Below the pieces are notes generated by a model, which was not told the origin of the DNA, made no database searches, and saw only the letters and a list, made by a program, of their open reading frames with translations. DNA of 49,515 nt from Sphingobacteriia bacterium (GTDB lineage: Bacteria; Bacteroidota; Bacteroidia; B-17B0; Aurantibacillaceae): contig RFNG01000150.1 in assembly GCA_009927275.1 (NCBI GenBank), positions 1 through 49,515 of the forward strand. The letters run 5' to 3'. The position numbers and the translations under genes are program-made. Within the stretch, counting starts at the first letter, position 1, and every line of letters starts with the position of its first letter. This document shows positions 1 through 49,515 of the stretch, piece by piece.

Positions 1-60
1 ATTCGATGGTTTTAAAAAAAACCTTTAAACCTATTTCATAAACTGTTTTTCTGTAATACC

Positions 61-837
61 TCAGGCCTTCCCGGTTTTTTTAATTCCGGCTATTTCAACT
101 TTTAAACCGCGTAGCATATTCATTATACTGTCCAGGTTAAGTTCATCGCGCTCATACTGATTCATATTTATACAACAGGTATACTCCCATAGTTCAAGAA
201 CCTCAGTGCTTTTTACTTTATAAGGTGCATACTGTTTATTATCTGAATGAAGTTCAAAAGCAGATTCTTTTTTATGAAACTGCATAATGCGCTTATACGA
301 AAGTCCGTCATCTTTAGTAACTACAATATAGGTGCTTCCTAACTTCACATCTTCAAAGCGTTCTAAATACTTGGCAATTACAAAAGAACCTTCTTTAATA
401 GGCGGCATACTATCGCCACGAATGGGGAAAGCCCGATGCTTGCCTACCGGTAAAAAAGGTAATTTCATTTGCGGCAAACGCTCTATGTATTCAGGATCGG
501 CATAACCCCGTAAATAACCTGCAGAAGCCTTTAAGGGTATAAGCTCCACCATATCGTTGCCCTCGTTATCAATGAGTATAGGAAACAAAATTCGGTTTTT
601 GCCCAACTTCATTAAGCCGTCCAGATTGGTACGTTTTAAATCCCCGCGCACGAGTGCATCAATAGCTACATGAAAAAACTCTGAAAGTCGTATCAGTAAA
701 TCAATTGGGGGTTCGTTACGCCCTTCTTCATACCCGCCAATGCGAGAACGTGTTACGCGAAGTTCTTCGGCCAATTGCTCTTGTGAAAGCCCCTTAAGTT
801 GTCGTAAAAAACGAATGTTTGATGCTATTTTACTCAT
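61..837 (-). CDS. XRE-family repressor with S24 (LexA/CI-like) peptidase domain
   Basis: Probable autoregulated transcriptional repressor of 258 aa. Residues 5-62 form an XRE helix-turn-helix (LRQLKGLSQEQLAEEL, then SRIGGYEEGRNEP). Residues about 100-215 form an S24 peptidase-like domain. A likely Ser nucleophile is S143 in the GDSM motif, with K182 in SYKRI as general base. An Ala-Gly pair (A106-G107) stands where LexA/CI-type proteins cleave themselves. This organisation is known for repressors inactivated by self-cleavage during DNA damage; that it happens here is inferred. No phage or SOS genes flank it, so its targets are unknown. Two perfect palindromes just upstream (864-879 and 889-905) are probable operators. 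Confidence 0.88.
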   Translation of the reverse strand: MSKIASNIRFLRQLKGLSQEQLAEELRVTRSRIGGYEEGRNEPPIDLLIRLSEFFHVAIDALVRGDLKRTNLDGLMKLGKNRILFPILIDNEGNDMVELIPLKASAGYLRGYADPEYIERLPQMKLPFLPVGKHRAFPIRGDSMPPIKEGSFVIAKYLERFEDVKLGSTYIVVTKDDGLSYKRIMQFHKKESAFELHSDNKQYAPYKVKSTEVLELWEYTCCINMNQYERDELNLDSIMNMLRGLKVEIAGIKKTGKA

Positions 838-863
838 ATACTTTAATTATTATACCCTGCAAG

Positions 864-879
864 TATACTACAAAGTATA
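864..879. promoter_or_regulatory. Palindromic operator candidate 1 of the XRE/S24 gene
   Basis: Perfect 16-bp inverted repeat with arms TATACT and AGTATA around the spacer ACAA. It ends 27 bases upstream of the repressor's ATG. Its minus-strand reading contains TATACTTTG, which resembles the Bacteroidota -7 element TAnnTTTG with one extra base, so bound protein could block the promoter. Autoregulation is inferred from position and symmetry. Confidence 0.6.
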
Positions 880-888
880 GTTTAATAT

Positions 889-905
889 TACTATAAAATA
901 TAGTA
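889..905. promoter_or_regulatory. Palindromic operator candidate 2 of the XRE/S24 gene
   Basis: Perfect 17-bp palindrome with arms TACTATA and TATAGTA around AAA. The two palindrome centres lie about 25 bases apart, some two to two and a half helical turns. The arms resemble those of the first site (ACTATA versus TATACT), which would suit cooperative binding of a dimeric repressor. The AT-rich context means chance cannot be excluded. Confidence 0.55.
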
Positions 906-1047
906 TTTTAAATAAATTTTAAACACCGTATTATCATATAAACGATTCCCTCTCACATACGCTGGCTCTTTAAACAGAATACAATTACCTAAATACGGTT
1001 TCGTAATAAAAGCAATTTTAAAATACTGGTTAATGCACCTGTGTTAA

Positions 1048-3594
1048 TTAATCGGGCTTAATCCAAAGCTTTAACACCTTAGGTTCCAAAATGTCTTGCG
1101 CGTATAATTCCAAATAATATAATCCTTGTGCCAATTCAGGCAGTATTAAAGGTTGCGAAAAAGATTTTAAAATAGTATAACAAAGACGGCCGCTCACATC
1201 ACGTATATCTATTTTATGCACTTCATTAGCATTTTGAACATACAAAAATCTGGAAGTTGGATTTGGAAATATCCGGACTGTTGAAAGTAAAACATTTTCA
1301 ATACCCGAAATGCAAGGTACCGCTTCTACCGTCCAATGTGCGGTGCATACACCCGAAGCATACTGGGCTTGTAATGAAATAACCGACCCTGCAGCCGGTG
1401 TGGTAATTAATGAAGATGCTAAAACACTGCCATTCCATGTATATTGACTGGCACCGCTTGCCGTTAAGGTATGCGTAACACCTGCGCATAATGCATTTAA
1501 TCCCAAAGCATTTAAAATTTGTACGTTTAGTGTCGGTGTGGGTGCCAGGCTAAAGGTTTGCACCAAATTACTGCTACAGTTTTGCGAAGAAACACCACTT
1601 AAGGTTAGCTGAAGCACGCTTCCAGTAGGAACTACAGACCAGGTTGATGTTCCCGGCTGCATATTCCAAGAATACGAAGTTGCCCCGGAGGCGTTAAACA
1701 CTAAAGTTTGACCTGAACACAGCAAAGTAGGTGCAGTAAGCGCTAAGGTAGGTAAAGGCACTACTGTAATTTGTATAGCAGCTGTTTGGGTACAATTTTG
1801 TGCACTGCTTACGGTTACCTGAATTGCTCCAGTGGCAAGGGGAGTAAAATTAATAACCGGTCCCCATTGGGATGTAGACCAAGAATAGGTATTAACAATT
1901 ACCGAATTTAAAGGCGTGGCTTGTAACCACAGGTTTTGTCCGGCACAAAGACTTGAACTTCCCATAACCGTAACGCTGGGCAAAGCATGTACACTAAGAG
2001 TAACTGCAGTACGCGGATTTAACGTACAAGAATTTTGTGAAGCAAAAACGGAGTACGACCCTGATGCAGGATACGCCAGCGATAACACCGAACCATTACC
2101 AATAGCCGTTGTACCTTGTGCACTGGCATACCAGCTCACCGAACCAGGATAATACGCATGCGCGGTTAATACAAAAGTGGTATTAGGGCAAGCCGTAACA
2201 TTAGGCGAAACCGTTATACTGTCTGGATTACAGGGTATAGCATAGGTCCATAAATCCTGCATATTGTCGGGACTTGGAGAAGCTGCATCGCTACCCAAAC
2301 CACCAAATAGCCAGCAAGCACCATTTGGCAAAGTCCAATACGTATTATACCGACGTGATCCCGGCATATTTGTAACAGCAGTTTGGCCAAGTGTGCCATA
2401 TGTACCATTGGTGTATATACCTGTTGAGCCTTTAAGCCAGGTAAACTGATTGGTTACAATGTCATAAACATAAAAATCATTAAGCGCACCTACCGGACCG
2501 CTAGAAAAACCATAACCACCAAAAAGATAAACCTTACTGGTATTGCTTTTCCAACAAACCGCACTGTATCGTCCTCCGGGCAATACAGATGGTGAACTCA
2601 CACCCAAAATTCCGTAATTTCCAGGCTGATTAACCAACCCCGAACCTTTCATCCAAACCCATTGGTTGGTTAAACTATTGTATTTCCAAAGATCCCCTAA
2701 ATACCCTTGAGATGCAGCGCCCAAACCTGATCCGCCATATAAAAACAATTCGTTGTTATGCACCCAGTATCCGGGAAAATGCAGTGCGCCGGGCATCACG
2801 GAATTACTTGAAATTCCTAGCGAACCATATACGGCATTTTGATTTATTTGATTAGAACCTTTTACCCAGGTCCATTGATTGGTTTGTATATTATACATCC
2901 ATAAATCTGAAAGATTACCATCACCTCCAGAGGCAGCATACCCTTTGCCACCATAAAGCCATAAATTACCTTGTGCATCTACCCAGGTTGCCGATCCGTA
3001 ACGCGAACCAGGCATAACAGATGAAGAAGCTATACCTTGTGTACCGTAAATTCCAAAATTATCTGTGCTTTGCAGTCCTTTCATCCAAGTCCACTGAAGC
3101 GTCTGAGGATTAAATCGCCATAAATCGTTTAAACGGCCAAAAGTATTTGAATTGCCAAATCCGTCTCCGCCAAACATCCAAAAATTACCTTGCAAATCAA
3201 TCCACGACATCATAAACTCACGGGCACCCGGCATAGCACTTGCCGTAGCAATGGTTTGCGGTCCATAGATACCCGGGGCATCCGGGGCATTTGAGCCTTG
3301 AAGCCAAACCCATTGCTGCGATTGGGGATCAAAACGCCATAAATCATTTAACCATGATAAAACGGGTTGTGAAGAAATACCCTCGCCGCCAAACATCCAT
3401 AAACGGCCTTGTGCATCATGCCAATTGGCACTTCCATGTCTATTTCCAGGCTGATTTGAATTACTGGGAATGGCCTGTGTTCCATAAACGCCTGTTATTG
3501 TGCCATTTTGAGAGGCGCCTTTAACCCACTTAAACTGTTGTGAAAATCCATGATGCAGCGTAAGGCTTAACAGTAAATAAAAAAAATATTTCAT
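1048..3594 (-). CDS. Secreted Kelch-repeat protein with T9SS C-terminal sorting domain
   Basis: 848-aa predicted secreted protein. Residues 1-19 are a signal peptide ending GFSQ. Residues 21-454 hold six repeats of 71-74 aa, each with a W-x-W/K-G start, a YG..G turn, an M/LPG.R segment, a W.D..G.LW.FGG core and a L.DLW.Y end, as in Kelch/galactose-oxidase-like propellers. Residues 455-765 are Ser/Thr/Ala-rich beta domains resembling Ig/PKD-like modules. The last about 80 residues start VRIFPNPTS and end in a GLYYLEL-type strand, typical of a T9SS sorting domain. It should be exported by the type IX system and processed by PorU, encoded in the same window. The ligand is unknown; surface adhesion or carbohydrate binding is a guess. 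Confidence 0.85.
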   Translation of the reverse strand: MKYFFYLLLSLTLHHGFSQQFKWVKGASQNGTITGVYGTQAIPSNSNQPGNRHGSANWHDAQGRLWMFGGEGISSQPVLSWLNDLWRFDPQSQQWVWLQGSNAPDAPGIYGPQTIATASAMPGAREFMMSWIDLQGNFWMFGGDGFGNSNTFGRLNDLWRFNPQTLQWTWMKGLQSTDNFGIYGTQGIASSSVMPGSRYGSATWVDAQGNLWLYGGKGYAASGGDGNLSDLWMYNIQTNQWTWVKGSNQINQNAVYGSLGISSNSVMPGALHFPGYWVHNNELFLYGGSGLGAASQGYLGDLWKYNSLTNQWVWMKGSGLVNQPGNYGILGVSSPSVLPGGRYSAVCWKSNTSKVYLFGGYGFSSGPVGALNDFYVYDIVTNQFTWLKGSTGIYTNGTYGTLGQTAVTNMPGSRRYNTYWTLPNGACWLFGGLGSDAASPSPDNMQDLWTYAIPCNPDSITVSPNVTACPNTTFVLTAHAYYPGSVSWYASAQGTTAIGNGSVLSLAYPASGSYSVFASQNSCTLNPRTAVTLSVHALPSVTVMGSSSLCAGQNLWLQATPLNSVIVNTYSWSTSQWGPVINFTPLATGAIQVTVSSAQNCTQTAAIQITVVPLPTLALTAPTLLCSGQTLVFNASGATSYSWNMQPGTSTWSVVPTGSVLQLTLSGVSSQNCSSNLVQTFSLAPTPTLNVQILNALGLNALCAGVTHTLTASGASQYTWNGSVLASSLITTPAAGSVISLQAQYASGVCTAHWTVEAVPCISGIENVLLSTVRIFPNPTSRFLYVQNANEVHKIDIRDVSGRLCYTILKSFSQPLILPELAQGLYYLELYAQDILEPKVLKLWIKPD
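2233..3534 (-). repeat. Six in-frame Kelch-type repeats
   Basis: The coding DNA for residues 21-454 of the T9SS protein consists of six consecutive modules of 71-74 codons. Each begins with a WxWxKG-like strand and contains an FGGxG or YGGxG core. Six blades would fit a single closed beta-propeller. The copies are diverged at the DNA level, so this is an old expansion and not a fresh tandem duplication. Confidence 0.8.
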
Positions 3595-3604
3595 GTCTAT
3601 AAAA

Positions 3605-4261
3605 TTAAAGTATTACACATTTGAATACAACTTCCAAATCGGTTTCACCCGGCGCATACAAGCCGTTTTTAACACCAGGCTGATGTTTTAAAACAATTTT
3701 TATGGCCCCCGTTCCTGATGTTTTAGATTTGGTATACCATGTTGTGCGTAATCCTATCGGTAATTTGGATGCGGAATTATCGTAATCGTTATAGCGTATC
3801 CAAAGCGGGATGGATTGCAGTGATAAGACATGCGGATGAGTAGCAATCCATTGGGACGCTTCAGGATTAAAAAATACCATATGCGCATCTCCTTCACTAG
3901 TTACTTCTTTTGAAATTGTATCAACCGGTACTTGTAATTGATTTAATAAAATTAAATTCAAATGGTACGTTGATTGTTCTGATAGCACAAGCACCGAATC
4001 GGATTGCTGAATGCCGCCATAATAAGGCACTTTACCGCCTATCCCATCCGGATCCGTATAGGTATAGGTTTTAGAAATTCCACGGGCTGAATCAGTTAAA
4101 ACCAAATGGCATGAGGTAATATATTCTTCATCATTACTTGGTGGATTAGGTTTAGGGTCTTCTTTTTTACAAGAACTTCCTAAAATTATTACCAGTAAAA
4201 AACTACACGAAAAAAAATGCAAAACAGAAAATTTCATGGTGGTTAATGGTTTTGTTTTCAT
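3605..4261 (-). CDS. Small lipoprotein linked to TonB receptor
   Basis: 218-aa lipoprotein. The hydrophobic leader ends LGSSC, a lipobox, followed by a charged Pro-rich linker (KKEDPKPNPP). The mature part carries EEYITSCHLVLTD, then a DPDG turn, and later SEGDAHMVFF. This resembles a Bacteroidota lipoprotein family, often given inconsistent product names, that sits beside TonB-dependent receptors. An alternative start at Met9 (4237) would give a more ordinary signal peptide. The gene lies 40 bases downstream of the receptor gene and is probably co-transcribed. A surface-exposed partner that hands ligand to the receptor is the simplest inference; no enzymatic motif is visible. Confidence 0.72.
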   Translation of the reverse strand: MKTKPLTTMKFSVLHFFSCSFLLVIILGSSCKKEDPKPNPPSNDEEYITSCHLVLTDSARGISKTYTYTDPDGIGGKVPYYGGIQQSDSVLVLSEQSTYHLNLILLNQLQVPVDTISKEVTSEGDAHMVFFNPEASQWIATHPHVLSLQSIPLWIRYNDYDNSASKLPIGLRTTWYTKSKTSGTGAIKIVLKHQPGVKNGLYAPGETDLEVVFKCVIL

Positions 4262-4301
4262 AGTTGATGGATTTGTTAATTCTTATGATAATTTATTATT
4301 G

Positions 4302-6608
4302 TTAAAAGTGCAGTCGTAATTGCATGTTTACAGATCTTCCCAAGGCATCGGTAAAATATCTAAAACGGTCTAAATACGATCTGTACGTTTTATTAAATAG
4401 ATTTTGAATTTGCATGCCACAGCTCAAACGTTTTGATGCCCAGGAGAACGTATATTCCGTGTTAACATAACAGATTGTATATGCTTGAGGCGCTGGAGCA
4501 AAATCTCCAGTAGCAGGCAATCGCCACTGTCGGTTCACCCACTGGGCACCACATGCCATTAATACGCTTGCATGCGAATATGCTTTGAGCCATTGAATAT
4601 CAGACTTTATACAATCTGCAGGCATATAAATTAATGGTTCGTGTTTACGAATATCTTGTCCACGAACGAAAGTAATTTGCGTTGTATTTAAAATTGTGCG
4701 ATGTATTTTAAATCGCTGCAAAACATCTATTCCGTATATAGCAGCCTGGGTTTGTGCATATTCAAAAATGGGATATGCGCCCCGAAGGGTTAATGCAAAC
4801 TTTTGCGAAGGATATAAATATATATAATTCAAAAAACCGTTATAATACATCTGAGATTCCCAATGAAACCGGTCTGTTTCTGCAGTCCAGTGTATTTGAA
4901 AATTAATAACCTTTTCAGAATTTAAAACACTGTTTCCTATTTCATAAGCCCCAACACCATGGTGTAAACCATTGGCATACAATTCTAATGCGCTGGGTGG
5001 ACGCCAGGCCGAACCGATATAACATAAAAGTCTGCCGTTCAGTCGAGTGGGAATTTGCAAACCTATTTGTGCTGTATTTTGTAAAAAGGTGTGAAACGGC
5101 TCTTGTAAGCTATTTGATTTATAAAAAAAAGTTTGAAGTGTTCTGTAATCGAGGCGTGAACCAATTTCTAATAATGCCGGTCCGTATGCCGTTTTAAATA
5201 CAAGCATACGTTCTAGGGCAAACAGCCCCCCATTATGCTGAATATAATTAGGCATATAACTTGATCCCCAAGCATTGTTTTGCTGTGCCGCATATTGTAT
5301 ACCCATTTGACCTTTTACACCATGCCATTGCTGATGCTCTATAACCACTTCATGCTGATACCCCTGTAAACGATAGCTTGCTGCTGGTTTAAGTGCTGAA
5401 CTGCGAGTGTGTGAATCAAACTCTGCACGTAAGTTATTTTGTAAAGCCAAAGATGTATTCAATTGCCAGGTATCATTTATATGCCAGTGCCATGCATTTT
5501 TAATAAAATCATGCTGTACATCTTGACTCGGAGCCTCAAACTGATATGAAAAAGCATTTGATGGTTGTAGGGGTACAGATGACGCAATGGCGGCTTTTAA
5601 ATCTGCCATTGTAGCTAAATGCGATCCCGAAAATAACCCCAAGGCACTGTTATAACGGCTTACAAAAATTTCAGTACCCCAGCGGGTATTGTGATATGCC
5701 GATTGTAATGCCATATTACCCTCATGTTGTCCGGTATTTGAAATTGCATACAGAGGCGCTGATACCGTACCACCGTATTTACCTGAAGTATGTAACCGCC
5801 ACGCTATATGACCTTTGGCATCTGCATGACCCTGTATCTGCATGGCACCGGCAGGCATACGCCCATTACCAATATACTGCAATTGTGCAGATCCGTGAAT
5901 TTGTCCGGTATCGGGTAACTGCGGACTTCGCAATAAAACGACTCCCCCAATAGCATCCGATCCATACCGCACTGATGCTGCACCTTTAACAACTTCAATT
6001 TGCGTCATTAAAAACGCATCCATTTCCGGTGCATGATCGTTTCCCCATGCCTGAGACTCAAAACGCATGCCTTCCTGTAACATTAACACACGATACCCCT
6101 GCATGCCATGTATCATTACTTTTGAAATTCCAGGACCATTTTTTACCTCTGATATACCTGGGGCTTGTGCCAAAACTGCTGCAATACCAGAAGCTTGGTG
6201 CCTGTATACATCACTGGCACTAAGGGTGTGTGTAAACAGCAGGGTGTTATGTTCAGTACGATTTGCGGTTACATGCACATCATGTAACATATGTAAATAA
6301 TGTGAAAGTTGCAGGGTTTGAACTTTCGACATTGTAAGATGAACCATAAAAACAGTATCTCTACATGCATAATGATGCAGCAAAAATGTATACGTTCCCG
6401 GGCATAATGCTTGTAGCACAATGTACCCTTGGGCATCACATGTATAAACGTTACCGCTTAAAACATCTTTTAATTGCGCATACGATGCATCGGCTATTTC
6501 ATCGTGTTCTGACAACGCAAGGGTATAGCTCAAATTGCAGTTTTGCGCCGAGGGCTTTGTATATATAAAAATAATTATGGCCAAAATAAGGCTTAAACGT
6601 AAAAGCAT
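4302..6608 (-). CDS. TonB-dependent outer-membrane receptor, probable metal or metal-complex uptake
   Basis: The ATG at 6608 gives MLLRLSLILAIIIFIYTKPSAQ, a clear signal peptide, and a 768-aa protein. An in-frame start at 6722 would add 38 residues and overlap the upstream gene, so it is rejected. Residues about 22-110 form a small regulatory-like beta domain. A plug follows, with GISEVKNGPGISKVMIHGM and VVKGAASVRYGSDAIGG. The remainder is a 22-strand-type barrel ending in LRLHF, whose terminal Phe is the usual outer-membrane signature. The neighbouring His-rich protein and lipoprotein suggest copper, zinc or another metal as substrate, but the receptor alone does not show this. Confidence 0.85.
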   Translation of the reverse strand: MLLRLSLILAIIIFIYTKPSAQNCNLSYTLALSEHDEIADASYAQLKDVLSGNVYTCDAQGYIVLQALCPGTYTFLLHHYACRDTVFMVHLTMSKVQTLQLSHYLHMLHDVHVTANRTEHNTLLFTHTLSASDVYRHQASGIAAVLAQAPGISEVKNGPGISKVMIHGMQGYRVLMLQEGMRFESQAWGNDHAPEMDAFLMTQIEVVKGAASVRYGSDAIGGVVLLRSPQLPDTGQIHGSAQLQYIGNGRMPAGAMQIQGHADAKGHIAWRLHTSGKYGGTVSAPLYAISNTGQHEGNMALQSAYHNTRWGTEIFVSRYNSALGLFSGSHLATMADLKAAIASSVPLQPSNAFSYQFEAPSQDVQHDFIKNAWHWHINDTWQLNTSLALQNNLRAEFDSHTRSSALKPAASYRLQGYQHEVVIEHQQWHGVKGQMGIQYAAQQNNAWGSSYMPNYIQHNGGLFALERMLVFKTAYGPALLEIGSRLDYRTLQTFFYKSNSLQEPFHTFLQNTAQIGLQIPTRLNGRLLCYIGSAWRPPSALELYANGLHHGVGAYEIGNSVLNSEKVINFQIHWTAETDRFHWESQMYYNGFLNYIYLYPSQKFALTLRGAYPIFEYAQTQAAIYGIDVLQRFKIHRTILNTTQITFVRGQDIRKHEPLIYMPADCIKSDIQWLKAYSHASVLMACGAQWVNRQWRLPATGDFAPAPQAYTICYVNTEYTFSWASKRLSCGMQIQNLFNKTYRSYLDRFRYFTDALGRSVNMQLRLHF

Positions 6609-6640
6609 AAAATTGATTAGATTTAAACTGTAAAAAAAAA

Positions 6641-6949
6641 TCAGCTTAAAGTAGGTGGAGCACGCCCGGAAATATATAAAAATGCTACTGATGCCAATGC
6701 CTCCGAAGCATTTGGTAAACACTTATACCATTGCTGAGGTATCCATAATTGAATAAAAGAAGGTTCAAAAAAAGTTGTTTGCTGATGAACAATTAAATCA
6801 TCTAATGCACACTTTGTAGTGGCGGGGCGATCGGTTTGTGTAGTATTAACATCATGGTGATGAACAAACCAGTGGTGCACCGTTTGCTTGGGAACGAGTA
6901 AAATTAAAATCAACGTGAGTGTCCAAATTGTATACCCTGCTGATTTCAT
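6641..6949 (-). CDS. Short His-rich membrane protein, DUF2946-like
   Basis: 102-aa protein with an N-terminal hydrophobic helix (residues 8-20), a His cluster (HHWFVHHHD, about 25-33), a Cys at about 47 and the C-terminal tail SGRAPP. Short Bacteroidota proteins with a signal anchor, a His/Cys-rich loop and a C-terminal R-x-PP tail occur beside metal efflux or TonB uptake genes; the DUF2946 family has the same layout. It could bind or sense metal in the periplasm. It is the first gene of a three-gene minus-strand unit with the receptor and lipoprotein. Family membership is inferred from layout, as sequence conservation is low. Confidence 0.62.
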   Translation of the reverse strand: MKSAGYTIWTLTLILILLVPKQTVHHWFVHHHDVNTTQTDRPATTKCALDDLIVHQQTTFFEPSFIQLWIPQQWYKCLPNASEALASVAFLYISGRAPPTLS

Positions 6950-6953
6950 AAGC

Positions 6954-6961
6954 CAAATATA
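6954..6961 (-). promoter_or_regulatory. -7 promoter element upstream of the metal locus
   Basis: On the minus strand this reads TATATTTG, an exact match to the Bacteroidota -7 consensus TAnnTTTG. Only four bases separate it from the ATG at 6949, so the transcript would be leaderless or nearly so. No convincing TTTG -33 box is visible 19-21 bases upstream. Confidence 0.5.
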
Positions 6962-6968
6962 AAAATAT

Positions 6969-8837
6969 TTATTTACGTAACTGCTGACGTTGTTTGGCCA
7001 TTTCTTCTAATCGTTTTTGAAAGCCCGAAACCTTTACCGGTTTTTTCATATTATCTTCAAGTTGTGCTCTGATTTTTGCATCACTTACAAACCATTTGAT
7101 AATATAATTTTGGCCAAACGTAAACATGTTAGCTAAAAAATAATACCAACTTAAACCAGCAGCATACTTATTCATAACGGCTAAAAATATAACCGGCATA
7201 AAATACATCATAAATTTCATACCGGGCATTTGATTGTTTTGCTGAGGCATCATGCTACTGTTCATGTAGGTATAAACGATGGTACTAACAAACATTAACG
7301 CAGCAAATAAACTGATGTGATCGCCATAAGCCCAATTAATTATGGGCAATGCTCCAAAAGTCCAAATGCTGTCGTACGTACTTAAATCATCGGCCCATAA
7401 AAACGCTTTTTGACGTAATTCAATAGCAGCAGGAACAAAATTAAATAATGCAATTAAAATCGGAAATTGCAATAATAGTGGAATACAGCCTGACAATGGA
7501 TTTACACCGGCTTTTCGGTATAACGCCATTTGTTCTTGTTGTTTTTTAAGCGGATCAGCAGAGGCGCCAAACTTAGCATTTAACTGATCGGTTTCCGGTT
7601 TTAAAACGCGCATTTTAGCGCCACTCATATACGTTTTATAGGCTATTGGAAATAATAAGATTTTAACTATGAGGGTTAATATTAAAATCACAATACCCAT
7701 ATTCATAGTATCTAATGCATTAAATAATGGAATAACCAGCCATTTATTAATGTAACTGAAAATACTCCATCCGGTTGGTATAATTTTTTCCAACTGCATA
7801 TTAAACGCTTGCAGCGTGGGGTAATGATTGGGGCCAAAATAAAAATTATATGTAAATTGTTCCTGTGCAAGATGTTTGTAGGGTATTCCCAATTCTGTAG
7901 CTGCACGGGCAATTGCCGCATGTGAATCTGGTCTTTGCTGTAATTCTACCGCACTACCCGATTTTACAAATCCCACTGGCGACCATACCGTTGCATTAAA
8001 AAATTGCTGTTTAAATGACACCCACTGAATGTCTGCTTCTTGAATTTCCAAACGCTCCGAAGCCATGGGATTAATGTTATCGGGGTCTTCTACTGTATTT
8101 TTATAATAAATGGTAGCTACTTCTTTTTCTTTTGATTTATGCTGCTCTTGGCTGGGATACAATACCGACCATTGCCACTGCAATTGATCTTCTGTGGTTG
8201 AAAAAATATTTTGCATGCCGGTAAAAAGCCATTTACTTTCCAATGTAAATCCATCTTTAGGCAGCTTATATTCCAATTCCATATAAGAACCGGGTTTTGA
8301 TGTTTCAAGGCGCAATCGTAGCGTGTTTGATCTCTGTTCAATAATTTTAAAATAAAATTCAGAGCTGGCAAACATACGCGTGCTGTTGTATGCACTCCAT
8401 TGTAAATTCATTTTACTGGAATCTGCAATAAAAAGCTGAAGCGGTTTTACAGAATTAGGTCTATGATACCCTTTCAATTCAACCTGCTGAATTGATCCGC
8501 CTAAGGTATTTACATAAATTTTAACATTCTTATTCTCCAAAACACATGTTTGAGCTTGTCCGTTTCGAGCCGTATAAAAATCTAAATACTGATCACGTTC
8601 GCGTTGCATAAGCACACTATCCGAAACTTTTATAATAGCCAAATCGCCGGGCTGTTGAGGCGACTTTTTTTGTTGTAATGCGCGCGCCTTTTCAAATGCA
8701 AGGGCTTCAGCGCGTGCTACAGAATCGCGTTGTTTTTTTGCCTGTTCAATTTGTGCGTTGCTGGGTCCAGAAAAGTATAACCATACCCCCATTATTAATG
8801 CAATTAAACCCAGTCCGAGTAAGGATTTTTTATCCAC
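6969..8837 (-). CDS. yidC: Membrane protein insertase YidC
   Basis: 622-aa inner-membrane insertase that helps fold and insert membrane proteins with or without SecYEG. Residues 5-22 are the first membrane segment. Residues about 60-345 form the large periplasmic domain typical of Gram-negative YidC. The core from about 360 to 590 has the conserved insertase helices (WLVIPLFNALDTMNMGIVI, a positively charged cytoplasmic hairpin, GCIPLLLQFPILIALF). The basic C-terminal tail (KKPVKVSGFQKRLEEMAKQ) could contact ribosomes. The start codon is GTG, supported by the MDKKS N-terminus, which resembles that of other Bacteroidota YidC proteins. A TACCTTTG promoter element lies just upstream. Confidence 0.97.
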   Translation of the reverse strand: MDKKSLLGLGLIALIMGVWLYFSGPSNAQIEQAKKQRDSVARAEALAFEKARALQQKKSPQQPGDLAIIKVSDSVLMQRERDQYLDFYTARNGQAQTCVLENKNVKIYVNTLGGSIQQVELKGYHRPNSVKPLQLFIADSSKMNLQWSAYNSTRMFASSEFYFKIIEQRSNTLRLRLETSKPGSYMELEYKLPKDGFTLESKWLFTGMQNIFSTTEDQLQWQWSVLYPSQEQHKSKEKEVATIYYKNTVEDPDNINPMASERLEIQEADIQWVSFKQQFFNATVWSPVGFVKSGSAVELQQRPDSHAAIARAATELGIPYKHLAQEQFTYNFYFGPNHYPTLQAFNMQLEKIIPTGWSIFSYINKWLVIPLFNALDTMNMGIVILILTLIVKILLFPIAYKTYMSGAKMRVLKPETDQLNAKFGASADPLKKQQEQMALYRKAGVNPLSGCIPLLLQFPILIALFNFVPAAIELRQKAFLWADDLSTYDSIWTFGALPIINWAYGDHISLFAALMFVSTIVYTYMNSSMMPQQNNQMPGMKFMMYFMPVIFLAVMNKYAAGLSWYYFLANMFTFGQNYIIKWFVSDAKIRAQLEDNMKKPVKVSGFQKRLEEMAKQRQQLRK

Positions 8838-8857
8838 TGTTTTATAATTTTGTGCAA

Positions 8858-8865
8858 CAAAGGTA
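8858..8865 (-). promoter_or_regulatory. -7 promoter element upstream of yidC
   Basis: The minus strand reads TACCTTTG, an exact TAnnTTTG match ending 20 bases before the GTG start of yidC. A TTTA sits 20 bases further upstream, one mismatch from the TTTG -33 box. yidC may therefore be transcribed separately from the symporter gene. Confidence 0.6.
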
Positions 8866-8884
8866 CACTATTTTACATTCGTTT

Positions 8885-10135
8885 TTAAAAGCCTTTTTCG
8901 CCTTCAAGACGGGCAATTACAGCACTGGCTACGGCATTTCCAATAACATTGGTAGCACTACGCCCCATGTCTAAAAACTGATCAACGGCTAAAAGTAATA
9001 ATAGGCCTTCGGTTGGAATATTAAAATAACTTAACATGCCAGCTATAACTACTAAAGATGCACGCGGAACTCCGGCCATACCTTTACTGGTAACCATTAA
9101 TATCAACATCATTTGTAGCTGGTCGGGCATGCTCAGCACAATGCCATAACTTTGAGCTATAAAAACAGTTGCAAAGGTCATATACATAATACTGCCGTCG
9201 AGGTTAAAAGAATATCCCAGCGGTAATACAAAACTTACTATCCGGTTACTTATGCCATGTTTTTCAAGCGCTTCAATGGTTTTAGGCATAGCACTTTCAC
9301 TGCTTGAGGTACTAAAGGCCAGCAACACCGGCTCGCGAATATCACGCATTAAAGCCCAAAATTGTATTTTAAAAGCCCTGCAAACCAATGCTAAAATTAC
9401 AAATGCAAAAAACAACAAGCCTCCAAAAAAACAAGAGATGAGGTACAAATAACCATATAAAACACCTAAGCCCTTTACTGTAACCACAGCACTTAAAGCC
9501 CCAAATACACCAATGGGAGCAAGTTTCATAACCATGTGTGTTAATTTAAACATTACCGCACTCAGTGCGTCAATGCCTTTTAGTAATACCAAGCCTTTTG
9601 ATTTGCTTGTTGCAATTGCTATTCCCAAAAGCAACGAAAATACCACAATGGGTAAAATCTCATTTCCGGCAAGGGATTTAAAAATACTCTCCGGAATAAC
9701 ATGTTCTACAAAATGTAACATTGAATGCTGTTGGGGAGCAATTTGTGCAGCACCCTCAGGAAGTGGCAATTGCATTACCGTACCGGGCTTAAACACATTT
9801 ACCAGTATCAGTCCTAAAAGCAAAGCTACAAGTGTTGCCAAAACAAAATATACCAGGGTTTTTAACCCCAATCGTCCTACCGTATACACATCCTCTATTT
9901 TACCCACACCTACAACTAAAATTGAAAATACCAGGGGTGCAATAATCATCTTAATAAGATGTAAAAAAACCTGACTTAATACAGAAAAGCCCTCTGCATA
10001 TACTGTATAAGCCGCCTTTAAAGCCGCACCCGAATAATATTTTGGAAGTACCACATGCAGCATTTGCCCAGTTACAAGGGCTAAAATCATGGCTAATATA
10101 ATCCAGCGTAACAGCCCTGTAGTCAAATGCTTCAT
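8885..10135 (-). CDS. Dicarboxylate/amino acid:cation symporter (GltP/DctA family)
   Basis: Inner-membrane secondary transporter of the DAACS (SLC1-like) family, 416 aa from the ATG at 10135; a TTG three codons earlier is less likely. It likely imports glutamate, aspartate or C4-dicarboxylates with Na+ or H+. Eight hydrophobic segments and two re-entrant loops can be followed. Diagnostic motifs are the serine-rich STSSSESAMPKT of hairpin 1, GYSFNLDGSIMYMTFATVFIAQ in TM7, and DQFLDMGRSATNVIGNAVA of TM8, where D and R set substrate specificity. The gene starts nine bases after the murF stop and is probably co-transcribed. Exact substrate cannot be assigned. Confidence 0.9.
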   Translation of the reverse strand: MKHLTTGLLRWIILAMILALVTGQMLHVVLPKYYSGAALKAAYTVYAEGFSVLSQVFLHLIKMIIAPLVFSILVVGVGKIEDVYTVGRLGLKTLVYFVLATLVALLLGLILVNVFKPGTVMQLPLPEGAAQIAPQQHSMLHFVEHVIPESIFKSLAGNEILPIVVFSLLLGIAIATSKSKGLVLLKGIDALSAVMFKLTHMVMKLAPIGVFGALSAVVTVKGLGVLYGYLYLISCFFGGLLFFAFVILALVCRAFKIQFWALMRDIREPVLLAFSTSSSESAMPKTIEALEKHGISNRIVSFVLPLGYSFNLDGSIMYMTFATVFIAQSYGIVLSMPDQLQMMLILMVTSKGMAGVPRASLVVIAGMLSYFNIPTEGLLLLLAVDQFLDMGRSATNVIGNAVASAVIARLEGEKGF

Positions 10136-10144
10136 CACAAACAA

Positions 10145-11437
10145 CTAAAGTAAGGGTTTTAAGCGTTCTAATTGCATGGCTCTGGAGCCTTTTAACAGAA
10201 TTACTTTACCTCGAATTGGATGCCGATTAAGATAATCTTCAAATGCATTTAAAGTTTCAAAGGTGTTAAATGTATGGTTTGTGGTTTTATTAAAATTTGA
10301 ACCAATCAGGTAAACGGCATGGCAATGATGGCTTAAAAGTTGATTAACCAAGTTTTGATGTTCTGTATGGCTCTCCTTTCCCAGCTCGTACATATCGCCT
10401 AAAATTAAAATCAAATGTTTACCCTCATAGGTATTAAAAATATGATTTAAGGCTGCCTGCATGCTACTTGGATTTGCATTATATGCATCTAAAATCAAAG
10501 TGTTATAAGCAGTTATAAATTGCTGCGAACGGTTAAGCTCAGGCTTGTACGATGCCAAAGCAGCTGCAATGTGCTGAATAGGCACATCAAAATAAATTCC
10601 AACAGATGCCGCTGCAAGCAAATTATAGGCATTGTAAGATCCTATTAAATTTGAAATTAAAATTACTTGTTCCGGTTGTATCAGGCTAATACTGCATTCC
10701 GTCTGATGAGATACTACAGCCGACATTTGAATATGGGCCGATTTTGAAACACCATAGGTTATACGTTTTAAATCCACACTGTGCTGCATCAACTGCGCAT
10801 CATCGGCATTTACAAATACCACTGCGTTTTTGGTTTTTAAAAACCTGTACAATTCTGTTTTTCCCTTTAAAACCCCTTCAATTCCACCGAAACCCTCAAG
10901 ATGCGCCTTTCCAATATTAGTAATAATGCCATAATCAGGAGCCGCCATGCTAGAAAGCTGTGCAATTTCACCCTGATGATTCGCACCCATTTCAATTATG
11001 GCAAATTCATGTTCAGGTCTTATTTCTAAAAGCGTTAAAGGAACACCAATGTGATTATTTAAATTACCCGAAGTAGCCAATACCTTATATTTTTTTTGAA
11101 GTACTTCACGAATTAATTCCTTATTAGTAGTTTTTCCATTACTACCTGTTAAAGCAAGTACTTTAGCCGGCATTTGATTTCGGTGATAGGTTGCAAGATT
11201 TTGTAATGCATGCAACACATCATCAACCCAAATACACCCTTTGCATGATTTAAGTTCGGGAGCGTCAACAACTGCAGCCATCGCACCCAAATGCAATGCC
11301 TGTTTTGCAAACTCATTTCCGTTAAATCGATCCCCACGTAAGGCAAAAAACAAAGCACCTGATTTTATATTACGGCTATCTGTGCAAATCTGAAATCCAC
11401 TTTCAATCCATAACTTATATAATTCCGAAATATGCAT
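10145..11437 (-). CDS. murF: UDP-MurNAc-tripeptide:D-alanyl-D-alanine ligase MurF
   Basis: 430-aa cytoplasmic ligase that adds D-Ala-D-Ala to the UDP-MurNAc-tripeptide in peptidoglycan synthesis. The N-terminal substrate domain contains TDSRNIKSGALFFALRGDRFNG. The ATP-binding loop is TGSNGKTT at about 97-104. NHIGVPLTLL, IIEMGANHQGEI and the central LDAYNANPSSM are all hallmarks of MurF. The C-terminal domain includes ILGDMYELG and LLKGSRAMQLE. The length fits the family. murF next to gldJ is a familiar Flavobacteriia arrangement. A strong hairpin terminator ends only nine bases upstream of its ATG, so expression must rely on read-through or a promoter inside gldJ. Confidence 0.97.
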   Translation of the reverse strand: MHISELYKLWIESGFQICTDSRNIKSGALFFALRGDRFNGNEFAKQALHLGAMAAVVDAPELKSCKGCIWVDDVLHALQNLATYHRNQMPAKVLALTGSNGKTTNKELIREVLQKKYKVLATSGNLNNHIGVPLTLLEIRPEHEFAIIEMGANHQGEIAQLSSMAAPDYGIITNIGKAHLEGFGGIEGVLKGKTELYRFLKTKNAVVFVNADDAQLMQHSVDLKRITYGVSKSAHIQMSAVVSHQTECSISLIQPEQVILISNLIGSYNAYNLLAAASVGIYFDVPIQHIAAALASYKPELNRSQQFITAYNTLILDAYNANPSSMQAALNHIFNTYEGKHLILILGDMYELGKESHTEHQNLVNQLLSHHCHAVYLIGSNFNKTTNHTFNTFETLNAFEDYLNRHPIRGKVILLKGSRAMQLERLKPLL

Positions 11438-11446
11438 GGTATTTTC

Positions 11447-11477
11447 AAAAAAAAACCTTCGGTTTTACCGAAGGTTT
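11447..11477 (-). terminator. Intrinsic terminator after gldJ
   Basis: An 11-bp perfect stem (AAACCTTCGGT at 11453-11463 with ACCGAAGGTTT at 11467-11477) closes a three-base loop. On the minus strand it is followed directly by a run of nine T. It lies 19 bases after the gldJ stop and just before murF. Confidence 0.9.
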
Positions 11478-11496
11478 AAATGTTATAGATTTGAGC

Positions 11497-13191
11497 TTAT
11501 TTACCGCCCATGCCTTTAGGACTACCAACCCGCGTCATGGCACAACGGAAGCCTAACCATGCGTTAGACTGGCGCTGATCTAAATAGCGACGAACGCCCG
11601 GATTCAAAAAATATGCACGATCTCTCCAACTTCCCCCTTTTATAACCCTTGATTTATCATTAATTAAAGAGGTTTTTCCGTATTCATACATTAGGGTATT
11701 GGCTTTGTTTTGATAATCGCCAATTACATCTTCATTATTATAATATATACTTGACATCAAATCACCATCCATGTAATTTATATAATTAGACATTTTATAA
11801 TTTCGACGCTCATCTAAATTATCAGCAGCAACAGCACTAGACACTTCACGCCACTTAATGCGACCGGGAATATCGGTCATACCATCAGGAATTGTAAAAA
11901 ACTTAGCCTGTAAGGTAATCGTGTCGTTAGCACCACCTTTAGCGCTGTTATGATTAATTGAAATCTGACTGTATTTCTGAACAATAGGTGTACCGTCGTT
12001 TGCTAGAATAGTACCTCCCAACCATGGTTTTGTTGAATCCGCGGATGTTGTATCGGTATTTTTTACAAAAAGCTCAGGCACGTTACCTGCATACGAAGTT
12101 TCATCACGAACCTGCGTACGAAACACATTACCACGGAACGGTCTAAATTCATCCGCATCCTGAAGTGTATTGGGGCGGTATACATCCATAGTCCATTCGG
12201 AAACGTTACCTGCCATGTTGTATAATCCAAAATCATTGGGCCAGTATGAGTAAACAGGTGCTGTAATATCTGCATTATCATTTAGCGCACCTGAAACGCC
12301 CATAAAATCACCGTTTCCTCTCACAAAATTGGCATTCATTTGCCCTAAATAATCATCTGAGGCATTTCGTGTACCATGACCATTCCATGGATATAAACGG
12401 CGCTCCGTAACACGTTCATCAATGGTATTTCCAATTAAACCGTATGCTGCAAATTCCCACTCAGCCTCAGTTGGAAGGCGGTACTTAGGAAGAAAAATAC
12501 CATCTTCCATTCGGATTTCCCTTTGACCATCAGCGTTTGGATCTGATGACGGCATTTTACTTTTTAACTGACCCTGCCAAGCACCAGATAAATATGTATC
12601 TGTACAGAAATAATCAGTTGAAGAAGGTTGCGGATTATGATCTAATAGCCCTTCACGAATTAATATCATTTCATTAACACGGTCGGTTCTCCAAGAACAA
12701 AAATCATTGGCTTGTAACCAATTTATACCTACAACAGGATAATCTCTATAGGATGGGTGACGTAAATAATAATCAACCATAGGCTCATTATAGGCTAATT
12801 TTTCTCGCCAAACCAAGGTGTCAGGTAGTGCTAAATAATAAATTTCAGGAAAATCTGTAGCGAAAATACGATTGGTCCAGTACAGGTACTCTAGATATGA
12901 GAAATTGCTTACTTCCGTTTCATCCATGTAAAATGAAGATACTGTAACACGGCGGGGTACGTTATTCCATTCATAGGTAACATCTTGTTCGGTACGCCCC
13001 ATCGTAAACGAGCCACCTTCTATTAAAACCAAACCCGGACCGGTTTCCTGCTCTTCGTAGGGCATTTTTTCAAATCCCCCGTTGGTAGGATCATTATAGG
13101 CCCAACCCGTTATGGGTGAACGTTCTTGCTGGCAAGAAAACAAACATGCAACAAATAATAATGCTGCAAATCGAGATTGTATTGTTATCAT
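11497..13191 (-). CDS. gldJ: Gliding motility / T9SS lipoprotein GldJ
   Basis: 564-aa lipoprotein. The leader ends LFSC with the lipidated Cys at residue 20. The mature protein has a formylglycine-generating-enzyme/SUMF1-like fold: GLVLIEGGSFTMGRTEQD near residue 52, YMDETEVSNFSYLEYL, YPVVGINWLQANDFCSWRT, RLPTEAEWEFAAYG, GNVSEWTMDVYRP and a final KGGSWRDRAYFLNPG...WLGFRCAM. The relatives GldK and GldJ use this fold without known catalysis. GldJ protects GldK and is needed for T9SS function and gliding in Flavobacterium johnsoniae. The length matches that GldJ. Its location beside murF, porU and porV supports GldJ over GldK. The short basic tail after the fold (RVGSPKGMGGK) is the part linked to gliding in F. 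johnsoniae. Confidence 0.93.
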   Translation of the reverse strand: MITIQSRFAALLFVACLFSCQQERSPITGWAYNDPTNGGFEKMPYEEQETGPGLVLIEGGSFTMGRTEQDVTYEWNNVPRRVTVSSFYMDETEVSNFSYLEYLYWTNRIFATDFPEIYYLALPDTLVWREKLAYNEPMVDYYLRHPSYRDYPVVGINWLQANDFCSWRTDRVNEMILIREGLLDHNPQPSSTDYFCTDTYLSGAWQGQLKSKMPSSDPNADGQREIRMEDGIFLPKYRLPTEAEWEFAAYGLIGNTIDERVTERRLYPWNGHGTRNASDDYLGQMNANFVRGNGDFMGVSGALNDNADITAPVYSYWPNDFGLYNMAGNVSEWTMDVYRPNTLQDADEFRPFRGNVFRTQVRDETSYAGNVPELFVKNTDTTSADSTKPWLGGTILANDGTPIVQKYSQISINHNSAKGGANDTITLQAKFFTIPDGMTDIPGRIKWREVSSAVAADNLDERRNYKMSNYINYMDGDLMSSIYYNNEDVIGDYQNKANTLMYEYGKTSLINDKSRVIKGGSWRDRAYFLNPGVRRYLDQRQSNAWLGFRCAMTRVGSPKGMGGK

Positions 13192-13241
13192 ATGTTTAAA
13201 CTCTACAAAGTGTATTTAACGTCAAAATAATCAATAGGTTA

Positions 13242-13249
13242 CAAATATA
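13242..13249 (-). promoter_or_regulatory. -7 promoter element upstream of gldJ
   Basis: The minus strand reads TATATTTG, an exact TAnnTTTG match, immediately after the porP/sprF stop codon and 50 bases upstream of the gldJ ATG. No clear -33 box is seen, so gldJ could have its own promoter or be read from the porP promoter. Confidence 0.5.
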
Positions 13250-14197
13250 CTAAAAAGATGGGCACTCTACTACCTTAAATTTTGGTGCTTTTTTACGACA
13301 AAACGACTGAAATTGCATTGAAATTTCATGTCCGCCGCCCGTAATACCAGATAACTCAGATATTGTGACATCGTAACTGTATCCAAATTTAAAAAAACTG
13401 TTTTGAATACCTATTAAAGGCATAACGGCATCAGAACTGCGATACCATAAGCCTGCAACAAAGGGGCCGTTTACATAATACAAGCCAACATTCACTTGAA
13501 TAATACCTTGCTGACTCATTATCAATACATTAGGAGAAAAATACGATTTGTTTTCACGGTCCAAGGCATGCACATAGCCACCATGCAGGGTAAACTTGGC
13601 AGGCAATTTAGCTGTGCCTAAAAGGCCTTCATCGGGTTGATTTATATGATGCGCTGATAAACCAAAGAAATAATTTTTACCATAGCCTAACATGCCAGCG
13701 GAAAAATCTGCAGCAACTTTTTGGGCTGCCGGTATAGCCTCACGTGTATTCCAAACAAATCCACGCCGGGGATCAATCATGTCTCCAAAATGTAAATTAT
13801 TTACATCTAAATTCTTTTGCATGTAGGTGCCTTGTAAACCAAATTTTAAAGCAAGCTTATTGCTAATAACAGCCTGATAGGAGTAAATCAATGAAACATT
13901 GGTTGTTTTAAGTTTACCTAATGCCTGGTCATCATTTGTGATAATCATGCCCACGCCACCAGCTAATTTATCAGAGTGAAAATCACCTGAAGCCGAATAC
14001 GTAACATAACGACCGTTAATATTTGGCCATTGATTACGGTAATTTATAACGCCTCGCGGACAACGTCCTGTGCCTGCAAATGCAGGATTAAGATACAGTG
14101 GATTCGCGTAAAATTGCGTGAATTGCGGATCTTGAGAATATACTTCGGATGCGCAGCACATCAAGACACAGATTACGAGTATAAATTTATGTTTCAT
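13250..14197 (-). CDS. PorP/SprF family type IX secretion outer-membrane protein
   Basis: 315-aa outer-membrane beta-barrel protein. Residues 1-21 are a signal peptide ending VYSQ. The mature start DPQFTQFYANPLYLNPAFAGTG, then GVINYRNQWPNI, is the family signature. It continues through alternating beta strands (GGVGMIITNDDQ, LGLQGTYMQKNL, FFGLSAHHIN, FKFGYSYDVTISEL) with a glycine-rich GGGHEISMQF near the end. Core PorP proteins are normally encoded with porKLMN, while SprF-type paralogues serve specific large adhesins. No porKLMN genes are present here, so this copy is best called PorP/SprF-like. It lies upstream of gldJ on the same strand and has a strong promoter of its own. Confidence 0.9.
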   Translation of the reverse strand: MKHKFILVICVLMCCASEVYSQDPQFTQFYANPLYLNPAFAGTGRCPRGVINYRNQWPNINGRYVTYSASGDFHSDKLAGGVGMIITNDDQALGKLKTTNVSLIYSYQAVISNKLALKFGLQGTYMQKNLDVNNLHFGDMIDPRRGFVWNTREAIPAAQKVAADFSAGMLGYGKNYFFGLSAHHINQPDEGLLGTAKLPAKFTLHGGYVHALDRENKSYFSPNVLIMSQQGIIQVNVGLYYVNGPFVAGLWYRSSDAVMPLIGIQNSFFKFGYSYDVTISELSGITGGGHEISMQFQSFCRKKAPKFKVVECPSF

Positions 14198-14220
14198 GAA
14201 CAGGGCAATAACCTGAATTA

Positions 14221-14252
14221 CAAATATAGTAAATTGAAATTAAAAATACAAA
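14221..14252 (-). promoter_or_regulatory. Bacteroidota-type promoter of the porP/sprF gene
   Basis: On the minus strand TTTG (14252-14249), exactly 20 bases of spacer, then TATATTTG (14228-14221). This is a full match to the TTTG-N19-21-TAnnTTTG promoter of the Bacteroidota primary sigma factor. It leaves a leader of about 20 bases before the ATG at 14197. It is the best promoter I see in the window. Confidence 0.8.
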
Positions 14253-14328
14253 AAATGTAAAAATTAGATTTCCGATTGCCATGCTTAAATAAAATAAAAT
14301 CTTTAAATGCCAGATTTGTTACACCAAA

Positions 14329-17300
14329 ATGCAATTTCATACGTTAATTTGCACTATGCAGCATCGTGTAGTATGTAGTTTAGCAGTGTTGTTTTTTGTA
14401 CACCTATCTGTATTTTCACAAAATAATCAAAGCATTAATTTAAGCGCTCCTGTATTAAACTCCAATGCCGAATCTAAATGGATTCCGCTATTGATACATG
14501 AATGTGAATACGATGCACAATTTGATTTTATACCCTACTATACGGTTTCGGGGCCAGAGGATTCAAAAATAGAATACAATGCTGTATTGGAAAATGAAGT
14601 ATACGCGCCTCTAAGTGCCGAAATTTCGGCTGTATTAAACTTAAAATACAGCTCGTGGATTGAAGCTTCTGCACGTTTACGCACACACTCTGGTAAAAGC
14701 CAAAACCGCATTATTTCCCAAGTACATATTATACCGTTTCGAAAAACCAATTCCGGGCAATTTGAATACTTAAAATCTTTCAACTGTAAATGGAAACCCA
14801 CATTAAACGCAAAATCATCCCAAGCCGCATCAACATTTACCACGCGCTCCGTGCTTTCAGAGGGTTCTTGGATAAAAATCGGTATTGCGAATAGTGGTGT
14901 TTACAAAATAGACTATGCCATGATACAGCGTTATGGTATTAATCCGAAAACCGTAAATCCCAAAAACGTCAGGGTTTTTGGCAATGGTGGTGAAATGCTT
15001 GCAGAACAAAACAATGCTTTCAGATATGATGATGTAAACGAAACCCCTGCCGTGTTTTATGGAAATTCAAATTCGGAATGGGAACCGGATGAGTTTTTAT
15101 ACTTTTATGGTATTGGGTCTATCCGCTGGAATGTTAAATCTTTGGCCCATTTAAAATTTGAAGCCCAAAAAAACCTATACAGCGACAGCAGTTTTTACTT
15201 TGTTCAAATTGGTACTAACAATAGGAAATTACCCGATTCGCTTGAAGCGTTAAGCCCGTTTACACCTAGTTATACTACTGACACCTACGATTATTATGCC
15301 CACATGGAGGACAATATTGTTAACTTGGGTAAAACCGGTAGAGCCTTTTATGGTAATTATTTTGATGTTGAAAACACCTATACAATACCTTTTTTAGATG
15401 GCCCCTACTCTAATGGTGATTCAATCACAATAGCTTGTGCACTGGCTGGACTATCACGTGAAACTGCTGCATTTAATGTAACAAGCCAATCCGTAAATGG
15501 AACCTTAAGAACCCGTGGTTTGCGTGTGGGTGAAATGTATGAAGATTATGCGAGTGACACTCTTAAAATATTTAAAGGTAAAATTACCAATACAGGCAAT
15601 TTAGCAGTTACGGTTTCTAAAATTACTACCAAAGCTGTTGGCTGGCTAGATTATATAACAGTCCATGCACGGCGGCAATTGGTGTTTTCGGGTACGCCTA
15701 TGGCATTTAGGGATATTCGCGGCGCTGGTGAGGTTACACAATTTAATATTCGTATTCCCATAGGTTCAAAGCCTTGTATTTGGAATGTAACCCAAAGGCA
15801 CGCCGTTAAAATTCAAAACTATACATTTACCTCTTCTAGCAGTATTCGATTTGAAGCAAAACAAGACAGTTTAAATGAGTATATTATTTTTATTCCTACA
15901 AATCTTAACAGCCCGGCATTTGTAAATCGTATAACACCCCAAAATCTGCATGCTGTAACCGGCGCCGAATATATTATAATTTATCATCCCCTATTTAAAT
16001 CGGAGGCTGAAACCCTGGGAGCCTTGCATTTTAATAAAGACGGATTAACTTATGTAACCGCAAGCACCGAAGCTATTTATAATGAATTTAGCAGTGGCAA
16101 CACCGATGCTTCGGCGATACGGGATTTTATTCGTATGGTATATACGCGAAGTGCCAACACAAATAAACCCACAAAATATGTGCTCCTTATGGGAGACGGA
16201 TCCTACAATAATAAATCTAAAAACATCATTAACAACAGCGCCTTAATTCCTACGTATCAATCTTTAAATTCCTTATCACAAACTCAAAGTATTGCCACTG
16301 ATGATTTTTTTGGACTTATGGATGCCACTGAAGGTTATAATGCAGAAAATAACGGTTTAGGTAAAATTGATATTGGTGTGGGCCGATTAACCTGCAAAAC
16401 CAAAACCGAAATACAACAAGTACTTCAAAAAATTATACGCCATTATGATGCACCCGAACCTGTAAACGTAAATATACCCAACGCTTGTTATGGTGCTTCG
16501 GAAAATAAACGGGGCGATTGGCGCACCTGGCTTTTGTTTTTGGGTGATGATGAAGATAATGCCTTGCATATGAATCAAGCCAATCAATTAGCCGAAAGCA
16601 TCCGTTTAAACCATCCCGAATTTAATTTTGACAAGATTTTTTTAGATGCATACCAGCGCATTAGTACTCCGGGGGGAGGCCGTTACCCCGATGCAAGTGC
16701 AGATTTTGTTAATCGAATTAAAAAAGGAACCTTGGTTTTTAACTATACCGGACATGGCGGAGAAGTTGGATTAACTGCAGAACGTCTTATTGATTTAAAC
16801 ACTATTAATCAAATGGATAATAAAAACCGCATGCCACTTTTTATTACTGCCACATGTGAATTTAGCAGATACGATGATCCGGCACGAACCTCTGCCGGTG
16901 AATTATGTCTTTTGCATACCAATGGTGCTGCAATTGCTTTATTAAGTACCTGCAGGGTTGCATTTTCAAGTACAAACTATATTTTAAATGCTACTTTATT
17001 AAATGCCCTATTTACCCGAAATGCAACAGGGCAATGGCCGCGATTGGGTGATGTAATTAGAGAAACCAAAGCGCGTTTGGGACAAAATTTTACTTATGCC
17101 AATTTTCATTTACTTGGAGATCCCGCTTTGACGCTGCATTATCCCCAATATCAAATTTTAACAAGTGCTGTTAATGGAAAAACCTTAAGTGTATCATCGC
17201 GCGATACGCTTGGCGCATTGCAAAAAGTTAGTATAAGCGGAAAAATTGTAAACACCGAAGGAACCATATTAAACCAGTATAATGGCCTGGTGTATACAAC

Positions 17301-18261
17301 TGTATTTGATCGGGAAAAAAAAATTAACTGCTTGGTAAATACGCCTGAATCGGCATTGTATGTTGATACATTGGGTAGTTTTATGCCCTTTTCGTTTGTT
17401 TCACAAAAAAATGTATTGTATCGCGGTAAAGCACAGGTAAAAAATGGACTATTTAGTTTTAATTTTATAGTGCCAAAAGATATCGCCATAGATGCCGGAC
17501 CCGGAAAAATCAGCTATTATGCTACAGATGGCATAAGTGATGCATCGGGTTCAGAGCAGCGTTTAATGGTGGGCGGAAAGCCGGTAGCTAATCTAAATGA
17601 CAATACGGGACCCCGATTGCAATTGTTTATGAATGATATCAATTTTGTAAACGGCGGCATAACACATTCAAACCCCATTTTGGGTGTACTGTTAGAAGAC
17701 TCCAGTGGTATTAATATATCCGGAAATGGCATTGGACATGATATTGTTGCCATTTTAGATTATGAAAAAAATAAACCTTTGGTTTTAAACGATTATTATG
17801 AAGCGGATGTTGACCGTTATCAAAGTGGACAAATTCGATATCCCCTAACTAATCTTAAAGAGGGTTCACATCACATTAGTATAAAGGCATGGGATATTCA
17901 AAACAATTCATCGGAAGCCGAACTTGATTTTATTGTTGCGCAAAATAGTGTGCTGGCCTTAAAACATGTTTTAAATTATCCTAATCCATTTACCACGCAT
18001 ACCCGATTTATGTTTGAACATAATCAAGCCTGTCAGCCTTTGTATGTACAGATTGACATTTTTACCGTTTCGGGAAAACGGGTTAAAACCTTACGCGATC
18101 AGGTACTTTGCAATGGATTTAGGTATGAGGGTATTGAATGGGATGGCCGTGATGATTTTGGTGACCGCATGGGTAAGGGTGTATACTTGTATAAATTGCG
18201 CATACAAAATGCAGCATTAGAAAAAGCAGAGCAAATTGAAAAATTAGTAATACTAAATTAG
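14329..18261 (+). CDS. porU: Type IX secretion sortase PorU (C25 gingipain-like peptidase)
   Basis: 1310-aa cell-surface cysteine protease that removes the C-terminal sorting domain of T9SS cargo and attaches it to lipopolysaccharide. The Met at residue 10 (14356) directly precedes the signal peptide (MQHRVVCSLAVLFFVHLSVFSQ) and may be the real start. Residues about 560-960 form the C25 peptidase domain: YVLLMGDGSYNNK, a TDDFFGLMD segment, YTGHGGE with catalytic H809, and ITATCEFSRYDDP with catalytic C843. Later beta domains end in a sorting-type domain (LNYPNPFTTHTRFMF ... GKGVYLYKLRI). It is followed after 21 bases by porV, its partner in the attachment complex. Confidence 0.95.
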   Translation: MQFHTLICTMQHRVVCSLAVLFFVHLSVFSQNNQSINLSAPVLNSNAESKWIPLLIHECEYDAQFDFIPYYTVSGPEDSKIEYNAVLENEVYAPLSAEISAVLNLKYSSWIEASARLRTHSGKSQNRIISQVHIIPFRKTNSGQFEYLKSFNCKWKPTLNAKSSQAASTFTTRSVLSEGSWIKIGIANSGVYKIDYAMIQRYGINPKTVNPKNVRVFGNGGEMLAEQNNAFRYDDVNETPAVFYGNSNSEWEPDEFLYFYGIGSIRWNVKSLAHLKFEAQKNLYSDSSFYFVQIGTNNRKLPDSLEALSPFTPSYTTDTYDYYAHMEDNIVNLGKTGRAFYGNYFDVENTYTIPFLDGPYSNGDSITIACALAGLSRETAAFNVTSQSVNGTLRTRGLRVGEMYEDYASDTLKIFKGKITNTGNLAVTVSKITTKAVGWLDYITVHARRQLVFSGTPMAFRDIRGAGEVTQFNIRIPIGSKPCIWNVTQRHAVKIQNYTFTSSSSIRFEAKQDSLNEYIIFIPTNLNSPAFVNRITPQNLHAVTGAEYIIIYHPLFKSEAETLGALHFNKDGLTYVTASTEAIYNEFSSGNTDASAIRDFIRMVYTRSANTNKPTKYVLLMGDGSYNNKSKNIINNSALIPTYQSLNSLSQTQSIATDDFFGLMDATEGYNAENNGLGKIDIGVGRLTCKTKTEIQQVLQKIIRHYDAPEPVNVNIPNACYGASENKRGDWRTWLLFLGDDEDNALHMNQANQLAESIRLNHPEFNFDKIFLDAYQRISTPGGGRYPDASADFVNRIKKGTLVFNYTGHGGEVGLTAERLIDLNTINQMDNKNRMPLFITATCEFSRYDDPARTSAGELCLLHTNGAAIALLSTCRVAFSSTNYILNATLLNALFTRNATGQWPRLGDVIRETKARLGQNFTYANFHLLGDPALTLHYPQYQILTSAVNGKTLSVSSRDTLGALQKVSISGKIVNTEGTILNQYNGLVYTTVFDREKKINCLVNTPESALYVDTLGSFMPFSFVSQKNVLYRGKAQVKNGLFSFNFIVPKDIAIDAGPGKISYYATDGISDASGSEQRLMVGGKPVANLNDNTGPRLQLFMNDINFVNGGITHSNPILGVLLEDSSGINISGNGIGHDIVAILDYEKNKPLVLNDYYEADVDRYQSGQIRYPLTNLKEGSHHISIKAWDIQNNSSEAELDFIVAQNSVLALKHVLNYPNPFTTHTRFMFEHNQACQPLYVQIDIFTVSGKRVKTLRDQVLCNGFRYEGIEWDGRDDFGDRMGKGVYLYKLRIQNAALEKAEQIEKLVILN

Positions 18262-18282
18262 TACCTTTAACGTTTACTACTT

Positions 18283-19524
18283 ATGAAGGTTTTAGCACCA
18301 TTTAAATGTATTTTTTTATTACTGGTAACTTTAAATTTTAAATTCGCTGCACAAATTAGCAGCATACAGTTAGGCGGAATCACTACCACCATAAATCCCA
18401 TTACCACAGCCGTTCCATTTTTATTAATAAGTCCAGATAGCAAACAGGGCGCCATGGGCGATGTGGGCGTTGCTACAGATCCAGATGTACAAAGTACACA
18501 TTGGAATGTAAGTAAACTGGCATTTGCAGATCGTAAAATGGCATTTGGATTAACGGCCACTCCTTGGCTTCGCAACCTGGTACCCGATATCTTTTTGTAT
18601 TATTTAAGTTCCTATTATAAGTTAAATAAACGCCAAACCATTTCATCGTCCTTACGGTATTTTACATTAGGTAATATTGAGCTAACCGATGCGCAAGGTA
18701 CCCGAACCGGTAATTTTAAACCCAATGAATTTGCTTTGGATTTAGGATTTGCGCAACAACTTTCTAAATCCTTTGGCTTAGGTGTATCCATGCGCTATAT
18801 AAATTCGAGTATCAGCAGGGCTTACTTTAATGGCAGTTCTGGAAATGCAGCAAACAGTGTTGCCGTTGATTTGGGCGGTACATACAGACCTAAAACTTTT
18901 TCAGTTAATGGAAAAACCATGCATTTGACCAGTGGCTTTTTATTTTCAAATGTAGGCGCCAAAATAAAATATTCAAATGATGAAAATTTTTTACCAATGA
19001 ATTTACGCTTAGGTGTTGGGTTAAAAACAGAATTTGATGCTTATAATGCCCTTTCGGTATATTTTGATGTGAATAAATTATTAGTACCCACGCCACCGGT
19101 TTATAAGTATAAACTAGATGCTTCAGGTAAACCAACCACTGAAATTGAACTTGACCCCAGTACCGGAAAACGTCTTATTGCATCGGGAAAAGACCCAAAT
19201 GTAGATGTAGTTACCGGGCTGTTTCAATCGTTTAACGATGCGCCCACTGGATTTCGTGAAGAATTGCAGGAGTTGAATTTATCATTTGGCACTGAATACA
19301 ATTATAACAATTTGCTTTTTGTACGTGGTGGGTATTTTTATGAACCCATTCAAAAAGGAGGCCGTCAATTTATTACACTGGGATTTGGCACACGCCTTAA
19401 AGTATTACATTTTGATGGCTCGTATTTAATCCCAACAAGTTTAAATAATCCGCTTCAAAATACGTGGCGTATTTCCTTGTCTTTTTACTTTGATGAAGCC
19501 GGCAAAGAAAGTCCAGAGCCCTGA
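18283..19524 (+). CDS. porV: Type IX secretion outer-membrane protein PorV (LptO)
   Basis: 413-aa outer-membrane barrel of the FadL-like PorV family. It collects sorting-domain proteins from the T9SS translocon and presents them to PorU. Residues 1-23 are a signal peptide ending FAAQ. The mature part begins with conserved TTAVPFLLISPDSKQGAMGDVGVATDPDVQS and THWNVSKLAF. LSSYYKL, SLRYFTLGNIELTD and NEFALDLGFAQQLS follow, and the protein ends in barrel strands (NTWRISLSFYFDEAG). Length and order after porU are as expected in Flavobacteriia. The following peptide-binding lipoprotein gene begins inside or just after its 3' end, so all three may be one operon. Confidence 0.95.
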   Translation: MKVLAPFKCIFLLLVTLNFKFAAQISSIQLGGITTTINPITTAVPFLLISPDSKQGAMGDVGVATDPDVQSTHWNVSKLAFADRKMAFGLTATPWLRNLVPDIFLYYLSSYYKLNKRQTISSSLRYFTLGNIELTDAQGTRTGNFKPNEFALDLGFAQQLSKSFGLGVSMRYINSSISRAYFNGSSGNAANSVAVDLGGTYRPKTFSVNGKTMHLTSGFLFSNVGAKIKYSNDENFLPMNLRLGVGLKTEFDAYNALSVYFDVNKLLVPTPPVYKYKLDASGKPTTEIELDPSTGKRLIASGKDPNVDVVTGLFQSFNDAPTGFREELQELNLSFGTEYNYNNLLFVRGGYFYEPIQKGGRQFITLGFGTRLKVLHFDGSYLIPTSLNNPLQNTWRISLSFYFDEAGKESPEP

Positions 19525-21214
19525 TACATCCAATACTAAAAAAAATAATGTGAAAATTGGTTTAAAACAATTAGCAAGTTTTAATGTACCTGTTATTGTT
19601 TTAATTTCTTTTTTGTTTTACCAATGCGGTCGCACCACGAATGCGGATGATGGTTTTTTTTATTACAATGAACAAAATGAAATTACCAGCTTAGACCCTT
19701 TAATGGCCAATGGGCAAGAACATATTTGGCCCGTTTCACAGTTATTTAACGGATTATTAAAGTTGGACAGCAATTTGGCTATAAAACCTGATTTGGCTAA
19801 ATCTTATTCGGTAAGTGCCGATGGCCGACGCTATACCTTTGTACTGCGCAATAATGTATACTTTAATGATGATGAGTGCTTTAAAAACGGAAAAGGCAGA
19901 CGATTGGTGGCTCAGGATGTTGAATACAGTTTTAACCGCTTACTTGAAAATCCCACGTCGGGTTTACCTGAATTTAACGACCTACTTGATCGCAATACTG
20001 AAAATCAGTATACGGGCATGCATTGTGGTAACGATTCTGTATTTGAAATTCATTTAAAACAGCCGTATACTATTTTACCCAAACTGCTTAGCATGCCTTA
20101 TTTTTTTATTGTACCGCATGAAGCCGTATCGCTTTATAAATCTCAATTTGGAACACATCCCGTAGGAACCGGTCCATTTAAATTTTTTGTATGGGAAAAA
20201 GGGAATGCATTGATTTTTCATAAAAACAAACATTATTTTGAAACGGATGCAAAAGGACAGCATCTTCCCTATTTAAACGGTATCCACATCCGAATGATAA
20301 AAGATCGTGAAACCGCATTTATGACCTTTTTAGAAGGTAAAACAGATTTAATTAGCGGAGCTGATGCCTTTAATATCAGTGAATTGTTACAGCCAAATGG
20401 TAATCTAAAAACGGAATACACCAATAGGTTTGTGCTGCAAAAACACTCGTACATGAAAACCGACTATATAGGTGTTTTAACGGACACTACTTTGACTTTA
20501 GTAAAACACTCCCCACTGCGCTTTCCGTTAATTCGAAAAGCCCTGTTTTATGCAATAGACCGTAATGCGCTAATACGCTTTATTCGCAAAGGGGTGGGCA
20601 TTCCTGCTAGTACCAGTTTTGTTCCCAATTGCTTTAAGGCATTTAATACATCATATACGTCTATTTCAAAAGATTCTATAATTAAAATTTTTAAAACAGC
20701 CGGTTATACGGATTTATCACTGTTTCCAAAACTTGAACTTTACATTACAGATAATTATAAGGAACAAGCCGAATTTATACAATCCGAATGGTCCAAAATT
20801 GGAATTGTTTGTGAAATACATATAGAACCATCTGCCGTATTACGTCAAAAAGTAAACCGTTCAGAATTATTATTATTTAAAAAATCCTGGATTGCCGATT
20901 ATGCAGACCCGGAAAGTTTTTTTAGTTTGTTTTACAGCCCAAACAAGAGTCCAAAGGGTGTAAACTATTTTCGTTATGAAAACGCAGCCTTTGATCGACT
21001 TTACCAAAAGGCTTTACAAACCCAATCCGATTCTGTTAAACAAGTACTTTACATAGCTATGAATAATCTTTTAATGCAAGATATGCCATACTTAAATTTG
21101 TATTATGATGAAGCTATTCGCTTGGTAGGTAAACGAATACAGGGTTTAACCATGCATGCACTAAACCCTTTGGATTTAAAATATGTTTATAAAACACCCC
21201 TTAATTCCAAATAA
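19490..21214 (+). CDS. Peptide/solute-binding lipoprotein, SBP_bac_5 (OppA/DppA-like) family
   Basis: 574-aa extracytoplasmic substrate-binding protein. Family features include TSLDPLMANGQEHIWPVSQLFNGLLKL, DLAKSYSVSADGRRYTFVLR, VYFND, AQDVEYSFNRLL, HPVGTGPFKF and IRKALFYAIDRNALI. A GTG at 19550 would give a tidier leader with a Cys in LFYQCGR, so the true start may be there; the ATG at 19490 overlaps porV by 35 bases. The family binds oligopeptides, nickel or other solutes for an ABC importer, but no permease or ATPase gene is nearby. Coupling to porU and porV could mean uptake of peptides released by surface proteolysis, which is speculative. Confidence 0.88.
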   Translation: MMKPAKKVQSPDTSNTKKNNVKIGLKQLASFNVPVIVLISFLFYQCGRTTNADDGFFYYNEQNEITSLDPLMANGQEHIWPVSQLFNGLLKLDSNLAIKPDLAKSYSVSADGRRYTFVLRNNVYFNDDECFKNGKGRRLVAQDVEYSFNRLLENPTSGLPEFNDLLDRNTENQYTGMHCGNDSVFEIHLKQPYTILPKLLSMPYFFIVPHEAVSLYKSQFGTHPVGTGPFKFFVWEKGNALIFHKNKHYFETDAKGQHLPYLNGIHIRMIKDRETAFMTFLEGKTDLISGADAFNISELLQPNGNLKTEYTNRFVLQKHSYMKTDYIGVLTDTTLTLVKHSPLRFPLIRKALFYAIDRNALIRFIRKGVGIPASTSFVPNCFKAFNTSYTSISKDSIIKIFKTAGYTDLSLFPKLELYITDNYKEQAEFIQSEWSKIGIVCEIHIEPSAVLRQKVNRSELLLFKKSWIADYADPESFFSLFYSPNKSPKGVNYFRYENAAFDRLYQKALQTQSDSVKQVLYIAMNNLLMQDMPYLNLYYDEAIRLVGKRIQGLTMHALNPLDLKYVYKTPLNSK

Positions 21215-21611
21215 AATCAAACAAAACCTGCGTATTTGGATGTAACGATAAAGCCACCGGACATTCATGAGCCCATTTTATAATACGTTGTTGTTGCGCA
21301 ACATCGCCGTTAAACGCATTAAACTTGCAACGTATTTCAATTTTTGAAACACGACGCGGTTCCAATTGCATTGTTTTGGTAATGCTTAAAATAGCATTGG
21401 GTAGGTCTTTTTGATATTCTTTTTTAAATTTTATTGCAACAACCGTAATCATGCAACTGGCTAGTGCCATTGCCAATAAATCGGTTGGTGAAGTGTGGAG
21501 TCCCGAACCGTTATTGTCTTTTGGGGCATCCGTGCGAATACAATCTCCTGAACTTAAATGCTGTATTTCGCATTTAAAATCTCCTACATAATGAAGGTGT
21601 GCAATTTCCAT
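21201..21611 (-). CDS. OsmC family protein
   Basis: 136 aa from the ATG at 21611 (MEIAHLHYVGDFKCEIQHL); an upstream in-frame ATG at 21638 adds nine unlikely residues. OsmC/Ohr-type proteins reduce organic peroxides with two cysteines. The fold markers are SPTDLLAMALASCMITVV, carrying the first Cys, and HECPVALSLHP, carrying the second. Glu/Arg positions of the classic Ohr site are not obvious, so it fits the broader OsmC-like group. It converges on the peptide-binding lipoprotein gene and their ends overlap by 14 bases. Cytoplasmic, with no partner gene nearby. Confidence 0.9.
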   Translation of the reverse strand: MEIAHLHYVGDFKCEIQHLSSGDCIRTDAPKDNNGSGLHTSPTDLLAMALASCMITVVAIKFKKEYQKDLPNAILSITKTMQLEPRRVSKIEIRCKFNAFNGDVAQQQRIIKWAHECPVALSLHPNTQVLFDFIWN

Positions 21612-21654
21612 GTTTAAAAATAAATAATTTAAAGGCATTGTGTACCTTTATAAC

Positions 21655-22437
21655 ATGCTGCGTTTGGTTATTTGTGTTTTGATTTGCGTGTTTAGTTTTG
21701 CACATGCACAAAACGGATTTTCAATGCAAGATTCACTTGATGCTGACCTCAATTTAGTATACCGCAAAGAACAGTATACCCGTTTTAACATACATGTTAG
21801 AGGTTACGGCATAGCCTTTGGTTTTGGAAGGCACAAAACCGGAACACTTAAGCAAATACAAGAAGGGCAATTTAATACCTGGTCACATCCTAAAAGTTCT
21901 ACCAGTGTTAGTAATTCAAACAGCGATCGTCCAAGTTATGAATACGGAAAATTATTTTCATTATATGAATTTACCTACCTCTACGGTTATAGAAAAACAT
22001 TGTTTAGAAAAGAAGACCGTAAAGCTATTGAATGCAGACATCACCTGCTAATGGGGCCAACATTATTTTTAGCAAAGCCCTATTATATTGAAATAGAGCA
22101 AGCATTAAGCAATCAACAGTACAGGATATATTCAACCAGATTTAATAATGATGATTTTAACAAAGACAGCCTGAGTGTTTACGGAAGAGCCCCCTTTACA
22201 ACAGGAATAAATAGCTCACAATGGCATCCCGGTTGTACTTTTAAATACGGATTAAGTTTTGACTACGGAAATTCATTTCAGCGCATTCGCGCTCTTGAAA
22301 TTGGCATGCAGTTTACACAAGTACTACCGATACCCGGTATAGACCGTATTCAACTAATGTATCAGTATCCTGCCGAAAAACGTTTTTTTAATTTTTATTT
22401 AAGTTTGATTTTAGGGTACAAACACAACCGCATATGA
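21655..22437 (+). CDS. Conserved secreted protein, probable outer-membrane barrel, upstream of lipA
   Basis: 260 aa from the ATG at 21655 ([19 protein letters not shown] is a clean signal peptide); an in-frame ATG at 21640 adds five residues before it. The rest has alternating aromatic/polar segments ([61 protein letters not shown]), consistent with a small outer-membrane beta barrel. No catalytic motif is visible. It overlaps lipA by four bases (ATGA), so the two are translationally coupled. I recall comparable secreted proteins beside lipA in other Bacteroidota, but know of no assigned function. Confidence 0.75.
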
Positions 22438-23294
22438 AAACAACTGAACTTCGAAAAATTGAAAAACCCGCATGGTTACGTGTAAAACTTCCTGTTGGAA
22501 AAGCCTATGCAGAAGTGCGCACAGTAGTTTCAAAGCATAAACTGCATACCATTTGTGAAAGTGGGAATTGCCCCAATATGGGCGAGTGTTGGGGCGCTGG
22601 TACTGCCACATTTATGATTTTGGGCAATGTATGTACCCGCAGTTGTGGTTTTTGTGCAGTTGCTACGGGTAAACCACTGCCTGCCGACTGGGATGAACCC
22701 CTCAGGGTTGCAGAGTCTGTTAAACTTATGAATGTAAAACACTGTGTAATAACCAGTGTTGACCGTGACGATTTAAAAGATGGTGGCTCACTCATTTGGT
22801 CTGAAACCATTAGACAGGTTAGGGAATTAAATCCAGAAACAAAGTTTGAGTGCTTGATTCCTGATTTTGCCGGAAAATGGGATAATCTACAACGAATTAT
22901 TGATGCACAACCCGACATTGTATCACATAATATAGAAACCGTACGCCGCTTAACACCTCAGGTGCGCATTCAAGCAAAATACGAGCGTAGTCTTGAAGTT
23001 ATTGAACGATTACACAAGGCTGGAGTTAAAACTAAAAGTGGCATTATGGTTGGTCTCGGTGAAACCAACGATGAAATATATGATACAATAACCGATTTAC
23101 GTCAACGCGGATGTGATGTGCTTACAATAGGCCAGTACTTGCAACCTACAAACAAACATCTTAAAGTTCAGCGCTTTGTTCACCCCGATGAATTTAATGT
23201 ATTTAAAACATTTGCATTAAAACAAGGTTTTCGATTTGTGGAAAGCGGCCCCCTGGTAAGATCTTCTTATCATGCTGAAAAACATATATTCTGA
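22434..23294 (+). CDS. lipA: Lipoyl synthase LipA
   Basis: 286-aa radical-SAM enzyme that inserts two sulfur atoms into protein-bound octanoyl groups to make lipoyl cofactors of 2-oxoacid dehydrogenases and the glycine cleavage system. The auxiliary iron-sulfur cluster is bound by C41, C46 and C52 ([12 protein letters not shown]). The radical-SAM cluster is bound by C67, C71 and C74 (CTRSCGFC). Further family motifs are [39 protein letters not shown] and LTIGQYLQP. The C-terminal [11 protein letters not shown] contains the conserved RSSY serine that ligates the auxiliary cluster. It overlaps the next gene by one base (TGATG). Confidence 0.98.
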
Positions 23295-24574
23295 TGTTTA
23301 AATTTACAATTTGCGCCCTTGTATTTTTAGAATTTATACTCTTTAAATATAATGCGCAAATACCACAAAACGCGATGCGTATAGATAGCATTGGTGTTTT
23401 AAATTCTTCGGCATTAAGTTCCTATTATAATGCCCTAAATAAAATCTCTGTTGAATCACCAATTCATATAGTTTGTATAGGCGATTCGCATTTACAGGCT
23501 GGCATGTTAAGTGATAGCTTACGCAAATATTTGCAAAAACAATTTGGAAACGCCGGGAGAGGTTTATGTTTTCCGTATGCGCTTGCTAAAACAAATGGCT
23601 CTAAAGATATAAAATCATACAGTGCCGGTGCATTTCAAAAACATGTAATTACAGATCATCATTTAAATACTAAATGTAAAGTTGGCGTTTCCGGTTATTC
23701 TATTGAAAATACATCAAATACAGGCTATGTATATATAGCAACACACTTTAATTATGATAGTTTAAAAATCTTAGGCCATGCTGGCATTAAAGCCGTTTCT
23801 ATTGATACAAATTATTTAAATGGAAAAGATACCTTTAGAAAGGTTTAATTATTATTAAAAAAGGAGATTCATGGTTTAAAATAACCAAACGTTATAAAAT
23901 AACTAAAGCTGAGATTATTAAACAGAATCCAAAATATAAAACATTAAAATTAAAACCCGGCATGCGTATTTACTTAAAAGTAAAAACAAAATCTGTTGGA
24001 TTAAAAACCGAAGGTCCTTCTGATTCACTAATATGTTTACAAATGAATCAAAATGCTGTATTAAATGGATTATATTTTACAAATACCCATCCTGGTATTC
24101 GGTTAAGCAGTATTGGAGTAAATGGTGCTACCATGAAAAAATATTTAAACCATCCGGAGTTTTTTAATGCCTTGCAAGAACTTCATCCAAATCTTATTGT
24201 ACTATGGTTTGGAACAAATGAATCGTATGCTAAATATTCGCCAGAGGTGTTTATGAACGACCTAATTCAAATGAAATCTAAAAATAAAAGCCTTAAACCC
24301 AAATGCTTCAATACTTGTAATAACGCCTCCTTTGAGCTTATTAAAAAAAAATAAACCCAATATATTTATAAACACTTATAGTGAACGCATTACATCATTG
24401 ATGATTGAACAAGATTATGCAGTTATATCATTATATGAATTTTTAAAATTAAAAGGCGGTATGCCATTTTTAAAACGTGAACAATTAATTGCAAAAGATA
24501 ATGTACACTATACCCAAAAGGGATATACCTATTTAGCTCAACTTATTTATAAAGGATTACTGTTAACACCATAG
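23294..24574 (+). pseudogene. SGNH/GDSL-type hydrolase with internal LysM domain, two frameshifts
   Basis: Coding continuity is clear but the frame changes twice. Frame 1 runs to a stop at 23846, the next frame from about 23848 to a stop at 24352-24354, and frame 1 resumes to 24574. Adding one T to the TTT at 23844-23846 and removing one C from CCC at 24298-24300 restores 426 residues. The restored protein has a signal peptide ending YNAQ and an SGNH block I GDSH (S65). A LysM-like module follows (IKKGDSWFKITKRYKITKAE, residues about 188-235). Then come GTNE (307-310) and DNVH (D402, H405) as blocks III and V. It likely acts on peptidoglycan or a polysaccharide ester in the envelope. The shifts may be genuine mutations or sequencing errors. 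Confidence 0.8.
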
Positions 24575-24579
24575 CTTAG

Positions 24580-25230
24580 ATGCAACGAATAATTTTCTTT
24601 TACGTTATTCTAATTGGATTTACCACATGCACATCAACACGCTTTGTAAAACCGCTTAATAAAGGACAAAAAGCAGTATTTGGTAATTTTGGGGGACCCT
24701 TAATTGAATTTTCAGGTTTGCCTATGCCCATTCCCTTTGCTACTGTTGGATTTGGATACGGCTTACATAATCGAATAAGTATATATAATTCAGTAGATGT
24801 AACCAGTGCCTTATTTGGCGTTTGGCATCATGAAATAGGAATGTCTGCGCATGTTTATAAATTTAAAAATGAACTTGCAATTTCCGTACAGCCCGGACTT
24901 CATTTATTTCAAAACCTGCAAACATTTAATGCTTTTAGAATGTATCCTGTAATGGATTTTACAATTTATAAAGAATATATACAAAAGCATTTTATTTTGT
25001 ATTGTAATGGACGCTTTTGGATGAATGCATATCGGGAATTACAAAATCAAAATACTTTAACTTCAGGAATACATTTTGGGATTCAAAAAAATACAACATC
25101 TTGGGCACATCAATTTGAGTTGGGTATAACAGCTCCGGGTATACCTAACACACCCAATGTTGTTGATTTTATAGGAATTCAAAAAAAAGGAGCTCTGGTA
25201 ATACATTATGCTTTAATTCGTTTTTTTTAA
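24580..25230 (+). CDS. Hypothetical lipoprotein with barrel-like strands
   Basis: 216 aa; function not recognised. The leader MQRIIFFYVILIGFTTC ends in a lipobox-like TTC. The mature part opens with STRFVKPLNKGQKAVFGNFGGPLIEF, then Gly- and aromatic-rich alternating segments (FATVGFGYGLHNRISIYNSVD, LAISVQPGLHLFQNL, SGIHFGIQKN) and ends LVIHYALIRFF. The terminal Phe and strand pattern suggest a small outer-membrane-associated beta structure. It starts six bases after the SGNH hydrolase locus and stops two bases before the alpha/beta hydrolase, so all three are likely one transcript. Confidence 0.68.
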   Translation: MQRIIFFYVILIGFTTCTSTRFVKPLNKGQKAVFGNFGGPLIEFSGLPMPIPFATVGFGYGLHNRISIYNSVDVTSALFGVWHHEIGMSAHVYKFKNELAISVQPGLHLFQNLQTFNAFRMYPVMDFTIYKEYIQKHFILYCNGRFWMNAYRELQNQNTLTSGIHFGIQKNTTSWAHQFELGITAPGIPNTPNVVDFIGIQKKGALVIHYALIRFF

Positions 25231-25231
25231 T

Positions 25232-26149
25232 ATGAAAAATACATTTGCATACAAATACTTGATTATTGTACCGCTTTGCATATTTTGCGTTGCCTGTTTT
25301 AAACTGGATTCAAATTTATTTAATAGCCGAACCGATATAACAACCTATCTGTTTGATGCGTATACAGATGAACAAGATTTTAAATTGGATTCCAGCTATA
25401 ACATTGATTCTGTATACAGCTTTGATGTATTTTCAAAAACTGCTCAAGAAACAGCACCTACTCGTATAAAAGCCTGTTTAATTGGATTTAAACATAAACT
25501 TAAAACAGATACTGTTATTTTGTATTGCCACGGAAACAAATGGCACATGGATTTTTATTGGCAACGTGCCAAACTTTTAGCTCATATTAATGGAAAATGC
25601 CGTTATCCGGTTTTATTTTTTGATTATAGAGGTTTTGGATTAAGTGAGGGACAATCCAGTGAAACAGCCATGTATGCCGATACGCGTGCCTGTTTGCAAT
25701 GGCTCAAAGATCAAGGCGTTGTGTCTAATCGCTTAATACTATATGGCTTTAGTTTAGGAAGTGCTCCCGCAACCGAAATCTGCTCACATGTAACAGATAA
25801 TCCTATTTCACCCTCAAAATTAATTCTTGAAGCTCCCTTTGGAAGTTCTGAAATAATGGTAAAGGACGCATCTCGAATAAATTTGCCTGCATCTTATTTT
25901 ACAAATCTAAAAATTGATAATTGTGAAGAAATTAAAAATGTTTCTATTCCACTTTTATGGACGCATGGCACAAGTGATATGTTTTTAAATTATAAAACAC
26001 ATGGCGAAGTGGTTTATAACAATAAACATTATGGCTATAAAACCAAATATCTAGTTGAAAATGCCGGCCATGATAACATTCCAAATACAATGGGATTTGA
26101 TGTTTACTTACATGAAATAGGAAAATTTATTCGCATGGATGTAAAATAA
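25232..26149 (+). CDS. Alpha/beta hydrolase lipoprotein
   Basis: 305-aa serine hydrolase of the alpha/beta fold. The leader ends CVACF, with a probable lipidated Cys at residue 22. The oxyanion segment is LYCHGNKW (residues 98-104). FDYRGFGLSEG is typical of the BAAT/DUF-type serine aminopeptidase-like hydrolases. The nucleophile is S174 in GFSLGS. The acid is probably the Asp in HGTSDMFL and the base the His in NAGHDNIP. A lipid-anchored esterase or peptidase at the envelope is likely; the substrate is unknown. It converges on batE with ten bases between the stops. Confidence 0.85.
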   Translation: MKNTFAYKYLIIVPLCIFCVACFKLDSNLFNSRTDITTYLFDAYTDEQDFKLDSSYNIDSVYSFDVFSKTAQETAPTRIKACLIGFKHKLKTDTVILYCHGNKWHMDFYWQRAKLLAHINGKCRYPVLFFDYRGFGLSEGQSSETAMYADTRACLQWLKDQGVVSNRLILYGFSLGSAPATEICSHVTDNPISPSKLILEAPFGSSEIMVKDASRINLPASYFTNLKIDNCEEIKNVSIPLLWTHGTSDMFLNYKTHGEVVYNNKHYGYKTKYLVENAGHDNIPNTMGFDVYLHEIGKFIRMDVK

Positions 26150-26159
26150 AGTTACACAC

Positions 26160-26900
26160 CTAAAAAAATCGCAGATGTGAATTTGCCACCCAACCCTCTT
26201 GTTGGAATTCAGTTTCAATAAGCGTCCAATGCTCAGAAGTTTGTATTGGTTTAAAATACGAACCCTCAGGAAGCACACCACGCGACTCTGATGCCGTGTT
26301 GGGCTCAGCATAATATTTAACCTGTGATGCAATAATAATGCCTTGATTTTGGGTAGTTTGGTGTTGAAATTGCCATAAACCTAAACCTAAAGTAATTCCA
26401 AAAACCGAAATAAATACAAGATTAAAAATTACATGAAATTTTAATGTATAAATAAAACAGTATGTAAAAAACATAAATCCTAAAATCAAAACTATAATGT
26501 TAATTATAAACCAAAATGTATAGGAAATATTATATTGAAGCTTCTGTTTTATAAATTTCCATAATTGAAATTCAGGTTGTGGTTTTTTTTGATGTAAAAT
26601 TTCTAAATTATAATATGCATTTGTGTAGCCCGGTTTTAATTTTAACGCACAATTATAATGCCATAAAGCTTGTCCCAACAAGCCAGCTTTAAATGCAGCA
26701 TTACCACAATTATAATGTAATTCTGGGGCATTAATAACTTTAAGTTGTTGGCGGTAATAAAACAGTGCGGAATCATACATTTTTTTACTGTAGCAGTATT
26801 CAGCCCTGTTGGAGTAGAAATACGAATGATCGGCAGAAAAATAATTCCTGTTAAAACAAAAAATAAAAAAAACTAAAAATAGATTACGGTAAATCATGTT
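26160..26900 (-). CDS. batE: BatE, TPR and SH3-type protein of the Bat operon
   Basis: 246 aa from the ATG at 26900, which gives a leader MIYRNLFLVFFIFCF; longer in-frame starts reach 26945 but run deeper into batD. Residues about 25-110 contain two to three tetratricopeptide repeats (YDSALFYYRQQLKV, ELHYNCGNAAFKAGLLGQALWHYNCALKLKPGYTNAYYNLEIL). Two membrane segments follow (FWFIINIIVLILGFMFF and FNLVFISVFGITLGLGLW). The last about 65 residues form a bacterial SH3-type domain (YAEPNTASESRGVLPEGSYF ... GWVANSHLRFF). This layout and last place in the operon match BatE of the Bacteroides aerotolerance system. Confidence 0.85.
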   Translation of the reverse strand, partial: NMIYRNLFLVFFIFCFNRNYFSADHSYFYSNRAEYCYSKKMYDSALFYYRQQLKVINAPELHYNCGNAAFKAGLLGQALWHYNCALKLKPGYTNAYYNLEILHQKKPQPEFQLWKFIKQKLQYNISYTFWFIINIIVLILGFMFFTYCFIYTLKFHVIFNLVFISVFGITLGLGLWQFQHQTTQNQGIIIASQVKYYAEPNTASESRGVLPEGSYFKPIQTSEHWTLIETEFQQEGWVANSHLRFF

Positions 26901-28640
26901 GTATACAGGCATGTATGTTTTTAAACAGTGTAAGATGCTGATCAATAATATCGTTTATATTAGAAGCGTCGGCTTGTTTTGCATAGGCAAATTGCTGTGC
27001 ATTTTCAAGATTTTGGCACAAATCGGCATATAATAATTTTAAATCTGAATGAGGCGTATGGGCAGTGTAATGGAACTGCGTATTATAATATGAATTAATT
27101 TTTAAAAAGTACGAATCCCAAATTTTAATAATATTTTGAAATGCAAGCGATTGATTTACCGATGCATGTTTTAATTGCCTGAACGCTTTATCCGTTTCTG
27201 TATAAATACGATTTTTAGGTTTTTTATTAAATATAAAGCCCATTGAATTACGAATGAATGGAACCTGTAATAAAAATAAAACGCCCGTACATACACTTAG
27301 TAATACATACCACCATGTATATGCAATACAATTTGAATGCACTACCGGATTAAATGTTTTTTCAATGTAGCGAATATCTTGTGTTTCAGAAACTGAAATC
27401 AGGGGTTCTGACTTGGATTTTGCTTTCCATGAATTGGCCTGTGCATTTACATTTCCATTTACTTGCAAGGTAAAAACAGGTGTGGATTTGGTATAATACG
27501 TGGCTGTTTTAGGATTAAAATAACTAAATAAAATTGGCGCTATATGATATTTACCCGGAAAACGAGGCACAATTGTAAAATCGAATGTTTTAGAATTATC
27601 TGTTGAACTGATTTTAGGTTCATATACCTCTAAAGAATCTGTCCACATGAGTTTTGGCAATTGAACTAAATTAAAATTACCTTGGCCTTCAATGTTAATT
27701 TTAATATTAAATGCTTCGTTTACTTGAAGTGAAGAGGTACTAATGTTAGCATTCATGTTAAAATCACCAACAGAACCCGTAAAGTTTTGGGGCTTGTGCA
27801 AATCCGGGAGTGCCAAAACCTCAATGGTCTGTGGTTTAGCCTGCACAGCAACAGCAACCTCATCATACGTATTTCCCCCAAACAATTGCTCAAAAATATT
27901 TTGAGACTGTCGTTGCGTTTCACGACGAATAATAATTTGTGCTGTACTCGTTTTTAAATCTGCTTTCCGGGTTTTAATGCGGTAATTTGATTTCGTAAAG
28001 CTGTATGTGTATAATACATACGACCATCCAATTGTTCATTTTGTAACTGATTTTGTTCTTGCCCTATAGGTTTTGAGTAAAAGCCCAAGTATTCGGCTTG
28101 CATGGGTTTTTGATACGCCAAAATGGGATATGGAGAATAAAGCTTTTGTATTACTTCAACCGATTCTCCTACATAAAGCGTGGTTTTGGATATTTGAGTT
28201 TTTACAAAAATAGATTCAGAACCTGCACCTTTTGGGTTACCGTTTGGAGTTTTTGCAGCATTTGAGGTTCCAGAACTTACAATATCAACAGTACTGGATG
28301 GTCCATTATACACTTTTCCGTTTAATTTAAATTTGGGCGCAACAATATTAAATTTTCCAGTATTTGATGAAATTAATACCCATGAAATAATAAATTGAGA
28401 GCTGGCTTGGCCGTTAATATTTTGATAACTACTCATTTGATTGGGCCCTGACATTACCTGCAATCCTGAAAAATCAGGCCATTTTATAACTTCTTCAGGT
28501 GCAGCAGGCAATATAACCTGGTATTCAAACGGACTACCAGCAGCATTGGTTTTTGAACTTAATTGAATGGTAAATTGCTGTGCCCAAACACCATTGAATC
28601 CAAGCAAAACGCATAACACCAATTTACCAATCGATTTCAT
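26884..28640 (-). pseudogene. batD: BatD, disrupted by one frameshift
   Basis: The N-terminal part (28640 down to 27954) has a signal peptide ending VWAQ and Ig-like BatD domains (SGLQVMSGPNQMSSYQNING, VGESVEVIQKLY). It ends prematurely after ALKPGKQI. Restoring one A in the GGAAAG at 27961-27968 (minus strand) continues as GKADLKTSTAQIIIRRETQ into the second part, ending at 26884. The restored protein is 585 aa, with further beta domains and a membrane anchor (YTWWYVLLSVCTGVLFLL) followed by a cytoplasmic helical domain, as in full BatD. No other damage is visible, so this is either a recent mutation or a homopolymer sequencing error. Confidence 0.85.
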
Positions 28641-30294
28641 CTGTACCTGTAATTTTTGATTTTGGTTTTTGATTAGATTTTTCTTGTTGCATTAAAGCTT
28701 TTAAAATCTGTTCGGCCTGTTGTTCTGAAATTTTGTTGGCTTGAGATTGATTTTTATCAGAATTGTTTTGAATGTTTTTAGGTTGGGATTGTGAAGCGCC
28801 GTTTTGTTGTTTTTGCTTTTGCTTTAAGGCAAAGGATAAATTATAACGGGCGTTTTCATCACGAGGATTTAATTTTAAGGCCATTCGCAATTGAGCAATA
28901 GCTTTATCATAAGCTTTATTATAAATGTATAAAGTACCTAAATTATGACATATAGATTGCATGGTATCCCGATGTATTGTTTTTTTAGAGAGGGCTTCGA
29001 GATATTGTATTGGCGGTTGAAGTAAAGATGTAAAAACCGAATCCTTGGCTTTTTGTGGTGTATATTGTAATATATATTCTAAACCTTGTAAATATGATAA
29101 ATTATAAAGTGCAGGAACATAATCAGGATTTTCCTTTAGAGCATCTTTGTAAAACGATTTAACTGTATTAAAACCTGCAGCATTAAATGAATTTTGTAGT
29201 TTAAATTGTTTATTACCATTGTAAACATATTTAGGCGCCTGCGCATGTGATACCGAAAATGTAAACAATACAATTACTAACAACGTAAAACGCCTAAACC
29301 TGTATGCAGATTTAAACTCAATAAAAATATCAAGTAAAAAAAACAGGGTTAAAAAAGCCAATACCGTTTGATATTGATTGGTGTAAAAATCAATTTGAGA
29401 ATTTTGATTTTTGGTTTTTTCAAGTTTTTCAATTTCAGAAAAAATGTGTGATAATCCTAAATCGGACGGTGATGCTTTAACGCAAACAGCATGCGTTTTT
29501 AATGCAATAGATTTTAATAATTCTAAATTTAGTTTTGAAATTACTACCTGACCTTCAGCATTTAGTTTAAATCCAGAAGCTTTACCATTTATAAAATTAG
29601 GTATAGGTACGCCCGACTCGGTTCCAATGCCTATAGTGTGCACGGGAATATGACGTTCAACAGCATTATCACAAATATCTAAAGCAGCAGCATCATGATT
29701 TTCACCGTCTGTAATTAAAATCACAGCAGAAGATGCAGCTTTGCCTTTTGGCAAGGACTCTAGTGCTAATTGCAGAGCATCTGAAAGGTGTGTGCCTTGT
29801 TTGCTTAACATATCAGTAGATATGGCTTCTAAAAAAGAAATGGCAGAATTATAATCTGGAGTTAATGCAAATTGCTTAACAGCTTCGCCAGCAAATACAA
29901 TTAATCCAATACGATGTCCCTCACATTTTAAAAACAATTGTTGTAAAGCACGTTTTGCCAAAAAAAGACGATTGGGTTTAAAATCCTCGGCCAGCATACT
30001 ATTACTTACATCAAGACAAATCATAATGTCGGCACCTTTAGTTTTTCGCTTTATTTGTTTTTGACCCCCTTGTGGATTTGCCAAGGCAATAACAAAAAGC
30101 ATGCAAACCACTAAAAATAAAAAAAACCGAGCTATAAAAAACTGCTTTGACTGCATGGGTAAAGCAAGATCCAAAGCAGGTCCCCCAATCCGTTTTCTAA
30201 AATTATGCCGACGTTTAACATAGACATAAAAAAATAGTGCCATTGGGATAATACCCCACAGTAACCATAAATATTCAGGACGCTCAAACCGCAT
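28624..30294 (-). CDS. batB: BatB-BatC fusion: VWA membrane protein plus TPR domain
   Basis: 556 aa. Residues 1-330 are BatB: two N-terminal membrane helices (about 8-25 and 53-72), a von Willebrand A domain with MIDAS motif D95-V-S97-N-S99 and TDGENHDA, and a C-terminal helix (VLAFLTLFFLLDIFI). Residues 352-556 match BatC: TPR units (EENPDYVPALYNL-like, NLGTLYIYNKAYDKAIAQLRMALKLNPRDENARYNLSFAL) and a Gln/Asn/Lys-rich tail. Between them lies a signal-peptide-like stretch (RRFTLLVIVLFTFSVSHAQ) that would normally start BatC. batB and batC are usually separate genes. The VWA domain likely mediates metal-dependent complex formation with BatA. It abuts batA by one base and overlaps batD by 17. 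Confidence 0.88.
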   Translation of the reverse strand: MRFERPEYLWLLWGIIPMALFFYVYVKRRHNFRKRIGGPALDLALPMQSKQFFIARFFLFLVVCMLFVIALANPQGGQKQIKRKTKGADIMICLDVSNSMLAEDFKPNRLFLAKRALQQLFLKCEGHRIGLIVFAGEAVKQFALTPDYNSAISFLEAISTDMLSKQGTHLSDALQLALESLPKGKAASSAVILITDGENHDAAALDICDNAVERHIPVHTIGIGTESGVPIPNFINGKASGFKLNAEGQVVISKLNLELLKSIALKTHAVCVKASPSDLGLSHIFSEIEKLEKTKNQNSQIDFYTNQYQTVLAFLTLFFLLDIFIEFKSAYRFRRFTLLVIVLFTFSVSHAQAPKYVYNGNKQFKLQNSFNAAGFNTVKSFYKDALKENPDYVPALYNLSYLQGLEYILQYTPQKAKDSVFTSLLQPPIQYLEALSKKTIHRDTMQSICHNLGTLYIYNKAYDKAIAQLRMALKLNPRDENARYNLSFALKQKQKQQNGASQSQPKNIQNNSDKNQSQANKISEQQAEQILKALMQQEKSNQKPKSKITGTDEIDW

Positions 30295-31304
30295 TAATAT
30301 AAAATTGTTTTATAATAGGTATTTTTTAAAATCCAAGATAAAAGCCACAGTATACATGCTGGTATTAAAACCCAACGATAATAGGGCACATGACTTACCG
30401 TAAGCGTTTCATCAAATTTTGTTTTTTCAAGTGCATTAATTGTTTTGTAAATGGATTCCAGCTCATCTAACGACGTGGCTCTGTAATACATTCCACCTGT
30501 TTTTTTGCTAATACCTTTTAATAAAGCTTCATCAATTTCTACATCGGTGTAATCAAAACCAAAGCTACCATCCGGATTTAACCGCGCAGGCGAAAGTGCT
30601 TTTCCGCGTTTTCCAACACCAATACTATAAACCCGAATTTGGTATTGCTGTGCCAAATCACCAGCAATTTCGGGACTAATTTCACCTGCATTATTTACCC
30701 CATCACTAACCAAAATAAGCACCTTACTTTTTGCGTTGCTTTTATTTAAACGCGCCACCGCCATGCCTATTCCGGAACCTATAGCAGTACCCTGATCGTT
30801 TGTACCAGCTTCAATATCCTGTAATTGCTGCAAAACAAATTTATGATCAATGGTTAACGGACATTGCGTATGCGCAAAGCCGCCAAAGGTTACCAATGCT
30901 ATACGATCGTTTTGACGTTTAGATATAAAATCTGCAAGTACACGTTTGGCAACTGTTATACGGTCTGGATTAAAGTCTTTAGATAACATCGAAACGGAAA
31001 CATCAAGCGTAATTATCATATCTACACCTTCTACTTCTGTTTCCGAAAAGGCCGTTTTAGATTGTGGTCCTGCTAAAGCTATAATGAGCAAAACCAAGGA
31101 TAGCATTTTAAGATGAAATGGAAATAAGCGTGTTTTAATTTTTAAATTGGGGGTATACGAATTCAACTCCTTAAAATATGGAAAGCTAAAAGCAACTGGT
31201 GCTGCATTTAATTTTAAATATAATACGGCATATGCTACCGGAACAAGCAATAAAAACCATAAACACCATGAACTTTCAAAACGGATGTAACTTAAATCTA
31301 TCAT
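30294..31304 (-). CDS. batA: BatA, VWA-domain membrane protein
   Basis: 336-aa inner-membrane protein. Helices at about 13-30 and 65-79 precede a von Willebrand A domain with a complete MIDAS site (D101-V-S103-V-S105; later SDGVNNAG). A final membrane helix lies near residues 311-328 (YRWVLIPACILWLLSWIL). Residues ITVAKRVLADFISKRQNDRIALVTF and GTAIGSGIGMAVARLNKS match BatA. The Bat proteins support aerotolerance in Bacteroides and envelope stress resistance elsewhere; the mechanism is unsettled. The start overlaps the stop of the upstream gene by four bases (ATGA). Confidence 0.92.
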   Translation of the reverse strand: MIDLSYIRFESSWCLWFLLLVPVAYAVLYLKLNAAPVAFSFPYFKELNSYTPNLKIKTRLFPFHLKMLSLVLLIIALAGPQSKTAFSETEVEGVDMIITLDVSVSMLSKDFNPDRITVAKRVLADFISKRQNDRIALVTFGGFAHTQCPLTIDHKFVLQQLQDIEAGTNDQGTAIGSGIGMAVARLNKSNAKSKVLILVSDGVNNAGEISPEIAGDLAQQYQIRVYSIGVGKRGKALSPARLNPDGSFGFDYTDVEIDEALLKGISKKTGGMYYRATSLDELESIYKTINALEKTKFDETLTVSHVPYYRWVLIPACILWLLSWILKNTYYKTILY

Positions 31305-32230
31305 TGCTGGGAGTTTAAATACATACGGGTTTGTTCAACAAAAGATTTAGAAAGATTTAATAATTCGCGATGAAGCGCTTCATTATGAAACTGCTTTGCA
31401 AATTTGGCAAAATCGCTATGGGTTAATATACGTTCTAATGCATTTAAAATTTGGGTATCCGTAATATGCGTTCTAATATAATCTAAAAGTTCAGCAGATG
31501 TTAATTCCATTACAGTACATTGATATCTGTTTTCAATATAAATTTTTAAAATTTCAGTTAGTTGTGAGTAAAATAATTTTACATCACCTGTTTTCCAAAC
31601 TTCATGTTTTAACAATGCATTTAAATCCTCTAAAGCTTTAACATCAGGCGGCACCTGTACTTGTAATTTTGACGTGTTTGATTTTTTATAGCGTTTTAAA
31701 ATATACCAAATAGCAAGGATTATAAGCACAAAAGCAATACCACCTATTATTACATGCTTGGTATACCATGTCCAGTCAAATGGTATTTCAATAAGGGGTT
31801 TTAATGGCTTAAGTTTTGTAATACTTGTATCCGTAGGTACGGTTTGAGCTAAAAATGTAAACTGTGGAATTGAAAATTTTTTAGTGCTGTCATTTAAAAG
31901 TTTTATTTGCCAGTTTGGTAATGAAAAAACACCAGAATCGTATGCCGTAACAGATAAACAACATTGCTGTATATTGTTTTGCTGTTGCATGCGAGCAGGT
32001 AACAAACTAGAATTTAATACCGTAACAGGATCCGCATCATTTGTTTGGGTAGTAGGCCATTGCAACTTAATTTGGGATGTAGTGTAACTTGCCGTAATTG
32101 TTAAGGTTAATGGCTCCCCAATTCGGATTTTAGAACCCGATGATAACACATCAAGTTTAACCTCCTGTGCCCAAAATAAACCCGAGTACATACATATCAA
32201 GGCAAAAACCAAAGAATAATTTTTATACAT
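31301..32230 (-). CDS. Membrane-anchored Bat operon protein (BatD-like/DUF4381-type)
   Basis: 309 aa. Residues 1-21 are a signal peptide ending FWAQ. Residues about 22-130 are a beta-rich periplasmic domain resembling the Ig modules of BatD (IRIGEPLTLTITASYTTS). One membrane helix (HVIIGGIAFVLIILAIWYIL, about 154-173) precedes a cytoplasmic helical domain (LNALLKHEVWKTGDVKLFYSQLTEILKIYIENRY, then ELTSAELLDYI). Such a protein normally stands between the DUF58 gene and batA in Bacteroidota. Its role is not established; bridging periplasmic and cytoplasmic parts of the MoxR-VWA complex is inferred. It overlaps the DUF58 gene by one base. Confidence 0.8.
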   Translation of the reverse strand: MYKNYSLVFALICMYSGLFWAQEVKLDVLSSGSKIRIGEPLTLTITASYTTSQIKLQWPTTQTNDADPVTVLNSSLLPARMQQQNNIQQCCLSVTAYDSGVFSLPNWQIKLLNDSTKKFSIPQFTFLAQTVPTDTSITKLKPLKPLIEIPFDWTWYTKHVIIGGIAFVLIILAIWYILKRYKKSNTSKLQVQVPPDVKALEDLNALLKHEVWKTGDVKLFYSQLTEILKIYIENRYQCTVMELTSAELLDYIRTHITDTQILNALERILTHSDFAKFAKQFHNEALHRELLNLSKSFVEQTRMYLNSQQ

Positions 32231-33093
32231 CAGGCAGATTTTAAAAACTGAATTAAAGGCAAAATGTATGAACTATTGGTATTTATGGGTAAAGCACGAA
32301 TACCAGATTCTTTAAAAGTACTGTGTTTTTCAGAGTAAAAACGATCGGTTTGTTGCTTAAAATGTAATTTAAATGCTGCGCTGGACGTATCCACCCACAT
32401 GTATGCGCCGGTTTCAGGATTTTGTAAGGGTAGAATTCCTAATTCAGGTAATTGCAATTCTAAAGGGTCAAAAACATCCAAAACCATTACCTCGTGTTTA
32501 TGCGCTAGTACTTTTAATTGTTTATTATAATCTGAACTTTTAAAATCGCTTAAAATAAAAATCAAACTCTTACGTGAAATACGTTTAATACAATCTTTAA
32601 ATGCAAACGCTAAGTTTGTTTTTGAATGTGAAGACTTTAATTGTACTAGCGTATTTACAAATCGGGGTATGTTATGCATTCCCTTAACCGGTGGTATATA
32701 ACTTTCGAGTTTATCAGAATACGCCAGTAATGTACACTTATCATTGTTTTGCAATGCCGCAAATGCCAACAATGCTGCGATTTCAATAATTAAATCCGCT
32801 TTACGTTGAAATTGACTGCCAAATAATGTACTCCATGACACATCAATTAATAGTACCACATTAAGTTCACGATCTTCTTCAAAAATTTTAACATAGGGCG
32901 CATTAAAACGCGCCGTAACATTCCAGTCTATACTGCGAACATCATCCCCGGGTACATATTCCCGAACCTCAGAAAATGACATACCCCTACCTTTAAATGC
33001 ACTTTGATAGGCCCCTGAAAACAACTGACTGGATTGCTTTCGGGTTTTTAATTGTATTCGTTTAATTTTTTTAAATACTTCAGCGCTTGTCAT
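32230..33093 (-). CDS. DUF58 protein of the MoxR-Bat operon
   Basis: 287-aa cytoplasmic protein. The DUF58 signature is clear: GRGMSFSEVREYVPGDDVRSIDWNVTARFNAPYVKIFEEDRE, read here as adjoining short motifs around residues 35-78. It is followed by a VWA-like fold with LLIDVSWSTLFGS; the MIDAS-like D-x-S-x-S is D84-x-S86-x-S88 by approximate count. DUF58 proteins accompany MoxR ATPases and VWA proteins and may act as adaptor or substrate recogniser. It starts six bases after the moxR stop and overlaps the next gene by one base. Confidence 0.92.
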   Translation of the reverse strand: MTSAEVFKKIKRIQLKTRKQSSQLFSGAYQSAFKGRGMSFSEVREYVPGDDVRSIDWNVTARFNAPYVKIFEEDRELNVVLLIDVSWSTLFGSQFQRKADLIIEIAALLAFAALQNNDKCTLLAYSDKLESYIPPVKGMHNIPRFVNTLVQLKSSHSKTNLAFAFKDCIKRISRKSLIFILSDFKSSDYNKQLKVLAHKHEVMVLDVFDPLELQLPELGILPLQNPETGAYMWVDTSSAAFKLHFKQQTDRFYSEKHSTFKESGIRALPINTNSSYILPLIQFLKSA

Positions 33094-33099
33094 AACATA

Positions 33100-34164
33100 T
33101 TATGGCACTTCTGTAAGTTTTAAAATTTCGGTAATAATAAAATCCGTAGTTATCTGCTCCGCCTGTGCTTCATAGCTTAAACCTATGCGATGCCTCATAA
33201 CATCATGTGCTACAGCACGAACATCCTCTGGAATTACATATCCGCGACGTTTCATAAACGCATACGCCTTTGCGGCCAAAGCCAAATTGATACTGGCACG
33301 AGGTGAAGCACCATGTTGAATATGAGATTCAAATTCCTTTAACTGGTGGGCCTTAGGATCGCGTGTTGCAAAAACAAGCTGAACAATGTAGCGCTCAATT
33401 TTTTCATCCATGTAAACATTTCTAACCAATTTTCTGGCCTGAATTAAATCTTGCGTATTTAAAACCGGTAACGGCTTAGGTAAACCGTCAGGATTTAAAT
33501 TTAAAGACACAATTTTACGCTCCTCTTCAGCTGTAGGATAACCCACTTTAACATGAAGCATAAAACGATCCATTTGGGCCTCAGGCAGCGGGTATGTTCC
33601 CTCCTGCTCTATTGGATTTTGAGTGGCTAATACCAAAAACGGATCCGGTAATAAAAATGTATCTTGACCAATCGTGATTTGACGTTCTTGCATAGCCTCT
33701 AATAATGCCGACTGAACTTTGGCTGGAGCCCGGTTGATTTCATCGGCTAAAATAAAATTGGCAAACACGGGCCCTTTTCTGATTTGAAATTGTTCGGTTT
33801 TTGGACTATAAATTTGAGTACCTAAAATATCCGCCGGTAGTAAATCAGGGGTAAATTGTATTCTACTAAAACTGGCTTGTGTTGATTTGGCTAGGGTTGT
33901 TATGGAAAGTGTTTTAGCAAGTCCGGGTAAACCTTCTAATAAAATATGACCGTTGGTTAATAAGCCAATTAAAAGCCGGTCCGTAAGATGTTTTTGTCCT
34001 ACAATTACTTTATCCATTTCTAACTGAAGCGCTTCAATAAATGCACTTTGTTCGCGAATTTTTGCATTTAATGCGGGAATGTCTAGTGGCGTTTCGCCAG
34101 ATGCAGATTTTGAAAGATTAAACGCGCCGGCAGGATCAGAGGATGGTAGATTTGTGTATTCCAT
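33100..34164 (-). CDS. MoxR-family AAA+ ATPase
   Basis: 354-aa AAA+ ATPase, first gene of the Bat operon. The Walker A motif is GLPGLAKT (78-85) and Walker B is FILADE (137-142, with D141 and E142), followed by INRAPAKVQSALLEAMQE. The sensor 1 region is FLVLATQNPIEQEGTYPLPEAQMDRFM. The sensor 2 / lid domain includes GASPRASINLALAAKAYAFM and GYVIPEDVRAVAHDVMRHRI. MoxR ATPases work as chaperones that activate or assemble VWA proteins, here most likely BatA and BatB. The N-terminal about 30 residues (SSDPAGAFNLSKSASGE) are a non-conserved extension; Met50 is not a plausible start because it would cut the fold. Confidence 0.95.
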   Translation of the reverse strand: MEYTNLPSSDPAGAFNLSKSASGETPLDIPALNAKIREQSAFIEALQLEMDKVIVGQKHLTDRLLIGLLTNGHILLEGLPGLAKTLSITTLAKSTQASFSRIQFTPDLLPADILGTQIYSPKTEQFQIRKGPVFANFILADEINRAPAKVQSALLEAMQERQITIGQDTFLLPDPFLVLATQNPIEQEGTYPLPEAQMDRFMLHVKVGYPTAEEERKIVSLNLNPDGLPKPLPVLNTQDLIQARKLVRNVYMDEKIERYIVQLVFATRDPKAHQLKEFESHIQHGASPRASINLALAAKAYAFMKRRGYVIPEDVRAVAHDVMRHRIGLSYEAQAEQITTDFIITEILKLTEVP

Positions 34165-34230
34165 AAAGTGTTCAAAAATAAACGTGTTGTAGTACTTACA
34201 AAGGTTACAGCCGTTAAAAGATGTTAAGCC

Positions 34231-35283
34231 TTAACGTTCTTTGCGACGTTCCTGCACCGGTAAAGGATGTTGAGAAATAGACTGGTAAAGCGATTTATTT
34301 TTAACAAGTTGCACTGCTGCATAAAGGGCCTCACGAAAGGAATCTGGATGAGCCAAGTTTTTACCTGCAATATCAAATGCTGTTCCGTGATCAGGGCTTG
34401 TTCTAATGAGGGGTATACCTGCCGTAATATTTACACCGGTATAAAACGCTTTCATTTTAAACGGAATGAGTCCCTGGTCGTGATACATGGCTAACACAGC
34501 ATCAAATGATTTATAAAGTTCCTTTGCAAAGAAAGCATCGGCCGCATACGGACCAAACACCAGTTGATCGGGTTTAAAATTTAAAATTGCAGGTTTAATA
34601 ATAAGCTGTTCTTCTTGACCCATCAGCCCTTCATCACCGGCATGTGGATTTAATCCCAAAATAGCAAGTTTAGGTTTTTGAATTCCAAAATCTGTTATTA
34701 ATGTATTACGCAACTGTGTTATTTGCGCAATGAGTTTAGGCGTTTGCAACGCTTCGGCAATTTTATTTAATGGAATATGAACCGTGGCTAGAGCAATACG
34801 TATAGGATCGTTTGCACTCAAAATCATTAGCGGCGATGCATTGGTAACATGAGCCAAGTATTCTGTATGTCCTTTATATGGAAAGGCTTCCGAATAGGTA
34901 TTTTGTTTGTGTATAGGGGCTGTTACAATCGCATCTAAATTTTTAGATTGCAACGCATTTACAACAGTACAAAACGATTCAACAGCCATTCGGCCGGCCT
35001 CAGGTGTTAATGAACCGGGCATGGTATTAAAACCCTCATCGGGTAAAGTTACCAGTTGAATTTTTCGTGAATGACTATCCGGTTTGTCTTTTACATAATG
35101 CAAGTGGAAATCGTCCAGCCCCAATTGTTTTTTATAAAATGAAAATACACGTTGCGAGCCATACACAACTGGCACCATGAGATCTGTAATTAAAGGATCT
35201 TTTAAAGCCTTTAAAATAACTTCGGGACCTATACCATTAGGGTCACCCATTGAAATACCAATTACCGGCCTTTTGTGTTCCAT
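34231..35283 (-). CDS. pdxA: 4-hydroxythreonine-4-phosphate dehydrogenase PdxA
   Basis: 350-aa NAD-dependent dehydrogenase of the DXP-dependent pyridoxal phosphate pathway. Motifs are GISMGDPNGIGPEVILKAL at the N-terminus, ATPEAGRMAVES-like TPEAGRMAVES, DAIVTAPIHKQ and KGHTEYLAH with a metal-binding His. Later motifs are LGLNPHAGDEGLMGQEE with a second His, and AMYHDQGLIPFKMKAF with the third, then GIPLIRTSPDHGTAFDIAGK. The length is typical. Its start overlaps the 3' end of the preceding amidohydrolase gene by 22 bases, so it may be translated from the same mRNA. It is followed by moxR after 66 bases. Confidence 0.97.
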   Translation of the reverse strand: MEHKRPVIGISMGDPNGIGPEVILKALKDPLITDLMVPVVYGSQRVFSFYKKQLGLDDFHLHYVKDKPDSHSRKIQLVTLPDEGFNTMPGSLTPEAGRMAVESFCTVVNALQSKNLDAIVTAPIHKQNTYSEAFPYKGHTEYLAHVTNASPLMILSANDPIRIALATVHIPLNKIAEALQTPKLIAQITQLRNTLITDFGIQKPKLAILGLNPHAGDEGLMGQEEQLIIKPAILNFKPDQLVFGPYAADAFFAKELYKSFDAVLAMYHDQGLIPFKMKAFYTGVNITAGIPLIRTSPDHGTAFDIAGKNLAHPDSFREALYAAVQLVKNKSLYQSISQHPLPVQERRKER

Positions 35284-36554
35284 TGTTGCAATTTATATTT
35301 TTTACGGTACTGTTCGGCCCGATGTTCTTGATGCGAATCAATGGAAATAGCATTTCCATTCCATACAATACGAGTTACCTGATGAGTTTTTACATCTAAT
35401 ATGGATCCTTTAGAAACAAAGAAACAAGCCTTTTTACCAGTTGCTAAAGATCCCCATTTTAACGAAATACCCAATATTTCGGCAGCATGCAGCGTCATTG
35501 CCTGAATGGCTTGTTCTTGCGGTAATCCATAGGCAACAGCCTGACCGGCCATAAAACATAAATTTCGGGCTTGCATGGCTTCCATGTCTCCAGCACATTG
35601 AAATGCAAAACGAACACTGTCCATAAATAATTTTGAAGCTGCCGAAAACGGCAAATCAATTGGATCATCCGGATGTTCTGGAAGCGCAAATACACGCGCC
35701 AATAATACCGGAATATGATGGGCTTTTAATACATGTGTTACTTTCCACGCTTCTTCGGCTTCAACCAACACCGGATAGGGAATTTGGTACATCTGAATCC
35801 AATTAATTACTGCCAAAATATCGCGCGCGTAATGTACATGAATATACATACGCTGATCCCCTTTTAAGCAAGCACATAAGGCCTGCAAACGGATATCAAC
35901 ATGTTGTGAAGATGCCATGCAATATGAACGGGCCTGATCAAACATTCGATTTAACTGTTCCCGGTCATTTGTATACTGTTTTAACTGTTTGGTGTAAAGA
36001 TCTCCTGACGTTTGCGGATATTCCGGAAAATTAATATGCATACCATCATCCTTAAGCACAGTAGCATCCTCCCAATTCCAGGCGGTAAGTGCCATAATTG
36101 ATGACTGTCCGCTAATTCGTCCACCACGTGGCGTAACCTGTGTAAGTAACACACCGTTTCTACGCACTGTAGGTAAAATGGGATTATCTGTATTAAAAAC
36201 CATTTGGGTGCGCAGATGTGGATTATACGCACCAACATCTTCAAAATCTCGTGATGCTCGGACAGCCTCAGCATCATGTAGTCCTAAAATAGAATTTGGA
36301 TTTATAAGCGCAGGATACACCTGCTGTCCCGAAAGATCAATAATAGAATCAAAGGAGGCCGGATTTATTTTAAATCCCTGTTGAGACATCACCGACGCTA
36401 TGGTATCAGATTGCGTAATTAAAATTCCCGGATATATACGGGTTCCGTTTCCAACATGTATATCCGCATTTATATAGGCAATGTGCTGGGCCACAAATAC
36501 CTTAGTACAACAAATAAGTACACATAGTATATAGCGTAAACGTAATGTCATCAT
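35262..36554 (-). CDS. Secreted amidohydrolase-like protein lacking the HxH motif
   Basis: 430 aa with a signal peptide (leader ends VFVAQ). The fold of the amidohydrolase superfamily is recognisable: AYINADIHVGNGTRIYPGILI, then VYPALINPNSILGLHDAE. At the end comes ALHAAEILGISLKWGSLATGKKACFFVSKGSIL, the composite beta domain, here with MTLHAAEIL. Where active enzymes have D-x-H-x-H this protein has N85-P-N87-S-I89, so both metal ligands are missing. It is probably inactive or a partner subunit. It follows the 989-aa amidohydrolase after three bases and presumably forms a pair with it. Substrate unknown. Confidence 0.8.
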   Translation of the reverse strand: MMTLRLRYILCVLICCTKVFVAQHIAYINADIHVGNGTRIYPGILITQSDTIASVMSQQGFKINPASFDSIIDLSGQQVYPALINPNSILGLHDAEAVRASRDFEDVGAYNPHLRTQMVFNTDNPILPTVRRNGVLLTQVTPRGGRISGQSSIMALTAWNWEDATVLKDDGMHINFPEYPQTSGDLYTKQLKQYTNDREQLNRMFDQARSYCMASSQHVDIRLQALCACLKGDQRMYIHVHYARDILAVINWIQMYQIPYPVLVEAEEAWKVTHVLKAHHIPVLLARVFALPEHPDDPIDLPFSAASKLFMDSVRFAFQCAGDMEAMQARNLCFMAGQAVAYGLPQEQAIQAMTLHAAEILGISLKWGSLATGKKACFFVSKGSILDVKTHQVTRIVWNGNAISIDSHQEHRAEQYRKKYKLQQWNTKGR

Positions 36555-36557
36555 TTT

Positions 36558-39527
36558 CTATTCAGAATCAAGCGTTTCACAGTGGTAATAGCGATGTGGT
36601 TTTGGTGCTGGTACTGTAGTAGAAACACCTTTGGATTTTAATTGCCGTATTTTTGAAATCAAACGTGTTTTTTCTGCGTCGTTTCTTAAAAGTAAATATT
36701 TATAATTTGCCTGGCTGTAATACATTTTACCATCAATAAAAGTATACGCAACTTTTGTTTGAACCGACAAAGGATCGCCATCCCAAATTACAAGATCCGC
36801 ATCCATGCCCACTTTTATGGTTCCCACACGGTTATTAAGGTGTAGCATTTGAGCCGGATTTACTGATATTAAAGCCAATGCCTGGGCAGGACTGAGTTGG
36901 CCATACTTAATGGTTTTAGCCGCTTCTTGATTTAAACGCCTGGCCATTTCTGCGTCATCGCTATTTATAGATGTAACTACACCCATTCGGGTTAGTAATT
37001 CTGCATTGTATGGAATAGCTTCCATAACCTCATGCTTGTAGGCCCACCAGTCTGAAAACGTAGAGGCAAATACCCCATGGGCCTTCATTTTATCTGCCAC
37101 TTTATAACCTTCTAAAATATGTGTAAATGTATTAACCTTAAAATTAAAATCAGAAGCCACATGCATTAACATGTTAATTTCACTTTGTACATAGCTATGA
37201 CAGGTAATAAAGCGTTTTGCTTGAAGAATTTCAGAAAGGGATTCTAAATTAAGATCTATGCGAAACGGAAGATTTTTTTGGCGGGCCTCTGCTTTGGATT
37301 TTGAGTACGCGGATGCACGTGTAAAATAATCGCGGTATACTTGCTCTACACCCATACGGGTTTGGGGGAAACGCTGATTTTGATAATCGCCCCAATTGCT
37401 TTGCTTAACATTTTCACCTAAAGCAAATTTTATAAAAGCATCCGCATGTTCAAACAACATGCCCTCTGCCGAAGCACCCCAACGTAATTTTATAACCGCA
37501 CTTTGACCCCCAATAGGATTTGCCGAACCATGAAGTAATTGCGCAGCAGTTACACCTGAAGCCAATTGACGGTAAATACTCACATCTTCAGGATTAATGG
37601 CATCTGCCATACGTACTTCAGCCGAACTGGCTTCGGTGCCTTCGTTTACACCACCACGCAGCGCAATATGACTGTGTTCATCAATAATTCCAGGTGTTAA
37701 ATGCATGTTGTGTGCATCAATACAATGCATTTTAGCTTCTTGATACGGTATTGTTTTTTCTATAGAAATTATTTTTCCCTTATCAATTAGCACATCAAAA
37801 ATTAAAGGCTTTACAGAGTCTTTGAGCCATACATGAGCCTGACGAATTAACAACGGTTTTGGGTTGTGTAAGGCAGCTATTTCTGAGGCCGTTTGCCCAT
37901 AGGCGGTAAACGGGTACCAAATTGCTCCAACATTATGCTCTATTGAATCGATGGATACACGCTGGCGTACCAGCTGAGAATAATTTTCAACTTTAGGTAT
38001 TTTAACCTGAAACGATGAATCATTATAGGACAGCTGGCCCTCCCAGTACTTTTGGTTGGTATTGTAAATTCCTGAAAAGATATAAGTACCCGAACTGTCT
38101 TTGTAATTCCAGTAAGCCTGATGACCATGCCATTGAATGGCATGTTTGGCATTTACTGATATTAAACCCGAGCCTTGAACAGATAAGGTAAACATCTGCA
38201 ACGTATTGGGATACCGAAAAACACCCTCTAGGTCTGCGGATTCAGGAGCATGGTATTTAAACTCTTGTCCTGACACCCAGTGTGAAAGCATAATGCATCC
38301 GGATTCAAAAATGGAAGTATTTGTAATAAAAAAATTAGCATGATACCCACTTTTAATACTGCCTAAAAACGGATCTACGCCTAATAATTTAGCTGGTAAA
38401 ACAGTTAAAGCCTCTAATGCCTTAGATTGCTGCAGCCCGCGCGTAACTGCTTTTTGAAGGTTTACAAAAAACTGTTCCGATTTTAGTATGCCCTGCGATG
38501 TTAAGCAAAAGGGAATATGCTGTTGTTGAAACATATAGGGATTAGATGGTGCAAGTTCCCAGTGTTTAAGTTCCGATAACGTTATCCTGGAGGCATACGC
38601 TGGATGATCAACATCAGGCATTTCTGGAAATTTTAAGGGTAAAATATAATTATATCCTGATGCTTTAACTTCTTGAATGCGCTGGTATTCATCTCCTGAT
38701 GATACTATCCACGGATTCCATTTAAATTCTTGAGCCAGTTTGGAAAATCCTAATGACTCCCATTTATTGCGTGAAACAAAAATCATTGGATACTTTAAAT
38801 TAGCATTAAATGCCTCTAATGTTTTATTGGGTTCTTGAGATTGCTGAATATACCATTGGGCATCATAGGCGGTTTGTCGCAACAATGCCATAGCACCGGT
38901 TAAAGAAGAAGGATAATCTTGTGGCGAGGAACCCTTATCAAAACATACCATTGATGTACTTTTTGCTTTAATAATTTGAGTTTGTTCAGAAATTTGATGT
39001 AATTCAGTAAGCACCGCGGTTCCTCGGGCGATACCGTCCAAATGATGACTGTTGATAATTGCAAAACCCGATTTACGAAATTGATCTGCACGTTCAGCAT
39101 CGAAATGGTAATAATCCTGAGCCTCTATTTCAGATCGAATGGCCATATTCCAACCCCAGTTTGCAGTACGGGTATTAAAAAGCTGCGGGCCCGGTTGGGT
39201 TTTAGGAGCATACGTTTGTGCTGTTATTCCAAAATCAGAGTAGGTTTCAATAAATGACGGATAGATATATGCGCCATTTAAATCATGATGAATGGCTTCC
39301 TGTGGTATTTTAATATTTTTTCCAACCTCCAAAATAACAGACCCCCGAATTAGTAACTGGGCATCGGACAATGTTAAGGTTGGATTTACAATAATTTGGG
39401 CATGTTCAAACACATGTACGGCCTGGTTGGAAAAAGGCGCGCCATTTACAGGAAATGTTTGTTGTGCATTAATATCTTTTAAAATGCATAACAGACCAAA
39501 AATTATATAATAAAAAGTATACTTCAT
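36558..39527 (-). CDS. Secreted two-domain amidohydrolase
   Basis: 989 aa with a signal peptide ending DINAQQ. The N-terminal half (about 30-450) has the amidohydrolase outline (RGSVILEVGKNIKIP, then IYPSFIETYSDFG) but lacks HxH, having Y96 and D98 instead. The C-terminal half (about 560-960) is complete: H618 and H620 in GIIDEHSHIALRGG, ITCHSYVQSEI and NTFTHILEGYK with further His ligands, and SINSDDAEMARR with the catalytic Asp. It ends VGTIKVGMDADLVIWDGDPLSVQTKVAYTFIDG, split here as separate family motifs. Enzymes of this fold hydrolyse cyclic amides or dipeptides. Periplasmic dipeptidase-like activity is a guess. Divergent from the cytochrome gene. Confidence 0.88.
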   Translation of the reverse strand: MKYTFYYIIFGLLCILKDINAQQTFPVNGAPFSNQAVHVFEHAQIIVNPTLTLSDAQLLIRGSVILEVGKNIKIPQEAIHHDLNGAYIYPSFIETYSDFGITAQTYAPKTQPGPQLFNTRTANWGWNMAIRSEIEAQDYYHFDAERADQFRKSGFAIINSHHLDGIARGTAVLTELHQISEQTQIIKAKSTSMVCFDKGSSPQDYPSSLTGAMALLRQTAYDAQWYIQQSQEPNKTLEAFNANLKYPMIFVSRNKWESLGFSKLAQEFKWNPWIVSSGDEYQRIQEVKASGYNYILPLKFPEMPDVDHPAYASRITLSELKHWELAPSNPYMFQQQHIPFCLTSQGILKSEQFFVNLQKAVTRGLQQSKALEALTVLPAKLLGVDPFLGSIKSGYHANFFITNTSIFESGCIMLSHWVSGQEFKYHAPESADLEGVFRYPNTLQMFTLSVQGSGLISVNAKHAIQWHGHQAYWNYKDSSGTYIFSGIYNTNQKYWEGQLSYNDSSFQVKIPKVENYSQLVRQRVSIDSIEHNVGAIWYPFTAYGQTASEIAALHNPKPLLIRQAHVWLKDSVKPLIFDVLIDKGKIISIEKTIPYQEAKMHCIDAHNMHLTPGIIDEHSHIALRGGVNEGTEASSAEVRMADAINPEDVSIYRQLASGVTAAQLLHGSANPIGGQSAVIKLRWGASAEGMLFEHADAFIKFALGENVKQSNWGDYQNQRFPQTRMGVEQVYRDYFTRASAYSKSKAEARQKNLPFRIDLNLESLSEILQAKRFITCHSYVQSEINMLMHVASDFNFKVNTFTHILEGYKVADKMKAHGVFASTFSDWWAYKHEVMEAIPYNAELLTRMGVVTSINSDDAEMARRLNQEAAKTIKYGQLSPAQALALISVNPAQMLHLNNRVGTIKVGMDADLVIWDGDPLSVQTKVAYTFIDGKMYYSQANYKYLLLRNDAEKTRLISKIRQLKSKGVSTTVPAPKPHRYYHCETLDSE

Positions 39528-39608
39528 TTAAAGATCATAAAAATAAGGGAATTAAAAAATTAAAACCCTATAGGAACCTTCATTTTTTTTATATTTATAC
39601 GATATATT

Positions 39609-40220
39609 ATGGCAACCGGATTTTTTCACACCCATTATTTAACAGTTATATTGTTTTTACTGTTATATGTTATTAAAACCATTTTATTATTAAGCGGGCG
39701 CGACCATTTATTGGAACGTTTTTCAAAATCTACACGTGTACCGGAAATGATTATAAGCAGTCTTTTTTTAATTACAGGAATTTATCTTTTAACACAAACC
39801 CCTCTGGGGGGTCCACGTGACTACCTGTTATGGATAAAACTCACCTTAATTGGACTTTCTATACCAATTGCCGTAATTGGTTTTAAACGAAAAAATAAAA
39901 TTTTAGCAGCACTAAGCTTACTTTGTATTACAGCCAGTTTTGGATTGGCTGAAGTTTACAAGAATCATAAATTAGTTGTTAATAATACAGGCATAACTGA
40001 TATTAGAACTTTGTACAAAAATAATTGCGCATTGTGCCACGGCGAAAACGGAGATGCTGGGATAAACGGCTCTAAAAATTTAAAAATAACAACTTTAAAA
40101 GAATCTGAAATTATAGACATCATTCATAATGGAAAAAATACCATGCCAAAAGCGTCATTAGATGATTTACAGATTAAAGCAATGGCGAGGTTTGTACTAG
40201 ACAGCTTACGCAGCAAATAA
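39609..40220 (+). CDS. Membrane protein with C-terminal cytochrome c domain
   Basis: 203 aa. Residues 1-118 contain four hydrophobic segments (about 10-29, 46-62, 75-92 and 98-115) with an H-x-H near the start, resembling the SirB2-type membrane domain. Residues 128-203 form a class I cytochrome c: C140-A-L-C143-H144 binds haem covalently and M179 in NTMPK is the probable axial ligand. The domain would face the periplasm. Membrane-tethered monohaem cytochromes can shuttle electrons to an oxidase, but no oxidase genes are near. It stops two bases before hflX and may be co-transcribed. Confidence 0.82.
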   Translation: MATGFFHTHYLTVILFLLLYVIKTILLLSGRDHLLERFSKSTRVPEMIISSLFLITGIYLLTQTPLGGPRDYLLWIKLTLIGLSIPIAVIGFKRKNKILAALSLLCITASFGLAEVYKNHKLVVNNTGITDIRTLYKNNCALCHGENGDAGINGSKNLKITTLKESEIIDIIHNGKNTMPKASLDDLQIKAMARFVLDSLRSK

Positions 40221-40222
40221 AC

Positions 40223-41431
40223 ATGGCTAAGGTATCTTTAATACCTGAAACTATTTTAAAATCATGTGTTTTGGTAGGTGTTATGACACGCCATCAAACC
40301 GAATTAAAAACTCAGGAATACCTTCAGGAATTAGAATTTTTAGCCCTAACGTATGGTTTAAAAACACAGCACACCATAACACAACGCTTGGATGTGCCCG
40401 ACACCTCGTATTTTATTGGTAAAGGTAAACTCGATGAACTGAAGCATTATGTTGATGAAAACAGCATTGAGGTGATTGTTTTTGATGATGAGCTTAGTCC
40501 CTCTCAGCAACGCAACATAGAAAAAGCCATTCCAAAAAAAATTTTAGATCGCACCAGTTTAATTCTTGAAATTTTTGAACAACGCGCGCATACCGCCTAT
40601 GCAAAAACACAGGTTGAATTGGCCCGCTTACAATACCTGCTGCCCCGACTTACCGGCATGTGGACACATCTTGAACGGCAACGCGGGGGCACCGGTACCC
40701 GTGGCGGTGCTGGTGAAAAAGAAATTGAAACCGATAGGCGGATTGTACGAAATAAAATTGCATTATTAAAAAAACGACTCGGCGACATCGATCGCCAAAT
40801 GGTTACACAACGCAAACATCGCGGTGAAATGGTTCGCGTTGCACTGGTTGGCTATACCAATGTTGGAAAAAGCACCATTATGAATGTTTTAAGTAAAAGC
40901 CAGGTGTTTGCTGAAAACAAATTGTTTGCAACCTTAGACACCACGGTACGTAAAGTACATATGAATGCCCTTTTTTTTCTTTTATCCGATACCGTAGGCT
41001 TTATTCGCAAACTTCCAACAACACTGGTAGAAAGTTTTAAATCGACCCTTGATGAAGTACGTGAGTCCGATTTACTCGTACACGTTATTGATATATCTAA
41101 TCCGGCTTTTGAAGATCAGATTAAAGTTGTACAATCTATACTTTCAGAAATTGGTGCAGCACAAAAAGATCACATTTTAGTATTTAACAAAATCGATTTA
41201 TATTTTAAAAATCAACCTGCAATAGATGATTTAACAAACATATCTAAATTACCCCAAGATTTAAATACTTTAAGAGCCTCTTGGAAAGCCCAATATCAGC
41301 CTTGTTTGGATGTATTATTTATTAGTGCAACTGAAAAAACACAACTGGATGTGCTTCGAAATACATTATACGAACATATTTTACGTATACAGGGACAAAA
41401 ATACCCCTATCTATTACACCATTACGGATGA
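40223..41431 (+). CDS. hflX: GTPase HflX
   Basis: 402-aa ribosome-associated GTPase that can split stalled or stressed 70S ribosomes. The N-terminal HflX domain includes SYFIGKGKLDEL and VIVFDDELSPSQQRNIEK. The linker RQRGGTGTRGGAGEKEIETDRR (about 153-173) is diagnostic, written here as its two halves RQRGGTGTRGG and AGEKEIETDRR. The G domain has G1 GYTNVGKST (210-218), G3 DTVGFIRKLP and G4 NKID. It overlaps the following acetyltransferase gene by four bases. Length and motifs are all normal. Confidence 0.97.
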   Translation: MAKVSLIPETILKSCVLVGVMTRHQTELKTQEYLQELEFLALTYGLKTQHTITQRLDVPDTSYFIGKGKLDELKHYVDENSIEVIVFDDELSPSQQRNIEKAIPKKILDRTSLILEIFEQRAHTAYAKTQVELARLQYLLPRLTGMWTHLERQRGGTGTRGGAGEKEIETDRRIVRNKIALLKKRLGDIDRQMVTQRKHRGEMVRVALVGYTNVGKSTIMNVLSKSQVFAENKLFATLDTTVRKVHMNALFFLLSDTVGFIRKLPTTLVESFKSTLDEVRESDLLVHVIDISNPAFEDQIKVVQSILSEIGAAQKDHILVFNKIDLYFKNQPAIDDLTNISKLPQDLNTLRASWKAQYQPCLDVLFISATEKTQLDVLRNTLYEHILRIQGQKYPYLLHHYG

Positions 41432-41922
41432 GGCTGGAATTTAAATTTGCTACACCCGAGGATCTTGAACAGATTACATGCACCTACAATGCTGCAATTG
41501 CTTTGGGGGGAATTACAGCGGATACCACAGCACAAAGCGTTAACAGTCGTTTAATCTGGTACAATCAACACATTGAATCCCAATTACCTGTATGGACCAT
41601 TTATTGTAATAAAAACTATTGCGGATGGATGTCCTTGAGTGCATTTTATGGGCGACCTGCCTATTTGGGATGCAAAGAAGTTAGTATTTATCTAAATCCT
41701 GAGTTTTACAATCAGGGAATTGGCACACATGCACTTTTAGAACTAATAAAATATGCACAAGCGCATAACCTACACACGTTATTAGCCTTTATCTTCAGTA
41801 AAAATCTCAACAGTATTCATTTGTTTGCTAAATTGGGTTTCAAACCTTGGGGCGTTTTACCCGAAATTGCCGATGTAAAAAATTATTTTGAAAATCTTGA
41901 AATATGGGGATTAAAACTGTAA
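41428..41922 (+). CDS. GNAT N-acetyltransferase, phosphinothricin acetyltransferase-like
   Basis: 164-aa cytoplasmic acetyltransferase. The N-terminal FATPEDLEQITCTYNAAI and the ITADTTAQSVNSRLIWYNQH segment resemble PAT/YwnH-type enzymes. The acetyl-CoA loop is YNQGIGTHALLELI (Q/R-x-x-G-x-G/A), preceded by the strand EVSIYLNPEF. A C-terminal SIHLFAKLGFKPWGVLPEIA completes the fold. Members acetylate small amines or amino-acid analogues; the true substrate is unknown. The gene overlaps hflX by four bases (ATGA), implying translational coupling. Confidence 0.88.
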   Translation: MRLEFKFATPEDLEQITCTYNAAIALGGITADTTAQSVNSRLIWYNQHIESQLPVWTIYCNKNYCGWMSLSAFYGRPAYLGCKEVSIYLNPEFYNQGIGTHALLELIKYAQAHNLHTLLAFIFSKNLNSIHLFAKLGFKPWGVLPEIADVKNYFENLEIWGLKL

Positions 41923-41983
41923 TTATTAACCTTGCTGTATGTATATCTTATATATAAATATTTAAATTAAGGTCAATTCGGTT

Positions 41984-41991
41984 TAGCTTTG
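41984..41991 (+). promoter_or_regulatory. -7 promoter element upstream of the aminotransferase gene
   Basis: TAGCTTTG is an exact TAnnTTTG match that ends eight bases before the ATG at 42000. A TTTA at 41961-41964, 19 bases upstream, is one mismatch from the TTTG -33 box. The predicted leader is very short. Confidence 0.55.
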
Positions 41992-41999
41992 CATTATCT

Positions 42000-43196
42000 A
42001 TGAAAACGCTTGCACGTCGTTTAGACACTATATCCGAATCGCAAACCATTGCGATGGCACGTAAAAGCAGAGAACTTAAAGCGGCCGGTATTGACGTTAT
42101 AAGTTTAAGTTTGGGTGAACCTGACTTTGCAACGCCTGATCCCATAAAAGAAGCTGCTATACATGCCATAAATCAAGATTTTTCATATTACACACATGTG
42201 TCTGGCTATTTAGAATTGCGTGAGGCTATTTGCCGCAAATTTAAGCGCGATAATTTATTAGATTTTAAGCCCCATCAAATTGTAGTATCCACTGGCGCAA
42301 AGCAAAGTATAGCCAATGCCGTTTTAGCACTTGTTAATCCGGGAGATGAGGTAATTATTCCGGCACCATATTGGGTGAGTTACATTGAAATTATAAAATT
42401 GGCCGAAGGGGTACCAAAAATTTTGCACACTACACTGGCATCTGACTTTAAATTATCGGCATCTGCATTAGAACAGGCCATTACTCCAAAAACAAAATTA
42501 CTTTTGTTTAGTACACCGTGTAATCCAACCGGAACCGTATACAGTAGAGAAGATTTAAACGCCTTAGCGGATGTACTTATAAAACATCCCCAAATACATG
42601 TTATTAGCGATGAAATCTACGAACATATTACTTTTGAAGGCCAACATGTTTCAATGGCACAGATAGAGGCACTATCCGAACGCGTAATAACTATTAATGG
42701 AGTATCCAAAGGGTTTGCCATGACGGGATGGCGCGGTGGCATATTGGCTGCAAGTGCCGAAATTGCCGAAGCTTGTGATAAAATTCAAGGTCAAATAACA
42801 TCGGCTACCTGCAGTATTACCCAAAAAGCCATGCATGCCGCCATGGAATTAGATTATAACAAGCATATAAAACCGATGCGCGATGCTTTTTTAAAACGCA
42901 GAGATTTAGCCTTAACACTATTAAAATCCATTCCGGAAATCCAATTCAATTGTCCTCAGGGTGCTTTTTATATTTATCCGCAAGTTGATGCCCTTTTTGG
43001 AAAATCAAAAGGCAATTTTACAATACAACATGCCAGCGATTTATGCCATTATCTTTTAGAACATGCCCATGTAGCCGTTGTACCAGGAGCTGCATTTGGA
43101 GATGATCGGTATTTACGTTTTTCGTATGCTACTTCCGAAGACAATCTCAAAAAAGCCTTGTATCGCGTTCGTGATGCTATTGCTGAATTAAGTTAA
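42000..43196 (+). CDS. Pyridoxal-phosphate aminotransferase, class I (aspartate aminotransferase type)
   Basis: 398-aa cytoplasmic enzyme. The N-terminal IDVISLSLGEPDFATPDPIKEAA segment, read as SLGEPDF and its flanks, is typical of the AspC/PatA subgroup Ib. Cofactor contacts are STGAKQSIANAV, PAPYWVSYIE, FSTPCNPTGTVYS and VISDEIYEHI. The Schiff-base lysine is K237 in NGVSKGFAMTGWRGG. The C-terminal R in DDRYLRFSYA binds the substrate carboxylate. Most likely it interconverts aspartate and oxaloacetate, perhaps also acting on aromatic or prephenate substrates. It probably heads an operon with the next two genes. Confidence 0.93.
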   Translation: MKTLARRLDTISESQTIAMARKSRELKAAGIDVISLSLGEPDFATPDPIKEAAIHAINQDFSYYTHVSGYLELREAICRKFKRDNLLDFKPHQIVVSTGAKQSIANAVLALVNPGDEVIIPAPYWVSYIEIIKLAEGVPKILHTTLASDFKLSASALEQAITPKTKLLLFSTPCNPTGTVYSREDLNALADVLIKHPQIHVISDEIYEHITFEGQHVSMAQIEALSERVITINGVSKGFAMTGWRGGILAASAEIAEACDKIQGQITSATCSITQKAMHAAMELDYNKHIKPMRDAFLKRRDLALTLLKSIPEIQFNCPQGAFYIYPQVDALFGKSKGNFTIQHASDLCHYLLEHAHVAVVPGAAFGDDRYLRFSYATSEDNLKKALYRVRDAIAELS

Positions 43197-43200
43197 TACC

Positions 43201-44214
43201 ATGAAAAAAACTTTTAAAAAAGAAGCCATACGGCAATTGTTTAAGCAGTTTAACCAACTGAATGTTTTAATCATTGGGGATGTAATGTTAGATAATTACA
43301 TTTGGGGTAAAGTCCACCGCATATCACCTGAAGCACCGGTTCCCATTGTTGCCGTACAAAAAAAAGAAAAACGTTTGGGAGGTGCTGCAAATGTAGCCCT
43401 CAATGTACAAGCCATGGGAGCCAATCCTATTTTATGTTCGGTAATAGGAGTTGATGCTGACGGCCAAACGTTTTTAGATTTATTAAAACAACAAAAATTA
43501 AGTCAAAAAGGTATCTTAAAAAGCCGCGAACGTATTACCACTTGTAAAACACGAATTTTAGGAAACAATAATCAACTGCTTCGAATAGACGAAGAAATTG
43601 AAGAAGATATTTCAACACATGAAATGCAGCAGTTGTATACGCTGATTCATTACATCATTTTACATGATAAAATAGATGTAATTATTTTTGAAGACTATGA
43701 TAAGGGGCTGTTAACACCCCGCCTTATCCAAAAAATAATTGAACTTGCTAAATCACGCGGCGTACCTACCTGCGTTGATCCTAAAAAACGACATTTTAAT
43801 GTTTACAAAGGGGCATCCCTCTTTAAACCCAATTTAAAAGAATTACGTGAAGGCGCAACAATAGAAGCCGAATTGGAAAGCCTTGCCGATTTGCACCGAG
43901 CTGTAAGCAGTTTTAGAGTTAAACATAAAATTGAATCGGTATTATTAACGCTGGCCGAACGCGGAATTATAATAAATTCTAAAAGCTATAAAGCCCATTT
44001 TAGTGCCCATATACGAAGTATTGCAGATGTCAGTGGTGCCGGAGATACCGTTATTAGCATAGCAGCGCTGTGTCGTGCATTAAAATGTCCTGAAGTGTTA
44101 CTTGCCCAAATGGCAAATCTTGGCGGGGGGTTAGTGTGCGAACAAATCGGCGTAGTGCCTGTTAATAAAGAACAACTTTTAAATGAAACCTTAAACCTGG
44201 ATATAGTTCGTTAA
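43201..44214 (+). CDS. PfkB-family kinase, RfaE1/HldE kinase-domain type
   Basis: 337-aa sugar kinase. It resembles the kinase domain of HldE, which makes D-glycero-beta-D-manno-heptose 1,7-bisphosphate for lipopolysaccharide core. Motifs are IIGDVMLDNYIWGKVHRISPEAPVPIV (read as GDVMLDNYIWG and RISPEAPVPIV), RLGGAANVALNVQAMGA, IIFEDYDKGLL, CVDPKKRHFNVYKG and FKPNLKE. The catalytic loop is DVSGAGDT with D282 as base. The nucleotidyltransferase half of HldE is absent, so a separate RfaE2 would be needed. It lies four bases after the aminotransferase stop and overlaps menG by one base. Confidence 0.9.
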   Translation: MKKTFKKEAIRQLFKQFNQLNVLIIGDVMLDNYIWGKVHRISPEAPVPIVAVQKKEKRLGGAANVALNVQAMGANPILCSVIGVDADGQTFLDLLKQQKLSQKGILKSRERITTCKTRILGNNNQLLRIDEEIEEDISTHEMQQLYTLIHYIILHDKIDVIIFEDYDKGLLTPRLIQKIIELAKSRGVPTCVDPKKRHFNVYKGASLFKPNLKELREGATIEAELESLADLHRAVSSFRVKHKIESVLLTLAERGIIINSKSYKAHFSAHIRSIADVSGAGDTVISIAALCRALKCPEVLLAQMANLGGGLVCEQIGVVPVNKEQLLNETLNLDIVR

Positions 44215-44975
44215 TGCCAACACAACCCGTAACGCCCTACTCAAGTGATGCCTCAAAAAATCATCAAATACGAGATATGTTTAATCGTATTTCAAAGCGT
44301 TATGATATTTTAAACACTGTATTGTCGTTGGGTATTCATCGGTATTGGAGAAAATCATGCATTCGGGAAATTAAATTGCATATAAAGCCCAAAACCATTT
44401 TAGATGTTGCCACTGGCACAGGAGACTTTGCGTTGGCTTGTTTACAGCTACATCCTGATAAAATTACAGGAATGGATATTAGTCGAGGCATGCTAGATGT
44501 TGGTATAAACAAACTTCGTCAATTAAAAATTCCAAACTCAAAAATTGAATTGATTGAAGATAACGCAGAAACAACTTCCATGTTTAACCAGCATTTTGAT
44601 TTGATAGTTGTTGCATTTGGTGTTCGAAATTTTGAAAACTTAAATCGTGGATTAGCCAACATGCACCGTATGTTAAAACCTAATGGTGTACTGTGTGTTC
44701 TTGAATTTGCATATCCCCAAAAAAACTGGCTAAGACATTTATATCACTTTTACTTTAAACGTATTGTTCCTTTAATTGGCCGGATATGCTCAGCTGACGA
44801 AAAAGCCTATGCGTATTTATTTAATAGCGTGCAATCCTTTCCTCATTTTGATGCATTTACAGACCATTTACGTGAAACGGGGTTTTCAAAAACCTACTAC
44901 AAAGCCCTTAGTTTTGGAATTTCCAGTTGTTATATTGGAATAAAAAAAACAGCACCCGAAGGTGCTGTAATTTAA
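44214..44975 (+). CDS. ubiE: Demethylmenaquinone methyltransferase MenG/UbiE
   Basis: 253-aa SAM-dependent methyltransferase for the last step of menaquinone synthesis. Motifs are IRDMFNRISKRYDILNTVLSLGIHRYWR, read as MFNRISKRYD and LSLGIHRYWR, the SAM loop LDVATGTGD (63-71), ITGMDISRGML and VVAFGVRNFENL. The family continues with LKPNGVLCVLEFAYP, and the C-terminal FGISSCYIGIKK is where most family members end. The final residues TAPEGAVI are an extension encoded by the hairpin of the dnaK terminator, read from the opposite strand. It converges on dnaK with 14 bases between the stops. Confidence 0.95.
   Translation: MPTQPVTPYSSDASKNHQIRDMFNRISKRYDILNTVLSLGIHRYWRKSCIREIKLHIKPKTILDVATGTGDFALACLQLHPDKITGMDISRGMLDVGINKLRQLKIPNSKIELIEDNAETTSMFNQHFDLIVVAFGVRNFENLNRGLANMHRMLKPNGVLCVLEFAYPQKNWLRHLYHFYFKRIVPLIGRICSADEKAYAYLFNSVQSFPHFDAFTDHLRETGFSKTYYKALSFGISSCYIGIKKTAPEGAVI
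44942..44968 (-). terminator. Intrinsic terminator of dnaK, inside the menG 3' end
   Basis: Perfect 8-bp stem (ACAGCACC at 44949-44956 with GGTGCTGT at 44961-44968) and a four-base loop. On the minus strand it is followed by eight T, the classic orientation for dnaK, whose stop is 21 bases upstream. On the plus strand no T-run follows. The hairpin overlaps the last codons of menG. Confidence 0.88.
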
Positions 44976-44989
44976 ATTAATTATTATTC

Positions 44990-46900
44990 TTATTTAACCT
45001 CTTCAAAATCCACATCGGTTACATTCTCGGTACCTTTTGAATGTTCTTGTGATGCAGATGATGATTCATTGGTTGTGTTTTGAGATCCGGCCTGAGCTTG
45101 TTGCGCTTTATATAAATCCTCACTTGCTGCAGTCCATGCTTCATTCATTGCTTTTAAAGCAGATTCAATTTTAGCTAAATCACGCGCGGCATGTGCTGCT
45201 TTGAGCTCTGTTAAAGCTTTTTCAATAACCTGTTTCTTTTCGGCAGGTAATTTATCTCCGTAATCTTTAAGGTTTTTTTCAGACTGAAAAATTAAACCAT
45301 CGGCTTCATTAATTTTATCAGCTTCTTCTTTTGCTTTTTTATCAGAGTCCGCATTTGCTTCTGCTTCGCGCTTCATACGGTCTATTTCATCTTGTGATAA
45401 GCCACTTTTAGCTTCAATACGTATGTTGTGAGATTTTCCGGTAGCCTTATCTTTGGCGCTAACATTTAAAATACCGTTAGCATCTATATCAAATGTAACT
45501 TCAATTTGCGGTACGCCTCTGGGTGCAGGCGGTATACCGTCAAGATTAAATTCTCCTAATTTTCGGTTATCGCGTGCCATTGGGCGTTCGCCTTGAAATA
45601 CTACAATTTGTACAGAGGGCTGGTTATCCGCAGCTGTACTAAAATCCTGAGATTTTTTTGTAGGTATGGTGGTATTGGCTTCTATTAATTTAGTAAAAAC
45701 CCCACCCATAGTTTCAATACCAAGAGATAACGGTGTAACATCCAACAGTAAAACATCTTTTACCTCACCCGTTAATACACCTCCTTGTATGGCTGCACCA
45801 AGTGCTACAACTTCATCAGGATTAACACTTCTGTTTGGGGATTTTCCAAAAAACTTTTCAACGGCTGCTTGAATTGCGGGAATTCGAGTAGAACCACCAA
45901 CTAAAATCACTTCATCAATTTCTGATGTAGAAAGACCTGCATTTTTTAATGCCGATCGGCACGGATCTATGGTACGTTGAATTAAGCGATCTGCCATTTG
46001 CTCAAATTTAGCACGCGTTAAGGTTTTAACCAGGTGTTTCGGAATGCCATTTACAGGCATTATATAAGGCAAATTAATTTCGGAAGTTGTGGTATTTGAA
46101 AGTTCAATTTTTGCTTTTTCAGCTGCATCCTTAAGGCGCTGTAAAGCCATTGGATCTTGGCGTAAATCAATACCTTCTTCATTTTTAAATTCATCAGCAA
46201 GCCAGTCAATTATAACTTGATCAAAATCATCGCCACCTAAATGGGTGTCACCATCGGTACTTTTTACTTCAAATACACCGTCTCCAAGCTCTAAAACCGA
46301 TACGTCATGTGTACCCCCTCCGCAGTCAAACACCACGATTTTCATATCCTTACTGCGCTTGTCTAGCCCATAGGCCAGTGCCGCTGCTGTAGGTTCATTT
46401 ATAATACGCTTTACTTTTAAACCGGCAATTTCACCTGCTTCCTTTGTTGCTTGACGTTGTGCGTCATTAAAATACGCCGGAACCGTTATAACAGCTTCTG
46501 TAATTTCTGTACCTAAATAGTCTTCAGCCGTTTTTTTCATTTTTTGGAGTATAATTGCTGAAATCTCTTGAGGCGTATATTTTCGGTCGTCAATTTCAAC
46601 ACGCGGCGTATTGTTATCACCTTTTACAACCTGATAGGGTACGCGTTTTAATTCACGCTGTGCATCTTCATAACTTAATCCCATGAATCGTTTTATAGAA
46701 TAAATGGTTTTTTTAGGATTTGTTATTGCTTGACGTTTTGCCGGATCGCCTACTTTGCGTTCACCCCCCTCAACAAATGCAACCACAGATGGGGTTGTTC
46801 GTTTACCTTCATTATTTGAAATAACTACCGCCTCATTACCTTCCATTACAGAAACACAACTATTTGTGGTTCCAAGATCTATACCTATTATTTTTGCCAT
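44990..46900 (-). CDS. dnaK: Chaperone DnaK (Hsp70)
   Basis: 636-aa ATP-dependent chaperone. The nucleotide-binding domain (1-385) has [37 protein letters not shown] (as [16 protein letters not shown]), [43 protein letters not shown] and [14 protein letters not shown]. The [16 protein letters not shown] linker region and the peptide-binding domain follow. The protein ends TDVDFEEVK, a typical DnaK tail that docks co-chaperones. It stands alone, with no grpE or dnaJ adjacent, as is common in Bacteroidota. Inverted repeats upstream may regulate it. Confidence 0.99.
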
Positions 46901-46919
46901 ATTAATTTTTTTTATCTTT

Positions 46920-46971
46920 TGGCAATTGCTATGCCATTTTAAAGCATCAATTTATTTCTGCCAATATGACA
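46920..46971. promoter_or_regulatory. Inverted-repeat cluster upstream of dnaK
   Basis: Two short dyads built from the same half-site. TGGCA-N7-TGCCA lies at 46920-46936 and TGCCA-N3-TGACA (one arm mismatch) at 46959-46971, about 20 and 60 bases upstream of the dnaK ATG. No CIRCE element (TTAGCACTC-N9-GAGTGCTAA) and no standard TAnnTTTG promoter are present. A heat-shock regulatory role is inferred from position only. Confidence 0.4.
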
Positions 46972-47012
46972 CGTTTTTAAAAAAAGACTTGTTAAAAAGG
47001 TCAGAAATATCT

Positions 47013-48164
47013 TTACAGGCAGCCTTTTCGACTGTTATCCGCATTATAAAATAAAAACTGACAAGTCTTTGCATTTCTTTGAAATTCAGAAATAAATGTT
47101 GTTGAGGGTGCTTTTTTAATCATGCAGCGGGTTCTAAATGCAAAAATTCCTAAAGCAGACTGATTTATAAAATTTGAATACAGCGGTTTGTTTTGTGCAA
47201 AACTGTTAGTAGGTTTTGTAAACAACAGAAAATCTGCATAATCACGATTTGAAGAATACACGAAATATTGAATCATATAAAATTTTCTACCTACAGCATT
47301 GGAGTTTAAAGAGGTTGATTTTAAACGTTCCCCAAGGGCTGTAAACAATTCATCTCCCGAAAATCCCACTTCAAGTTTGTCTTTATATATGCCTTCTGTT
47401 TTCTTGTCTTTTAAAAATTGATTTGAAAACGGATAATCCAGTGTAAAATAACCGTTTTGACCCCCTAAGTCTTCATAACAATGAAATCGAATAAGAGCCT
47501 GGTAAATTTCAGATTCGTTTGTGTTAAAATAAAACTTGTATTGCTTTTGAGACTCACTGTAATCTATATAATTATCCTCGTTAACAAGTGCACCTGGTGG
47601 TACCGGATAATAAAAATTGACAAAGGGGGGTAATCCGGAAGGTCTTATACTGTCTAATATTGTGGAAGTAGCTGTAAATACAGATTTGGTTTTAAGGTTT
47701 GTTATTGTTAATTTATATAATCCCTCTACTTTCCAATTGGGATTGGAATTAACACCATAAGCATCGTAACGGGGTAGTTCATTATGAAAATCACCATATG
47801 CTACATACACCCTTTGCTGTGTGGAAAATGCACCCGGCTGCGTATCTATCAGAGAATCTTTAAAATATAAGGTTTTAATATTTTTAGTAGGAATTACATT
47901 AACTTGTTTTGAATTTACAAAGCGTTCGAGTTTAACTTCTAATTCTCCAGCAGCATAATTTACCGTGTCTGAAATTTTTGCAACGGCATTGGCATCCTGT
48001 TGGGTTAAAAAACACTTATTGATCCTAATAATATGAGCCTGCTCTTGCGGATTAAGAACAGCATATACAATTGGTATTTCTTTATAGGGGGCATTGAGAT
48101 TAAGATCGTTTTTACACGCCCAGCACAAGGCTATTAAAATGCAATATACAACCCTATTCACCAT
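47013..48164 (-). CDS. DUF4249 lipoprotein
   Basis: 383 aa from the ATG at 48164, which gives MVNRVVYCILIALCWAC with the lipidated Cys at residue 17. A longer in-frame start at 48314 would overlap the upstream gene by 140 bases and lacks a signal peptide. The mature part shows the DUF4249 pattern: IPIVYAVLNPQEQAHIIRINKCFL, DTVNYAAGELEVKLER, LYKLTITNLKTKSVFTATSTI, IRFHCYEDLGGQ and LFTALGERLKS. DUF4249 proteins occur near TonB receptors and in surface complexes, with unknown function. It stands alone between dnaK and the deacetylase-like gene, ten bases after the latter. Confidence 0.82.
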   Translation of the reverse strand: MVNRVVYCILIALCWACKNDLNLNAPYKEIPIVYAVLNPQEQAHIIRINKCFLTQQDANAVAKISDTVNYAAGELEVKLERFVNSKQVNVIPTKNIKTLYFKDSLIDTQPGAFSTQQRVYVAYGDFHNELPRYDAYGVNSNPNWKVEGLYKLTITNLKTKSVFTATSTILDSIRPSGLPPFVNFYYPVPPGALVNEDNYIDYSESQKQYKFYFNTNESEIYQALIRFHCYEDLGGQNGYFTLDYPFSNQFLKDKKTEGIYKDKLEVGFSGDELFTALGERLKSTSLNSNAVGRKFYMIQYFVYSSNRDYADFLLFTKPTNSFAQNKPLYSNFINQSALGIFAFRTRCMIKKAPSTTFISEFQRNAKTCQFLFYNADNSRKGCL

Positions 48165-48174
48165 ACAAATGTAA

Positions 48175-49512
48175 TCAAACCTGAGAATTGGTTTCGGTAA
48201 TTTCAAAAAAGAACTTTGAAAAACCAGGATGGTGAAGTTCTGAAAAAATACGTTCATGAAAAACCATAACAAAATTTCCGCCAGATTTTCGGATGAGATT
48301 TTTATGTTTTTCAACGTATTCTTTAGCTTTTAATACCGAAACGCCTTGATGTATATAAAATACCCCATCCATAATACTAAAGGGTTTTAAACAAATAGGT
48401 TCCATTTGTTCTGTATCAAAATTAAAATATAAAAACGCATGTGTTGTTCGGGCCCTAAACCCTAAAATATCTGAAAAACCCATAGACCAATCTTCAGTTA
48501 TACCTGCTCTCAAAAGTGCATTTGGCGTATTACGTATATTAAATTTTAAAAAATGTTGTCTGCTTATATCAATTGACTTAGCTAAATGTGTTTCAAGCAT
48601 TGTGCGTTCGTTTTCAATTTGATTAGACGTTTCAAACGAAGTATATGATGGATGTAATCCGCTTGTAATATTGGATTGACGTATTCGATTAAACAGGTTT
48701 GCATATACTTTTGAATTTAAATTTGCACCTCGATCGTATTTTACGTTGCGGTTTACCAAAAAAAAGAATATTGTATGGAGTTTATATTTTAAAATATGTT
48801 GTATAATATTTTCATATTGATCAAATGGATCTGCAGTATTTCCTTTTAATGTATTTATGCGATGTTTTACAAATAAAAAATTAAACTGCACAACATCCTT
48901 TAATAATGCTAATACATTTTTCCACAAGGGTTTTCCCAAAAACGCAAAACCGTTATCAATATCAAAGGTATAAGTACATTTAAATTCAGGTTTAGCAATT
49001 TTAAAATGCGTATTAGTATGATTTAATTTTACTCGTAATTCTTCAATCCACTGATCAACATAAGGTTCGGTAAAATCAAATTCGTCGCTAAATACCGAAT
49101 CTTTGCAAAATCTATCATGCATGTCACGAAATCGGTTTTGCCATTCTTCTGCTCGAGATATAAAATAAAAAATGGCCGAAAATAAATCTGCAGGTTTTTT
49201 TTGGGTGCCTATTACTAGGGTTCCATAAGCGCTTTGTGATTTAAGCAGTCTAAAGTCATAACTCCCAGACATACTTAACAATCCATGTGGAATAATATGA
49301 AATGTATTTTCAATAAAGCGCTCAGAATAATTAATTATAAAATGCGTTTTTAAAAAGGTAGGATTTGTAATTTGCAATTCATCTATCAATCGAAGTTTAC
49401 AATTTAATACGGTTTCAAACACAAAACGGCTCACATACTCTAGCCTACTGGTAATTTGATTTGCATATAACCAAACATCCTGTTGGCTATCGGTTAATTT
49501 AGAGTTTAGCAT
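48175..49512 (-). CDS. Polysaccharide-deacetylase-like protein (possibly incomplete at window edge)
   Basis: At least 445 aa. The ATG at 49510-49512 is three bases from the window end, so the true start could lie outside. The protein resembles a Bacteroidota deacetylase family: VWLYANQITSRLEYVSRFVFETVL near the start (a region usually close to the N-terminus), YTFDIDNGF where NodB enzymes have TFDDG, and HTIFFFLVNRNVKYD. GLHPSY carries the metal-site His, and RQHFLKFN with DWSMGFSDILGFRA follow, ending in GNFVMVFHERIF. It is likely a cytoplasmic or membrane-associated enzyme acting on cell-wall or surface sugars; activity on a defined substrate is unproven. No signal peptide is visible. Confidence 0.78.
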   Translation of the reverse strand: MLNSKLTDSQQDVWLYANQITSRLEYVSRFVFETVLNCKLRLIDELQITNPTFLKTHFIINYSERFIENTFHIIPHGLLSMSGSYDFRLLKSQSAYGTLVIGTQKKPADLFSAIFYFISRAEEWQNRFRDMHDRFCKDSVFSDEFDFTEPYVDQWIEELRVKLNHTNTHFKIAKPEFKCTYTFDIDNGFAFLGKPLWKNVLALLKDVVQFNFLFVKHRINTLKGNTADPFDQYENIIQHILKYKLHTIFFFLVNRNVKYDRGANLNSKVYANLFNRIRQSNITSGLHPSYTSFETSNQIENERTMLETHLAKSIDISRQHFLKFNIRNTPNALLRAGITEDWSMGFSDILGFRARTTHAFLYFNFDTEQMEPICLKPFSIMDGVFYIHQGVSVLKAKEYVEKHKNLIRKSGGNFVMVFHERIFSELHHPGFSKFFFEITETNSQV

Positions 49513-49515
49513 TAC

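Follow-up and report, generated by a model that had tools for sequence, protein, structure and literature searches.

A probable zinc-acquisition operon of Bacteroidota headed by a candidate nascent-chain zinc sensor

Introduction

Among described systems, one of the closest to the locus reported here is the bp2923-bfrG-bp2921 operon of Bordetella pertussis, whose copper-sensing arrest peptide is CruR (Bp2923, DUF2946) (PMC9426467). As that report has it, Cys93 precedes Arg139 by 46 residues, and the features proper to CruR are copper, a CxxC motif, Rho-dependent termination in a gap of 162 bp and a PepSY_TM third gene; zinc is described as having little effect on the proteobacterial peptide, which counts against the zinc model developed below. 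CutF is likewise reported to be a nascent exported protein controlling a metal gene (PMC9973294), and differs in being concerned with copper, in its poly-proline sequence and in the multicopper oxidase CutO downstream (PMC9973294; PMC10987492). A magnesium case of nascent-peptide control, MgtL, is cited in a reference list; for transition metals, our literature search found such control for copper only.

The occurrence of RAPP/RGPP ORFs ahead of TonB receptors is already published and is not new: Fujiwara et al. 2025 describe small exported proteins that carry RAPP or RGPP close to the C-terminus and are encoded upstream of TonB-dependent receptors, an arrangement that they report as universal in Gram-negatives (PMC12992588). 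The counts in their survey are broken down by downstream class; the word 'zinc' occurs 0 times in its main text, and the portion of the article available names no zinc function, Zur site or Bacteroidota family. In the literature that we searched we did not find a zinc role for such ORFs, their spacing as seen in Bacteroidota, a nested hairpin or an alternation with a Zur-type site as described here.

Results

Gene order and recurrence of the locus

The gene set, the conserved motifs and their spacing, the Zur-type operator in relatives and the enrichment of hairpins were computed directly. The locus lies in a stretch of DNA of 49,515 nucleotides, analysed as a whole and called the window, and consists of the first three features below, the fourth being probably a neighbour and not a part of the uptake locus:

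6641..6949, minus strand: small leader ORF of 102 aa, a candidate RAPP arrest peptide that would sense metal
4302..6608, minus strand: TonB-dependent receptor, ZnuD-like, 768 aa counted from its ATG (the program-made ORF list starts it at a GTG, a longer reading)
3605..4261, minus strand: lipoprotein, 218 aa, with Cys31, DPDG and GDAHMVFF
6969..8837, minus strand: yidC by visual assignment, the gene next upstream, separated from the small ORF by 19 nt

What the earlier note had read from this region is borne out: three genes on one strand, a 102-aa protein with HHWFVHHHD and a RAPP tail (its C-terminus is RAPPTLS), a lipoprotein with DPDG and GDAHMVFF motifs, and short gaps, which are of 40 nt between receptor and lipoprotein and of 32 nt between small ORF and receptor (33 of 54 distinct relatives have 30-110 nt there, and CruR 162 bp). 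As in the CruR operon, a short first ORF with a C-terminal RAPP is followed by a TonB-dependent transporter and a third gene, co-transcription being putative here; the differences are the set of His and Cys residues, a lipoprotein as third gene, the zinc context and, in a subset of loci, terminator-like hairpins at the stop codon.

The note had called for a neighbourhood search, and had regarded a failure of the three families to be found together elsewhere as counting against it. They do recur together in Bacteroidota. A receptor match is present in 37 of the 40 loci fetched via the lipoprotein, a co-occurrence far above chance, and an ORF ending in R[AG]PP lies just upstream of the receptor in 30 of the 34 sources whose sequence extends 400 nt or more beyond it on the upstream side, window included. 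R[AG]PP is found 40 times among the 512 genes called in the fetched loci and the window, always in such small ORFs, at 15 residues or fewer from the C-terminus in 39 cases and at 16 in the remaining one; the window's own small ORF, masked by the over-long receptor reading, is not among these 40. The receptor is kept in 78 named loci, 30 with the small ORF and 48 without it.

By eye, yidC precedes a leader of family #2 in 8 of the 40 fetched loci as well as in the window, and yidD follows it in L033, L049 and L053; in some relatives yidD sits between it and the receptor. Together with the RAPP peptides known upstream of localisation genes (PMC10987492, as far as its available part goes), this could mean that the small ORF is an arrest peptide monitoring Sec/YidC. 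Such a role seems hardly likely at all: the published monitors sit upstream of the gene that they control, whereas yidC is here upstream of the ORF, the other fetched loci that have the ORF lack yidC directly before it, and residues of the metal-ligand type are conserved.

The receptor and the lipoprotein

Both by sequence and by fold, the best solved relative of the receptor is the Neisseria protein ZnuD (4rdr, 4rdt, 4rvw; PMC4557270), to which it is about 18% identical, with an extra N-terminal domain that contains a conserved Cys. Three of the four zinc ligands of ZnuD can be mapped, D99, H100 and H499 being aligned with D191, H192 and H549 of the window receptor, and all three positions are kept (D/E191 in 34/34, H192 in 34/34, H549 in 34/34); the fourth, E340, falls outside the aligned stretches, and E396 of the receptor is invariant. 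The earlier note had seen in the locus a dedicated metal importer: the importer is supported, and can be narrowed to zinc by the relationship to ZnuD and by the Zur-type operator of the relatives; a place of the small protein among its parts is not supported. The note had also named a grouping with vitamin receptors as an argument against it; BtuB, the vitamin B12 receptor, scores below ZnuD (VIA Z 33.0 vs 38.8).

The window receptor reaches 100.1 bits with the NCBIfam ZnuD model NF038289, far below the cut-off of 950, and its top NCBIfam matches are heme families (126 vs 100 bits for the heme and ZnuD models), these being below their cut-offs as well. PhuR, ChuA and ShuA are also close in fold. 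A heme receptor in an operon for heme or iron is nonetheless very unlikely, given the acidic residue next to the plug His, ZnuD-like and kept in 34/34, and the Zur-type regulon context; moreover, ZnuD itself is reported to have been misannotated at first as a heme receptor (PMC4557270).

The second-best receptor in the VIA fold comparison is OprC (Z 35.2, below the 38.8 of ZnuD), and M662 is nearly invariant. Both observations would fit an importer of copper or of a copper complex with the small ORF as a divergent CruR/DUF2946 copper sensor, as would the three-gene layout and the RAPP; on the other side, there is neither Met nor Cys among the invariant columns of the receptor, ZnuD ranks above OprC, and the survey of Fujiwara et al., so far as its available part goes, found no copper-related RAPP uORFs in Bacteroidota (PMC12992588). 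The copper version is in our judgement unlikely.

For the lipoprotein we found no Pfam or NCBIfam family, in keeping with its earlier description as a member of a poorly characterised one. Its invariant residues are C31, D70, D72, H127, D159, H193 and D208, and its predicted structure is a beta-sandwich; no clear relative emerged when its fold was compared (Foldseek E 5e-3 at best; VIA Z at most 8.0, mostly with Ig-like and RhoGDI sandwiches). A weak match to Tfb1 in a profile search of PDB sequences (E 4e-5) was treated as chance. From the relationship to ZnuD and the mapped ligands, the receptor-lipoprotein pair has the appearance of a zinc importer.

The small ORF

The codons of the conserved tetrapeptide are placed as follows:

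6653..6664, minus strand: RAPP, encoded by cgt gct cca cct, three codons ahead of the stop (from sequence)

In the window the ligand-like residues of the small ORF are His25, His30, His32 and Cys47, and the tetrapeptide is R96-A-P-P99. Identity between the window protein and other members is just 13-28%, and none of the family models, DUF2946 (PF11162) included, has a match in it. In a set of 49 divergent members, the R and both P of RxPP are found in 49/49, and residue 97 is G in 28 and A in 21; the near-invariant ligand-like residues are C47 (47/49) and H25 (45/49). Weak DUF2946 matches occur in 3 of the 49 (best E 0.073), a point in favour of the copper version.

The distance between Cys and Arg is 49 residues in the window, 49-50 in all 17 members of family #2 that have RxPP, 46 in 11/12 and 45 in 1/12 of the CxxC family #5, and 45-50 in 30/30 ORFs of named genomes. 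A metal ligand 46 residues ahead of Arg is thus a further likeness to CruR, in which arrest is described as keeping the operon on; the CXXC at about 46 residues from RAPP is a feature of the family-#5 relatives, where it again speaks for copper, and not of the window, where a lone Cys stands at 49. In three family-#2 relics beside yidC (L041, L044, L046), which no longer stand directly before the receptor, RxPP has disappeared together with the conserved Cys and all three His.

Since only RxPP is strictly conserved, and in view of the near-invariant His and Cys and the CruR-like Cys-Arg distance, we take the small ORF to be, most likely, a nascent-chain metal sensor by which the receptor is controlled, rather than a transport subunit. 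One might instead see in it, much as the earlier note did, a mature periplasmic or membrane-anchored metal chaperone working with the receptor, as its N-terminus is hydrophobic (read by eye), it carries the His/Cys cluster and it adjoins the importer in the 30 of 34 sources mentioned above. We find this quite improbable: conservation is highest in the C-terminal tetrapeptide, whose distance from the Cys is fixed and around which the tail is unconserved, and in the named loci the receptor is retained 48 times in 78 with the small ORF missing, 30 of these 48 having the palindrome described next.

A Zur-type palindrome in related loci

In other Bacteroidota the same receptor-lipoprotein pair is preceded by the palindrome TGCAAC-N3-GTTGCA, whose other sites are at Fur-family, MerC and ZigA-like genes. 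It appears to mark a Zur-type regulon, the class being assigned from the genes that share it; because the palindrome is common to the operon and to these genes, we read the operon as a zinc, Zur-type one. The presence of Fur-family, MerC and ZigA-like zinc-chaperone genes in the regulon also argues against copper.

When the 400 nt before the first ORF of the operon are searched in the 78 named loci, the strict palindrome is found in 30/48 of those without the small ORF vs 1/30 of those with it (L119), and a relaxed pattern in 34/48 vs 3/30. Among the fetched G loci with the ORF it is present in 1/30 (L062). For L120, just 91 nt are available ahead of its ORF. A count suggesting strict exclusion (30/48 vs 0/30 within 400 nt of the receptor) was dropped, that stretch being mostly the leader ORF itself where it is present. 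In a wider search, with the relaxed pattern over the stretch that starts 400 nt ahead of the first ORF and runs up to the receptor, a site is found for 5/53 receptors with the ORF vs 35/51 without it, and 16/104 receptors have neither element. Exclusion between palindrome and leader ORF is therefore strong but not absolute, and it is clustered by lineage: the Fisher values of 3.7e-14 (first form) and 3e-10 (wider search) both ignore relatedness, and independent pairs give no significance in the first form (of 7, mean 3.3 opposite, 0 same, median p 0.25) or in the wider search (of 7, mean 1.8 in the expected direction, 0.5 in the other, median p 1).

L062, L119 and L205 have both elements, with the palindrome either ahead of the RxPP ORF or at its beginning, which ties the ORF to the same regulon. 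Against the model, a Zur-like gene and an RxPP ORF coexist in G027, G030, G034 and G073. The window has no palindrome at fewer than 2 mismatches, and the only one in the genome to which it belongs, at C104:3779, falls within an ORF and is probably due to chance. In that genome there is a single FUR hit, of the strong Fur/PerR-like class, and a ZIP is present; ZnuA and a Zur-like gene were not found.

Hairpins at the end of the small ORF

A hairpin can be drawn at the 3' end of the small ORF:

6622..6650, minus strand: hairpin over the last codons and stop of the small ORF, UUUAAGCUG / CAGUUUAAA; 9 bp, one G-U, loop of 11 containing a T run

Taken alone this hairpin is weak (-6.1 kcal/mol, z -1.55, 21/200 shuffles equally good; z -0.80 in a longer stretch), with no clean T tail behind the stem. 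A generic terminator and promoter scan of the window returned no more than expected from shuffles, and an Rfam scan of 3400-9000 gave zero matches. In the relatives, a first statistic (any MFE pair across the stop) is not above shuffles (32/54 vs a mean of 31). Another statistic, chosen after the first and applied to the same data, a compact stem with a T-rich tail at the ORF end, is satisfied in 15/54 regions vs a shuffle mean of 2.4 (sd 1.5), and in 0/85 control junctions. In 15/53 regions, a scan unrestricted in position, run without shuffles, finds terminator-like hairpins that begin no more than 10 nt past the RxPP codons; in the motif alignment, the way in which stems were searched for partly dictates where the 5' arm falls. 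As these hairpins start right after the RxPP codons, they suggest that a stalled ribosome blocks a terminator. Their nesting at the stop codon is a further point against a mature chaperone.

Discussion

These results can be read as a zinc-acquisition operon under the control of a nascent-chain zinc sensor, which we regard as probably correct; arrest, zinc binding, the direction of control and terminator masking are the elements of it that we infer. When zinc is scarce, the ribosome translating the small ORF would stall at the C-terminal R-A-P-P and cover the last codons and the stop, so that an RNA hairpin, which would terminate transcription or block expression of the next gene, could not form, and receptor and lipoprotein would be made. 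The receptor would then carry zinc across the outer membrane, with the lipoprotein as its accessory metal-binding partner. When zinc is sufficient it would be bound by the His/Cys cluster, which, 49-71 residues from the arrest point, should be at or just beyond the tunnel exit; zinc-driven folding or pull would free the ribosome, the hairpin would form and the uptake genes would be switched off.

More tentatively, and as a possibility to which we would not yet commit ourselves, the small ORFs may form a widespread family of zinc-sensing nascent peptides, with a His3-Cys site about 49 residues from the active centre of the ribosome and an arrest that blocks an intrinsic terminator nested at their own stop, taking over from Zur in much of Bacteroidota and backing it up in some genomes. 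With a zinc counterpart of this kind, in place of Zur or as its backup, nascent-peptide control would extend to a second transition metal and a second phylum and, probably, to a second output mechanism, a nested intrinsic terminator instead of Rho. If true, the zinc-sensing leader would explain how zinc uptake is controlled in Bacteroidota without Zur.

As a minor observation on gene neighbourhoods, L065 has a CDF-like gene, named by eye only, as a neighbour.

Gene content and conservation of the locus

The locus is most likely a zinc importer under zinc control through a nascent peptide, and we present it as a candidate of this kind. The earlier note had described a small ORF, a TonB receptor and a lipoprotein, all on one strand, and this description is accurate:

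8837-6969, minus: yidC (named by eye), upstream of the small ORF
6949-6641, minus: small ORF, 102 aa, no Pfam/NCBIfam match
6608-4302, minus: TonB-dependent receptor, 768 aa, Plug and barrel domains
4261-3605, minus: lipoprotein, 218 aa, no Pfam/NCBIfam match

Among the three genes the receptor alone is recognized by Pfam and NCBIfam, and its scores against the NCBIfam heme, hemoglobin and ZnuD models are all below cut-off. The lipoprotein was found in 43 genomes, the window's own among them, out of 100. In 40 lipoprotein loci fetched from relatives, a receptor match was found in 37 (L-numbers denote loci of relatives, from this set or from the named genomes below). Clustering of 512 called genes placed the lipoprotein in 41 sources and the receptor in 37, and gave four small-ORF families (#2, #5, #7, #10), mostly ahead of the receptor; an ORF ending in R[AG]PP lies upstream of the receptor in 30 of the 34 sources having at least 400 nt there. 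The three-gene set is conserved. In a set of named genomes (pattern plus tblastn scan; 80 loci kept of at least 581 confirmed relatives), the lipoprotein follows the receptor within 400 nt in 57/80 loci and an R[AG]PP ORF precedes it in 30/80, among the matches listed.

Some neighbours were also recorded. YidC/YidD genes are repeatedly linked with the locus: yidC precedes the leader ORF in the window and in 8/40 fetched loci, and yidD lies between leader ORF and receptor in L033, L049 and L053 (both by eye). Directly downstream of the lipoprotein (1048-3594, minus) lies a Kelch-repeat protein that ends in a T9SS sorting tail; its family (#12) was seen in four sources, so it does not regularly accompany the zinc genes. 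Small lipoprotein-like families #8, #14 and #51, candidate extra parts of zinc uptake, accompany the receptor-lipoprotein pair and COG0523-type GTPases (L064, L065, L066). The same Bacteroidota-type locus in a record titled 'Unicellular cyanobacterium SU3' (L132, NETF01000058.1) probably stems from a contaminating contig.

The small ORF as a probable regulatory leader

The small ORF is very probably a regulatory RxPP leader. Its operon has the same layout as the CruR operon of Bordetella pertussis, bp2923-bfrG-bp2921, in which, according to the sections of PMC9426467 used here, the product of the first gene belongs to DUF2946 and carries CXXC at 90-93 and RAPP at 139-142, changes in RAPP abolish expression of the TonB transporter, changes in CXXC strongly impair copper control, and control is by Rho-dependent termination. 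The sections of Fujiwara et al. 2025 (PMC12992588) used here report arrest of CruR in vitro with RAPP codons 3 and 4 in the P and A sites, and describe RAPP/RGPP ORFs ahead of TonB receptor genes as universal among Gram-negatives and copper-related ones as not found in Bacteroidota. The leader class is already known, and the ligand of the Bacteroidota ORFs is not stated in those sections.

The 512 genes contain R[AG]PP 40 times, always in small ORFs of this kind, 39 times within 15 residues of the C-terminus and once 16 residues from it. P20, K21, H25, H30, H32, C47, R96, P98 and P99 (window numbering) are invariant in 16 family-#2 relatives and the window; across 49 members drawn from all the families, invariance is limited to R, P and P, with C47 kept in 47 and H25 in 45. 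The last conserved Cys precedes the Arg by 49-50 residues in family #2 (49 in the window), 45-46 in families #5 and #10, and 47-48 in the five of six family-#7 members measured; this distance is a ruler. In the named genomes a Cys stands 45-50 residues before the Arg in 30/30 small ORFs (among the matches listed), while other six-residue windows of the same ORFs contain Cys in 1-11 of 30. Three family-#2 relics (L041, L044, L046), which adjoin yidC and are no longer directly ahead of the receptor, show a joint loss of the His residues, the conserved Cys and RxPP; they come from close relatives, so a single event may account for this.

In L032, L034 and L035 the receptor is preceded by a tandem of two R[AG]PP ORFs that belong to different families. 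L038, L041 and L044-L047 have a further RGPP ORF, of CxxC type, after the lipoprotein, followed in L038 and L047 by an exported-looking protein of 508-509 aa. In L069, L117 and L124 the C-termini NKGPPTILGILS, NKGPPLA and NKAPPVVLA, with Lys in place of Arg, occur upstream of a receptor or in its vicinity; they are possible decayed or alternative arrest motifs.

Hairpins at the end of the leader ORF

At many loci the last codons and stop of the leader ORF pair with sequence just downstream as a hairpin, followed by T-rich RNA. Among 54 distinct ORF ends, 21 have a compact stem, where shuffling of the downstream part gives 6.6 (sd 2.3); 15 have a stem with a T-rich tail, where shuffling gives 2.4 (sd 1.5; maximum of 7 in 500 shuffles). 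Control junctions between receptor and lipoprotein (n = 85) gave 3 stems, none with a T-rich tail and no excess over shuffles; mean folding z was -1.05 at ORF ends versus +0.16 at these junctions. In a position-free scan of 53 regions, without shuffles, 15 had a hairpin-plus-T start no more than 10 nt downstream of the RxPP codons, and a second such hairpin, in several cases directly ahead of the receptor start codon, was seen at 50-59 nt in 12; the remaining bins held 0-5 starts.

A ribosome stopped at RxPP would cover about 10 nt downstream, and so would prevent formation of the hairpin at the stop. A cruder hairpin statistic at ORF ends gave no signal, and in the window itself the hairpin is weak, so that a nested terminator as the output of leader arrest is about as probable as its opposite.

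Assignment of the metal

The metal is probably zinc. ZnuD is the best solved relative of the receptor by single-sequence search, by profile search (134 bits vs 83 for the next), by Foldseek on the receptor model (pLDDT 82.5; E 6e-36) and by VIA-align, which gives Z 38.8 for ZnuD (2.2 A over 580 residues) against 35.2 for the best OprC and 33.0 for BtuB. Of the zinc ligands of ZnuD given in the part of PMC4557270 used here (D99, H100, E340, H499), D99/H100 align with D191/H192 of the window and H499 with H549, while E340 falls outside the mapped stretches. Residue 191 is E or D, and H192 and H549 are present, in 34/34 receptors; the invariant columns include neither Met nor Cys, although M662 is nearly invariant. 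In the N-terminal extension C24, C69, H79, C82 and H103 are nearly invariant and may form an additional site for metal handling. Among 39 lipoprotein sequences D70, D72, H127, D159, H193 and D208 are invariant, and the lipoprotein model is a confident beta-sandwich (pLDDT 86.6) for which fold comparison gave no clear known relative.

The strongest clue to zinc is a Zur-type palindrome, TGCAAC-N3-GTTGCA, in relatives without the small ORF. Among the matches listed, the exact palindrome precedes the receptor in 30/48 named loci without the small ORF and lies within 400 nt before the small ORF in 1/30 loci having it; a narrower search of the 400 nt before the receptor, mostly the ORF itself, gave 0/30. 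Genome-wide counts (reversed-pattern control in parentheses) were 7 (0) in Dyadobacter koreensis, 11 (0) in D. tibetensis, 3 (1) in Runella zeae and 2 (0) in Spirosoma arboris. Palindromes were located at the receptor-lipoprotein pair and at a Fur-family gene from which a MerC gene diverges, as well as at ZigA-like GTPases, other receptors, another lipoprotein and other genes; Pfam confirmed FUR, MerC and cobW in the genes tested, and the ZigA-like gene scored 553.6 bits with the NCBIfam ZigA zinc-chaperone model (cut-off 600). Fur-family, MerC, ZigA-like and receptor-lipoprotein genes resemble the usual content of a Zur regulon, and by gene content the set looks like one; we found no published Bacteroidota Zur site for comparison. 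Eight of 60 relatives searched for FUR have a second, weak Fur-family gene, with the palindrome beside it in four (G027, G030, G034, G073). In the genome from which the window comes, a single FUR match, of the strong Fur/PerR-like class, and a ZIP importer were found; there was no ZnuA, and cobW matched only weakly (37.9 bits at best).

A tree was built from 104 receptors, of which 53 have the leader ORF; its well-supported branches require the leader-ORF state to have changed at least seven times. With a wider stretch and relaxed pattern the site was found in 5/53 receptors with the ORF versus 35/51 without, and 16/104 have neither; an independent-pairs test of ORF against site was not significant with either stretch. 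The two can coexist, since in L062 and L119 the palindrome is immediately upstream of the RxPP ORF or at its start, and it lies about 450 nt before a RAPP ORF, followed by a ZigA-like gene, in L205.
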